From the NCBI GenBank assembly GCA_014621425.1, contig JAANBB010000010.1, forward strand, positions 186,001-250,000: a stretch of DNA of 64,000 nt, in the 5' to 3' direction. A model generated the notes under the pieces. The model did no database searches and was not told the DNA's origin. It saw only the letters and a program-made list of their open reading frames with translations. The position numbers and the translations under genes are program-made. The first letter of the stretch is position 1. Every line of letters begins with the position of its first letter. Below are positions 1-64,000 of the stretch, in pieces. Source of the DNA: Cylindrodendrum hubeiense (lineage: Eukaryota; Ascomycota; Sordariomycetes; Hypocreales; Nectriaceae).

Positions 1-2757
1 ATCATTTTTATTACTTTACGAATAACCTAGTCATCTTTGTCCCTTTCCCCTCCCAGCAAGGAGAGATGACAGCACGATTCTTTCCACCAGTGAATGCCCT
101 TGGCCATGCCCGACAACGAGAATACCATGCTGGAATCGGACGAGTCAGAATTCCTTAATCTTGGGACAGGAGAACGGCGACCAATTCCATGTTAGTTGCT
201 ACTCAGAATGTCACAGAATCCTAACCAGGACTGGTTACAGCGCGCAATAACATCCCTCCCACTAACATGTATCAGTTCTATTAATTCAGCTTATAATCCT
301 AAAGGCAAGCTACTATAGCACCATATCAGTGCCTAAGTCTACAGCTTGCAAGCAGGAAGTCTTGTTTATCACCGCGTTAAATTGCAGGAGTTATAGTGCA
401 TCCCCTCCGTTGTATATAGTCCGACTTCGTTGGGGAAATGGTAGTACGTATGTCTGAGATCATATTTCCCCAATCATCAAGTCTCTGTCGTCAGCTGCCC
501 GTCTGTGGCTAATGTGGCTGCTTCTCTGACATCCAATCGCCGGCGATATCCACATTATAAGTTCAATACTATTCTACCCGACTATCGGCCCGGTTAGGTA
601 CCATATTTGTCTCCTGGAAATGAAATTTGACCCGTACCTTGCCATGCCTTACCGATCCTCTGACCAGCTTCTAGATATCTGCCGAATGCGTGTAATCATA
701 TTTGAAATACTTGATCACAAACACAGATATTTGACTCACTGAACCGGCTGTGGAGGGGACAAATATCCCCAAACCCTTTTCTAGGGCTGCACTCGGACGC
801 GTCTTACTACTTACATTATTTAATATCATGTCCCTTCATCTCCTATTTTGGCAACCATCCTAAATAATTATAAGGAATGACAAAGCTAACCTGTAGCTAT
901 TATTAGGACTCGTGAATGCGCGAGAGGATCATCAGCCAACTTTCACGGGTACGATACAACAGCTCGATCCAACTCCAAAAAAATGGGTTAAATGATGCTG
1001 ATAATATGTGACAGGGTGGGTTCACTTAGGAGCGAGCTGTTACATATTGAACAACATAAAACCAGACGTCTAATCTAAATCAGAGGCTGTTATGTGTGTA
1101 CATACCGTTGACAACCAAGCTACTGCTGCGACGACCGACAGTGCACATACTATCTGGGCAATTGTTATTGTAGGTTAGGCGAGGGAGTTTAATGGTAGCA
1201 AAGCTCTAGATTTCAAGTTGCGACGCACTAATACTTATTACAACCCACAATCTAGGTCTCATGTACCATTCATTCCACAGAGCTTCAACTATGCTTCCCA
1301 CTAAAGATGACAACCCAGGCTTGGGTATTAGATCCGGTCACGCCTGTTTAGGAAGCGGAAGGGGAACATAATGAATGTAAGGATTAGTCTGTATCTGAAG
1401 ATAAATCTGTGGAAGGGTCAACAACAACAGATAGCTAGCTAATGGCGTAATGCTGAATGCATTGGCATTTTATGTTCGATAAAAGTCAATGAGCCTATTC
1501 TGCGCAAAGATGTTGTTTAATCTGACAAAGGGGTTATTAATGGAGCCAGCAATTGACCAAGCTCTTCAGAACGGTATGATATTTCAGACGCCGGCTGCCA
1601 GCATGAATTAAACCCATGTTTGGTCTTCGCGTGAGGGGGCTCTATATTAGGATCAGTAGCAAAGGATGATGGAGGGAAGAGGCCGGTTCTAAAATATCGC
1701 ACGGTGCATATGTCTTTCCTACACTGTTATATCCACTTCTTCGTATCCGTTGAATTTAGATGCACACTCATCACATCGTCAGGTTGTTTTAATTATCCTG
1801 CCCCCTCTCGTAAGCGGAGTATTACATGGCACACCACCGTGAAAGAACATCGCCTCACTCTAGTCAGACTGGTTTTATGTTTCACAAAATACAAACAACA
1901 CATTCAAATTATTGAACACAAAGGGCTGCAAGTCGATTTGAGTATGGATGTTGCTCGATTGAGCCTGTGCCGACGCATCATTATCTCCAGGATGCGCGAC
2001 AGGACTAACCGAATTGAACCCCGACTTTCTGACATCACTATTCAATGCAAGACATGATCGCTTCCATGAAGGTGATGTTCTAGCCTTAATAGGCCTGCTC
2101 GGGCTATCGGGCGCTGTTTCGATCAGACATGCATACCTACACGAGCCTAAGGCGGGGGATACGAGCCGGGACTAAAGTCGGAGAAGAAGCCGCATTGCTT
2201 ACTTGGCCTAAATCAGATTAGAGGCTCTCAGAGTAGTTAAAGAAATCGTCTGACGGCTCACGGCCGATGCAAGGAATACGAGACAGGCTAACCTGATGCA
2301 GCGCCGTGATCAGGTGCGCCCCCAATTCCACAGAGAACTGCGGGTGGCGAATGTCACACAGCTATACGAAGCGGGCTTTTCACAGGCGGGGATGACACGC
2401 AAATAGATCGTCGCCCGTGTGATTTGCTTTTCGCGAGCTCCGACCGAAAGTTCCGCGGACTATGAGTGGGCCGTCTGATGTCATTTGGGGAAATGGCTCA
2501 GCCTAGGCTCGTGATGGAAGACAAGCGGCTCGTCGGAGCGCGAGTATTGAGTTTACGAGTAGCCATCGGCAGATCGAATCCGATATTTCTTCACATATAA
2601 AGGTACTGTCAAGTCTCTTCCTTATCCTACATCATTCTCACATCACTCTCACATCACACCCATTCAACAGCATCTACTTAAGCATTCCAACCAACATATA
2701 ACAATAACATCTTGTTCTACTTCACTTTTCAATCATCAAACAACTCAAACCGCAACC
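1..2757. other. Gene-poor region before the cerato-platanin gene
   Basis: I see no supportable gene here. The reading frames are short, lack family motifs and do not join across plausible introns. Around 2295-2405 on the + strand a short frame reads like a helix-turn-helix leader (a VTQLYEAGFSQAG stretch) and is then closed by a stop; it may be a decayed transposase fragment but is too short to call. The last 160 bases form the promoter and leader of the downstream gene. Confidence 0.6.
2596..2601 (+). promoter_or_regulatory. TATA box of the cerato-platanin gene
   Basis: A TATAAA hexamer lies about 160 bp before the start codon. It is followed by a pyrimidine-rich leader with repeated CATCACTCTCA-like stretches, a common layout for strongly expressed fungal genes that encode secreted proteins. 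Confidence 0.55.
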
Positions 2758-3238
2758 ATGCAGCTGACCAACATCCTCTCCATCTTCACCCTCGCCACCG
2801 CTGTCTCAGCCGCAACCGTGACCGGTCAGTACCACTAATAGGCTATCGAGGATGCCCATTCCACTAACGCACACTATAGTCTCCTACGACACTGGCTATG
2901 ATGACCCCAACCGCTCCCTCACTGTTGTCTCTTGCTCTGACGGCGTCAACGGTCTCATGACCAGGTACCCCACCTGGAAGAAGCAGAGCGATATCCCTCG
3001 CTTCCCCTACATCGGTGGAGCTGCTTCTATTGCTAGCTGGAACTCGCCCAACTGTGGTCTCTGCAAGAAGGCTACCTACAAGGGAAAGAGCATCTACGTC
3101 CTCGGCATCGACCACGCTGCCAGCGGCCTCAACATTGGCAAGACTGCCATGGATGTTTTGACCAACAACCAGGCCACTCAGCTGGGCCGCATCGACGCCA
3201 CTGTCACCAACGTCGACAAGAAGTTCTGTGGTCTGTAA
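2758..3238 (+). CDS. Cerato-platanin family secreted protein
   Basis: Exons are 2758-2824 and 2880-3238, with a 55-bp intron (GTCAGT..TAG), giving 141 aa. The first exon encodes a signal peptide (MQLTNILSIFTLATAVSA). The mature protein starts near VSYDTGYDDP and carries the family's CSDGVNGL, RFPYIGGAA, SWNSPNCGLC and GIDHAASGLNIG blocks. Four cysteines (in CSDG, NCGLC twice, and KFCGL at the end) fit the two conserved disulfides. Cerato-platanins are small extracellular double-psi beta-barrel proteins that bind chitin oligomers, self-assemble at surfaces and often trigger plant defence; they resemble expansins in fold. The length matches the family. The ATG was chosen because it gives a clean signal peptide directly in phase with the intron. 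Family assignment is firm; the biological role (elicitor, wall remodelling or hydrophobin-like) is not determined by the sequence. Confidence 0.95.
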
Positions 3239-4981
3239 ATGACAGGATCTGGGCTATGAATAATGATGGGAGCTTATCACTGGCGACTCTTGAGAGTAAC
3301 ATAATAGAGCATAGTTTGAGTCTGCATAATTGAAAGATTTTGGGTTTAATATTCCGAAGAATTACTCTGAAAATCAATGATGTGTAAGATGCGAGATGAG
3401 TGTTCCTAGTATATCAGACGGAATATACGATGAATCAATGTCGGACATCTCGGCTTGGCAATACACACCGGGTACAAAGCCTACCCCGGCTAAGACAAGC
3501 CGAATCATCCAGGACCCACCATGGGCCTCCAGGGAGACAGCTGGGACCGATATCACAATACCTTCATAACTAGATACAGCACCCTCTCATTACTCTTAGT
3601 CGGTATAAGAAGTGTGCTACAGGGTCCCTAAGTATTAAATCAAGAGTTTCCATCTTCACTAACTACAATCCTCATCCTTCTGTCTGATATCTGGACGTGT
3701 TCGCCATCGCTTCCTGGCGGTGCTTGGATGAAATTTCATTCACAAACATAACATCAGACATGAATTGAAGCTTCCCATATCTAACTGCAACTTTTCCTCC
3801 ATTAATATTTCGACCTCCCCACACAAGAAGCTCATGGGCTTCACAATGAGCTCGCAGGCATGGGTTGAATCCATCTCGAAAGGGTATTGGCTCTAGCTTC
3901 AGAGCACTGTAAAGTACATGGCCACCTTGTTCAATAAAAAAGATTACCCCTAGGGCTCTCATATTCCATGTCATGTAACAAGATTAATGCAGTCAACCCA
4001 ATTGCATGAGATATCATAGCAACGGGGTCCACACGTCGATGTGATACTCACCAGACAATACTTGCTAATTTGTGATCAGTTCATTGTAAAAGCTAATGCT
4101 ATACTTCTCACGACTAATAATAAATCCCTTGATTTCTCTCGCATCAAGATGAGTCCATTTCAAACCCCTCAGCTGCTTTAGTAGCCACTTCCTACCAAGC
4201 TGTGTATCACGCATGCGAACATAGACTTACACCACTATGCCCGCCAGGCCACATTCTTATCGCATGACTCGGTTTACTAGCCTAATATAGTCGGTAGCGT
4301 CATCCGTTCACGTGATTGTAGCTAAATCAAGCGCGATACCGCCAGTGCCAACGGCTCGTGCTTGGGGGAATCGCTCTGGCCAGGTTATGAATCACCACGG
4401 ATCGGAGAGCCTCCTCACAAATCGAAAGGGCAGCATCTAGATCTTGCCAAGTTCTGATCGTCGATCTCAGCCGTCTGGACTTTTTTTCTATTCTTAGTCT
4501 TGTCGGCGACGGAGTGTGTCGGCATCGCAGCGATCCCTTCGGATCTACAGCCAGCCGCCGTGAAAAAAATAAACGGGCATCGGGGCGATAATCCACGACA
4601 AAGGGTATTATTCAACCTCAGACGGAGCGACAGTGACAACGAATCTCAAAATGGGGTTTAAAAATTGGTCACGAATAGCTCTAGCATATGTGGTTCTATT
4701 TTCATTATATTGAGACATTCAGGATCCGATAAGTCGCTTGCACCAATGCGCTCCGTTATTAAGGACTTATTTAGTAGATTATTTCCCATGTGATGGACGT
4801 TACGAGACTGCGAGAGCTAGGAAATGAAGTTTTATTTACAAGAACAGGTTATATAAGTTAAAAGGAAAATCGAGAACGGTGTGTTCTCGCTGTCATGAAT
4901 CGAAATTCTCATCTCTCGTCGCTGGCGACTTATCCGTGCTTGTTACAGATGACACATTGGTCCTTATCTGCCACGAGGACT
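3239..4981. other. Intergenic, no gene seen
   Basis: This stretch includes the 3' regions of the cerato-platanin gene and of the convergent mucin gene. Several short frames exist on the minus strand (3672-3974, 4327-4596), but they show no motif, signal peptide or splice continuity. Confidence 0.6.
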
Positions 4982-7489
4982 TTAGATCGCAAGAACAGCA
5001 AGGACACCCATGGCCACGGCGATAAGACCGGGTGCGTTCCAACCGGCAGCGCCAGTGACAGGCACAGGGGTGCTAGATGCCTCTTCGCCGGAGCTAGAAG
5101 AACCGGTAGTCTCGGGGACAAATGGAACCTTTGCTGTAGAGGTGTAGAATCCCACAGCAGTTGTGCTGTTGACTGCCACAGCGTAGGTGGAGTAGCTAGC
5201 AACCGAGGTGGCCTGGATGTACTCGGAAGTCGCGGGCACGATCACAACATAGGTGGTGGACGAGGAACCCTCGACGCAGCCAGACTCCTCCTCGCTGCAG
5301 TCAACTGTCTTCTGGACAGTATACGTGGCAGGAGCAGTATTAGCGGCAGGAGTAGTTTCCTGGGTGACAACCTGTGTGTAGCTGTAAATCTCCGTTGTCA
5401 CATCCGCTCCGCTGCACTCATCGCCAACACAAGCCGGAATGGTAACCACGCGCGTCCTGGTGGTGGTGAGCGTAGTAGTACCGGTTGTTGGGGCAGCAGT
5501 GGTGCCGGGGGCGTAGGTGGTGAATGAAGTCAGAACCTCGGTTGTGATGGATCCAACAGGGCAGTTGGTAACGCTGGACGGGCAGGCTGTGACAGTGTAG
5601 ACCTTGGTAGCGGTGATGGTTGATGTCAGAGCCTCCTCAGATGGAGCACTTGTGACTTCAGCCTCGTAAGACGAGGCCCCAGTCTCCTCAGAAGGAACAC
5701 TTGTGACGCCAACCTCAGTGATCGAGGCCTCGTAAGACGTAGCCTCAGCCTCGGTTTCAGTTGCAGGGCAATAAGTCGTGTACGAGGTGATGATCTCAGT
5801 GGTGACGGAGCCAACAGGGCAGTTGGTGACAGTGGGAGCGCAAGAGGTGATGGTATAAACCTTGCTGGTGGTGATTGTCGAGGTCAAGGTCTCAGGAACG
5901 CTCGCAGTCACCGACTCGCCGGAGTTAGCGCTTGAGGTAACTGGCACAGGAACACTCGCGGTCACCGATTCACCAGAGTCAGCGCTTGACGTGACTGGCA
6001 CGGGAACGCTCGCGGTAACCGACTCGCCGGAATCAGCGCTTGAAGTGACTGGCACAGGCACGTCCACGGTCTCGCTCGCAGGGCAGTAGGTGGTATACGA
6101 GGTGACAATCTCAGTTGTGATGGAGCCAACAGGGCAGTTGGTGACAGTGGGAGCGCAAGAGGTGATGGTGTAGACGCTGGTAGTTGTGAAGGTCGAGGTC
6201 AATGTCTCATCAGGAACACTCGCGGTCACTGATTCACCGGAATTGTCACTTGTCGTGACAGGCGCCTCAGGAACAATGCTCGTAGTCAGGGTTCCTTCGG
6301 GAACACTCGCAGTCAGTGTTCCTTCGGGAACGCTGGCGGTCAGGGTCTCGCCGGGAACGCTGGCGGTCACCGATTCGCCGGAATCAGCGCTCGACGTAGT
6401 TGGCACGGGAACATCCTCAGTCTCGGTCGCGGGGCAGTAGGTGGTGTAAGATGTGACGATCTCAGTGGTAACAGAGCCGACGGGGCAGTTAGTCACGGTG
6501 GGAGCGCAAGACGTGATGGTGTAGACATTGGTGGTGGTGAATGTCGAGGTCAAGGTCTCAGGAACGCTCGAGGTCGCCGATGCACCGGAGTTATCACTCG
6601 ATGTGACAGGGACGTCAGGAACGCTCGAGGTCACCGACTCGCCGGAATCATCGCTCGACGTAGTTGGCACGGGAACATCCTCAGTCTCAGTCGCGGGGCA
6701 GTAGGTGGTGTAAGATGTGACGATCTCAGTTGTAACAGAGCCGACGGGGCAGTTAGTCACGGTGGGAGCGCAAGATGTGACGGTATAGACGCTGGTGGTC
6801 GTGAAGGTTGAGGTCAAGGTCTCGGGAGCCGGGGTGGATGCAGTGATGGAGGCACCGGGAGTGGTCTCTGGGCCGGAACTGGATGTGGCAGACTCGTCAC
6901 AATCATCCGTGGTAGAGCCTGGGGTCTCATAAACGGCTGTGGAGGTTTCCTCGTAGGGGCCAGGGGTGGTCGTTTCCGAGCCAGAGCCAGGTGTAGTCGC
7001 TTCCGACGTCGGGGCTTCCGTGGAGGACTCGTCACAGTCCTCGGTGGTAGAGCCTGGAGTCTCGTAAACGCTTGTGGAGGTTTCCTCGTAGGGGCCAGGG
7101 GTAGTCGTTCCTGAGGCTACGGCTTCCGTGGAAGATTCGTCACAGTCCTCCTCCGTCGTGGTGCCGGGCGTCTCATAAACCGAGGAGGTTTCTGAAACTG
7201 GGGCCTCCGTAGAGGACTCGTCGCAATCCTCGGTAGCCGAGGGGCTCTCCTCAACAGTGATGGAAGTCTCAGAGGCGGCAGCTGAAGAGAAAGAAATCAA
7301 AGTCTCGCTGGCAACGCCAGAAGTCGCAGTCTCGTCGTCGCAGTCCTCCTCCTTCGAGTGGGAGCGGGTATAATGGTTTAGGACAGCACCCTGGGTCTCG
7401 GAAATGGCAGCCGATGTCGAAACGTCGGCAGCATAATGAGCGACCACGAGAACGGGCACCGCCGCAAATGTCAAAAGAGTGGGAAGCAT
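4982..7489 (-). CDS. Ser/Thr-rich GPI-anchored cell-wall mucin with tandem repeats
   Basis: Single exon, 835 aa. The N-terminus is a signal peptide (MLPTLLTFAAVPVLVVAHYA). Residues about 40-210 carry an acidic cysteine-bearing repeat (core DCDESSTEA) separated by Thr/Pro/Gly spacers. Next come five copies of a repeat of about 57 residues whose core contains TSCAPTVTNCPVGS and TTYCPATETE. They are divided by Ser/Thr linkers that themselves contain PVPVTSSADSGESVTAS repeated three times. The C-terminus ends in a small-residue site followed by a hydrophobic tail (GLIAVAMGVLAVLAI), as in GPI signals. The protein should be heavily O-mannosylated and wall- or membrane-anchored; adhesion or surface shielding is the likely role. 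The regular cysteines in each repeat set it apart from simple mucins. No catalytic domain is visible. Nearly identical repeats make copy-number change and assembly error both plausible. Confidence 0.85.
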   Translation of the reverse strand: MLPTLLTFAAVPVLVVAHYAADVSTSAAISETQGAVLNHYTRSHSKEEDCDDETATSGVASETLISFSSAAASETSITVEESPSATEDCDESSTEAPVSETSSVYETPGTTTEEDCDESSTEAVASGTTTPGPYEETSTSVYETPGSTTEDCDESSTEAPTSEATTPGSGSETTTPGPYEETSTAVYETPGSTTDDCDESATSSSGPETTPGASITASTPAPETLTSTFTTTSVYTVTSCAPTVTNCPVGSVTTEIVTSYTTYCPATETEDVPVPTTSSDDSGESVTSSVPDVPVTSSDNSGASATSSVPETLTSTFTTTNVYTITSCAPTVTNCPVGSVTTEIVTSYTTYCPATETEDVPVPTTSSADSGESVTASVPGETLTASVPEGTLTASVPEGTLTTSIVPEAPVTTSDNSGESVTASVPDETLTSTFTTTSVYTITSCAPTVTNCPVGSITTEIVTSYTTYCPASETVDVPVPVTSSADSGESVTASVPVPVTSSADSGESVTASVPVPVTSSANSGESVTASVPETLTSTITTSKVYTITSCAPTVTNCPVGSVTTEIITSYTTYCPATETEAEATSYEASITEVGVTSVPSEETGASSYEAEVTSAPSEEALTSTITATKVYTVTACPSSVTNCPVGSITTEVLTSFTTYAPGTTAAPTTGTTTLTTTRTRVVTIPACVGDECSGADVTTEIYSYTQVVTQETTPAANTAPATYTVQKTVDCSEEESGCVEGSSSTTYVVIVPATSEYIQATSVASYSTYAVAVNSTTAVGFYTSTAKVPFVPETTGSSSSGEEASSTPVPVTGAAGWNAPGLIAVAMGVLAVLAI
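5540..6850 (-). repeat. Five tandem ~57-aa coding repeats in the mucin gene
   Basis: The block encoding VTNCPVGS followed by TTEI and TTYCP recurs five times at roughly 250-350-bp intervals (near 5550, 5810, 6130, 6480 and 6750). Copies are highly similar at the DNA level, with the copy nearest the C-terminus the most diverged. This suggests recent expansion by unequal exchange. Confidence 0.8.
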
Positions 7490-10484
7490 GGTGTGCGGTG
7501 ATGGATTGTTCCAACCTTGCGTAACGAGTGACTCGGAAGGGAACGAAGGGAGCTTGAAAACAGCCGGTGGGGATCAAGTTGGAAAACAAAAGCTCAACCG
7601 GGAGAGGGATTCGAATTAATATATTATGCCACGTTATACGAGTGGGTCGATCAATTCATCCCACCGTCAAGCACATAACTGATTAGTTGGCAGAATGGAG
7701 ATTGGGTCCTGCGGCCTTCGTGTTGTCCACTCACAGGATTCCGACGCAGGGGTACCACGCAATGAAGGGTGAATAACACAGCCACGAAGTCGCAGAAACC
7801 AGGGGCAAGCCTGTACCGCAAAATCTCAGGTGGGCGGCGGCGACGGAAGAGCGGTACACGTGGATGCGCATCGGCCAACTGGGCAGGCCCCTGCGTCCTC
7901 TACAGGGTTTAAATGCGGATGAAAGACGTAAACTGGCCTGGGAATCATATCAGGCTTGCCGGATGAAGAAGGACTCAAAGGCCAAACGGAGCCAACGCCG
8001 TTGGGGCTATCACCGTTGGAGCCGCGAATCCTTGCGGTGCATGATCCCAGCAATCAAATCTATGAAACACACCATCGTGCCCGTCAATCGGCTGACGAAC
8101 AGGGGTCCAGCACTAGACAATCCAGAATAGAATCGAGCGCCCACGATCGACGGTGGCTACGACTAAGGGCAGCAGCTTACGCACTAGAAAGACGCTAATA
8201 ATAAGGCTCGATGTGAATTGACGACAATATACGCCGCACGGCAGCATACGCGCGGGGAAGTACGCGTAGGGCAGTACGCGTAGACAGAACAAACTCGCAG
8301 GCTTATCGATAGGGATTCCAGCACCGCGTGCCAAAGGCCCGAAAATATCTCAATGCTACTGTACCGGTATATCCTGGTCAGGAATACGAAGGAACCCCTA
8401 CCGTCTACCAACGACACCAAGCGGATCCACCGAAATCCGTCATCCCAACTCTTACCCCTACCGCAATTTATGGCACCGCCCGGGTCACCCGAGGCTTGTT
8501 CCGGTGTCTCCTATGATCCAGGCCTCTGGGATGTCTGTCAAGTCACAGCATTTGATCTCTGCGCTGCACCGCTCAGAGCTGACCCAATCAGGCGACCCTC
8601 ATCTTATTACCCCCAGGGTCCGCTGCTGGTGAGCTACCAAAACCTCCGACTTGGCAATAAGAGTCGGGTCCCCAGCATCGACAGGCAAAATACGACGGTC
8701 CAACCTCCTATTACATCAATGCCCCACGGTCAGTGGTCGATAAATATAACCCCCGTTGCTTAAGCTGAGCGCCTTGAGTTGGCATTGACAATTCGAGTGG
8801 ACGAGACATTAGTAATCCTAACCCTGGCTCAGATGCGTTGCGATGCAGTGACGAAATTCCAGTAGCGCATGCTTTTCATGCAAAAGGTTTCTCCGATCCT
8901 TGCGGGGACGCGCTTTAAGGACGCGCCTTGGCTTGCGTCACCCGATCAATGCTCCAGCGGGCAGCGAAGTTGATATAGTCTGCTATGCTCATTGGCCAGA
9001 CAAACGGTAAAATGACTATAGGCATTTTTATTGTTCAAGACGAATGGAGGTAAGATGCGTCCAGTATCGGCCTAGGGTCAGCAACCCCAGGTTAACCAGT
9101 TGAAGCGATGAAACCATGCCGGTGGTTCGGCGAGGATCGGGAAGATGACGTGGCTGTCTAAAGAGAATGAGTTAAAAAGGTTAAAAATGATGAATTGATT
9201 ATATGATGTTATTGGTTGGGCTTGGAGGTCGAGACGTGGCCGGTTTGCTACTAATTGAATCAGTTTATAAGATGCACATGTGAAAGCTCTCGATTTCTAT
9301 CTAACAGGGAGCATATAGCAACTTATAGATACAAACATGCCTTTGTGATATCATAGGGGCTATGATGAGGGCGCCGGGACCGGACCTTCATCTCAACAGC
9401 CGATCAATGTAAAAATAGGGCTCACATCTTTCATGGACTGCAGTCCATGTACAGTAGTTGATACTGCAGAGGGAACATTGAAATATCATCCCCGTAACTC
9501 AAGAATTTAGACCGCTTACACACCGGCCAGGTCTTGTTCAACCATCACCGATCTTATTCCATTCGACAATATCTCCAGCAAATGTGCGCCAACCCAGCTG
9601 CATTAGATGCCATCGCCGATTCACTTAAACTCGGTGCCATAGCATCATGCCATTGGTCCTCTCCCTAACAGATAGGATAATCTTCCGACAACAGTTTGTC
9701 AACTGTCAATCACACTCACGATATCTTCATCTGTGCCTCGGAAGTCGTCGGTCGCACGCTGGTGAGCTCCAATGGACTGTGTGTGGATCAGTTCAATATC
9801 TCGCTTTGAAGCCCCTACCCTGGAAGAGATATTTATCGTACGTGTTAGCAAAGATACGAGGTATGCCCAACAACTTTCAAATCTCCAAATAACCTGCACG
9901 TATTCAATATTGGTGCCACTGAGACTCTTATTGTTTTAAAGACTTTGACATGACGCTAAATCTAGATTCATTATCGTCATAGTTGATTGCTACATTATGT
10001 GAATATCATGTTAATATCTAATGATTTGTATTTGGGATAAGTTGAGTATTTAACGTACACTTATGCCTATTTCAATTAAGTTAATGGTCTCCGAGTTTAA
10101 CTTTACTCATTACATATTGAAACCGTTTAAGTAAGTCCTTTTAATGAAGCCTTATCCATTTTACAGTCATGAAATGGTTTTCAATATTTTTAGAATCCAC
10201 TGAAAATCAAGAGACTTCATGTCTTCCAAGGTCGTTGTGCTCATGTCGTGCGATTTCCAGTTCTAACACATTCAAGACGTTGCCTTATTTTCATGTTTGA
10301 TGATATGTATTATGTTTAATTACATTATAGTTATTATTTGACACCTAATGAAAATAATTTACACTCCATTGTGGACAGTTCAGGACTTGTATGTAATTGC
10401 CTAAATGAACCTATAGGGTAGTAACAGGAGATCTGCAGCGCCTTCTATGACTAGCTGATCTGGAAACTACCCTACAGGAATTGC
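7490..10484. other. Long intergenic region
   Basis: The first 150 bp form the mucin promoter, with a TATA-like ATATATTA near 7617-7626. The 7650-8765 part has several overlapping frames on both strands (the longest 8353-8763, + strand, 136 codons), none with a recognisable domain, so I do not call a gene. At 8231-8285 a GC-rich spaced repeat of TACGC units is present (listed separately). From about 9900 to 10480 the DNA is AT-rich and featureless. Confidence 0.55.
8231..8285. repeat. Short spaced repeat of TACGC units (two contain ACGCGT)
   Basis: Four units beginning TACGC are spaced 17, 14 and 14 bp apart; the last two read TACGCGTAG. ACGCGT is the MCB motif bound by MBF-type cell-cycle factors in yeasts, but no gene lies close enough to assign a function. 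Confidence 0.4.
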
Positions 10485-12038
10485 TCATGCCCCACGAGCA
10501 TTCGAGTAGTACACATGTGTTGTTGTCGTCTGAAGGATTCCTTTGTCGCTCTCGCCATCATTGCTTACTTTGCCATCGCTGCTCCCCACGTTGCCATCCC
10601 TCGCCCATAAGCCAGCCTCAGCCCGAGCTGTTGAACTGAAGGGTTCATCGAACTGAGTGTATGGCGCCCGGTTGGCTGACCTCCCTCCCGTACCACCTAT
10701 TGTTCGTAGCTCGTGGGTCGATGAGATTCCCGTTTTGGATTTGCCGGTGCTTGTTCCTTTCGTGCTCGAAAGCAGGCGAGGTGCAACCGTCTTGACGAAA
10801 TGTCGGAGGGTCGATAGGCAGGAGCATATGATGAGTAGATTTGCTTCAACACAACTATCATGGCCCATTAGTGGTGTCAATAACGGATATAAAAGGAGGC
10901 AACATACATCCAAATATGGATTGGGCCTCCACCCCAGGTCGTGTCGACTGCGTCGAGCTGGGAGATGAGGAGTGCGAGTCGCACCATGGAGGTGATGACG
11001 GTTCTATTCACGAAAGTCAGCAAATGCATAATCGCAAGTTTGAAAAGTGGGAGTCGCACGCAGAGCCGATGAAAAACAAGCCCAGAAGAGCGGCCTTCTT
11101 CTTGTTCGACAAGTGTAGTTTGGCGACCATCGGGATCGGGATCGCAATGATCAACACATCAGTGGCAACGCCCAATCCTGCAGTCGCCTGGAACATGGCC
11201 GCGCGATCAATGCAAGATCCGATGTCAGCCGCCAGAGTGATGTCCCATGATTTGCGAAATGGCGTGCACGGGAAGACGGAGGCGAAGAAAATGCTGATGC
11301 TCGAGCCGGCGACGACGAAAATGGTGCCGAACACCGTCCATCGATACCAGGCCTGGCCCCTGTTGAGTTCCAGCAAGAACAATAGGATGACGATTTTGGA
11401 AAGACATGTCGGGATGGTGTAGACGATCGAGTTGATATAAGTAGCCCACTGTGATACCCCGGGATTAGTCCATAACACATCGGCTCGGGGTCGCGAGTAC
11501 GTACGAAAACGGCCGTCTGGAATTTGTCGAACGGGATTTCCCAGCCGTGGACTCCCATCCATCCCTCGATAAAAGAGCCTGCAATTGTCAAGCCAGTTAG
11601 CAAATGCACGCGGCAAGCAGGCGACAGTGTGCTCGTCCCCAGCAGCGCAAAGGCCACAATCAGGAGACACTTACGTAAGGTTAGGACTTGAATTGCGATC
11701 GATCCCAACTGTCGGCCAGATAAGCGATCGTCCGTCAGATGCGAGAATGCAGTGTCAACGTACCCAAGCGATGATCAAGAGAACTGTGCGATGTTAGTGT
11801 CGGCTCGACTCCACCGCTCGATATTAACTGTCAGACACGTACCATCGTCGATCCCAAAGTTGTTCCGGATAAACGCCTTGACGTAGAGTCTTTGAAATAG
11901 AAAGAAAAGAGCCAGGCACATCCCAATGCCGGAGACCACGTACGTCGCCCCGACCGAGTTGCGCTGCGGGTTGTCGAAGTCGACGACATAGCCGTCTGGG
12001 GGCAGGATCGCCACCAGAACGCCGTCTATTTCAGACAT
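10485..12038 (-). CDS. PTH11-like seven-transmembrane receptor (rhodopsin/SAT4-domain protein)
   Basis: Seven exons: 12038-11843, 11783-11764, 11708-11675, 11578-11505, 11448-11060, 11003-10908 and 10854-10485. The introns are 53-96 bp and the product is 392 aa. The order of blocks is typical of the SAT4/PTH11 family: an N-terminal helix followed by RLYVKAFIRNNFGIDD, then WMGVHGWEIPFDKF, a helix around TYINSIVYTIPTCLSK, VFPCTPFRKSW with GSCIDRAAMF, and a helix ending IPIPMVAKLHLSNKKK. After a last helix block (CVEANLLIICSCL) comes a polar Ser/Thr/Gly-rich cytoplasmic tail of about 100 residues. There is no N-terminal CFEM domain. Proteins of this family sit in the plasma membrane and, in characterised members, act as GPCR-like sensors of surface or host cues. 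Ligand and pathway are unknown here. Two exons of only 20 and 34 bp make this gene easy to mis-annotate. It is divergent from the oxidase at 12849. Confidence 0.85.
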
Positions 12039-12848
12039 GAGATGGAGATGGCGGAGAAAAAGGCCCCACGCCCAGAAATGCAAGAAAGCGAAAAGGAATG
12101 GAAAAGATGCGAGCTGAGATCGGATCCTGCGGGTGCTTCGAACATCCGCCTTTTCATGCCGCCTGCGCAGGCTCCGAAACCCAGGGTTAGAGGCGTCGCT
12201 AAACGTTGCATTACCAGGATCGTGCCAACTGCTGATATGTTCCACCCGGGGTTGGTTGCGGGCCAATTGCCGACGGGGAAACCCAAGGCCTGATGCCTGG
12301 CGCAGGAAAAAGCAAGGAGAATATGCACTGCAACGTCGCCAGGAACTCCCATGTTGACGGGTCCCAGATCAGCTTCTGCCCAGCAAAGAAGCATCGCCAA
12401 CTCCGCCACCGGGGTAGATACAAGGACTACATGAAGCTGATTTGGTCCCGCCCGCCAGCCAGTGGTGCTAGCAGGCCTTAAGCATGAACTAAACCTAGGC
12501 TTCCCCTGAGTTGCTAGACGCTCTCGGCCGAGCTGCCCTATAGCAGACTGCATCTTGAGCTGCTTCTGGGTGGAGAGCCCAGCGACCAGGAAATGATTTG
12601 GCGTGATCTCATGCGGTTGGCTTGCAATACCACCTGCGCACGCTACACATCTTTGGCAATTAATCTCCGTGACGGGAAGATACCATTCCCCGAAAAGGGA
12701 GCTTCCAAGACGCTCCGTCTATAAGAAGGTTCCAAATGTCGTGGTATCGCAGTCTGGACCCTGCAATATCACCCAATCTCAGACAGCTGTCTTGCATTCA
12801 CTCGACCGACTCTGCATAGCCCGCCGTTATTCGTGCCCCAGTCCCGCC
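12039..12848. promoter_or_regulatory. Shared divergent promoter region, PTH11-like / FAD oxidase
   Basis: These 810 bp separate two start codons pointing outward. A TATAAGA sequence at 12720-12726 lies about 125 bp before the oxidase start. No repeated operator-like element is obvious. Short frames here overlap each other and show no family motif. Confidence 0.5.
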
Positions 12849-14525
12849 ATGTTGACCAGTCCAGTAACAAAGGCGCTGTTGGCGCTGCTTATGGCCACTC
12901 CCGGTACGCCGGCCGCCATCTGTCGTGCGGAGGATGCGTCCTCTGAAGTAGTGAGTCTCCCCCGATCCCATCAGCTATAACGGCGTAGCATCCACCCCAA
13001 TCTGCAAGCCCCCATCCACAATTCCTTCAACTAGGCCGTAGCAATGGCTGATCTCTCTTTACAGTGCGCCGCCCTCGCTGCTAGCGGGTTCGGGGACCGC
13101 CTCCTGGTTCCCGCCGCGGACGGGTATGAGGAACGCGTGGAGTCCTGGTGGTCCGCCGACTCTCGCTTGACGCCGTCTTGCATTGTCCAGCCCCAGAACG
13201 CCACTGAGGTGTCCACGATCCTCCGTATCCTCAACGCCAACACCACGGCTGACTTTGCCGTCCGCAGCGGTGGCCACAGCCACTGGTCGGGCGGCAGCAA
13301 CGTCGCCAAAGGCGTCACCATCGATCTCGGTCTGATCAAGGGTGCCTCGTACGATGATACCACGGGGCTGGCTTCGGTCTTGCCCGGTAGCCGCTGGGGA
13401 GATGTCTTCAAGACGCTAGAGTCGTATGGCGTCGCTGTCCCTGGCGGCCGAGACGGCAACGTCGGTGTGGCCGGTTTCTTGACCGGCGGTGGCAACTCAT
13501 ACTACACGGGCCGCGCCGGTTTCGGTTGCGATTCCATTGTCAACGTCGAGATTGTCCTCTCTGACGGCAGCATCGTCAACGCCAACAAGACCACCAACCC
13601 TGACCTCCTCAAGGCTCTCAAGGGTGGCTCTGGCAACTTTGGCATTGTCACGCGCTTCGACCTGGAGACCTTCTCCGCCGGTGATGTTTGGGGTGGTATT
13701 CGCGCCTCGAACTTGTCCCAGGCCGACCTCGTCACCGCTGCCATGGTCAACTTCACCAACAACAACGACAAGAACCCGGAAGCGGCCTTCCTGATCAACT
13801 GGACCTACAACCCAAGCATATCTTCCGAGGTTGTCCTCGCCCAGGTCCTCGTCGACACCACCGGTGTCGAGCAGCCCCCCGTGTTCGACGAGGCGCTGCA
13901 GGCCACAGAGCTGTTCAACGACTTCACCGTCCGTCCCGTTAGCGACATGGCCGAGACATATGTGCTCCCCTCTGGTCTTTAGTGAGTTCTGTGGCACCCT
14001 AACTGAAGAATTGTGGCTAACAGCTCTCTCAGCAACGTCTGGTTCAGCCTGACATTCGCCAACGATGCGCGCATCATCGAGAAGGCCGCCGGGCTCCACA
14101 ATGCCATGGTTGCGGAGCTCTTGGAGGAAATTCCCGCGGCTGATCTCGGCACGCAGAACCTCTTCCAGCCCGTCCCTAAGCTCTTTGCCGATAACGGCGT
14201 GGCGCGTGGGGGCAACGTACTCGGCCTCGACAAGATTGAGGGCAACTCGCTCATGTGGCTGCTGGCGTGCACCGTCACGACGGCGGAACAGGAGGTACTG
14301 CTCCGCACAAAGGCGACGGCCTTCGCGTCTACGCTGGAGGCTTACGCCAAGTCTATTGACGGCCTGCGAGATTGGCGCTACCTGAACTACGTCGACCCCA
14401 GTCAGGAGGACCCCATCCTGAGCTACGGCACCGACAATGTCGAGTTCCTCCGTCAAGTCTCTGCCAAGTACGACCCAACTGGCCTCTTCCAGAAGCAGAG
14501 AAAGGCTGGTTTTAGACTTCCCTAG
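12849..14525 (+). CDS. Secreted berberine-bridge-type FAD-linked oxidoreductase
   Basis: Exons are 12849-12950, 13065-13981 and 14033-14525; 503 aa. The short first exon encodes a signal peptide (MLTSPVTKALLALLMATP) and joins in phase to CAALAASGFGDR. The FAD-binding PCMH region includes SCIVQPQNATEVSTIL, the flavinylation His in VRSGGHSHWSGG and the second attachment Cys in GRAGFGCDSIVN, so the flavin is probably bound through both residues. The substrate domain ends in the BBE signature YDPTGLFQKQRKAGF. Relatives oxidise sugars, alcohols or secondary-metabolite intermediates with O2, producing H2O2. Intron 1 has two in-frame acceptors 30 bp apart (after 13034 and after 13064); the downstream one gives the better family match. 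The signal peptide suggests an extracellular or vacuolar enzyme. The substrate cannot be told from sequence alone. Confidence 0.9.
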
Positions 14526-16333
14526 GCTACCCCATGAGTCCGGCCCGCGCGGAAGACGGGCGGAACCCTGGTCCTCGTTGATAGATGCTCAGAAACTGAT
14601 CGAGTCGTCGGCTCGCGCGGCTGATACAGCCTGGGTTTAAGGTATATAGTAAACTTCAAGGATCTTCGGCATTAGCGTGTCTCGGCTTTTCCGCTTACGA
14701 GTGCGTGCAACGAGAGACGGGTGTAATTACGGGGCGCTTGTGGGCGGGTCCGCTATTGCGTGTGCAAGCGACGCTCGCTTAGCGGCCTGCCTTGATCCCG
14801 TGGAGAGACGGCAGGCATCTCGAAATGATTGTGGATAAGAGATCAAGACATGTAGATATTACTCTTAGATTTCCCAGGATTACACGCAGCTCCTCGGTTT
14901 TCAATGTTTAATCATCTCCCTCGTGTCTCTCGCGACTGACATGTTCAGACTCGACTCGGGGGAGGCTTTTCGCACATTATGGTGTAATTCGGTGATGAAT
15001 CACTTAGTAATCAAGGATCTGTGGGATCTCTATCCATACAAGTGTATTACCGGGCTATCCTTGCACTGTACCCAGAACTCCACATCGTAATGAGATTGTG
15101 AATGTGCATACCGTAAGGATCTACCAGTGCCATCCCAGTTACTTGAGTGTCACATAGATGGTGTGATTGAAGTCTAGTGTGGAATCCAGGAAATACAGAC
15201 GCTCTCAATCTTTCAGGAGCTTCCTAACTAAATAAAAAAATCAATTATGATAATATCTAAACAGGTGCAACGCACTTCGGGCCTGGAGTTCGCTGAGGTT
15301 TTACAACCGGCGGTGGCAGGTGTCGGCCAAAAGAGACGATTAGTGGCCATCGAGTTGTGATGAGCTTTCAAGAGAGGGGCTGAAGGTTAGTTGGCGACTT
15401 GGTTTAATGCAATCTCTAAACGTATGCCCCCGTTTGGAAGGTGAGGACAAGTCTAATGTGGACGCTCTGGATGAAGAAAGCCGACTGCTGAGCTAGCATG
15501 AAGTGAACCCATTGAGTGAATACTAACCTCATGTAGTACTCAGTAAGCGACAGTGCAAGTATGGTTACTGAGACCATGATAATAATTACGCTCATGACCA
15601 GCAACCGATTAACCATGTGCTGAGTACTATTTCGCGTGATCCAACTCAAGAAGCAGCATATATCACTCCTGTGGCTGCGATTTGGCATGCGAAAGGTACA
15701 ATATAAGCAAGTTCGACAGGAGTTAGGATTTCTAGAATCAGCGCAAATACGAACCAAGATACATTTAACATATTCAAGAGACACAACTCGTTTTTGCCAT
15801 GCCTCTTTTTTGTCAACAATATCAAATGAAGATAATATCAATTGTGTAGCTTATCGCTTTATATAAATAATTGGAGAATATTTCTCGTTCCTGGTAGCTG
15901 TGGTAAACGTTAATTTCCTAGTAGAGTGAAAGTAGCGTAACTCTTCGAAGTAAGTATCAAATAAAACGCACTCAGTTATATAGTTTATACATATCTAAGA
16001 ATAATCATGGAGCACCAACCTTGTCGGAGTTAAAAGCAGAATCGGAAAATCTTAAAATTTCTTTTATTTAAGCTTCATTTAATTTAGTCAATAATAGAAC
16101 AGCAGCGAGCTAACCCTGTTTCGCTCTCTGCTACATTGTAATGACGTGGCCCACACCTCAGCAAGGCAATTCTTGCAAAAGAACCAGCTTTAGATCATCG
16201 TTAATCCGGCCGTGCTTTTCTTATACGAGAGCATACTGTGAAACAAAATTCTCTATATTCTACTCGAAGCCATAGCTACAGTATAAGTAAACATGACGTC
16301 TACAGACTGCATCTGATGGTATTGATTCCCAGC
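14526..16333. other. Intergenic, no gene seen
   Basis: The part after 15200 is AT-rich. A minus-strand frame at 15416-15841 (141 codons) contains a hydrophobic stretch but has no start context, no family motif and biased composition, so I do not call it. No tRNA-like structure was noticed. Confidence 0.55.
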
Positions 16334-17482
16334 CTAGGAGCTTCGTGAAACTGCTGCAGCCTCAGCCCTTTTCCTGTCATAAACACCCTTTGCTGTTCCA
16401 TCAAGAACCTCCTGACAGTATGACTCCAGACTATTCCCGGTCAGATCAGGGTACAGTTCTTTGGCATCCTTGTACCCCAAGTAGCGAGCATACTCGGGCG
16501 TATTATCGCCACGAATATAGCGCGAATTCAAGTATTGGAATTGGGCTATCTTCGCGTAGGTAAGGGGGTTAGAAGGATCCCCAGATTCAGCTTCGGCGAT
16601 GCCAGCTTCAATCGCATCCTTGGACATCTATCATACTCTGTCAGCTCAGCCCAAAATAGAAGGATAGTTTTCTCACGTTGGTTCGATCAATCGTCTCTCC
16701 ACTAAGCTTCTCCAGCAGTTGGAAGACCTGGTTCTGAGATAGAAGCTCGGTGTAGGAAAACACCATTGCGTTCACGGTCCTCGGGTCAGAGATGATACGC
16801 GCCACGTATCGCCCAATATCTCTAATGTCTGTTAAGGCAGTAGCCACATCCCCGTCTCCAGCAATAATATTTCCTGGCATGATGAGGGCGTAATCAATGC
16901 GGCCAGAGGCAAGACGCGGAAGCGTCAGCTGGAACCACCAACCGACATCAATAATGGTATAAGGGAGGTGGATCTTCTTGATATGGTTCAGCACGACTTC
17001 TTTCTATTTATGTCTGTCAGCGGTATATCCTCATCATATTTGGATAGGGATATGGCTTTACCTGGTCTCTCAGCGTCAGAATTCCAGTTGGAGGAGTGAC
17101 GGTGGCAAAGAAACACGGGATAAATCTCTTGACACCTGCAGTCTCGGCAGCGTTGGCAAGGGGAATCTGGGCCATGAAAGCGTATGCATCGACTGTTGAG
17201 ATGACTACGTCAATGCCTGCCAACAGCTTGACGAGCTCCTCCTCTGGCCCTTCGAGGTCTGCTGCAACTACAGTCACTCCCTTGGCCGCAAGCTGAAGCA
17301 CCCCCGGTTTCTGTAGAGAAGCCGGCCGGGTCAAGGCGGTTATCTCCTGTCGGAAAATAGTAAGTCACATATCCGCATCACAAGACGTGGCATCATACAT
17401 ATTTTGGATCGGTCGACTCCAGCAGACCCTTAACGACAGAGGAGCCTGTCTCTCCTGTCGCACCAACGATTGCTACCTTCAT
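16334..17482 (-). CDS. NmrA-like / isoflavone-reductase-like NAD(P)-binding protein
   Basis: Four exons: 17482-17399, 17346-17062, 17003-16677 and 16627-16334. The introns are 49-58 bp and the product is 329 aa. The Rossmann start MKVAIVGATGETGSSVV holds the GxxGxxG dinucleotide motif. It is followed by ITALTRPAS, the DVVISTVDAYAFMAQ segment and KRFIPCFFATVTPPTG, all typical of atypical short-chain dehydrogenases of the NmrA/PCBER group. The C-terminal half (DIGRYVARIISDPRT, SYTELLSQNQVFQLLEKLSG) matches the substrate-binding part. Members either reduce phenylpropanoid-like substrates or serve as redox sensors that bind NAD(P) without turnover. The expected catalytic Lys is not obvious in this copy. 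A TATAAA at about 17572-17577 lies some 90 bp upstream of the start. Confidence 0.88.
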
Positions 17483-18893
17483 GATGTTTGGGTGTGGTAG
17501 CTCGGTGTTGTTGAATACGAATGGTTTGGATTCTAGCCTCTGAATGCTGGGAACTGCTCTAAAGCGACCTCTTTATACAAATGCGATAATACCGGAGATT
17601 GATGAAATCACGCGGAGTGAGGCAAAATGCGGAGCGGGGCAACGCGTTGATTATGGCATCAATTGCCAGGATTGAATGTACGAGGTTCTATGTAAGCTAC
17701 GTATCTGAAGCAGCGATATGTCGGGTTCGGGTTCGGGTTCGGATTCGTCCCTATACTGCCTAGTCGACTGGAAACCGAGCGAGCTTATATTTGAACGAGC
17801 CGCCTCCCAACCGCATGAGAGCTTGCGGGGCGGACTTTCAATCAATTTCATGCGCTCCAGCTACGTGGCGTGTTCCAGGCACTCGAAAATTCCGGAATGG
17901 CTTACACCGTCAACTGTCGAATTTGAATAACTGGTGCATTTAGCGACGCAATTACTGCACCACCATAGCGCGACGTGCGAAGAGCTGCTAATATCGGGGT
18001 CTCGGGGCTTGACTCTCTCCGGGCCTTAGGATCTCACTCTCCCGCATAAGCTCGTCAAACTCCATGCTTCATGCGTACAGTCGCACTAGAAGCCTTTGTG
18101 ACATCACCTTGAATCACCAGCAGCCCGTACTTGTCGCCCACCAGCCCCTCAGAAAGGCTATTGATGAATTTCTGATTGAGTACCCTCGTACCTTCTGCGA
18201 TCGGCTAGTCTGCCTTATTCTCGCGCGGGACAAAAGACCACCTCCTCAATCAGTAGGATGAAATATCATGCTAATAGCATGTTAATACACGGAAGGAGTA
18301 TTGGAAGACTGACATTGCCCTCCACAAAACTACCCAAAGCGTCCTGGATTGTGGTGAGAAAATCAATGACACAGTAACTAATGGCGATAGTAAGATTCCA
18401 TTCAAAAACGGTTTATGTCTACCTTTCCGTCGCTATCCCTTAGGCCATCATATTATGGTTCCCAAAGTCCGAATATCCAGTCATTAATATTAGCTAGCAA
18501 AGTGCATTTAGAGTAACAACTTAAACCCGCCAACTGTCGGCCGAGCTTAAACTCCAGAGGAGAACTCCATACAACGACAGAAGCTCACTCAACCACTCTT
18601 AGGCGCCTCGTAGCTAGCCTTAGAATGTCGTCATTGCTTTTCCTGCTGTGTGTCACATTAGAACGCCGCCAAGGTCGTTTACCAGAGGATTGACTGTTAT
18701 AAACTAAATGGCCAGCGATATCAGCATTCCGCAGACACTCAGACTTATCAAACACATCTCGGCCACTTACACCCTAAGTATGCCAGACATACCAGCGTGC
18801 TGGTATAAATAGACAAAGTAAGGAACCGGAACAGGTTACTTACATCCTAAACTTTGGGGTTTATTAGCACACCACTGCCCATCAGACTCATCG
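17483..18893. other. Intergenic; downstream part has extra splice-donor-like sites
   Basis: 17483-18600 shows no gene; a short GGTTCG microsatellite lies near 17725-17748. On the minus strand, two further GTAAGT donors (starting 18843 and 18770) follow the coding end of the microexon gene, each with an AG only 3 bp before it. They may belong to an alternative 3' end of that gene. Confidence 0.5.
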
Positions 18894-19857
18894 CTAACCA
18901 TTGATCATGCACTTACACACAAAATCCCATTTATCAAAACATCTATCACCGCGGCCACTAGGGCGGCAACGAAGATCACCGCAACAATCCCAACTATCCA
19001 CGCAACGTTCGGTTTTTTTCTTGCATACCTTGCGTTCACAACCCTCATTAGCATATCGCTACCAAACAGACTCCTCGGTATACTGGCTCGGTACTCACAA
19101 ATGGGATACATTGGCCCTTCAACAAAGCACCACTGGTTCCGATGTTACACGTTAAGCCCTATTGTTTTCTGCATTAGCTCGCTGCTATCGGTTCAAGTCT
19201 TCATCGAGGACTTACATCACAGCATCGCTATAACGTTCCCAGCCGTATCAGCATGCGACAGTCGCTCTCTCAATGAACCATCGGTTAGATACTTACGTTG
19301 CGAAAGGTCGCACACTAGAGCAAACATTAGTTTTAGCATGATTCGTTATTGGGCTGTTATTTCATAATCGGGATGGGTACGTACTCCAATCTTCAGGGTG
19401 TCAGCTATATTGACAGATTGCTAGAAATCAGACGTTTCATTGTCGGTAGGTAACGACTTACTTGCAACTGAGTGTTTGCCAGCCATGTCAGCATTTTCCC
19501 ATGGTTAATGATAGCATGTACAACTTACAAGACCCTAGCGTGCCAAAATAAGCATGTCAACTCCAATCAGGCTACTTTGTCAATCCTGAGTTATGTACTT
19601 ACGACGCACTAAGTTTTCCAGTTGCGTTAGTATGATAGTACCAATGAGGGTTGTACGTATAGACTGAAGAAACGCTACAGGCAACCTGAATAGACACGTA
19701 CTTGTTGTGCTGATTCGGCTTCTGCCACTGATTCGGCTTCCGCCACTGATTCGGCTCCTCCCACCGATCTTGCCTCTACCCCTGATTCTGATTCTGCCAT
19801 TGGTCCAGCTACTGCCAGTCCTGCAAGAAAGGTAAAAAGAGCAATAAAGACCTTCAT
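18894..19857 (-). CDS. Secreted double-knottin-like cysteine-rich protein built from microexons
   Basis: Proposed exons: 19857-19702 (156 nt), 19608-19603 (6), 19534-19529 (6), 19467-19462 (6), 19390-19385 (6), 19314-19297 (18), 19227-19216 (12), 19116-19099 (18) and 19058-18894 (165); 130 aa. Every exon is a multiple of three and every intron is phase 0. Donors are GTAAGT, GTACGT or GTGAGT, and introns are 61-99 nt except the last (40). Exon 1 encodes a signal peptide (MKVFIALFTFLAGLAVA) and an acidic pro-region with repeated AES triplets. The microexons together give a cysteine frame C-x7-C-x6-CC-x3-C, completed by the last exon (x9-C). The last exon alone holds a second frame C-x6-C-x5-CC-x4-C-x8-C-x7-C-x-C. 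Both fit the inhibitor-cystine-knot layout. Function is unknown; defence peptide, effector or enzyme inhibitor are all possible. Open points: the last acceptor could instead be after 19029 (70-nt intron, better branch point, odd cysteine count), and the 3' end may be spliced further. Confidence 0.68.
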
Positions 19858-22086
19858 ATTGGTAATCAAGTAGCAATAGAATTTCCAAAGGATGGATAAT
19901 AAGCAACAGATGTTGTTTCGTATGTGTTCCTGAGTTGTAATGACAACATATGTGTATTCCAGTTGCCTTTATATCTATCATGTCTCTATATCCCGATAAG
20001 TGGCAACAAGCGGGGATTCCTAGAGACGGTGTTCGGGTTAATCTTGGCAGTCCGTTTCCCAACGGAGGTTGCATTTCAGTTCGTTACCAATAGAACAAAT
20101 AGTAACCAAGTACGGTTCAAGACACACATGTGAAGTCGGGCCGCATAGAGATCAATCTCGACCGGGCGGTGAGACAGAGGGCGATTTGTCGTTTTTATAC
20201 TCGGGCGTAATAGGTCTTGAGAACAACTAATCCGCTATAATTCCGAGCATACATAACCCCTCTCTGTCTCGCACGTAGTATCCATTAAAGATAAACCATG
20301 TCTTACCAATTGTCCACGTCATGACTTGAATATCGAGACATGCGCGGAGAAATGACACAGAGAGGGGTCACGCCACGCAAATAGCAATACTGAGACAAAG
20401 GGCAACGCAGAGTGCGATGTACGCAATGGTGATGTTAGTTTGTTTCTTCACATCAAGATGGATGCGGAGTCAATTCCCTTAGAAATGACTGCCACTCAAG
20501 CTCACTCCGACTTAGGTTAAAGCAGCATCAGGCTAAGACTCGACAGGAAATTGAGAGTTTTCGGGGCAGCCTTTGTGGCACGCACACTTCTGTATTGTAT
20601 TTAATCATCTACGCAGACCAGCAAGGTAGTCGCTGATCTTGGATCTCAGCCCCAGCGGATTTGCGGCTACGTCCACCAGTAAAGGGGACTGGTGAAGGTA
20701 GTTAAAGCGTAAAAGGGGTCAGAGATTGATTTGATAATTTGTCTGGCTGAAGGTTTGGGCCCGGTTGCGAGCTACTGACCAAGACTGAGGCTGGCAATGG
20801 CGAGTCATAACCGAGCCAATCAATACGTCCTGATACGCCCATGGATTAAGCTCAGTCTCTTAACTCAGCGATATGAACTAAAACTATGCATCTATCGTTT
20901 GATTATATTTGTTTCGCTAGCGCCTGTAAATCGGCGAAATTATCACATTGGCTGCCAAGCGAGTTGAGATTTTCTCCTCTCCAATCGCTTCATCTCCAGC
21001 AAACACTCCCCTCAATTTCTGGGGTCTGTTCATTGCGACATCATTCTCCGTTTCTAATTTGTGAGACCGAGCACTGGAAGTGCAACTCATCTCATAATGA
21101 GGCGAAATCTATATTGACATTTTCTCATTTGAACTCTTTCGGATCCAAGTGCCCGCTAACGTTGTTGGTTCGGGGGTGAGCGAGCCCATCTCGGCTCTAC
21201 GGATGAAGATCATACCCCGACTCCCTGGAAACGTGTCGAAGAAGCTTGCGTCATACGAGAGGAAATTTGGCGTACTTCTAAAAAGGGAAATAGCTGGTTC
21301 TTCAGTCTTTGGTGGCCGTGCTGCAAACTTGAACAGTTGTGAGGCCTTGGATCGACTTGACTATCAGACCCTATGGCGAGTCAGTTTCAGAGCACATTCC
21401 CGAGCTGATTGACCAAAATGTTACCCTTAAGCTTATTTGAGCATAGCTCATGTTTGCCTCAGCACAAACTGAAAATGGGCTGATAGGCGAATGATCTGAG
21501 ACAATCGGTATTATTTAAGGCAAGCCATTGGCTGTGGCGTTGTCGCATTCAATTGTTTGCTCTACAGTGTATTTAGCAGACTATGAGTAGCAACTAGTTT
21601 GATTGGGTATCACTTTCTGCTTTTCTCATGCTCGTTCAAATCACGACTGTAAAATATAAATTTACATCAATGACAGGAGCGAAACGAATGACTTTTAAAA
21701 TTGATGGTAATGTATGCGGATGTTCAACCACCATAGTCTCCCAAGCGGTGTATTTTGCCCTTTATCGAGCCTTGTGTGAGACACTCGCCGAAGATAATTC
21801 CCATTTTCTTTAAGATATTATCTATTTATGACTGCACTGCTGCCTAGATGGTCCTAAAATACAAATGTTGGTTCCATAGCCTCAATGGTTTCAGCTGTGG
21901 CTCGTATACGTGTATATTTGATCAAGTCCTGCACGATTAGTCATATCCACTCTCGTTGAACTTCAGCAGGCAGCAGGCTGACTGTCTCAAGGCTGACTGT
22001 CTCACAAGTACCGCACCCTTCCTTTCGATGTCAAAAGCTGGACACGATTGTTCAAAAGCTTTAAACAATTTCTCCCGTCGCCAAAC
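19858..22086. other. Intergenic between divergent microexon gene and NAAA-like gene
   Basis: Besides the TATA box there is a near-perfect inverted repeat of about 14 bp (CCCCTCTCTGT-type arms near 20257 and 20352). Short frames (20886-21179, 21149-21412, 21628-21813, + strand) have no domain signature. I see no gene that I can support. Confidence 0.5.
19968..19975 (-). promoter_or_regulatory. TATA box of the microexon gene
   Basis: On the minus strand the sequence reads GATATAAAGG about 115 bp before the start codon, a standard distance. This supports transcription starting just upstream of exon 1. Confidence 0.5.
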
Positions 22087-23478
22087 ATGGAGAGAGGCTT
22101 GGAAATCCCGAAATTCGTCATCGACCTCTCGAAGCCGCCCGAGGCCCGTTATGCTCACATAGTCCCGCACTTCCAAGCGCAAATCGACAATTGTGATCTA
22201 TCCGGCCTATTCCATGGCCTCCTGCGCGATCTTACTGGCCCAAAGATTGGAAAATGCTTGAGTGCCTTAGCTCGACTGTCTATGCGTCGATTATACATGG
22301 CTGAAGAGTCAGCAGAGTTGGTGGGCATCTCCAAGGCGACTGGCATTCCAATGCATGTTCTCGTCGGCTTCAATGTCATCCTGGACTTATTACTCGGGTG
22401 CACCAGTGGTGGCGTCCGCACAATTTCCCCAGGAATCTCTTCGCCAAATCTACAAACTCAAATGCTTCACTTCCGCACATTAGACTGGGGAATGGACCAG
22501 CTGCGGAAAATCATCGTGGAGCTTGACTTCGTTCGCTCTGACGGCGGGCCCGTCATCGCTACGACAGTAACGTATCTTGGATATGTGGGTGTATTGACTG
22601 GCGTGAGGAAGGGCTTGAGTATGAGTCTTAACTTTCGGCCCTACCATGCTCGGAACTCATGGCGACAGAGGGCATCGTTTCGTTGGCAACAAGCCATGGT
22701 TATACTTGGCTTGCGGCAGTCAATATCCAGTGTTCTGCGAGGATTCCTCTTGGGGCCTGCCCAGTCAAACCAGGAGGGGGTAGCTAAACGAAGCAGCCGA
22801 CTGGTGGTGAATGAAAAAGACGTTGAAGAAGTCCAGGACGATTACATCCAGGCCATTTTGTCCACCCAAGCAACCTCGCCATCAACAGCTGCATACCTCA
22901 TTTTATGCAGGCCAGACAAAGTTTTTATCATCGAAAAAGATCACCGTCAGGCCTCAATTCGACAATCGGATACTTTTTTGACTGCGTATAACCATGACGC
23001 AAGCGATGAAGTTCAACTTCAACAGCGGGAGCGACAGGAAGCGGCCTCTGAGACCGAACTAGAAGAGTCGCAACAACTACAAGAAGCGGTTTCTGAGATC
23101 GAAGTAGACCAGTCGGAGCAACGACAAGAAGCGACCTCTGATATTGAATCTCAAAATACTTCCGATGACTCATGTGAAGAGGATGCTATTGGAATGACCA
23201 CCATTCTGAGTTACTCTTTTGATAGAAAGACCTGCCTCGACGAGATGTGGGAGGATCAGGTGCGCGCTTGCCAACAGCTACACCAGCGACAGGACAAAGT
23301 GGTGACACTGGATGACGTGAAGCTATTTCTGAAAGACGAAGACATTAGCAACGACGAGACTCACTATGCTGTTATAATGGATCCGAAGGCTGGTACAATC
23401 CTTTGGCGGAGGGCTTATGAGGCTGATGAGTCTAGCGAGTCTGATGAATCTACTGAATTTGATGAGGCTAATAATTGA
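22087..23478 (+). CDS. Acid ceramidase / NAAA-like Ntn hydrolase with acidic insertion
   Basis: Single exon, 463 aa from ATG 22087 (a longer frame exists only with a non-ATG start). The N-terminal segment ERGLEIPKFVIDLSKPPEARY is typical of the ceramidase/N-acylethanolamine amidase family. The catalytic cysteine lies in LLGCTSGG (Cys105), the position where family proenzymes cleave themselves to expose the nucleophile. It is followed by the FRTLDWGMD motif and VTYLGYVGVLTGVRKG. In the C-terminal half, residues about 320-375 form a Gln/Glu-rich, imperfectly repeated stretch (EATSETE/EAVSEIE type) not expected in the family core; the tail is also acidic. Family members hydrolyse amide bonds of N-acyl lipids in acidic compartments, but here no signal peptide is visible, so location is unclear. 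Family call is good, substrate unknown. Confidence 0.82.
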   Translation: MERGLEIPKFVIDLSKPPEARYAHIVPHFQAQIDNCDLSGLFHGLLRDLTGPKIGKCLSALARLSMRRLYMAEESAELVGISKATGIPMHVLVGFNVILDLLLGCTSGGVRTISPGISSPNLQTQMLHFRTLDWGMDQLRKIIVELDFVRSDGGPVIATTVTYLGYVGVLTGVRKGLSMSLNFRPYHARNSWRQRASFRWQQAMVILGLRQSISSVLRGFLLGPAQSNQEGVAKRSSRLVVNEKDVEEVQDDYIQAILSTQATSPSTAAYLILCRPDKVFIIEKDHRQASIRQSDTFLTAYNHDASDEVQLQQRERQEAASETELEESQQLQEAVSEIEVDQSEQRQEATSDIESQNTSDDSCEEDAIGMTTILSYSFDRKTCLDEMWEDQVRACQQLHQRQDKVVTLDDVKLFLKDEDISNDETHYAVIMDPKAGTILWRRAYEADESSESDESTEFDEANN

Positions 23479-23740
23479 TGCGATACTACCGGGGAGTTAA
23501 GAGGAGTCACCACGGGACATGAGGTGGTAAAGGTTAATATTGCATAATTTGTCTTCGATCTCAGCTCTGTTCTTTTTTTCTGTAGCAATAAATGATTAAA
23601 AAGCTATATATCTATCTTCAATTACAACCCAAACTCAAAGAAAATACTGTATGCGTTTACATGTGCTCAACGAGGGAGCTATACCAAGAGGGGAGATCTC
23701 CAACACGATTTCACCAAGGGCCCAACACCACCCACTCAGC

Positions 23741-25091
23741 CTATATCCTGGCCATGATTCCTTTGGGAGATACCAGTTTAATCGACAGCGCAACAAAGCC
23801 GCCAACCAGGCACATGACTCCGCTGAATATGGATACTTGAAGGAAGCCTCCATATTTATTAACCAGTACCCCGTTAATTGGGGGGCCAATCAAGGCTGCA
23901 GTTGAGCTCACAGCCATTCCCATTCCCATGTAGGATCCAATATCCCGGGGGTCTTTTGGGCATGTGGAAACCGCCGCAGCGCATCCAGAGATGATCATGC
24001 CGGAGGAAAAGCCGAAAAAGATGGAGTAAACCACTAACCCTGCCGTGCTTTTCGCCGTGTTCAGACACAGGATGACAATTCCGTTGGTCAGACCCGCGAG
24101 CAGGAGCATATTAAACGGCCCGAACTTGTCCGCGAGCACGCCCGGAATTATGCGGCCAAATGTGGAGGCGCCGTTGATAATTGCAAGCAAATATGAGGCA
24201 AGCGTTTCGTCCATGCCTCTGGAGACGGCATAAGTCGGGATGAAGAATAGCGGCGTGAACATGCCGAGGATCAAAAAGAACATGGCAATTATCAGGAGGT
24301 TGTACTCGACTTGCTTGAAAGCTGCCTTGATGAAAAACGTCGTTGGTCTCGGCGGTAGGCGGGCTGTGACGGCCACACACGCGAAGGCAAGGAGTGGGAG
24401 CATGATGAAGCCGATGATCCGCACAGTCCATCCGAATCCCAACGAGGATTTGGTGAGCATCCTTGACAGGGCAATGGGAATGACGACGCCGCCAATGGAT
24501 GACCCAGATATGGCGACGCCCAATGCAGCAGCTCGTTTCTTTTCAAAGTGTTGAGAGAGTGCCGCCAAGGATGGGAACGTTAACAGACCCATGGCGGTGC
24601 CCATCAAGACGCCCTGGGCAAGCATAAAGTGCCAATACTCGGTGCATATGCTCACCATCATTATAGCAAAGAGGTAGAGGAGTGCGGCTGGTCGGAGAAT
24701 CTATCCATGTGTTAGTGGACTCAATCGAGCATTACCAAAACCGGGGACATACCCATGCGCCGTAACGGTCGAACAGCGGTCCTCCTACTGCGCCTGCTGC
24801 AAACTGGAGAAAGGCGGCGATGGATCCTATCCAGGCGACCTTGTCTTCCGATTCGTGCTGCAGCTGGTGCGTCATGTAATACTGCTGAAAGATGCCAAAC
24901 GAGTTTGCGAAGCCCAGTGCCGAGAAGGAGATGAATCCAGCGCCGGCGGCAACAGTCCATGCTCGAACGCCTCCATCAGGCGCTTCTCCGAAATCGGTAG
25001 AGGCCTTTTCTGGGTCGATTCCCACAGTTGTCATGGGAATCGACTCGTCGCTTCCAGGAGAGGCTGGAGGGCTTTTTGCTGCAGCGGCCAT
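23741..25091 (-). CDS. MFS transporter, monocarboxylate-porter type
   Basis: Exons are 25091-24753 and 24700-23741 with a 52-bp intron; 432 aa. A cytoplasmic N-terminus of about 45 residues is followed by the family entry motif APDGGVRAWTVAAGAGF, here the fungal MCT (SLC16-like) signature. Then come about twelve hydrophobic segments, with FDRYGAWILRPA at the loop 2-3 position and DKFGPFNMLL in the loop after helix 8. The protein should move small acids or related metabolites across the plasma membrane by proton symport, though many fungal members are uncharacterised. It is divergent from a Zn2Cys6 regulator, with 497 bp between start codons, so the regulator may control this porter. The transport substrate is not deducible. 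Confidence 0.88.
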
Positions 25092-25588
25092 GATGTATGA
25101 GCAGATGGTTGGTTGCGTTTGTGGACGAAGATGGGAGCGAGGAGTAGCTTTTGGAATGGGCTGGTCGGTAGAGCTGCGTGTTAGAGAGTACTTCGAGACG
25201 AGCGAGTACAAAAGACAGGCTTGGCAAATATTGCATTTATAGCCATGATTAATAAAATCATGTCCGATTTCTTTGCTCCTTTTCGCCCTGTCGGGGATAG
25301 CATCAATCGGGCATGAGACAGCGGCACGGACTCGGAGACGCCTCCACCAATCAGATGTCGACAATGCTCGGTCAATGGCGGGCGGCGCGGACCAAAGACG
25401 CAATTGCCGACTCCGACTGATCATCTTCATCCAGCTTTTATCTCCTCAGCCTTCTTTTCTTCCTTCCACAGGCTACACAGCTGCAAGATCCGCCGGAGAT
25501 ACTGTGACGTTTGCAGCACCGTCCGAGGCATCCCCGGGCGCATTTGAACCTCTCCACTCCCACCACGAGTGGCCAGGAAGCAAACACC
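25092..25588. promoter_or_regulatory. Divergent promoter, MCT-type porter / Zn2Cys6 regulator
   Basis: These 497 bp lie between two outward-facing start codons. No clear repeat is seen. Short frames on both strands read through this DNA but have no domain content. Confidence 0.45.
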
Positions 25589-28067
25589 ATGGCAGAGTCC
25601 GAAGCCGCCCCCGAACGTCGCCGGAGACGGCCAGCAATGTAGGTGGAAATCCACTCGGGGTTGTCTCTACGTGCGCTGACACCAGGTGAACTCCAGCTCG
25701 TGCTCTCTCTGCAGGCGACGCAAGATCCGGTGCAATCGAGAAACTCCCTGCAACAACTGCGTGCGGTCCAAGAACGAGCAATGCATCTACGAGATCCATC
25801 CGTCTCAACCTCCGCGGCAGCCTCCGCGGCAGCATCTTGGCCAAAGCAACCCCGTCAAAGCTGCCCTGGCGCAACTACCCCGACAGCTTCACTTAATAGC
25901 ACCCGTCGATACAGCTTCCAATTCAAGTGCAAGCTCTGCCTCTGCCGTCTCAGGTCATCTTCCCGGTTCGTCAGGGCCAAGTTCAACAAGCGCATCGTCG
26001 CCAGCAGGTCCAACTCTTACTCAAGACGTCGAGTCCATGAGGAGTCGAATTCGGCAGCTCGAAGATGCGTTAGCGAAATCAACAATCCAGTCTATCTACC
26101 CTTCCCCTCTCACTCCCGCTTCCAGTTCCAGCGTCGAAACGGCAACGTCGCGGCTTGCCGGGACTTTCCACCTCCACCACAGCACCATGTTCGGCCAGGC
26201 CCGGATCTCAAGCCGCAGCATCATGCACAAGACTCGCATGTTTGGCCAGAGTCACTGGATCAATGGGATTTCAATGGTAAGCTTCTGTCTCATCCACAGT
26301 GATTGCGCAACTATCATAACAGGCATCAGTACCTAGACATGTTTCGGGAGATCGAGCCGTTCGTGCTAGAGGATACATCGCGGGCAATGGCCGGCATCAA
26401 AAGATGTAAATCCCTAGGCAAGCTTATCAAATTGAGGCGGGCGCCTCTGTGGCCCTCGCCGCCAACCCCCGATTTGCCCTCAAAGGATGTCGCCGACAAG
26501 CTGGTCGAGTGCTACCTTCGGACATCGGAAAGCGTCTACCGAGTCGTACATATTCCCACCCTTATGAGGAACTATGAGGCACTTTGGATGCCCAATGCCA
26601 AGTCGGATCCCGCATTCTTGGTTCTACTAAAGCTAGTATTCGCCATCGGAGCCACTACATACGACTCCCAATTCTCCCTCCGTACCGATGCCATCCGGTG
26701 GGTGTACGAAGCTCAGACTTGGAACTCGGCACCGGAATTCAAGTCGAGGCTGAGCATGCAGTCACTGCAAATCAACATACTCCTCATCCTTGCCCGGGAA
26801 ACGGCAGGTGTTGGGAGAGACTTGGTCTGGGTTGCAGCCGGTGCACTATTCCGAACAGCAATGTACATGGGGCTGCATAGAGACCCCGCACATCTTTCAT
26901 CCCGGACAAAATTCACTGCCGAGATGCGCCGAAGGCTATGGAACGTGATTCTCGAGATCGGTTTGCAGTCAAGCATGAGTTCGGGAGGGGCTCCACTCAT
27001 CAGCCTCGACGACTTTGATGCCGAGCCCCCGGGTAATTTCGATGACGACCAGCTTCTTGATGAGGATGCTATACCAAAGCCGGACGACCAGTTCACTCAA
27101 GTGTCTATCTTGAGAGCTCTCTGCAGTACCTTTCCGATCCGTCTTGCGGTTGCCAAATTTTTGAATAACCTCAACTCCAACAGCACATACGAGGAAACTC
27201 TTCGACTTGATGCAGAGCTCCGCACCTCGTACAAAGACCTATGCCGAACCCTCAAGAAATTTGAATCGACAACCGGAGAATCTCCTTCACAATTTTCAAT
27301 GCGTCTAGTGGATTTCATTATGCGTCACTACCTGTCGTCCGTCCATGTTCCGTTTTTCGAGCGGGCATTGCACGAGACAGCCTATGCATATTCCAGGAAG
27401 GTAGTCATCGATGCCTCGCTCAACATCTGGTGCGCAGTGTATCCGGCCTCGTCTCTCAACGGTGCTGCCTCTTCAGAGGAAGACGACTTTGCGCGACTGG
27501 TTGCCTGTGGCGGTACACACTGTCGCACCATTGCCATGCAGGGAGCTTTACTCATTGGAGTGGAAGTTAAGTCTCAACTGCAGGAAGAAGAAAGCCTCGG
27601 TCCAGTTCGTTTACGGCCATCCCTGCTTCCCGTCGTCGAGGAAGCAAAGGCCTGGTGTTGGAGGTGTATTGAAGCCGGGGAGACGAACATCAAGGGCTAT
27701 TTGGTCCTGTGCATGCTTTCTGCGCAGGTTGACGGGCTCTTACGAGGCCTATATAGGAGCGAGTTTCCGAAAATTCTGATCGAGGCTGTTGAAAAGGCTG
27801 AAGAAAATGCTTCATTGATACTCGAAGAAAAGGCAGCGCTTGGCGAACCCGAGGAAGCTGCATATGGACTTACCCAGATGTCTCTGGATACAACTCCCGA
27901 GCTAATAGAAGGTTGGGACTTTATGGTAAATGAACGCCAGTCAAACCACCATATACATCGCTAACAATCGATATCAGATGGCAGATACTGAGCTCAACTT
28001 CAGCAGCATGGACCCAGCAAGCTGGATGCTCAACGACGGAGTGACTCAGGAGGCACCAATTTGGTAG
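25589..28067 (+). CDS. Zn2Cys6 transcription factor with fungal-specific regulatory domain
   Basis: Exons are 25589-25638, 25697-26276, 26330-27925 and 27978-28067; 771 aa. The zinc cluster spans the first intron: Cys19, 22, 29, 35, 38 and 46 (C-x2-C-x6-C-x5-C-x2-C-x7-C), with the basic RRRKIRC block. A Ser/Pro/Gln-rich linker is followed by a short coiled coil (MRSRIRQLEDAL). From about residue 211 comes the fungal_trans domain: DMFREIEPFVLEDTSRA, VECYLRTSESVYRVVHIPT, YMGLHRDP and MRRRLWNVILE. Proteins like this bind CGG-containing sites as dimers and activate catabolic or secondary-metabolite genes. It sits divergently next to the MCT-type porter, its most likely target. Acceptors for introns 1 and 2 were chosen over nearer AGs because only these keep the frame. 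The 3' end lies 19 bp from the convergent neighbour. Confidence 0.88.
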
Positions 28068-28086
28068 CAAACAGTTGAGGAGGATG

Positions 28087-29344
28087 TCAAGTTTCGATCC
28101 TATCTTCATTAGAGCCACATTTTGGTTTGTCTTGATAATTTGCCACATCAGGGGAAGGCTCCCGGGTGGCTTCTGGTTTATTACCGCCATTCCGTTGTCG
28201 CCATATGGCAATCTTTCCAACTTCCCCTTCCGTCCCTCCCCAAGTCCGTCCTTTTAGATGTCTCAGGCACAACTCCTTTCCCTCGTCAGGATAGTATAAC
28301 CAGCTCGCCCACTTTGTCCACTGCAATACCTCGTTAGTCATTACTCGCGTGACAGGTTTATCCGTCATTCGTAGCATGCGCATCGGTCGAAGCCAAGAAA
28401 TATTTTCCAATTCGGAGCGTTCAGATCCAGAGAGGGAAAGCCCTAGGGTGAAATTTTAAGAAATAGCTTACCTGTCCTTCCTTCATTTGCGACCTGGCAC
28501 GCTGCCCAATCTTGTCTTCGACAAAGTCCCCGCGAAGCATGGCCAGGCGCGTAGGGAAGACGCGTTCCAGGTAATGTGCGGTAGATGCGACATGCGGCTT
28601 GTCATGCCAAAAGAAGAGTGGCGTCAATGGGATTTTGACGTCCGGATCTGATGCGGGACTGAAGTCGCGCTTCAGTGAGGCTGTCAACTCCCTGAGGGTG
28701 GGGAACTCGACAACGTCTGATGAAGTGGCGTATGATAGCATGCGCATTGCAGGAAGACAGACATACTTTATGGGGGCTTCCGGGACTGACTCGGAAGCTC
28801 CCATAATTAGCAGCAGGGGATCAATGGGAAAGTCGGAGACCAAAGCCCAGTCATGCTGCTGGACCCAGACATATGGAGTCTCGGTCGCCCTTAATGCCGA
28901 ACGGACAGCCAAACCAAAGCCAAGACGTCTTACAGGCTCTATGAACGTCACTTTCTTGTCTTGTGTCTGCGCAGTTGTGTAGTGCACAACATTGTCAGCC
29001 CTATTTAGACTACCAAACTCCGCCTCTGCGGATCTCTCAGTGAGAACAACAGTGTCGTTGTCCTCGTAATGACGGTTCAATACCAGTTTTTTGACATTCT
29101 CCTTGTAAAGAACGAAGTCTCTAGCTTGTTCAGAAGTGATGCAGCCCTTCTTTAGTCGGGCTGAAGGGGTGACTTGGTCATAGCCATCAAAGACAACGAT
29201 GACCCTACAGTCCACCAAGCTTGGGCAGTGACGGTCGAACGACTCCAGTATTGATGAGACGAGGTCTGTTGAAGGCGCAGATGGCGTCACTGATGTCGTT
29301 AAGATGACTGTCAATAGACTGCCGGTTCCTGCTGCCTCTGCCAT
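28087..29344 (-). CDS. Conserved-looking unknown protein, possibly glycosyltransferase-like
   Basis: Exons are 29344-28472 and 28320-28087 with a 151-bp intron; 368 aa. I do not recognise a firmly named family. The N-terminus (LLTVILTTSVTPSAPSTDL, then DCRVIVVFDGYDQV) resembles the first beta strand and nucleotide-binding loop of family-2-type glycosyltransferase folds. The middle has RRLGFGLAVRSALRATETPY followed by YVWVQQHDWALVSD, where HDW could stand in place of a DxD motif. The second exon supplies WTKWASWLYYPDEGKELCLRHL and a polar tail. No signal peptide or membrane segment is seen. The splice site was set by the strong branch (GACTAACG) and TTGCAG acceptor that restore the frame. A soluble sugar transferase is possible but unproven. 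Confidence 0.65.
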
Positions 29345-29620
29345 CCTGATTGAGTAGTGTTTGAGAAAACTCTAGAGCAGACAGAGGATATTCCTGTAAC
29401 CACAAATCGTCACGTGCCCTCCGCTACCCTAGACTTCTTCGAGGCCCCACGGCGGTCCCCAGCTACCTACCTTTCGACTGGAAGGGAAGATAGGAGACAA
29501 AATGAGTAACGAAACAAGCATCAAAGAAGAGGTCCAAAATTATTAATTCATTCGTGCAATTTCATTTGTGATATCATTGTGGTTTTACACGTCCCCCTAA
29601 CCTAGATTTACCTTCGCCTC

Positions 29621-31229
29621 TCACAACTTGCTGGGCAAAATGTTCCACTTGACACTCTTGACGGTGGTCCACTCATCAAGTGCCTCCTTTCCATTATCCC
29701 GACCAAACCCACTCTCCTTCACTCCGCCAAAGGGAGTGTTAGCATTGACAGTTCCCCAGGTGTTTACGGTAACTTGGCCAGACTCGATGCCCTCTGTAAC
29801 ACGGAACGCCTTGTTCAGGTCATTTGTGAAGACAGCAGAGCTGAGACCGTATAGAGTACCATTCGCCTTGGCGATAACCTCCTCCTCGGTCTTGAAGGGA
29901 GCGATGCTCGCGAACGGCCCAAAGATCTCCTCTTGCATGATGGGTGCATCCTGAGAGACATCGGCAAATGCGGTGTTGGCAAAGAAGTGACCCTCCTTTC
30001 CGATTCTCTCACCGCCGTGCAGAAGCTTCGCGCCGCTCTTCTTTCCCTTCTCAACGTACGCCAGCATCTTCTCGAGCTGACCCGCGTTCATTACAGGGCC
30101 CTTGGTGGTTTCTGACAGAAGGGGATCGCCATGGACTGCCTCGCGGCTGCGCTTGCTAAACTCCTCGACAAATTTCTTGTAGATGGTGTCCTGGACATAA
30201 ATGCGGCTGCCGGCTGCGCAGATCTGGCCGTTATTCACGGTGATGCCCAACGTAGTCCAGAGGAGCGCATTGTCCCAGTCGGCATCGTCAAAGACGATAG
30301 AAGGGCCCTTGCCTCCCAGCTCTAGAGTAATCTTCTTCAGGTTCGTTCGCGCCGAAGTGGCGAGAATCGACCGGCCCACTCCGGAGCTTCCGGTAAATGA
30401 GAGCTTCTTGACCTCCATGTGTTCGGCAAGCGCTTGGCCAGCAACAGCGCCGAGGCCGCACAGAATATTGACGACGCCAGGGGGGAAGCCCGCCTCGCTA
30501 ATAAGTTGGCCGAGCTTCTGGGCGTACAGGGGGCACATCTCTGGCGATTTGATGACCAATGTGTTTCCTGCTGCAAGTGCCGGAGCAACCTTCCAGATGG
30601 TAATCATTCTAGTTTGCCATGTTAGCCGCAATGGAATCACCGATGAGCAAGACGGGGAACGTACAATGGTGCATTCCAGGGCACGACGGCCGCGCAAACT
30701 CCAATGGGCTCACGTCGCGTGTATGCCATTCCCTGGGGGATTGACATGGAAACGCCATCGACCTTGTCAGCCCAGCCGGCAAAATATCGTAGAGTATCAA
30801 CAGACTGCGGGACGTGGAGGCCCAGCGAGTCCTTGTATAAAATTCCACCATCGACAGCCTCAAGCGACGCGAACTCGGTAGCATCCCTCTCGATGAGGTC
30901 GGCGAGTTTGTTCAACAGGGCCCTCCTGGCGTTGGGCGACTCGTTTTTCCATGTCGCATACGCCTTTTTGGAGGACTGAACAGCTCGGTCGATGTCCTCG
31001 GTCTGTGCCGCTGCCACTGTTACGAGATGGGCGCGGGTGGATGGGTTCTCGATGTCTATGGTGCTGTTGCCGGTCGCGGGAACGAAAGCATTGTCGATGA
31101 AAAGCCCCGTGGACACTGCAATTTCTCTCTGTTAGGTGGCTGCAGATGCACAACGCAGGGGAGACGGGGAAACGCCAACGCACCCGCGATCTGGCGGCCT
31201 TCTGCGCCTGTTATAGTGACGGAGGCCAT
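29621..31229 (-). CDS. NAD(P)-dependent aldehyde dehydrogenase
   Basis: Exons are 31229-31184, 31115-30665 and 30608-29621; 494 aa, the usual length of the superfamily. Visible signatures are VVPWNAPL, the cofactor-binding FTGSSGVGRSI, the general base Glu in LELGGKGPS (about Glu262) and the catalytic Cys in NNGQICAAGSR (about Cys296). The C-terminal EEIFGPF and TPFGGVKESGFGRDNG motifs are also present. It should oxidise an aldehyde to the acid in the cytosol; relatives act on aliphatic or aromatic aldehydes and vanillin-like compounds. The short first exon (15 codons) is often missed but fits the family N-terminus. A TATATA at about 31376-31384 lies some 150 bp upstream. Neighbours give no clear pathway. 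The family call is firm; the substrate is not. Confidence 0.94.
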
Positions 31230-33469
31230 TGATTCGTCGTAGTAGCTTCGATTCTAGATGAAGGATGTGGAGAATGCACGGGGTTCTCGACAAGGGGGAT
31301 TCAGGTGGTGGTGATTCAAGCAGGGTCTTATCAAAAACAGCGTGATTCTGGAGCTGCATATTGCGCATCTACCTGTATATATTTGAGCTAATTTTACGGC
31401 AGTGAAACACGACTTGCCGGAACCCGGCTATGCCTTGTGTTTCCCATCAGCGGTTCCGCGTGGATAAACTATGCTGTGGATGAGTAATTCATGCGAATCG
31501 CGTAAGAATTCCCGAGGGCCCTCAATTCCGAGATCTGCCCCGCATTCTCAGCCCAATCCTGTTCTTATCTCGGTGGACGCTGGGGAAGTGGGTACGTGGA
31601 TAATTACTGAGCATTTCCGATTCCGAGCGCCGTTCCGATATCTGGTGCGCGGCCGGTACGTGACTCGGTCAAGATTGTCCGCACTCCGGTATTTCCGAGC
31701 AATATTCCGGATGACTCAGATCCGGCAATAGTATAATATCCCAGTTCATTGGAGCAGTTCACGAGATGTGAGAACCTGGCAGTGGCCTATAAGCATAGGT
31801 CGCTGCTGAGTATGTATCTGAAAGGAGGCCATCTCAAGCCACATAGTGAGCAGCATGTGAAACAGCGGCAGCAGTTCCAGAAGTCGGAAATGAAGATGAA
31901 GTTCATCACAATAGGCCCGAAGCTGGTTGACATGATCAGAATCAATTACGACATATCATCAGAAAAGGCACAGAATATGGATAACAACCTCTCGTGGGAA
32001 TCCTACATATGGGGCTCGCCAATGAGTGTGCATCAAGCTAAACCCGTTGTTGAGAAGGAAGCTTACAACGACCCTGTAATTCGCTAGCATTTTATTTGAC
32101 GTGCATAGGGCCGCTGGGAACCACTGCAGCCAGATATCGATTACTCCCGATCCAGATCAGCAGAACGAGCCAACCCCGATGAAGGCAGCGTCGGCGCATC
32201 CCACCATTGGAGAGTTCATCAGATTACTCAATGCACCCATCCCCCACCACCAAAGTCGAAATTTGCTTCCGAGAAGATAACGATGGAGTCCTGGATACGT
32301 GGCAGAGCTATGTGATCCACAAAGCTTATGGAGAACGCAGCCTCTAGAGGAAGTCCTATCCCGTCTGGTTCATGTCAGGTGGCGAAGGCAGACGAAGCAG
32401 GTAGTCCTCATTCCCAATGTGGCACAGAAAGCTTCACCTCTACAGGGTGTGTGATAAACGCGGCCACGCTATGCCTCGGAGGCGACATCAAGACCAGGGG
32501 AAATGATAAACGCGCGAAGCAGTCACTCAGAGTTGACACCTTAGCCTAAAAGATCACTTGACAATGATCTTCAATCATAGATCCGCAGTCAAGGAGTAGT
32601 CCTCCTCTTACCTTTCTGTCACAAAAAGTCGACATGGAATTCCTTTGTGCATCCTACAGACCTCTCGATGTTTCGGCAGGGATGGAGCTAAGGGCTAGCT
32701 CCGAGCAGACCATGTGGCAAAGGTCCAAGCACTTCAGCCTCTAGAGGCGCGAGGGGCATAGCCGTTCAATATCCAGGACGCTACCTATGTGAGCGGCAAA
32801 GACTCCACCTCCAGCAATGCTAGTCTCGCTCGAGCCATGGGTGGGAGAGGACGCAACATGGATGACTTCGCACATGCAAGACAATGAGAATACGCATGCT
32901 AGAAGGTATGACTCGGGAATTAGGGGACTGACTTTACCGCTGGGCAATATCGACATGCCCGCAAAACATGCTACAATAAGGTGATTATACCTAGACAGGC
33001 GACGCCACACCAAAATCCCACCTGCCTCCTAACAAGACCGATGTTCGACCGACCACGCCATGCATACACAGAAATAGGCCAGGCCATGTACATAGTACGC
33101 GACCTACGCCTCCTGTGCCCGGAAACCGTGTCGGAACACTGCTTGTGAGACTCTTCCGAATCCGGAACAGGTCTAACGCCCCGCATGGGCTCTTATCTTT
33201 AAGGCCATCTACGCCCCCCAGGCCTCCATGATAAGGTGTTACCTTAGAGCCAACGCTGGGCTTGGCCGTTGATTAGGTGCTCGGACTTGATTGGACGAGC
33301 CCCTGCAGATACGATGCCCGAAGCACGTTGACAGGCTCCGTGTAGCGTGTACAGAGGGCCGAATATCAGAATGGGCGCGTTTCAAGAATAGCATATAATA
33401 ATTAAGGCGTGCCACCACTATTCGAGTCGTAGAAGATTCTAGGGCAGGCTCTGTGATCAAGACTTCAAG
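31230..33469. other. Long intergenic region, no supportable gene
   Basis: A + strand frame at 31749-32087 (112 codons) shows no signal peptide, domain or intron continuity and is not called. Minus-strand frames at 32741-33013 and 33239-33574 are short and not recognisable. Possibly decayed DNA; no terminal repeats were noticed. Confidence 0.5.
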
Positions 33470-35288
33470 ATGGACTCCGACAAGAAAAACGAGTATTCGG
33501 CGACGACCAAAGTCGTCGACACTGATTCTAAGCCCGCCAATGCCGACGATGCGCGACTTGCACAGCTCGGCCATACACAGGAGCTCAACCGCCAGTTCTC
33601 GCTTGTCACCCTAGGCGCGCTTTGCATCTGCCTTATGGGCACATGGGAGGCACTATCGAGCGTCATTGCAACGGCCTTGCTGAGCGGCGGTGCCCCATGT
33701 CTCTTCTATAATCTGTATGTCCTCAATTGCCAACGTGACACTTGCGACGCAATTAACACGAGTTGAAGCCTTCTTTCCACCATATGTACTCTCTGCATTG
33801 CCTCGTCGCTAGCAGAAATCGCTTCCATTTACCCGACTGCAGGAGGTAAGGATACCTTGTAATCCGGGCGTGAACCTTTTCGTAGGGATATTAATTATTT
33901 ATTCTTCCAGGGCAGTACCATTGGGTTGCAGCACTATGTCCGGCTTCTTCCAGGTCCGCAGCCTCGTTTATGACTGGCTGGATCTCGGTTGGTGGCCAGA
34001 TTGTCTTGACCTCTTCCGCAGCATTTGCTGCCGGTCTTCAAATGCAAGCCCTAATAGTCCTCAACAACGATTCATATACTTCAGCAAGGTGGCAGGGCAT
34101 GCTCTTCTACTGGGCGGTTCTAGTTTACGCCATGGCGCTTAATATCTGGGGATCCAAGCTGTTGCCCACTGCAAACCTGCTATCAGGTACGAACCCAAAC
34201 CCGCATTCTCAACGTCATTGGTGTGTAGCAGTACTAACATCATCCAAGGCGTCCTCCATATTGGCGGATTTTTCGCAATCCTCATCGTCCTTGGAGTTAT
34301 GGCCCCTAAAAACACAGCATCCTTCGTCTTCACTGAATTCGTCAACTCGAGCGGTTGGGACAACGACGGAGTATCATGGCTGGTCGGACTATTGAGTGCC
34401 GTGTATCCCTTCCTTGGGTAAGAAAGACACCGAAAATCCCAGACTTGGATATTCTAACATCAACTTAGATACGACGCCGCTTGCCATCTTGCCGAGGAGA
34501 TGCCCAATGCTAGCCGGAACGTGCCTATTGCTATGATTGGTAGCGTGGCTGCCAACGGACTCATGGGTCTTGTTTACGGCACTATGCTCCTCTTCTCGAC
34601 AAGCTCCCTTGCGTCGCTCCTCGAGACGAAAACGGGATTTCCGTTTATGCAAATCTTCATGGACGTGACGAAAAGCAACGCCGGAGCGACGGTTATGTCC
34701 GTTGTCATTATCGCTACTGCCACAGCCGCCACGGTCGCTGGTGTCACGTCTACATCGAGAACACTATGGGCCTTTGCCCGAGATCGGGCTACACCTTACG
34801 ACGAATATCTGAGCAAGGTCAACAAGAGCCAACAAATCCCCGTACGATCTGTCGTCTTGATTACAGTACTCCAGATGCTCCTGGGATTCATCTATCTCGG
34901 AAACACAACAGCATTCAACGCCATTTTGTCGATGGCAATTATCGGCATGTACGCAAGTTACATGATTCCCATCATTTACATGCTCATCTTTGGCCGTAAG
35001 ACTTTGACTCGGTCAGACTATGGCCCTTTCAAGTTGGGGCCTGTTCTTGGACCTACCTTGAATATTGTCAGCCTCGTATGGATCGTCGTGGTTGTCATTT
35101 TCAGCACATTCCCCAGCGCGATGCCGGTGACGCCCCAAAATATGAACTACTCCGTTGTCGTTATCGCGGGTTGGCTCCTTTTTGGAGTCATATATTACAT
35201 TGGTTTCGCCAAGAATAAGTTTGAGGTGCCACTCGTAGGCAGTCAAGCTATCACGGGGGTTCCCATTGGAGAAGACAGCAGTTGCTGA
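33470..35288 (+). CDS. Amino-acid/choline/GABA permease (APC superfamily)
   Basis: Exons are 33470-33714, 33769-33845, 33911-34186, 34249-34417 and 34469-35288; introns 51-65 bp; 528 aa. The polar N-terminus leads into GHTQELNRQFSLVTLGAL, the entry motif of the fungal ACT/GABA permease group. Next come SLAEIASIYPTAGGQYHWVA (helix 3 region), VYPFLGYDAACHLAEEMPNA (the substrate-path motif with conserved Glu-Glu) and ATAATVAGVTSTSRTLWAFARDRATP. About twelve membrane helices are predicted. Members import GABA, choline or amino acids across the plasma membrane and are commonly controlled by nitrogen supply. It is convergent with the Zn2Cys6 gene downstream. The permease family is certain; the exact substrate is open. 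Confidence 0.93.
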
Positions 35289-35588
35289 GGATTTGTGTCA
35301 TATTTTCTAGCAAGCCTGTAATTAGCATTCATCACAGAAGTAGTAAGGGTGTTTTTTACAAACTATATCAAGTATCACAGGGCACTGAATGAATGGCTTT
35401 GGTAGATGCATTCCCATGTTTCCAATAAGTCAAGACAGTCACATAAGCAGTAGAAGAATTTCATCAGTAATTCATGAGTTAAGAATAATGCACTCCACAT
35501 TACAATTCATCAATTAACTTCCAAGTTCAAGACTAGTACTCTACAAGGTGCTTATAGTAACAGTACAACTACCATTTGAACCCCACTA
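35289..35588. terminator. Shared 3' region of convergent genes
   Basis: These 300 AT-rich bp separate two converging stop codons and probably hold both polyadenylation regions. No gene is seen. Confidence 0.4.
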
Positions 35589-38116
35589 CTAAATCAACCC
35601 CTGAAATCGGCGAGAAATCTCTTCCGGATCCCCGAGAGACATCCCCTGGTCATCCAAACCCGCAAAGCCAAGTGGCATTCCAGGTGATGCTTGATGACTG
35701 GTACTTGTGTGTCCAAATGCATCAAACAGGCTCATCAGATCCCCGCCCATCCTGAGCATGTCTGGAACAGTTGAATCGATGTGGGGGCTCATGTCCTGGG
35801 AATCCCACATGTCCCCAAATCTCGTTGAAGCCTCCCCTCTTTCTGCGGCTTTCTCTCCTGCGGTATCAGCTGCTGGAATCTCCAGACTTGTGTCACCATT
35901 CGTCAAAGCTCGAGGCGCTTCATTCTTTTCCGAGTCACTCTGCAGGCCAAATACCTTGAACCCAGGAAGCAAGCCACGAATAGTTTTCCACAGCCTGCGA
36001 CTTGCATGTCCTTCGCGAGCAAAACTCTTGACCAGTTGCACAGCTTTCAGAAAGCTCTCACGGCATGGCTCAGCAAACACATTGGGCGCGTGGCATACCG
36101 CGAGAAGAATGGCAGCCAGTGCGCTTAACAAGAAATAGTTGAACGCGTTCTGCTGTCGTGCATATATATCGCTCGTATCGTTCAAGTGGACGAGGACTTC
36201 AATAGTGTCCTGGGCGATATCGAGGACCAGTCGTGCACCGTGCATGTCTGCTTTGATACTAGAGGTGCTGAGGAGGTGATGGCGGTGGATCAGTGTGCGC
36301 ATGTGATTGCCACGGAGGTACAGAAGCATTCGTAGACGATGTAGCACTCGTGGTTGGTTTCGCGGCGCAAGACCTAGACGAGGATGTCGTAGCTGAAGGT
36401 CTGATGGGATTGCGTTGAGCCAGTTCTGAGTGAGGAAATCCAAGAAGGCGACTGAATCCTTGGGAATGAACTGAGACGGCAGCTCAAAAGGCGGAAGCGC
36501 TTCCCAGACTTTAGAACAGAGCCTGCCATAAGAGACCATACATCGAAGATAGGGATAGTCATCGCCCTGCATTAACAAAGTCAGCGAGCCGGGAACAACG
36601 CGAGATAGATAGTAGGGCTTGGTCAACTCACAGGTTCAGGTAATTCAGGGTCGATGTCTTTGTCGATGAGTGCAAAGGACAGACTTGTGCCGAAGCTCCA
36701 ACGTCGGTCAAGAACATAGACACACCAAAATGTCCGCACAGCCAGATCTCGTTCCTTGTGTCCCTTGAAGTTTTCGTTGAGGATTGCTTTTCTATGCAGC
36801 CCTATTTCAAGCACTTCACGACTGGAAATACCAATGGCGCGCCAGGCAAGAAGCTCCTCGCCACAGTGGAAGAAGTAAATGCTCTGTTAAAGTGTCAATA
36901 GAGTGGTCCATGCGGGATCAGCGTTGCGATGAGACTTACCAGTATTGTCATGATTTGCACTTCTTTTAGATCTATTTTGGCTTCGCCCGAGACTCGGCAA
37001 ACCACCGACTCAACAGAGTCGACGAGCTTTCTGCTCAGGGCATTGGATCCTTTAGCTTCCATGACAATCGACGTAGCAAGAGCGACCTTGACTATCTGTA
37101 CGTCTTTAAGCTCAATTTGCGTCTTGGGGTCGAGCGGGTTGTCTGGATCTTGAGGAGTGTTTCCTACATTCCGGACATAGTCGAGGATATCGGGCGTCCG
37201 TAATGAAAACTCTTTTATGTTGGTAAAGGGATACACAGACTCAACCTCTTCCTCGTAGACATCCAGCAGTCTTTGGATCTCGTCAAGCTCGAAACTCAAT
37301 AAGCAATCCGATTCCTGTTGGGAGGGTCTAGGTCGATTCTCCGTCTCTTCTGGTGAGGGAGCTTCAGACGGCTCAGGCGACGCCGATCTGCTCTCTGGGG
37401 TTTCGCCGGTTTGGATGCCCATGCGAGTAAGTGAGGTTTCGGCGATGCGGAGACTGAAGGTAGACCTGGTCGGGCCAACGAACTGCGGCTGTCTCGGCTC
37501 ACTGGGGCGATAGTTCGATTCGCTCATGTACACTGGACTCGGGTTCTGTTGAGTGGTGACAGCCGGGGAACGCGAATTCATGAAGGCGGTTCTGGTGTTG
37601 ATTTCCCGGAGAGATTGAGTCAACGAGGCAACTTGCTCACGGAGCCTGGCAACCTCATCGCCCAGGTTTTTATCCTGCGGCCTGTTCTCACGTCAGTCAC
37701 TCTGGATGACCGGCCGGGGTAAGATTGACCTTACCGGTCGGCACCATCCCTCTCTGCTGAGGCATCGTGGCTAGTTTCTTTTGGGAGCTGCGCCTGCGAT
37801 TGCGACTCCGACTGTGGCGGTTGGGTAGTCAAGGTGAAAACACACTTGGCCTCGCTGGTGATACATCTCCGGCAAACCGCCTCATTGTCTTCTTTGATGC
37901 ATTTCAGCTTCTTCTTCTTGCACTCATTACTATGGGCAGTCAGCATCACTCAAGACGCAGCTTCACACACACATACCATGCTACCGGAGCATACTTTGCC
38001 CGCTTCGACCGACGATTTTCCGCCGCCGAGGCCCCGCGTTTCAAGGCTCGCGCTGACGCAGCAGCCGGCGACTGCGGCGTCGCGGCGTCCAAGATCCCGG
38101 CATGGTCAGCGGTCAT
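35589..38116 (-). CDS. Zn2Cys6 transcription factor with coiled coil and fungal-specific domain
   Basis: Exons are 38116-37977, 37929-37735, 37681-36940, 36883-36632 and 36566-35589; introns 47-65 bp; 768 aa. A basic stretch (ENRRSKRAKYAP) precedes the zinc cluster Cys47, 50, 57, 66, 69 and 76 (C-x2-C-x6-C-x8-C-x2-C-x6-C), which is split by intron 1. A heptad-like segment follows (LGDEVARLREQVASLTQSL), fit for dimerisation. The fungal_trans domain includes FELDEIQRLLDVYEEEVESV, REVLEIGLHR and RTFWCVYVLDRRWSFGTS, with the family's Trp-Cys-Val-Tyr-Val-Leu-Asp-Arg core. The C-terminal third is acidic, Ser- and Met-rich, like an activation domain. It is convergent with the amino-acid permease and lies 1.5 kb from a PTH11-like gene. 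Whether it controls either, or the polyketide locus 4-20 kb away, is unknown. Confidence 0.9.
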
Positions 38117-39627
38117 AGTATATGCCCATGGAGATGCGATCCCGGGCCGACTGTTCCGAGGACCGGCAGTAGTCGCGAGATGATGTGGATTGAGAGGGTG
38201 CAGTCGCAGACGCGTAGCGTCTGCGCGTGGTCATTCCTTATATCCTGGCTTATCGCGCTCGGTTAATGCTCGACTCCCCTAAAGGCTGGACAGGGCCCCC
38301 TGGTGTGTGCTAGCCTGAAGAGACAGGCTTGGACTGCTGCTTTTACAAGCCTCCAGCCGAGTGACACGGATCTTTATTTCATTGGTACGTGCATAGGAGA
38401 GTGGATCATCTACTGAATCACTTCAACATGCCGAAAGGGCGCCGCTAAAACAGTCTCGATTCGACTAGTGGTACAGAGCAATGCCGGAGTTACAGCTTCG
38501 TCTCGGCAGCGCATTAACTATAGCCCGGGGAGGCCAGGCGTCTGTTTACCCTACATCTTTGCTTGGAAACAGCCAGATCAGATATATTACGGTCGTGATT
38601 GTCGTGATTAAGGTGCTACACTGACAGAGCATCCTTATTCGCACAAACTATTCGTGTGAAATGGTTGGTTGAAGAGGAAAGGTGTATGTTGACAACTCAA
38701 AGGATTTTGGGAATGCAGTTGCTTCTCGCAGTATGGATGATCACAGTAAATAATCGGGCTTGAAGAGGGTCAAATGAAAATCAGATCCAGCGAAAGCTTC
38801 TTCCTTCAAGGTGCTGAATAAGACGAGAGATGGAATCATTGATATCCAAGAAATACAGACATCGATGAAATCACAACGAACCTGCATCTTGACTATACCG
38901 GGTCCAATATGTGCTCATTTCTTGAATCCTTTTCTCAATTCCCACTGGCTGCCTCCACGTTTTATCCTCCAGTCACGACGTGAGATGTCCCCTTTTGCAT
39001 AGCTAAGTTCACAATTAGGTGCCTCGGATTTCGAGACGTCATAAGCTTCTTTGTCGATTAGTATGACAAATTGTCCACAGTAAACTCGAAGCATCTGGCT
39101 CAATGAGCCAAAACGAAAGCAAAACGACTCATAGCTCAGCTGGTGCCAAATGAAAAAGGTGACGCAACGGGCAAGGCTTGGGAAGTTAATCGTTTGCGTT
39201 TGAAACAGCCCAAACCCAAATTGTCTGGGACACTGTCAAATCTCCACTAAACGCGGAACATAAGCTCCTAGGTCTTGCACTAACGACTGTTGCTTTTGCC
39301 ACTCCCTTGGGAGCCGTCTTCATTTGCTGACCCTTTTTCGAATTTCGAGTTAGTAGGCTGAACGCAAACGCTACAAAAGCCACGCTGGGTCGAGAATGTC
39401 TCACGAAGTATAAAGACAGCTCACCTCGACATTGCGAGCCCGAGTTACAATGAATCATCGACTTTTATTTTCCATCTATTAGTAGGGCTCATTCCGTCAC
39501 AATATTTGAGTGCTCACTGCACAATTTTGCCACGATAAACTCGCACCTGTTCTCACCCATTTCGAGGCAACAGCTTCCCTAAGCTGAACATTGAATACAT
39601 GGCTTAAATGAGCATTTTCTAGCGACC
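38117..39627. other. Intergenic between two divergently oriented genes
   Basis: This is the upstream region of the Zn2Cys6 gene and of the second PTH11-like gene. Small frames (38811-39002, 39186-39458) carry no motif. No repeats or RNA genes were noticed. Confidence 0.5.
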
Positions 39628-40929
39628 ATGGGGATTCATGGCCCGGGGCCGCTGCCTATACTCGTACAATCACCTACCACCACTACCTGGTTTCCTCGCT
39701 AACTCAGGGCTCTGGCTCATACTAGATCAGCGGATGGATTTTAGCAGGCACATCTGCATGCCTTCTTGCTGCTCGCATTTATTTACGCCTCAGAATACAG
39801 AGGCGAAAATTGATGGTTAGCGATTTTTTCATGATTGCCGCATTGATTTGTGGTTGTGTAGCCACCGCTTGCGCTGTCGTTCTGGCAAGATTTGGTGCAC
39901 TTGATGCAGATGTTGAGGCGGATTTGAATGGGTTCAATGGCAACCCAAATGACATCCCCACGATTCTAAAGGTAGGCCCCGCAAATCGATAGTTGGACAG
40001 TGACTAATCGAATCTTGCAAAGGTGTATTGGTTGAATCTGATCCCAATACACATGACCTTTTACCTATACAAGGGCGCTTTACTTTCGATGTACTCACAG
40101 GTGTTCCAGTCACTTATGGTGAGGAGAAGGGCGGCGTTATGGGCGGCAATGGCTTACACCGGTATTGCTTTTGTGGTAACCATGTTGGTTTTGCTATGCA
40201 TTTGCCAGCCACTCCAGTCACTATGGTAAGTGCCAGGAATTTGATTAAAGGCACAATTGTGCCCAAGTTATGAACTAACTAGTTTGGTCAGGGAGATCAA
40301 TCCTGCGAAGACATGCCCACACTATAAGCTTAAACGTATCTTCAGAATCAGCTGGGTACTCAACACTTTCGGAGATCTCCTAGGTGAGTCGGATCCAACC
40401 GGTTTGAGTAGAAACACGTTAACATTTGTTGCAGTATTTCTTCTGCCCTTACTTATCTTACCCGTACTAACCGTTCAGCCGACTCTCAAAGTCGGTGTTT
40501 ACTTCACCATGCTTATTGGTGTTATCACAATTGTCTTTAGTATTCTACGTTTCATCTTTGTCGCAAAGGCAGAAACCGGAGCCTCGATTCCAATAAGCAT
40601 ACCTGGTAAGTCTGGCATTACACCATTCCGTCCCTCAAACGTGACTAATTGAGATCTCAGTACTCTGGGGTACGATTGAATGTAACCTGGGTCTCATTAT
40701 TGCATGCCTGCCGTCTCTTGCCCCGTATTTTCGCAAGTCTAAGGGTGGCACTACAGGGCAGATGGGCCAACAAAATACACCATCGGGATTGAGCAAGCCA
40801 GAGGAGCTGGGGGAGCCCAAATCTACGGAGCATGAGGCATTACCACATACCAGTATCCATGATGGCTCCCAAGATGACAGAGAGACAATACACGATAGCG
40901 ATGGTGATTTGGTGCGAGCAGGGCCCTAA
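39628..40929 (+). CDS. Second PTH11-like membrane protein (rhodopsin/SAT4 domain)
   Basis: Six exons: 39628-39663, 39726-39971, 40023-40225, 40292-40383, 40435-40605 and 40661-40929; introns 51-66 bp; 338 aa. The tiny first exon (12 codons, MGIHGPGPLPIL) joins in phase to a first helix that ends in ARIYLRLRIQRRKL, the usual family hallmark. Then follow VSDFFMIAALICGC, VYWLNLIPIHMTFYLYKGAL, VVTMLVLLCICQPLQSLW with NPAKTC, FLLPLLILPVLTV, and a last helix at VLWGTIECNLGLIIACLPSL. The WGTIECNLG block is typical of the rhodopsin-domain subfamily. The tail is polar, with Asp and His near the end. It is probably a plasma-membrane sensor-like protein; ligand unknown. The exon 1 start is the least certain part. 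Confidence 0.82.
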
Positions 40930-41850
40930 AAGGAAGCAGTTTCTAATAAAGTCGAGTATTTGCACGATGCGAAAAGGTGTTGATGCACTCTGGGTCTCGA
41001 ATTCGGATTGACCGAGAAAAAAGTGCTTGGATTGTATGTCACAAACGCGACCCGAATAAATAACCCCGACAAGACCTATCTAATACGTAATACCAAATAA
41101 GCAAGATATCTGTCCTCATTTGGATCGCTCTTCGATACTAGACATATACTCAACTCCATACACATATGAATCTCAGTAGTGATATGAACATGCATGTCCT
41201 TCTTCATGTAGCCTAACGGTGCATCCAAGTTCAACATTCCTGACCAACACTAGATAAAAGATCACACACCCACCAGATTTCACTGAGCTTATGTTGCAAT
41301 ACGAGCGTGGTGGCAAGGTAGAAAAATCTTAGAATCAGGATCAGACAAAAATCGGCAATCGTAGAAATAAACAACTGGAGTCGTCACTGTTGGTTTTATA
41401 CGTCGCCAGTCGAATGTTACAGATTCTTCCTTCATTAGCGCGCACAGAGGAGAGTGGATTATTTATCATATCACTTTGACATGCTGAAAAGGCGCTGTGA
41501 AAACTGACATGCGGCCCTCCTAAGCGTCCTTGCGGAATCTGGGTTCCGCCAGCTAGTGCGGGTGCGACGGCGGAGCCACACTGAGTAACCAGAGGAATAC
41601 ATATTCCGCACGCCTCTAAAGAAATCCCCGCAGCTGCAATGCTACAATAAAGACACTTGGAGATTGCGGTTGCAAAAAGAGGTTCAATGCGAAAAGTTAC
41701 AGGCTGTAGATGCCAATTTATGCTTGGTCTTATCACGTCTATTGACAAAAGTCGCATTCCGACGCGCTTTCCCGCCTGTTCCCACCATAATCGGAACCAA
41801 AAAGTTCAGCAGCTGCAAGATCAAAAATATACCTGCAGGTAAAATTCATC
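40930..41850. other. Intergenic, promoter side of the GH3 gene
   Basis: The 921 bp contain no supportable gene; the minus-strand frame 41341-41757 lacks any motif. The region is expected to hold the 3' end of the PTH11-like gene and the beta-glucosidase promoter. Confidence 0.5.
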
Positions 41851-44657
41851 ATGGCGGAGATAGATGCCAATGTCTTGGTCTCCAAGATGACCTTGGACGA
41901 GAAATTGTCCTTGCTTGCAGGCGGGTCTCAATGGCGAACTGCTGCGATTGAGCGTCTCGGGGTTCCCAACCTCAAGGTAAGCAAGCCGACAGAGCCATAC
42001 GTTCTAAATTATGAGAAAACAAGAAATAAGAGTCTACTAGATGTCAGACGGCCCGTCTGGGGCGAGAGGAGAAGTCTTTGGCGAAGGCGTCCCAGCCGCA
42101 TTTCTTCCTAGCGGCGTCAGTCTCGGGGCTACGTGGGATGAATCCATCATGTTCGAAATCGGACAATTGCTGGCAGAGGAAGTAAGAACTAGCCTTCTTA
42201 TTCCTTCTGAACTCTCCGAATAACACCATCCTAGTGCAAATCGAAGTCGGCGTCCGTCTCACTGGCTCCCACTATGTGCATCCAGCGCCATCCACTTGGC
42301 GGGCGGAATTTTGAGTCCTTTAGTGAGGATCCCTTCATGACAGGCAAATTGGCAACGGCATACATCCGAGGTTTGCAATCCCGTGGAGTAGGCGCAACGG
42401 CAAAGCATTTTGTTGGTAAGAATTATCCGGTTCACACTCAGTGTCCTCCCAATCACGTCAAGCTCAGCTGATGAAATGTCTACCAGCAAACGATCAAGAG
42501 ACAAAAAGGTTCAAGGTGAACGTCCACCTAGAGCCACGAGTGATGCGTGAAGTCTACCTACTTCCATTCCAGATGGTCGTCCGCGATGCCGATCCTTGGT
42601 GTATGATGACTGCATACAACAAGGTGAATGGTTACCACTGCGATACATCCAAAGAGCTTCTCATAGACATTGCCCGGAACGAATGGGGATGGGAAGGTGT
42701 ATTTATGAGTGACTGGGGAGGAACTAATACGTCGGTCGAATCCATCAATAATGGATTGGACCTCGAGATGCCAGGGCCTCCACTCCTAAGATCCCAGGTA
42801 GCCCTAGAGGAACCTCTACGACAAGGCCTTGTGGATATGAAGCGGGTAGACGAGTCTGCAGCCCGCATCATCCGGCTCCTTCACAAGGCGGGTCGTTTGA
42901 CAGCTGCCCCAGATGATCCTGAATATTGCCGAGACGACCCGCAGATAAAGTCATTGCTGCTACAAGCAGCCAGCGCAGGCATCGTCATGCTTAAGAATGA
43001 GGCCAATGCACTGCCGTTAATACCGAGCGAGGACATCGGAAAAGTTGCAATTATTGGTCCAAACGCGAAGAAAGTAGTTGCTGGTGGAGGAGGAAGCTCT
43101 TACATCAAAGCGCCGTACTGGACGTCCGTCTTTGACTCACTCTCGGGCGAATTGACCCAGAGCGGCACAGATGTTATCTTCGCTGAAGGTGCCAGAGTCA
43201 ATCGATACTTGCAGACCATGTCTACCAAAGTTGCGCGCAATCCGGAAACAGGGATACCCGGTGCTGCTATTGACTGGTATCTTGGCCATGACCTTGGAAC
43301 AGAGCCAGTCGCAAAAACACAGGCGTAAGTCGTAGAACCACGACCGACCCCGAAATCATTGACTTCATATACTGACCACGCGCTCAACAGTGATGACTTG
43401 TATTTCATGTCCTTTGGCACGTTACCAAAGGAAGTGGACCGGGAAACAAACTTCTCATATCGATTCCGCACCATCCTGAAGCCGCTGACTTCAGGACATC
43501 ACAAGTTGTCTTTGGCATCCATCGGCCCCGCAGAGCTCTACTTGGACGGAAAACTGATCGCTCACCAATCCGGTGCTTTTGAGGAAAAGTCAACACTTTT
43601 CTTTACTTACGGAAGCTCTGAGGTTGTTGTTTCCATGGACCTCAACGCAGGACAAGAATATGATATCAGAATTGACTATCGTTCACACGACAGACAACTG
43701 GATCCCGAACTCCTACCACTCTTAAGCCCCATGGAGGATAAATTCCAGGGAGTCAGAATCGGATACGAAGAATTTGACGACTCGAACCTGCCAAGGGAGG
43801 CAGCGCAGCTTGCGAGCGAATGCAGTGCTGCCATTGTCGTTGTTGGCCGAGACAAAGAGTGGGAAACTGAAGGCGAGGACATTCCCATTTTTGAGCTCCC
43901 TGGAGAGCAGGTTCGATTGATTCAAGAAGTGGCAGCTGTGTGTAAACGCACAATTGTCCTCGTCCAAGCCGGCACTCCAGTCAAACTGGAGCCCTGGATT
44001 GATGATGTACAGGCTGTGCTATATACCTGGTACCAAGGCCAGGAACTTGGAAATGCTGCTGCTGCTGTTGTATGTGGCAAGTATAACCCATCTGGTCGAC
44101 TGCCTGTGACATTTCCACGACGAATCGAGGATTGTCCTGCATTTTCATCCTTCCCAGGTGAAAATGAAGAATCACACTACTCTGAAGGTCTCTATGTCGG
44201 CTACAGATGGTGGGATCTCCTTGGAACCAATCCATATTTCCCACTGGGCTTTGGTCTGTCGTACAACTCGTTTGAAGTGTACCCGGGGAGTATTAGTACT
44301 GAAGTGCTACTCGAGAATTCCACCTTGACTCTGAAAGCCCGCGTCAAAAACACTGGGGGAAGCGATCTACCAGGGCGACAGACTGTCATTGCGTGGTACT
44401 CTCAACATTCGCCAATGCGATTAAGGAGACCAGCCAAACAGATGTGCGGCTTTACAAAGTCCCCCGTATCCTTGCCAGGCGAAGAACACGAGATACAGAT
44501 CGAGGTTCCCGCGAATGCGTTTGGAATGTATGACCCCAAGAGGAGGGAGTGGATTGTCGATGCTGATGCCGAATTCGACATACTCCTCGGCACTACTGCG
44601 CAAAATGCAAAGGCTGTTTGGCGTGTGCGTGTGCCAAAAGATATTACATGGAGGTGA
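41851..44657 (+). CDS. GH3 beta-glucosidase with PA14 insert, no signal peptide
   Basis: Exons are 41851-41976, 42041-42181, 42235-42415, 42487-43324 and 43391-44657; 850 aa. The TIM-barrel domain shows MTLDEKLSLLAGG, SDGPSGARG, LGGRNFESFSEDP, GATAKHFV and the nucleophile Asp225 in VFMSDWGGT. The alpha/beta sandwich (IVMLKNEANALPL, KVAIIGPNA) is interrupted by a PA14 module (FSYRFRTILKPLTSGHHKLS ... ELYLDGKLIA) and resumes at VVVGRDKEWETEGED. A fibronectin-III-like C-terminal domain begins near FPLGFGLSYNSFEVYPG. GH3 enzymes of this layout hydrolyse beta-glucosides of aryl and alkyl compounds. No signal peptide is visible, so the enzyme is probably intracellular. Close to a glycosyltransferase and a polyketide synthase it could deglucosylate a metabolite, but ordinary sugar catabolism is equally possible. 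Confidence 0.93.
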
Positions 44658-44911
44658 AATATATCTAGTCTTAAAGCAGTTCAGAACTCTTCCCAATTTA
44701 TCAACGATGCCTTCATAAAGCCACTTATATGAGAAAAGATGACGATTGTATCTCATGATGGAACTCCGCATCTCTGTTTCATGGCATCAGAACATGGCAA
44801 CCCTCAATTGCAAATTTCACTGGCTTTGGCTTTGCATGTAAAAAGATAAAGATCTTATAGAATAATTTGGTCTTAGATTAGGAGTCTACTTTTGAAGTAT
44901 ATGTAGGGGCT

Positions 44912-46626
44912 CTATAAAGATTGGGAAGAGTAGAACCTATCCCGCTTCATAAATACAGAGCAGATAATAAATATTCCGCCACAGACAACCACGATATACC
45001 ACTCCTTCTCCATCGTTTTTACAACTGCTTCAATACACCTCTTCCGTAGCTCAGGACTAACACTTTGCAGCACCTGGCTCCTTGCACCTGCCATAGCACC
45101 CTGGATGTCGGTATCCGAGAAATCTGTATCGACGAGAACATCTTTGAGATTGCGAAAGGTTAAGTTCTGGAAAATGGCACTCGCGACAACAAGACCGATG
45201 AGTTGGCTTGACTGTTGTGAAATGTTGAGAAACTGGATGACATTGGGAAAGTCCGAGGCGCTTGCCAGCTTTGGCCCGAGAGAGTAACCCGCCTGTGTGG
45301 TGGCCAAGCCGAGACCCAGCAACACAGAATAACCATAAGTAGTAGATACAGAGGTAAAGTCGTGCACGGTAGACCATAGAGCACTTCCAATGGTAAGAAA
45401 CACCCCTGAAAAAAGGTACCACACCATTGGATAGCCCGTGTGACGCATTAGGATGCCGCAACCAAGCACCGAGACGATATAGATGCACATGAAGGGTAAC
45501 ATTCGTATCGCGGCCTGCGTACCGGTTTCGCCATGGACGAAGAGGAAGTATAAGGGGATGTAGTAGATGCTCACGAAGATAGAGCATATGCCGCATGCTG
45601 TAGAGATAAACAGCAATGCCATTTGACCGTTCTGAAAAAATTGACCAGGGAAGAGACGAGTTGCTGGCGTGGTGAAGAGGCAAAAGTATTGCGATAGGAT
45701 AAAGACGACGAGCAAGACACCAAAACTGACCATACAGCCGATAGTGGCCGCGTCACTCCAAGCCCAACGGGCACCGCCCATTGTAAACCCAAGTGAAAAG
45801 AACACGTACATTGCAGCTGCTAGGACAGTGCCAAACCAGTCGAACGCGCGTAGTTTCCGGCTCATGCTTAACTCGTTGCAACGGGGCAGCGTGGGAAGGA
45901 TATACACGCACAGTGGAAGTAAAACTCCAACAATGACAGGGTTGATGTAGAAGGCCTTAATTTTGGGGAATTATTTCGTTAATAATCATTGTATCGGCAT
46001 CGGGAAAATGAGGGATAGCTTACCCATCGCCACGTTGCAGCACTATCTGCAAAGAGGCCCCCAACGATTGGACCCAGGATTGCTCCCGAGCCGTAGACCA
46101 AAGCAATCATGCCCATAAATATGGGCTGTTCGCTGGGGAGACATAGTGCCGTGAACAGGTTGAGGGTGCCAAGATACATGCCTGCACCACCAGCTCCAGC
46201 CCACACTCTCCCCACGATCATGGAGTTCATGGTAGGGGCTGCACCGCAAAGCGCGCTGCCAGCGGCGAACATGACCAAGCTGCTGATGTATATCCACTTG
46301 GTGTTGAAGAGGCCGTATGCCCGACCTACAGGGAAGCTGGTCACAGTGCAACCCAGACAGAAGCCACTGCCTAGCCAGCCGAGGTCTACAACATTGCCGA
46401 AGGCCTCAGAAATGTCGGCTTGAATATCAGCGACGATAGTGTTATCGAGTCCGTAGAGCAGGTTTGCTGAGAAAATCGATACGCATATCAGGAACCAACG
46501 AATTCCTGTTACCTGGCGCTCGATTGTCTTGACAGAGTTGTCTGAGCTCTCCACAACTTCGTTGTTTTCCAAAGTTCGCTCATCCTTGCTTTGAAGAGCC
46601 AAGTCTGGGACATCCTCGTTCAACAT
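44912..46626 (-). CDS. MFS multidrug/toxin efflux pump, DHA2 (14-TM) type
   Basis: Exons are 46626-46024 and 45955-44912 with a 68-bp intron; 548 aa. After a polar N-terminus of about 45 residues comes LLYGLDNTIVADIQADISEAFG, the antiporter motif of the drug:H+ DHA2 family. VGRAYGLFNTKWIYISSLVMF (loop 2-3), GRVWAGAGGAGMYLGTLNLF (helix 5) and ALVYGSGAILGPIVGGLFAD (motif C) follow. Further hydrophobic segments raise the count to about fourteen. Related pumps export fungal polyketides and mycotoxins. It is convergent with the beta-glucosidase (254 bp apart) and lies in the same stretch as the glycosyltransferase and polyketide synthase, which makes product export its likely job. Substrate specificity cannot be read from sequence. 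Confidence 0.9.
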
Positions 46627-47355
46627 TTTTACCAAGTGATGAGCAGTGTGCGGGGTTGATTGAGCCTCGATTTCAATGAGTGAAGAAGATGGATCGTGCT
46701 AAAGTGAGAATCACATTGAGACGCCCTTGGGATCTTTTCATAGATATCATGAGCTGGTAAATAAAAGGAGCCATATCCCTCCAAGTTGAAAATTGATTTC
46801 AAATGCGGAGTCGGAAAGTCTTAGCCTAAAAGTGGCATTAGTCAACAATCTTCGAGGCGGAATATAAATTCCTTGTTGATCCACCATTCGCTAAATTACC
46901 GACAGCAACACGGTTTGAAATAATTTGCAGTGTGGATCTCAATGCAATAATTGTTAGTCATGGATTGCGAGTACATCGCTCTATTTGCAGCGCTGACAAT
47001 TAAATACTGCATTTCTTTTACCAGAGTTGCAGCCTATATGAGGACGGAGTTCTCCTTAACCTCTTCATGTCATGTGAGCAGCGTGGTTGCATTATGCACT
47101 GAGATAACTCAAGAATGTTTGTATCAGGTATTTAAAGTGTGAATACTACCGACGAGTAATTGACGTTTTAGCTTTAATCACACATAACGGGCTGTTGCGT
47201 CTTTTAGGGGCCGAAGGAACGCTCAGTGAGAATGAAAAGCTTATGTGCTCCTTCCGCTATACACTTCCCCCTCCCAACTATGAACCATGCGAGTGTTCTT
47301 CCACCTAGCACCTGAAATGTTCTTTGTTCACAGCCGATGCAATACTTTTGCATGC
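46627..47355. other. Intergenic, no gene seen
   Basis: This is the promoter side of the efflux pump and the 3' region of the sugar transporter. A 63-codon + strand frame at 46951-47142 has no features. Confidence 0.5.
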
Positions 47356-49021
47356 TTAGAACTTACGAGCAGGTGTTCGCTTCTCAAAGAGCACGTCCAG
47401 CTGCTCGAAAGTCTTGCCCTTGGTCTCAGGCAGAACGAAATAGGCCAGGATCGCGAAGAAAATGCTTGGGCCGAAGAAGATCAAAGCAGTCTTAGGCCCA
47501 AGGTTGGCGTTCTCGGCGTTGACGAGGTACGGAATGGCAATGGACCATCCCATGTTGATGAGCGAGTTAATCATGGCTGCGATGGAGGTTGTCTTGGGTC
47601 GGAGACGCGGCGATGAGATCTCTCCAACGATAGTCCACCCAACAGCGCCGACTGAGAGATACCAGAGGAAGGACCAGATAATACAGAGAGCACCGACGCC
47701 TGACATGACAGAGGTCGAGGCCTTCAAAAACCCAAGGATTCCAATGCAGAGTAGACAGGGAAGAATAGAGAATGTGCCGAAGAGGAACTGAGGCCGTCGT
47801 CCGACAAGCTCGATGAGTGCGAATGCGAGAATGATGGCCAGCATCGCCATGGTAAGAGAAATGACTGTAATGACGAATGGGTTCTGAACCCCTGACAGCG
47901 TGAGGAAGTAGGCGACGTAGTTTCCGCAAAGGGGATATCCCAGAAAGTGCTGCATAACCATGGGCAGACATGCCAACCATGTACGTCTGAAGTTCGGGCC
48001 TTGGAAGCATTCAATGTAAGATGATGCCACTGCCTTGCCTTGTCGCCCGTGCTCGAGAACCTCGACTATTTGAGCGAGGTCCTCTTCAACGTTATAGAGC
48101 GGCTCATTGCCTCTCAACGACAGGAGAGACTTCCTTGCTTCATCTGTCCGAGATCGTGCAGCAAGAAAGTATGGTGACTCTGGAACAAGGGGAATGAAGA
48201 AGGCGAGGCAAAGCACGCCAAGTGGAAGTTGGGAGATAACACATCCCTTCCATGACCACGCACCCTCGACATGGGATGTGCCTTCAAGGACGCAAGCGGC
48301 GACAAAGGACCCAAACATGATCCAGAATTGGAACATAGCAAGGAGAAATCCTCGGACGTGGCTAGGTGCAAGCTCGGAGATGTAGGCGGGGACGGTACCT
48401 TGCATGAGTCCCATGGCCGCTCCAAAGAGGACTTTTGGGACGATCCAAACCTTCCAATCTGGGGAGAACAATTCTACCAGAGTACCAACCATAGTGCAGC
48501 TACAAGCACGAACAAAAGGAGTCAATATGTAATTCCACGGATGGAAGGTAGTTAATGTAAGGCAACTCACCCAACAAGAAGGAGAAATACGGGCCTGCGA
48601 CCAAGGATATCGTTCAAGTATCCAGAGGCAATTGCACCGACCATGGCACAGACATACTGCACGATGCTCCAATACAGCTGTCTATTGGCAGGGAGAGACC
48701 AAAGTTCTGTCTCAGGGTCATGGACACCAAACTTTTGAACAAACTCGGCGTTGGCAATGATTGAACCAATCAGGGTCATGTCGTATCCGATCAGCACCGC
48801 ACCCGACGAGCATGCCAGGCCTGCAATATCTGTCAGTAATTTGCTTCAAATTAAAAGTTTCCAATATAATCCTTACACGCAGCTGCAGCTCGTTTGCAGG
48901 ACCAGAGAGCGTGGAACTGCTCAGTCCATGTCAAATGAGGGACTTCGAGGGAAGTTCCCTCCTCGACTTTAGCGTCAAAATCATTCTTGACCTCCTGTGC
49001 TGGTTTTTCGTTGATAGACAT
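47356..49021 (-). CDS. MFS sugar transporter, maltose-permease-like
   Basis: Exons are 49021-48877, 48820-48571 and 48499-47356; introns 56 and 71 bp; 512 aa. Family motifs are LIGYDMTLIGSIIAN (helix 1), YLNDILGRRPVFLLLVG (loop 2-3, with the GRRP of sugar porters), PAYISELAPSHVRGFLLAM (helix 4 PxxxxE...RG), ELVGRRPQF (loop 8-9) and VLPETKGKTFEQLD (end of helix 12). The N-terminal extension (KVEEGTSLEVPHLTWTEQFHALW) is typical of alpha-glucoside/maltose permeases. It should import a mono- or disaccharide with protons. A GTAAGT lies across the stop region, so a short extra C-terminal exon cannot be ruled out, though RTPARKF is a normal family end. Together with the nearby glucosidase and glycosyltransferase it could serve glycoside uptake. 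Confidence 0.9.
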
Positions 49022-50208
49022 GTTGGCGTTCTGAGACGAATGTCGACTTCTGGGTGTGGAGTTGCGAATCTGCTTTGATGAATTGTCCAAACAGAGGCAC
49101 AGAGCTCTCCATATATTCATAACCTGACGCATGCTATCACCGTTGAACCCCAGCCGCGTATAATCTACTCTCTCCAAATCTAGTTCACCTGCTGGCGTCC
49201 CCCAGATAACGATAGCGCGATCCACCTCCCCGGATAACGAATGGGAATCCGGGGTCGAGGGAATAAAGTGGCGACGTGGAATCCAGATTCCGCTGGCCAC
49301 GGTCACGCGACATGGCGCTTTTCAGGGATGCTTTCAGGGGGCCACGTTCCGATCCAGCAATAGGTGAGGCTTGGCCGCCACCACACAATCTCGGCATTTA
49401 CGTGGCGTTCGGAATACACATTCCCCCGTCCTTTAGATCAAACCTAGTTAGACTATCACGAAGATTGAGGCCGCTACAGCCCGGATGGAACGATTAGGGG
49501 AAGATAAACGAGCACCTTGTTGCTTTCAATGGTGCGAACCTCCAGCTCCCAACAGCTTGAACCTGGGGTAAATGACATTAGCTCGGAAACTAAATCCCGC
49601 CACCATGCCTGTAGCAATGTTACAGTCCCTTGGTGTCTTGGAACTTAGCGCCTCGCTCAACCCAGAAAGCATTGCAACAAGATGGCATATCTTCCCTGGG
49701 GTTGAGTAACCGATTTCATCATTAACTAGATAGAATTCGAGGGCGTCTTTTCGTATGACAGCACCCTACAGTCCATACAGATTACTCGGTAGGCATAATA
49801 AAAGTCTATTGTAACAATGGAACAAGAAAAGATAGGGCATTCAGATTGAATTTAATTACGATTAGCAACTACCCTACACTTATAACACAGTCAAAAGGCT
49901 CAATTTAGTACGCCTTAGCAACACTGGAATCGGTTTCAACAGAGACTCCCCTAAAGAACTTATGTCTAACACACTGGCTTTATAATGTTTGCTTACTTAA
50001 GAAGCACTTTGTTGGCAGTTATTATGCAGGACGAAGTAAGGATCAACTCTCAAGCGTTGGGCCGAAGGAAATTAATTAATGCTATGACTCGCTAATACTC
50101 CATCCCTTTGCAGTAGATATTGCGCTTCCCACTTCTTTGCCGCACGGGTCCTGCGCCAAAGACTTTGGGTCTCATTTCGCCCGTCATTATCCTCAAGTGA
50201 GCAATCTA
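49022..50208. other. Intergenic, no gene seen
   Basis: This covers the promoter of the sugar transporter and the 3' region of the glycosyltransferase. The frames present are short. The part from 49790 to 50060 is AT-rich. Confidence 0.5.
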
Positions 50209-51908
50209 TCACCTCTCGCATTCCTCCAAAATTATCTTGGCTGCAACTATCGCACCATTGCCGTTGGCTTTGCAAACGGCTGCTAATTCCTTAGCCTTTC
50301 GTTTCATCGCCTCTGATCTTTCGCCCAGCAACACAATCAAGAGCTCCCTTGTGAGCTCTTCCGAAGTCCACTGCGGCTTCGAAATTCTCGTTCCCCATCG
50401 GCCAATTCCGTGCATCTCTACTCGCTGCGCATACTCATAGCAGTCAGTCCACAGTGGCAATACCACCTGCGGGATACCGGCACTGTGAGTGTGTTAGAAA
50501 ATCGAATCCAGCTAGAGGAATAGAGAGCTCCAGTTGGAGTTCTCCATTGTTGAAATTAGGAATGCAACTTACACGACAGATTCATTGTAAGAGTTTGCAC
50601 CTCCATGATGAATAGTGCATGCAATGTGTCCAGACTGCAGGACTGAAATCGGCTCAGCCAGAACCCAGTCAACGATTCTCACAACATCGGATTGGAGCTC
50701 GTTTCCAAGAATGTTCTGAAGCCTGCAACCCTCCTCATGCACTTCGTACTCTCCATGCTTCTTCAACTTCCAGAGAACTTGAAGAGGAGACCCAGATTGC
50801 TTGACCGTGTCCAGCACAGACTTCAGGGCCAGTGCGATCTCCACTGCCTGATCTTCTGCGATGGAACAGAGAGACCCCAAGTTCAAGTAAACAGTTGGGG
50901 CTATGGCCAGCCAGCTCTCCAACTTTGGATCCGTTTCTGTAATCGGAGGGGCAATGCGGAGGATCGGACCGCAAGGGATGACATGAGGTGGGACATACAC
51001 TGGGAAATCTAACTGTGGGAGAGTGCTGACAAGAATCTTCAATCCGTCAGGCCGGTCTTGAAGCAGGTCAACTGGCGTTCTCAAAGTCATGCCAGAATGG
51101 GCTGTGAGGTACTTCTGCACCTCACGTTTGTGAATGTCCTTCCTATAGGAGTAAACTGCCCAGAGAATAAAAAATACATTCAGTGGTCTCAGGTACCATG
51201 GTATGGGATATGAAAACCTAGAAAAAAGTCTATTTACTGTTAACACAGTGCTAATGGACTTGGGATCCTTGATGTATCACAGCTTAGGCCACGATGGATG
51301 TAGGAAACTTACGCCGGATATTTCCAAAGATTCGCAAACCGTGGCTGGTACGGCCCTGCGAATTCTTTGATGGCATTGGGACTGAGACAACTGAACTTGA
51401 TTCCCAGATGATAGCAGGCAGTTAAGCCGGGGGTCATGAGGCTATTGACCACAACGAGGTCGGCATCGACTTTCTTGATTACCTCGATAATGGAGTTGAC
51501 TATCTCAACCAGCTGGGGACCCTCGTACGGGATGAAGATGGGGATCGTATCCTTGATGGCCTGAAGCGTGGTTGATATCCCTGGCTTTGCCATAAAGGAA
51601 TCTGGGAGAGTGAGCTCCTTTTGATCAGGGTTCTTCCTGAGGAAGTACTGCATGACTCCCGTGCCCATGGACACACCAGTGAGTTCATGATAGACTATGG
51701 GCTTTGCCTGGGGCACTTTGCTGCGTGCCTCGTCCCAAACCGCGGCCACATCTGCTTCCAAGCCGGCAAATGTGGCGAAGTGGATCTCGACATCGGGATC
51801 GGCCTCTATCAGGGCGTGCGAGGTTGACATGAAAACATTGGCTTCTCCGCGCTCGACATTTGTGAGCATGAGAATCCGCCTGGACCGCGGGGACTTTTGT
51901 TCTGTCAT
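50209..51908 (-). CDS. Family-1 UDP-glycosyltransferase
   Basis: Exons are 51908-51313, 51217-50573 and 50482-50209; introns 95 and 90 bp; 504 aa. The N-terminal acceptor-binding half starts RRILMLTNVERGEANVF and contains HFATFAGLEADV and ADLVVVNSLMTPGLTACYHLG. A hydrophobic segment near residue 215 (PLNVFFILWAVYSY) may tether the enzyme to a membrane. The C-terminal half has TVYLNLGSLCSIAEDQAVE and the donor-binding signature HHGGANSYNE joined across an intron to AGIPQVVLPLWTDCYEYAQR. The last residues of that signature (Asp-Cys) define the sugar contact region. The enzyme should transfer a hexose, probably glucose, from UDP-sugar to a hydroxyl group of a small lipophilic acceptor. It is 0.7 kb from the LovG-type hydrolase and 4 kb from the polyketide synthase, so a polyketide glycoside is a reasonable product. 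The family call is firm. Confidence 0.92.
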
Positions 51909-52585
51909 TTTTGAGGTGCACAGAAAGAAATGGCAGGCAGAATGAGGGTTTTGAAGGCGAAGAAGGCGACGGACGACAAGAACCGGATTATTTTATGCGG
52001 ACGACTGGAATGGGCGTCGCAATCAGCCACGAAGTTTTGGTATGGCGGGGGGCGGGACGGCGGTGTCTCGGTCGAATGCATTCCGGATCAAATATGGTTT
52101 AGGTCCACAAACTAGTTACGGTGAACTCACGGCACCTTTGTCTAAGATATCTGAGACTGAGACAAGACACGGGAGAAGGGATGAGGGACAAGGGAGAAGA
52201 CGCGGGGCCCGCAGCCAATGGCAATTCGTCCAAGAGGGGCAAAGTGTTTCTACTGAATCGAGATGGAACCCGGAACTATGCCAAATCTATCTACCGGTGC
52301 ATTTGCGACATTTGGGCAGCGACACTGTCTTGTCTGGTTTAATTCGCGGCAGGCGAAGTGTTTACTACCGGATGCAGCTTAATTGCCGAAGTATTCCGGG
52401 CTATTCCGACCTATCTTTCGCAGGCATATGATAGCTGAGCAATTATTGTCTCTTGTTTTGATTACATTAATAAGGAGCTAGGGAATTCCCGCAACGCTAT
52501 TGACTCCTTTGTCAGAGGGGGTTGCCAGCGAAGAGCAGCCACACTCGACTAGTGAGGGCTAGATTTCTACATGTCTGATCCGTTC
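51909..52585. other. Intergenic: glycosyltransferase promoter and hydrolase 3' region
   Basis: The 677 bp hold only overlapping short frames without motifs. The upstream signals of the glycosyltransferase should lie within the first few hundred bases. Confidence 0.5.
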
Positions 52586-53523
52586 TCAGGCACACGTGGC
52601 CCGCTTTTCCCAAGTTCCTTCGACAACTGAGGCCAGCTCTTGGATCGTCCGCGCGTCCCGCGGCACCGTGTGGCCCTTGCCGTGGTCGAACATCATGGCG
52701 GTGTCTTCGTCGCACATGCTGTAGAGCGCCATGGCGCCGTGGATATACGGGTCGTTGCACCCGACGATGTGGCAGGTGGGCACGTCGATGATGTCCTCGC
52801 ACTCGTCGGCGAGGAGGCACTGCACCGAGTCGCCGTTGAAGCGCACCGGGGGCCAGCCGGCAAAGAAGATGCCGTACTGGAACAGGATCAGCAAAGGAAA
52901 GGGCTTTGATGCAGTGAGATGACATGACTTACCTTGATGTGCCGAGGAATGCCCTCTTCCTCCCAGCGGCGGCGCTCTTCGAGGATCAGCGTTGCAGCAG
53001 TCATGGCTCCCTCCGAGTATCCGAGAATGCCCTGTCCGCCCAGTTAGTTCAGGAGCCAATTGGAGGCTGAGCAGAGAACGTACGTCAATGGTTGGGTCCT
53101 CGTCTAGGATCTCAAAGATCCTGTTCAGGGTGGATCTGACGGCGGGTCCCGTGTACATCTCCTTGTCGCCCACGAGGCTTCGAATGGTGTCTTCGGCAGA
53201 CATGCCTTCGGGAAAGTCGCGGATCTTGTTCATCATGTCGTCCATCTCCTCGATTCCGTCAAAGTCAATGAAGCGGTAGAGCGGCGGCTGGCCAAAGTAG
53301 TTGTCGAAGCCGGCCGGCGGCTTAGCATCGTGGCCGCCGTCGATCCATTTGAAATTGACGGAGCCGGACTTCTCAATCGTCTCTGTGAAGCGACCAAGCT
53401 GAACTTTGAAGTTCTGGAGAAGAAGTGTCAGAGGCTGTGATTGGGCAGTGTTAGAGAGAGGGAGGGAGTATGCAAGCTTACCTCGGCACTGCCGAAGGCA
53501 CCGTGGAGGCAAAGAATCGTCAT
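52586..53523 (-). CDS. FSH1/LovG-type serine hydrolase (probable polyketide-releasing thioesterase)
   Basis: Exons are 53523-53482, 53413-53084, 53031-52933 and 52876-52586; introns 52-68 bp; 253 aa. The N-terminus MTILCLHGAFGSAE is the hallmark of the FSH1 alpha/beta-hydrolase family. The nucleophile elbow GILGYSEGA gives Ser130; Asp199 (VGCNDPYIHG) and His226 (GKGHTVPRD) complete the triad. The insert KWIDGGHDAKPPAG matches the loop common to fungal cluster members. LovG, a characterised relative, hydrolyses the finished chain from a reducing polyketide synthase that lacks its own thioesterase. Here the gene is divergent from exactly such a synthase, across 2.3 kb. That makes product release its most likely role, although FSH1 proteins also include general esterases. 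The antisense reading of its exons is a shadow. Confidence 0.9.
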
Positions 53524-54680
53524 TGTTATCGATGTTTGCACGTGGAAAGAAGTAGAGCAAGTTGGGTATGTTGATTTGGCAATTATGGGCGTCTACCTCG
53601 GGCTTTTTAATTTGAAGACGATCGGCCTCTCTCCCGGCCGTCTTGTCTTTCAGTCGGGCGAATTTTATCGCGCGTAGAGACCAAAAGTACCGACTAAGGC
53701 CCAAAACAAAGTTGAGACGATATTTTACCATATCTTTCCAGGGAATGTGGAGACACTGTTACGTCACGGGCAGTATGCCGTGTGCGGGAAAATTCCTGCC
53801 CAAACAACCAAGACTCCCGTTATCAGTCCGCAATTAACCCTGCTTAACGACAGCAACCGGTAGGATGTCTTTTGCACATCTTAGACGAGGCTGCCGGCCC
53901 GGTCCTAGTAGAGCGGGCTGGATAGCGTTCAGCCGTGGCGCAACCAACCTTTTGGCTAGCTCGCTGGGTTGCAGAAGGGTGATTCGGCCGTCGATCGAGA
54001 TTCGAGACAGGGCTGAGGCGAGAGCCGGAGCAGGCTAGGAGCAGATGGAGAGTAGCGCTTGCGAGCTTTTGGAAGTCGTTGATGTGAGTGGATGCGCGGT
54101 GGGGACTATCTTTGACCAAGCTCGCCAAGCTCGCCAAGCTATCCGCCCTCTTCATGCCATTCAACGTCAAAGCCAAAGCCGAAAGGACCATTCCCCCCTG
54201 GCGATCCAATTGTTCCCAGCAGATCAATCAAGGTTTCGGCTTCGGTGATGGGCATTGTTTAGCTTTTTGCGTCCGGGTCTTCGTGCTCGATCCTTTCGGT
54301 CAGTCTTGTCCGTCCGAAAGACCCGCATTCCGTTTGCAGCTTGGGAGCCCATCATCCGAATTACTGCGGAAGTGGCGAGGAGCGGCGAGCAGTGGCGAGT
54401 GGTGAAGGACATAGGTTGAGACTGAAGCAATTGACTCGTGGTTCGCGCGTGTTTCTTGACTCGTCAACTTCACCTTGGGCACCGAAACCCTCTCGGCAAA
54501 CGTCATTCCAAGCTGTCAAAGCGACAAAGAGACCCCCACTACGCGGCTCCCTTGTCTTTGCCCTGCATGATTGGATCCTCAGTCGATAGTTCCCAATCCT
54601 CTAATCTCTGTCATTTGTCAGGTGCAGGAGCTCCGTGCCCGAGCTCCGTGCCCCGATCAACTAGCGTCGTTGTTGTCATT

Positions 54681-54735
54681 GTCGGTCATGGTCGGTCGTG
54701 GTCGGTCGTGATCGGTCATGGTCGGTCATGGTCGG
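54681..54735 (+). repeat. 10-bp tandem repeat, unit GTCGGTCRTG, 5.5 copies
   Basis: Five and a half head-to-tail units of exactly 10 bp, differing only at A/G positions. Each contains CGG, the half-site of most Zn2Cys6 regulators, so the half-sites recur on one face of the helix. It lies about 1.1 kb upstream of both adjacent start codons. Confidence 0.85.
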
Positions 54736-55474
54736 ATGAGGGGGACATGCCAGATGCGGACGGGTTGATGTCTTTCATCCACCCGAGGAACAACCGAGAT
54801 ATGTGACCATCGGTGATGCATTAGTCAGATGGGGGTTTGAATTGCAGTGTACAATGATGGCTTTCTGGCATTGTAGCGCGGGCCCCCTGGAATGCGCTTC
54901 GAGATAATGTCTGTCATGGCGCCATGGCCGGCCTGTCCAACTGCCTCGAATAACGGGTGCTTGGATAATCTCACGCACATACCACCCGCGAGGCTAGTCA
55001 GATGGTTAGTATCCACAGAGGGAGGATGTGGGCATGATATGTGGACATGGCTATTTTCCCCTAGTGACGAATACCAGGTTAGGGAGCTCTGAAACACTGT
55101 GTGTATTTGGACGCGTCTAGAATCACCCCCTCGTCAGCACCTCCATTGTCTGGATGTAGGGCCTCTCTCTGTAGTTGGGTGCGGCTGTATAATACACCCG
55201 AGCGAGAGAAAAAGAAACGGGCGCATTGCGTTTGATAGACTTTGATAGACTTTTGAGAATCACGGCTTGAGTTTGCATCTCGGTCAATTTCGAAGCCCTG
55301 AAGACGAAACCATCGACCGATTCACCATACGCGCCGCAACCGCCCCGAAAACAGCAATATGACTGTGACAACACGGCGGGTTCCACAATTCCATGCTGCA
55401 CAAGCCCCTTGAGTCGCGGGAGGGGGGGTTTCTGCTGCTGATATGCCTAGGCCGAGATCGAGAATGGGCAAAAC

Positions 55475-55553
55475 AGACCAAATCAGACCCAAATCTGACC
55501 CAAATCTGACCAGCTCAGACCGAATCGGACCAAATCAGCCCCAATCAGCCCCA
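55475..55553 (+). repeat. 10-11-bp repeat, consensus GACCMAATCW, about 7 copies
   Basis: Seven diverged units with spacing 10, 11, 11, 10, 10, 10 and 10 bp. Most carry AATC or AAATC, and one of the last creates CCAAT. The array ends about 170 bp before the putative TATA of the polyketide synthase and about 280 bp before its start codon, where an activator-binding region is expected. Confidence 0.75.
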
Positions 55554-55721
55554 CGATAAGCATCTGTTTAATCACGATCCTAGGGTCGGCGGATACACCC
55601 GAGGTGGCTGAATTGTGGCCAGTGTCTCATCAAGACAATTGCCCCAGCGCAATTGCACCGACCTCTCGGCCGCAGATCAACAACAGAACAGATACACATT
55701 GCTCGGCACAAGAGACAGGCC

Positions 55722-55728
55722 TTTAAAA
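55722..55728 (+). promoter_or_regulatory. TATA-like element of the polyketide synthase gene
   Basis: TTTAAAA lies 106 bp upstream of the chosen start codon. It is followed by a C/T-rich leader up to the ATG, as in many fungal promoters. Confidence 0.45.
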
Positions 55729-55833
55729 TGCCTGCATCCCCTCCCCGTCTCTCGACCCAGGATCCAGGCTCCAGGCTCCATCATCTCTTTGCAATACCCC
55801 CCTTCCTCCAGCTCTGGTCCACACCCGCCCATC

Positions 55834-58800
55834 ATGTCTGCCACCAACAGTGCGCCTCACCTGGCGCCCATTGCCATTGTGGGCATGTCCTGTCGCCTCT
55901 CGGGTGATGTCTCCACCCCGGAGGACTTCTGGACCCTCCTGTCCCGCTCGCGCGACGGATGGAGCCCCGTGCCCAAGGATAGGTTCTCGAGCGACACCTT
56001 CTACCACCCGAACCCGCAGAAGAAGGGTTGCTTCAACTTCAAGGGCGGCTACTACATGAAGCATGATATGTCAAAGTTTGACGCGCCGTTTTTTCACATC
56101 ACCGCCCCGGAAGCCATGGCCATGGGTATGTAACATGCCCCAGCTTCGTTGTTAGACGAGCGTTGCGTGAGCTCACACAGATATGATATAGACCCCCAGC
56201 AACGGCAACTGCTAGAGTGCACCTACGAGGCGCTTGAGAATGCCGGCATCACCAAGGAGGCCATCGCCGGGCGCAACATGGGTGTCTTCATCGGCGGCAA
56301 CTCATCAGACTACCATCTGGGGTCTCTGAAGGAGTTGAATCAGGTGCCCATGTTCGACTCAACGGGTAACCACCAGTCTATTCAGGCCGGTCGCCTCTCA
56401 TATTACTTCGACCTCCGCGGGCCCTGCTTCGCCGTCGACACCGCCTGCTCGTCCGGGCTGTACGCGCTTAATTCAGCAGTCCAGGCCATCCGCTCTGGCG
56501 ACGCGGACTCGGCGATTGTAGCAGGCTGCAGTCTTCATCTGCAGCCCGACGAGATGATCTCCATGTCCATGCTGGGGTGAGTGCTCAACTGAAACTCTCA
56601 CTTGAACTGAGGCTGACCGTGTTAGTATCTACAACGACGAGGGAAAGACATTCGCCTTTGACCACCGCGCCAAGTCCGGATTCGCGCGAGGTGAGGGCGT
56701 CGGCTGTCTGGTTCTCAAGCCTCTAGACCAGGCCATAAAAGACAACGACAAGATCCGCTCAGTCATTGTCAACAGCGGCATCAACCATGACGGAAAGACT
56801 GTTGGTAAGTCATGTCGCCGTCCCCAATTTCACCAGTAATGCTAACATGTTAGGCCTCGCAACACCCAACGGTCACGCGCAAGAACAGCTCATCCGCGAC
56901 GTCTACGCGCGCGCAGGCATCTCCCCCGACGACACGGGCTTCGTTGAGGCTCATGGCACAGGCACCAAAGTCGGTGACCCCATCGAGGCCGGTGCCATCT
57001 ACCGCGTCTTTGGACCCGGGCGCACAAAGAGGTTCCCGTTATATATGGGATCCGCCAAGACAAACTTCGGTCACTTGGAGAATGCGAGCGGTCTTGTTTC
57101 CATCATCAAGGCGTCGTTGATGCTCGAGAAGGGCTTCATCCTACCCAACGTCAACTTTGAAAAGGCCAACGAGGCGATCCCACTAGACGAGTGGAACATT
57201 AAGATTCCCCACACCACTCGGCCGTGGCCAAAGAACAAGCGCTTCATTAGTGTGAATAACTTTGGCTTTGGTGGCTCCAACGCTCACGTTGTTCTGGAAC
57301 GCCCCCCGCTCTGTATTTCCGACCTCCCGCAAAGCTCTAAAAGCGAGATCCCCAAGCTATTTGTGCTGTCTGCCAACGATGAGGAGGCCGCAAAGCGCGT
57401 GGCGTCCCAGCTCGGTGTCTACATTGAGCAGCATCCCGAGGTCTTCCAAAAGCGTCTCACAAGCGATATTGCTTACACACTTGGCGAGCGAAGGAGCCAT
57501 CACTCCTGGCGCATTGCCCTCGTAGGCACATCCTGCGACGATCTCGTCGTCTCCCTGAACGGAAGCGGCGCCATCCCCGCGCGAGCACCTACCACGGCTC
57601 CCAAGATCGCCTTCGTATACACTGGCCAAGGAGCACAATGGCCTCAGATGGGCAGGGAACTTTTGGACACCAACCTTGTCTTCGCCGAGACCATGAAGGC
57701 TGCCGCAGATCACCTGAAGCAGATTGGCGCTGACTTCGACCTTCTGGAGGAACTATCCAAGGGCGAGGGAGAGTCCAACATGGACAAGGCACACATTGCC
57801 CAGCCCATCTGCACAGCCATCCAACTGGGTCTCACAGACATGATCGCAACCTGGGATGTAAAGCCCTCCATGGTCATGGGCCACTCCAGCGGTGAGATTG
57901 CCGCGGCCTACGCCACTGGCGCCATCACACTCCAAGACTCGATGGCTATTGCGTATTATCGCGGTCAACTCGCTTCCAAGCTGAAGACCAAGAACCCAGA
58001 TCTCCGTGGAGGTATGCTTGCAGTCGGCGCCGGAGCCGCTGAGATCAAGACAACCATCAAGATCCTCGGCCTTCAAAACATCACCATCGCGTGTGAGAAC
58101 TCGCCCAACTCGGTGACAGCGTCGGGTGACGAGGATGATGTCGATGCGCTCGCAGCTGAGCTCAAGAAGCGAGAGGTTTTCCACCGCAAGTTGCGAGTTG
58201 ACGTGGCCTACCACTCGGCCCACATGCAGCTTGTGGCTGACGAATACCTGGAGTCTATCAAGGACACGATCCCCAAGATCACCGAGGAGGTGGCGTTCTA
58301 CTCCTCACTCCTCGGCAACAAGCTGGACCTTACGGCCTCGCTTGGTCCTTCGTACTGGGTTGAGAACCTGACCAAGCCAGTCCTGTTCAACTCGGCGCTA
58401 CAGGAGCTCTACAACGATGGCAAGCCCGATGTCATCATCGAGATCGGCCCCCACGCTGCATTGAAGGGTCCCATCCAGCAGATCCTCAAGAGCATCAGTC
58501 AGCAGGCGGCCACCGAGGTCAAGTACTTCTCCTCGCTTGTGCGCAACCAGGATGCTACCGCCACAACGCTCAAGCTCGCCGGCGATTTATACATCAAGGG
58601 CCAGCCTCTCAACTTCAGCGTTATCAACCAGACAGAGCCCGGCGCGCAGAAGCCGGCCCTCATCTCCAACTTTGCTCCCTACCCTTGGGCACCTCACAAA
58701 TACTGGTCTGAGTCACGAGCGAGCAAGCAGCATCGCCTCAAGCCCTTTGGTCGCCATGACCTTCTCGGTGTTCTGGAAGACACTTACAGCGATGCCGAGC

Positions 58801-61800
58801 CTACCTGGCGCAATACGCTCAACCTTGACGATGTTCCATGGCTCAAGGATCACCGGATGCAGTCTCTACCGACATTCCCGCTTGCTGGATATCTGTGCAT
58901 GGCCGTCGAGGCCGCTTCTCAGAGAGCGCAGTTGAGGGGCATCACACGCGCGCAGATTACTGGGTTCCGCCTTCGCGAGATTCAAGTATCCAAGGCATTT
59001 ATTCTCGACCCCGCTGCCCAGTACGAAACCATCTTCTGTCTGAGCCCCTACGCCGAGGGAATGAGGTCGTACTCTAATGACTGGGACGAGTTCCGTATCT
59101 CATCGTGGACTGCGAGCAGAGGTTGGCTAGAGCACTGCCGTGGCCTCGTTGGAGTGAGGCAGCAGCGCAATGCCAACCCTGTCAGCAACCCTCAGCTCCT
59201 GGTCGCCGCTTCTCACCGCAAGCACATCATGGAAGCCCAAGGTGCAGAGTTATCTCTGGATACGTTCTACTCCGAGCTGGAAGCTCAAGGAGCCGGCTAC
59301 AGCCAAGCCTTCAAGTTCCAGCCTGGCTGCGGTCTCAGAGCGCGTGGAGAATACTCTGCCAGTACCATCGTGGTTCCTGAAACCGCATCTTATATGCCGT
59401 CGGTCCACGAGACGCCGTCCATCTTGCCGGCTGCATTCATGGATCTCTGCTCACAGCTGATGTTCCCCATTCTCGGCGCTGGACGCGGAGAGATGCCGTC
59501 GCTGTTCATGCCCTCGGCCATCAAGGAGGTTGAGTTCACCAACAACTTCCCTAGCCTGCCTGGTGAGAAGGCCCAGGTTGTTGTACATGGCCGCCCAGAC
59601 TTTGCCAGTCCTGGACCCGTTGACTTCTTCATCACCGCCTGGAATGACGCGCACACTGAGCCCGTGGCCAAGTTCTCCGGTTTCAGAATGACACCCGTGT
59701 CTAGCGACATCATGGATTGTGAGACCCCACGCTCTTTGTGCTACAAGGTTCAATGGGAACCTCTCGATAAGACAGTCGAGGCAGTGAAGGAGGAGGTAAA
59801 TGGTGAAACGCAGCAACCCAATGGTGTCGTTCACGAGCCGATTCCGTCAACTGACGTCGATCTCAAAGACGCTGAAATTGTCATCATTACTGACAAGACT
59901 GAATCTGATCCATTGGTCTCAGCAGTTTCTCTTGTCATGGAGGCGCACACTGGGTCTAAGCCGTCAATCTCCTCTTTGGCCGGGCTCCAGCCTTCGCCCA
60001 CAGCCCGTTACATTTGCTTGGCGGAGCTCGATGCACCTGTGCTGTACAACATGTCATCCGACACTTTCGCACAGGTTAAGCAGTTGCTGCTCGTATGCTC
60101 CTCAATTATTTGGGTCACCAGCGGTGCCTACCGCTTTGCTGATAAGCCTGAGAACAACATTGCTCAAGGTCTGCTCCGAACAGTCCGCTCGGAGAACAGC
60201 AAGGTTGCGGCGACCCTCGATCTGGAGCCGAATTCCAAGCTCGAGGCCTCAGAGCACGCCAACCTCGTCTCTCGCGCTTTGATATCCTCCCTAGCTACTC
60301 CCGCAGATGGCTCACCAGTCGACTTCGAATTCTCCGAAGAGAATGGAAAGCTCGTAGTTCCCCGCGTCGTGCAGCATGAGGATATGAACCTCACCGTCTT
60401 CCGTGAGACGCAAGTCTCTGCACCCTACCTTCAAGACTTTGAGCAGCCTGGTCGCCGCCTAAAGCTTGCTGTTGGCACATTGGGTGCCTTGGACTCCCTG
60501 TACTGGAAGGACGAGGCTGATCTTCCTCTACCCGCCGACGACGTCGAGATCAAGGTCACAGCCACGGGAATGAACTTTAAGGATGTTGTCATCGCCATGG
60601 GACAGGTTGCCAGCCCTTACATCGGTGTTGAGTGCAGTGGTATTATCTCCAAGGTTGGATCCAATGTCACTTCTCTCCAGGTTGGTGATCGTGTCTGTGC
60701 CATGTCACTGGGAGCATACAGCACCTATACTCGCTGCCCGGCTACGAGTGCGGCTGTCATTCCCGATGACATGAGCTTTGAGACTGCGGCTTCCATCCCC
60801 GTCGTCTACAGCACCGCTTACTATGGCATCATCAACCTGGCCCGTATGGAGCCCGGCGAGAGGATCCTTATCCACGCCGCCTCTGGCGGAGTTGGCCAAG
60901 CAGCGATCCAGCTCGCACAGATGATCGGCGCCGAGGTTTACGCGACTGTCGGTAGTGCCGAGAAGAAGCAGTTGCTCATCGACACATACGGTATCCCCGA
61001 GAACCGCATCTTCTACAGCAGAGATATTGAGTTTGCCGCCGCCGTCAAGGAGGCTACTGGTGGTGAAGGTGTTGATGTTGTAATCAACTCGCTCGCCGGA
61101 GACATGTTGCGCGTGACGTGGGAGTGCCTCGCCCCCTTCGGACGATTCATCGAGATTGGCAAGAGGGACATCACTTCCAACACCAGGCTGGAGATGGCCA
61201 AGTTCGAGCACAACTGTAGCTTCAGCTCTGTCGACTTGACACTCGTGGCCGGTAAGAGGCCCTTGATTATGGGGCGCGTCCTGACTGCCGTCATGGGCCT
61301 GCTGTCAAAGAAGACGATCAAGCCCATTGGACCCATCACCACCGTGGCCATCTCGGATGTCGAACTCTCCCTGCGCAAGCTGCAAAGTGGTAAGACTTCT
61401 GGCAAGGTCATTGTCAGCCATGTCAACAACGAGAAGGTCAAGGTAAGCAGCTGAAACAGCCCAGCACATTTAATACTGAATAGCTAACCTAAATATTCAG
61501 GTCACCCACCCAATCTCAACCGCCGATATTCTTCATGGAGATGTCACGTACCTCATCATTGGTGGTACCGGTGGTCTTGGCCGCTCCATGGCCCGAAAAA
61601 TGGTCCAGCGTGGAGCTCGACACATCGTACTCTTGTCCAGGAGTGGCAAACTAACCAGCGAGCTTGGCAAGCTGATTAAGGACAGCCAAGCCGTTGGGGC
61701 TTCAATCCACGTCAAGTCGTGCGACGTCGCGGACGAGGATAGTGTCGATTCTCTTGTAGCCGAGCTACAGCAAGACTTGCCTCCAATCCGTGGTATTATT

Positions 61801-62728
61801 CACGCCGCCATGGTGCTCATCGTATGTGTTAGATTACTTCAGCGAATGTTCTTATGCTAACAGGGAGTAGGATGTTCTCTTTGAGAAGATGACCTTTGGG
61901 GACTACGAGAACGTCACCCGGTCCAAGGTCAATGGCGCGTGGAACTTCCACAATGCTCTCACTGGCACCCCCCTGGACTTCTTTATTGTCCTATCATCCG
62001 TCGCCGGAATCGTGGGTAACAGAGGTCAAGCTGCGTACGCTGCTGCCAACACCTACCTCGACGCCTTCGTCCGGTTCCGTGCCCGTCAAGGTCTGGCAGC
62101 GTCGTCTCTGGATCTCACCGCTGTTGAAGGCGTTGGCTACCTTGCTGAGAACACGGATCGACAGTCCCAGGTCCTGAAGAACCTTTCAGGCAACACTTTG
62201 AACGAATCTGAGGTTCTGGCACTGGTCGAGGCCGCAATCGTGGGTAAGGTGACTACGGCTTGCGACGGCCAGTGTGTCACTGGTTTGAGCTTTGAGAACC
62301 CAGCATCTCTGCCATACTACGCCTCTGACGGCAAGTTCTCTCACCTCCGCAATGCCGCATTGGCCAATTGCCTGGATGCCGACGGGTTGGATGGAGGAGC
62401 CAACCTCCTCATTTCGCAGCAGCTCCAGCAAACCACCACAGAGCAGGACGCCCATGAGGTGGTCACTTTGGGAGTCCAGGAGAAGCTGGGCGCCATTCTG
62501 ATGCTGCCCCCTGAGGTTATGGCTGCTGAGCAGGGCAAGTCGTCCATCACTGCCCTGGGTCTGGACTCACTCAATGCCATTGAGCTACGAAACTGGATCG
62601 GCAAGGAGCTCCATGCTCATTTGCAAGTGTTGGAACTTCTCACAAGTGGAACGATGATAGATCTGTCGGCTTTAATTCTCCGGAAGACCAGCCTCAAAGG
62701 CGTTTGGTCCAAGGTGGAAGAGGCATAA
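55834..62728 (+). CDS. Highly reducing polyketide synthase, KS-AT-DH-ER-KR-ACP
   Basis: Exons are 55834-56125, 56192-56576, 56626-56804, 56854-61442, 61501-61821 and 61871-62728; introns 49-66 bp; 2207 aa. Start ATG 55834 opens MSATNSAPHLAPIAIVGMSC. KS: Cys183 in VDTACSSG, His319 in EAHGTGT, His359 in NFGHLE. AT: FVYTGQGAQWPQMG and Ser630 in GHSSGE. DH: His952 in DHRMQSLPTFP and Asp1149 in FMDLCSQ. ER: NADPH motif AASGGVGQAA near residue 1630. KR: GGTGGLGRS near 1836, with LSSVAG and Tyr1978 in AAYAAANTY. ACP: Ser2155 in LGLDSLN. No methyltransferase motif is seen between DH and ER, and there is no thioesterase, so release needs a partner such as the FSH1 hydrolase next door. The product should be a largely reduced, unbranched chain. 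The DH motif has Ser where Gly is usual (H-x3-S). The fungal type I iterative class is certain. Confidence 0.96.
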
Positions 62729-64000
62729 TCCATCATCGGCTTGTCGAGATTTGAAAATGGCGGTTTTATAGAGTTTAATTTTCATTTGTTAACTATCATA
62801 ATAATGCTCACAAGAGAGGTTTACGGCCACTACATGCTTATAATCTTATCTGAATCATGCCTCATGTCAATCGCTGAAGTAGTCGCTGTGGATCATTGTG
62901 AATTTTCATGCTTTCCTTAAATCGAAGATGATCTAGTAGCCATCCGTCTTGGTAGTTTGTGTCTAACATCATGTCTTGTTCAATACATCATCCAGGAATA
63001 CATCCAGCATCCAATCAACTTCGACAGCCAACCAGATGCCTGCAAGTGTCATCACGCCTACCTGTCTCCAATTTTCAAAATAGTCTTGCGGTATACTTAA
63101 TATTAATATTATGACAACTGTTCAAACCTTTTATTTAGGGTGCTATTTATATAGAACTAGGAGAGGATATAGAAGGTTGCATCGAATGCTATATCGCAAG
63201 GGTACTGGGCAATGAAAAGAAATCACCATCATATTATGAAGATAGCATCCCACCCAGGCTTTTGAATACCAACACCTACGTACAAAGCCCATTTATACAT
63301 GTCTAACTGGCGTAATAGCATTCAAGAAGACTCAATGGAATTCGCGAGCGTAACCAACAACTATGAGAACTGACAGGGTTGTCGAGGCACGGTAAGATAA
63401 ACAACTAATTGTAGTCCTGCTACGTGATAAATCCTAAATTTTGCAATTAAAGCCGTGCTAATTTTGCGGGATTCTTGGAAGGATTTAAATAGAAACCATG
63501 CTGTTGTGTGGGGGGAGGAGAAAGATAGACTAGAAGACCTAACAACTCACCTACAGGACAGATTGGTAGTGGCTGTCGCGGTAAAGCATCTACAACAGTT
63601 ACTAAGTTGGAGATGACAGTTAACATAAATGAATAAATTACACATGATTAACAGCTACCAGTCACTATACTGTCTGATCAATTGATTTACTAGAGGATAG
63701 TATAAGCTCAAGTTAAAAATATTAATGATTATTCATGGGTCCTGATGACTTTGGTCATAAAAGAGGACAATCTAAACTGCTGAACTCAAAACTTTCCTAA
63801 TTAGACTTCAGAGACTGACTAATTGGGTTGAGCTAATAGTCCTAAAGCAAGGCGGAGCATCCTGTTGAAGTCAGCCCGTCGTTGATGACTCCCTTCTGAC
63901 AACGGCAAGGAATGCAACAACGCCTTGTCCCCGAAGTCTAATGATGCCCAAAGGTTTATATATACTAATTCGAATAGAATTCCATGCAGATTGCTCTTCA
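62729..64000. other. AT-rich 3' flank, no gene seen
   Basis: After the synthase stop codon the remaining 1.27 kb is AT-rich, with no frame or splice pattern that I can support. The gene cluster, if it extends, must resume beyond the window. Confidence 0.5.

Follow-up and report, generated by a model that had tools for sequence, protein, structure and literature searches.

A probable fungal micro-exon gene for a secreted double-knot peptide within a family marked by a 3' tag

Parasitic worms and aphids are known to have micro-exon genes that encode secreted proteins. In the micro-exon genes (MEGs) of schistosomes, short in-phase exons lie between ordinary end exons and the product is secreted. 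A minus-strand locus of Cylindrodendrum hubeiense, situated in a window of 64 kb (the whole stretch of DNA that was analysed, from whose first letter all positions are counted), resembles the MEGs in this format of short in-phase exons and a predicted secreted product. However, it is fungal, and its microexons are a minority of the coding region (54 of 384 nt). The aphid bicycle genes, described in the part of PMC9168663 considered here, are putative effectors with on average about 17 exons, many of them small and nearly all of one phase; their internal exons are almost all in phase 2, whereas E2-E9 of the present locus are in phase 0. In filamentous fungi, the relevant part of a report from 2024 presents one functional microexon, in Xlr2 of Trichoderma virens, as the first (PMC11121469). 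This is a single microexon in a transcription factor, in contrast to a chain in a gene for a secreted peptide. Among the openly accessible papers that were listed, none describes, by its title and abstract opening, a fungal gene with a micro-exon chain.

The predicted product also has counterparts. Two cystine knots in tandem are found in an animal venom, the double-knot spider toxin (DkTx), and DkTx chains (2naj, 3j5q, 5irx) are among the weak fold matches obtained with modelled structures, a likeness of arrangement only. The knottins of Histoplasma and Avr9 of Cladosporium fulvum are likewise small, secreted and built on a six-cysteine knot, as given in the consulted portion of PMC4503680, where the word microexon does not occur. 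The locus differs from them by its tandem knots and its microexon chain.

The locus is probably a fungal micro-exon gene within a tag-marked family. If this is true, a secreted knottin gene with eight microexons in a row, together with related genes that seem to have 3-nt exons, would constitute an independent origin of the micro-exon gene format. It would suggest that annotation overlooks fungal secreted-peptide genes of this kind, and a multiplication of introns would have been caught in a single locus.

Organization of the locus and its predicted product

The preferred reading, which is likely, is that of a minus-strand gene (19857-18524) for a secreted two-knot precursor, built with a chain of microexons and belonging to a tag-marked set. 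Eleven strong donors of the GTAAGT, GTACGT or GTGAGT type (19701, 19602, 19528, 19461, 19384, 19296, 19215, 19098, 18916, 18843 and 18770) succeed each other, mostly at a spacing of 70-80 nt, and a full set of donor, branch point and acceptor can be seen for every intron of the chain except intron 10. Exon 1 (19702..19857, MKVFIALFTFLAGLAVAGPMAESESGVEARSVGGAESVAEAESVAEAESAQQ) opens with MKVFIALFTFLAGLAVAGP and contains a start that looks by eye like a signal peptide, followed by a pro-region that is acidic and carries ESVAEA repeats; it ends in phase 0. Intron 1 (19609..19701) has 93 nt and reads GTACGT...ACTAAC...TTAG.

Six microexons of 6, 6, 6, 6, 18 and 12 nt follow, all in phase 0, each flanked by an AG and a GTAAGT or GTACGT donor, and most with a CTRAY-like branch point upstream. 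The first, E2 (19603..19608, TGCGTC, C V), would bring in Cys1 of knot 1, while E3 (19529..19534, GGTCTT, G L), E4 (19462..19467, TTGCAA, L Q) and E5 (19385..19390, ATTGGA, I G, with GAAG as its acceptor) would make up loop 1. Cys2 would be contributed by E6 (19297..19314, TGTGCGACCTTTCGCAAC, C A T F R N) and the pair Cys3-Cys4 by E7 (19216..19227, CGATGCTGTGAT, R C C D). Versions of E5 with 20 or 36 nt were ruled out by hand (a stop; a 41-nt intron). Runs of at least two consecutive in-phase exons of at most 36 nt are thus formed by E2-E7 and, further downstream, by E10-E11, as judged from sequence signals only.

A preliminary description of this DNA had proposed seven microexons, of which these first six stand. 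The seventh, of 18 nt (19099-19116), seems better replaced by a longer exon. In front of it, gagctaatgcagaaaacaatag contains the branch point gctaatgc, which is followed by a CAG at a distance of about 5 nt and by AATAG at about 14 nt. The CAG is judged to be too near the branch point for use, and the AATAG acceptor yields an intron of 57 nt and an exon E8 of 60 nt (19099..19158, GLTCNIGTSGALLKGQCIPF), which keeps the frame without a stop and would hold Cys5 and Cys6. We prefer this predicted version to the 18-nt one. A 34-nt version starting from the acceptor ACCAG was rejected by hand, the frame being shifted to a stop after ...LRG. The correction also affects the cysteine spacing: the C-x7-C-x6-CC-x3-C proposed previously is retained up to the CC and becomes C-x7-C-x6-CC-x4-C-x12-C, to which seven small exons contribute (6, 6, 6, 6, 18, 12 and 60 nt). 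Exon E9 (18917..19028, 112 nt) contains the whole of knot 2 (VCKKKTERCVDSWDCCGDLRCRPSGRGDRCFDKWDFV, C-x6-C-x5-CC-x4-C-x8-C) and the first base of the following codon. The six-cysteine C-C-CC-C-C knot spacing occurs twice in the corrected product, MKVFIALFTFLAGLAVAGPMAESESGVEARSVGGAESVAEAESVAEAESAQQ-CVGLLQIGCATFRNRCCDGLTCNIGTSGALLKGQCIPFV-CKKKTERCVDSWDCCGDLRCRPSGRGDRCFDKWDFV, a predicted precursor of 127 residues. Spacings were counted by eye, because the alignments of the short cysteine domains were unreliable.

The 3' end of the gene, as it was first drawn, does not hold either, since the chain runs on beyond it. The donors at 18916, 18843 and 18770 prolong it by introns of 70, 70 and 67 nt and by two 3-nt exons, and a stop may therefore arise across a splice junction. 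Intron 9 (18847..18916) resembles intron 8 and is followed by E10 (18844..18846, GAT); joined to E9, this microexon would give T|GA, that is, a TGA stop, so that the product would end in ...FDKWDFV and contain exactly twelve cysteines. Intron 10 (18774..18843) reads GTAAGT...ACTTAG, with no branch-point match found, and is followed by E11 (18771..18773, GGT) and intron 11 (18704..18770). The last exon, E12, or 3' untranslated region (18524..18703, 3' end approximate), begins behind the acceptor TTTAG at 18704.

Different isoforms could be imagined. If intron 9 is retained, the protein would end in ...CKCMING at a TAG (18896-18894) and have fourteen cysteines, as against twelve in the corrected model and 13 in the earlier one. 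If GAT is skipped, the frame stays open for 40 more codons, with a basic tail WFYNSQSSGKRPWRRS...VVE, up to a stop at 18585-18583, at the edge of the tag. The exon joins lie 1 and 4 nt past the TGA stop. Nonsense-mediated decay usually follows a 50-55 nt rule, by which these joins are too close to the stop to trigger it. The loop-length variants that the preliminary description considered possible through skipped in-phase microexons would be limited to E3, E4 and E5, the skipping of each of which would shorten loop 1 (Cys1-Cys2) by two residues and leave the cysteines intact; without E2, E6 or E7, knot 1 would lose cysteines and be disrupted.

For the knot of E9, the best of five single-sequence structure models reaches a pLDDT of 72.6, and its weak fold matches are mostly cystine-knot peptides. 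No Pfam knottin model reaches its cut-off with the product, an absence that does not exclude the fold. With E<=10 as the limit, no second copy of the E9 knot was found in the genome, and among 5.8 billion proteins three queries gave no homologue at E<=1 (candidates considered: 383 for the uncorrected protein, 0 for that of the related gene L008 and 1855 for an alignment that includes the corrected protein). A microexon gene would in any case go unnoticed in such protein searches if its exons are missed in other annotations as well. A sequence search of solved structures with the uncorrected mature peptide returned only Gremlin-2, in two rows (E=1.1), and the number of Rfam matches on 18300-20100 is 0.

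The chain against chance expectation

The preliminary description held that the cysteine spacing spelled by the microexons is improbable by chance. Several counts set the locus apart from its background. Of the 46 strong minus-strand donors in the whole 64-kb window, 11 fall in one kilobase, while the next best 1-kb count on the same strand, among those listed outside the locus, is 5. Chains were searched for by requiring a strong donor, an intron of 45-110 nt with a branch-point match, and an exon of 3-120 nt that is a multiple of three. The longest in-frame chain has 8 introns at the locus, whereas no chain exceeds 2 on the plus strand or, once the locus is masked, on the minus strand. Of 150 simulated 64-kb sequences (Markov-1), 120 had a longest chain of 1 and 30 one of 2. 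For random codons of the composition of the locus, a knot-1 pattern C-x6-8-C-x4-7-CC-x3-5-C-x6-13-C that starts at the first residue encoded by a microexon has a probability of about 2.6e-7, with ranges that were set post hoc; we guess that the freedom in the choice of splice sites would weaken this value by a factor of about ten.

In the genome (47.5 Mb in 798 contigs, the window belonging to contig C2), three GTAMGT donors separated by gaps of 50-80 are matched 5 times. Three of these matches are at the locus, where two mark the beginning of the chain and the third its end, and the remaining 2 are at C473 and C777. Since the reversed pattern, used as control, gives 35 matches, the match count alone is no evidence; it is the concentration at the locus that counts.

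The signal exon, the 3' tag and the related genes

The preliminary description did not see the family context of the locus, namely paralogues and a 3' tag. With the signal exon as query, a paralogue, L008, is found on the same contig, about 105 kb away (E=0.003, 56% over 34 residues), and 16 of the first 19 residues are common to exon 1 and L008. This gene starts with MKVSIALFTLLTGLAVAGP... and encodes one knottin, ECGRQNAFCVGSGDCCSGFECVSRPSLSVCKKED, with a spacing identical to that of knot 2. The first donor of the locus and the bases that follow it (GTACGTGTCYAT) are also present in L008. In the reverse query, L008 matches the gene of the locus only in exon 1.

The whole locus, used as a DNA query, finds four other genomic sites, all of which match solely a stretch of about 50 bp located 3' of the gene; a query with the tag copy of contig C13 yields the same five sites. 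At the locus this 3' tag lies at 18524..18585, with a core of about 50 bp (GTCGTTGTATGGAGTTCTCC..TGGAGTTTAAGCTCGGCCGAC) that is common to six genes of the genome. A 22-base tag pattern with at most three mismatches occurs at six sites in the 47.5 Mb, the sixth being L008, and the reversed control occurs at 2. Five of the copies match over 42-63 bases at 88-96%, and that of L008 is more diverged. Each of the six tags closely follows, on the 3' side, a gene that looks small and has a start that is signal-like by eye; four of these genes read as knottins and two as ricin-B-like lectins. The proposed double knottin, in which a signal-peptide exon is joined to a cystine-knot exon, remains the best reading, backed by the five other tag genes and amended at one exon boundary and at the 3' end. 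The 22-bp tag can be used to seek more such genes. A hairpin can be drawn for it with 17 pairs, 4 of which are changed on both sides; the covariation term is only -0.72, too slight to claim an RNA structure.

Among the tag genes, L004 encodes a knottin with the spacing C-x6-C-x12-CC-x4-C-x12-C and L005/L020 (C13) one with C-x6-C-x4-CC-x4-C-x10-C. The latter has a tail of about 150 residues after the knottin, consisting mostly of Gly-Ser repeats, which is unusual for a secreted knottin. The lectin L003 matches Pfam RicinB_lectin_2 (PF14200; E=7.8e-14, 52.6 bits against a cut-off of 25.6), and L002 is a lectin that is found with the L003 query (E=4.7e-5) and can be aligned to it. These two ricin-B-like lectin genes (C488 and C502) have signal-like starts, shared intron positions and the 3' tag of the knottins. 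A partial relative of the 3' part of the L003 lectin, L039 (C468:125047-125139, 65% over 31 residues), has on its minus strand GAGCTTTTGGTCGTTGT, which looks like the beginning of a tag that has been broken off, and is perhaps a truncated duplicate.

Candidate microexons are also present in these genes. The signal exon of L003 may be connected in frame to its lectin exon by exons of 3, 9 and 3 nt, with introns of 52, 71, 61 and 70 nt. In L008, GAG may be a 3-nt exon, and a candidate 3-nt exon GCA in L002 lies at most one alignment column from the CTG of L003. L002 and L003 share an intron ending in CAAG, which supports AAG acceptors. L004 and L005 look like ordinary genes with two exons. Relaxed 3-nt microexon sites number 4 on both strands of the 64 kb, with E10 included and E11, which has no branch-point match, outside the count. 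In L003, L008 and L002, the regions of the first intron, which total about 0.69 kb and were picked after the sites had been seen, contain 5 of them versus about 0.02 expected from the background; one of these 5 is discounted because it overlaps the donor of exon 1 itself. Candidate 3-nt exons are thus present in three of the five other tag genes, well over the background of the window; this excess holds, and single cases are uncertain, some having weak donors.

Intron similarity, mechanism and competing interpretations

The introns of the locus resemble one another. Introns 3, 6 and 11 share their 3' half, including ATGCTGAYAYSGCTGG, and intron 8 matches intron 9 almost in register along 34 bases (76%, E=4e-4); altogether, 6 of the 55 intron pairs score above all 200 shuffles. 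Since similar introns occur in the locus and the DNA search found none elsewhere, the chain seems to have grown by intron copying within the locus. In this it may be compared with the fungal introner-like elements, which in the parts of the literature considered here are copied introns as well, but here the resemblance is seen only among the introns of the locus itself. A genome-wide introner family was rejected as an explanation, the DNA search with the whole locus having found elsewhere only the 3' tag and no intron copies. An intron of an ordinary-looking gene, L012 (C764:496-511), has the 16-nt motif ATGCTGACATGGCTGG and part of the adjoining sequence in common with intron 3, either by chance or through intron transfer.

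Intron definition is the usual mode of splicing in fungi and sets no lower limit to exon size. The introns of about 70 nt, with their strong donors, would be excised one after another in this way; where the intron is the unit of recognition, an exon of 3-6 nt poses no problem provided that every intron keeps its own signals. Introns would have multiplied inside the locus by copying, as is suggested by the similarity of introns 3, 6 and 11 and of introns 8 and 9, and loop 1 would be adjustable by skipping of E3-E5. The role is probably like that of other secreted fungal knottins, namely that of a stable peptide that acts outside the cell on other organisms, of the effector or antimicrobial type. 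It is possible to speculate further, though only tentatively, about a dispersed set of cassettes, in which a related signal exon on the 5' side and a conserved, possibly structured 3' tag surround knottin or lectin cores. Microexons of 3-18 nt would have been added by copying of the introns of about 70 nt, splicing would tune loop 1 to 7, 5, 3 or 1 residues via E3-E5, and GAT would act as a stop switch.

Other interpretations have to be weighed against the preferred one. That no gene is present and that the pattern is due to chance is extremely improbable: all the evidence comes from sequence, but donor clustering, the six-copy tag, the chain test, the knot-1 probability and the excess of 3-nt sites combine against it. 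A real chain with the exact exons of the preliminary description, that is, with the 18-nt seventh microexon (GAAG acceptor, 19117), the TAG at 18896-18894, donor 18916 unused and 13 cysteines, is unlikely. Such a model keeps the frame, might be realized as a minor isoform and could make use of a second branch-point-like site, ggcttaacg, downstream of AATAG, and its spacing C-x7-C-x6-CC-x3-C-x4-C gives a weak match with Pfam Conotoxin (E=0.0072, under the cut-off). However, its number of cysteines is odd, its intron has 99 nt, ACCAG would be skipped, and AATAG too if the first branch point is used, and three strong donors with introns of about 70 nt are left unexplained at the 3' end.

Two further interpretations accept part of the gene. 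In one of these, the real exons are limited to the signal exon, E8 and E9, and the DNA between them is removed as long introns or as nested or recursive (stwintron-like) ones, with the 6-nt pieces as splicing intermediates. The pieces are all multiples of three, so that the frame stays open when they are skipped, and repeated stwintrons are reported for Hypoxylaceae in the literature as far as it was covered. Yet this interpretation is very unlikely, as knot 1 would lose Cys1, Cys2 and Cys3-Cys4 with E2, E6 and E7, although these cysteines stand at knot spacing. In the other, the locus is a decaying or recently disrupted knottin gene in which intron copies have accumulated, the microexons are remnants, and poor splicing yields little product. 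The likeness among introns 3, 6 and 11 and between introns 8 and 9 would fit such a course, as would the 3-nt exons of the 3' part, which contribute nothing to the product, and the uniqueness of the E9 knot in the genome. Decay is nevertheless improbable in view of a frame that is kept across 8 introns with no stop, of twelve cysteines at knot spacing and of donors that are strong throughout. The preferred reading remains that of a microexon-built gene for a secreted two-knot precursor.

The surroundings of the locus can be described by eye. Reading frames of the window look like those of a polyketide synthase, a transporter and an oxidoreductase. The large frames on the plus strand at 55615-62728 are the ones that resemble a polyketide synthase, which would be a gene of secondary metabolism in this region. 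On the minus strand, 4982-7489 encodes a repetitive protein of 835 residues, rich in Ser and Thr, which has the look of an anchored cell-surface protein, with a signal-like start and a hydrophobic C-terminus.
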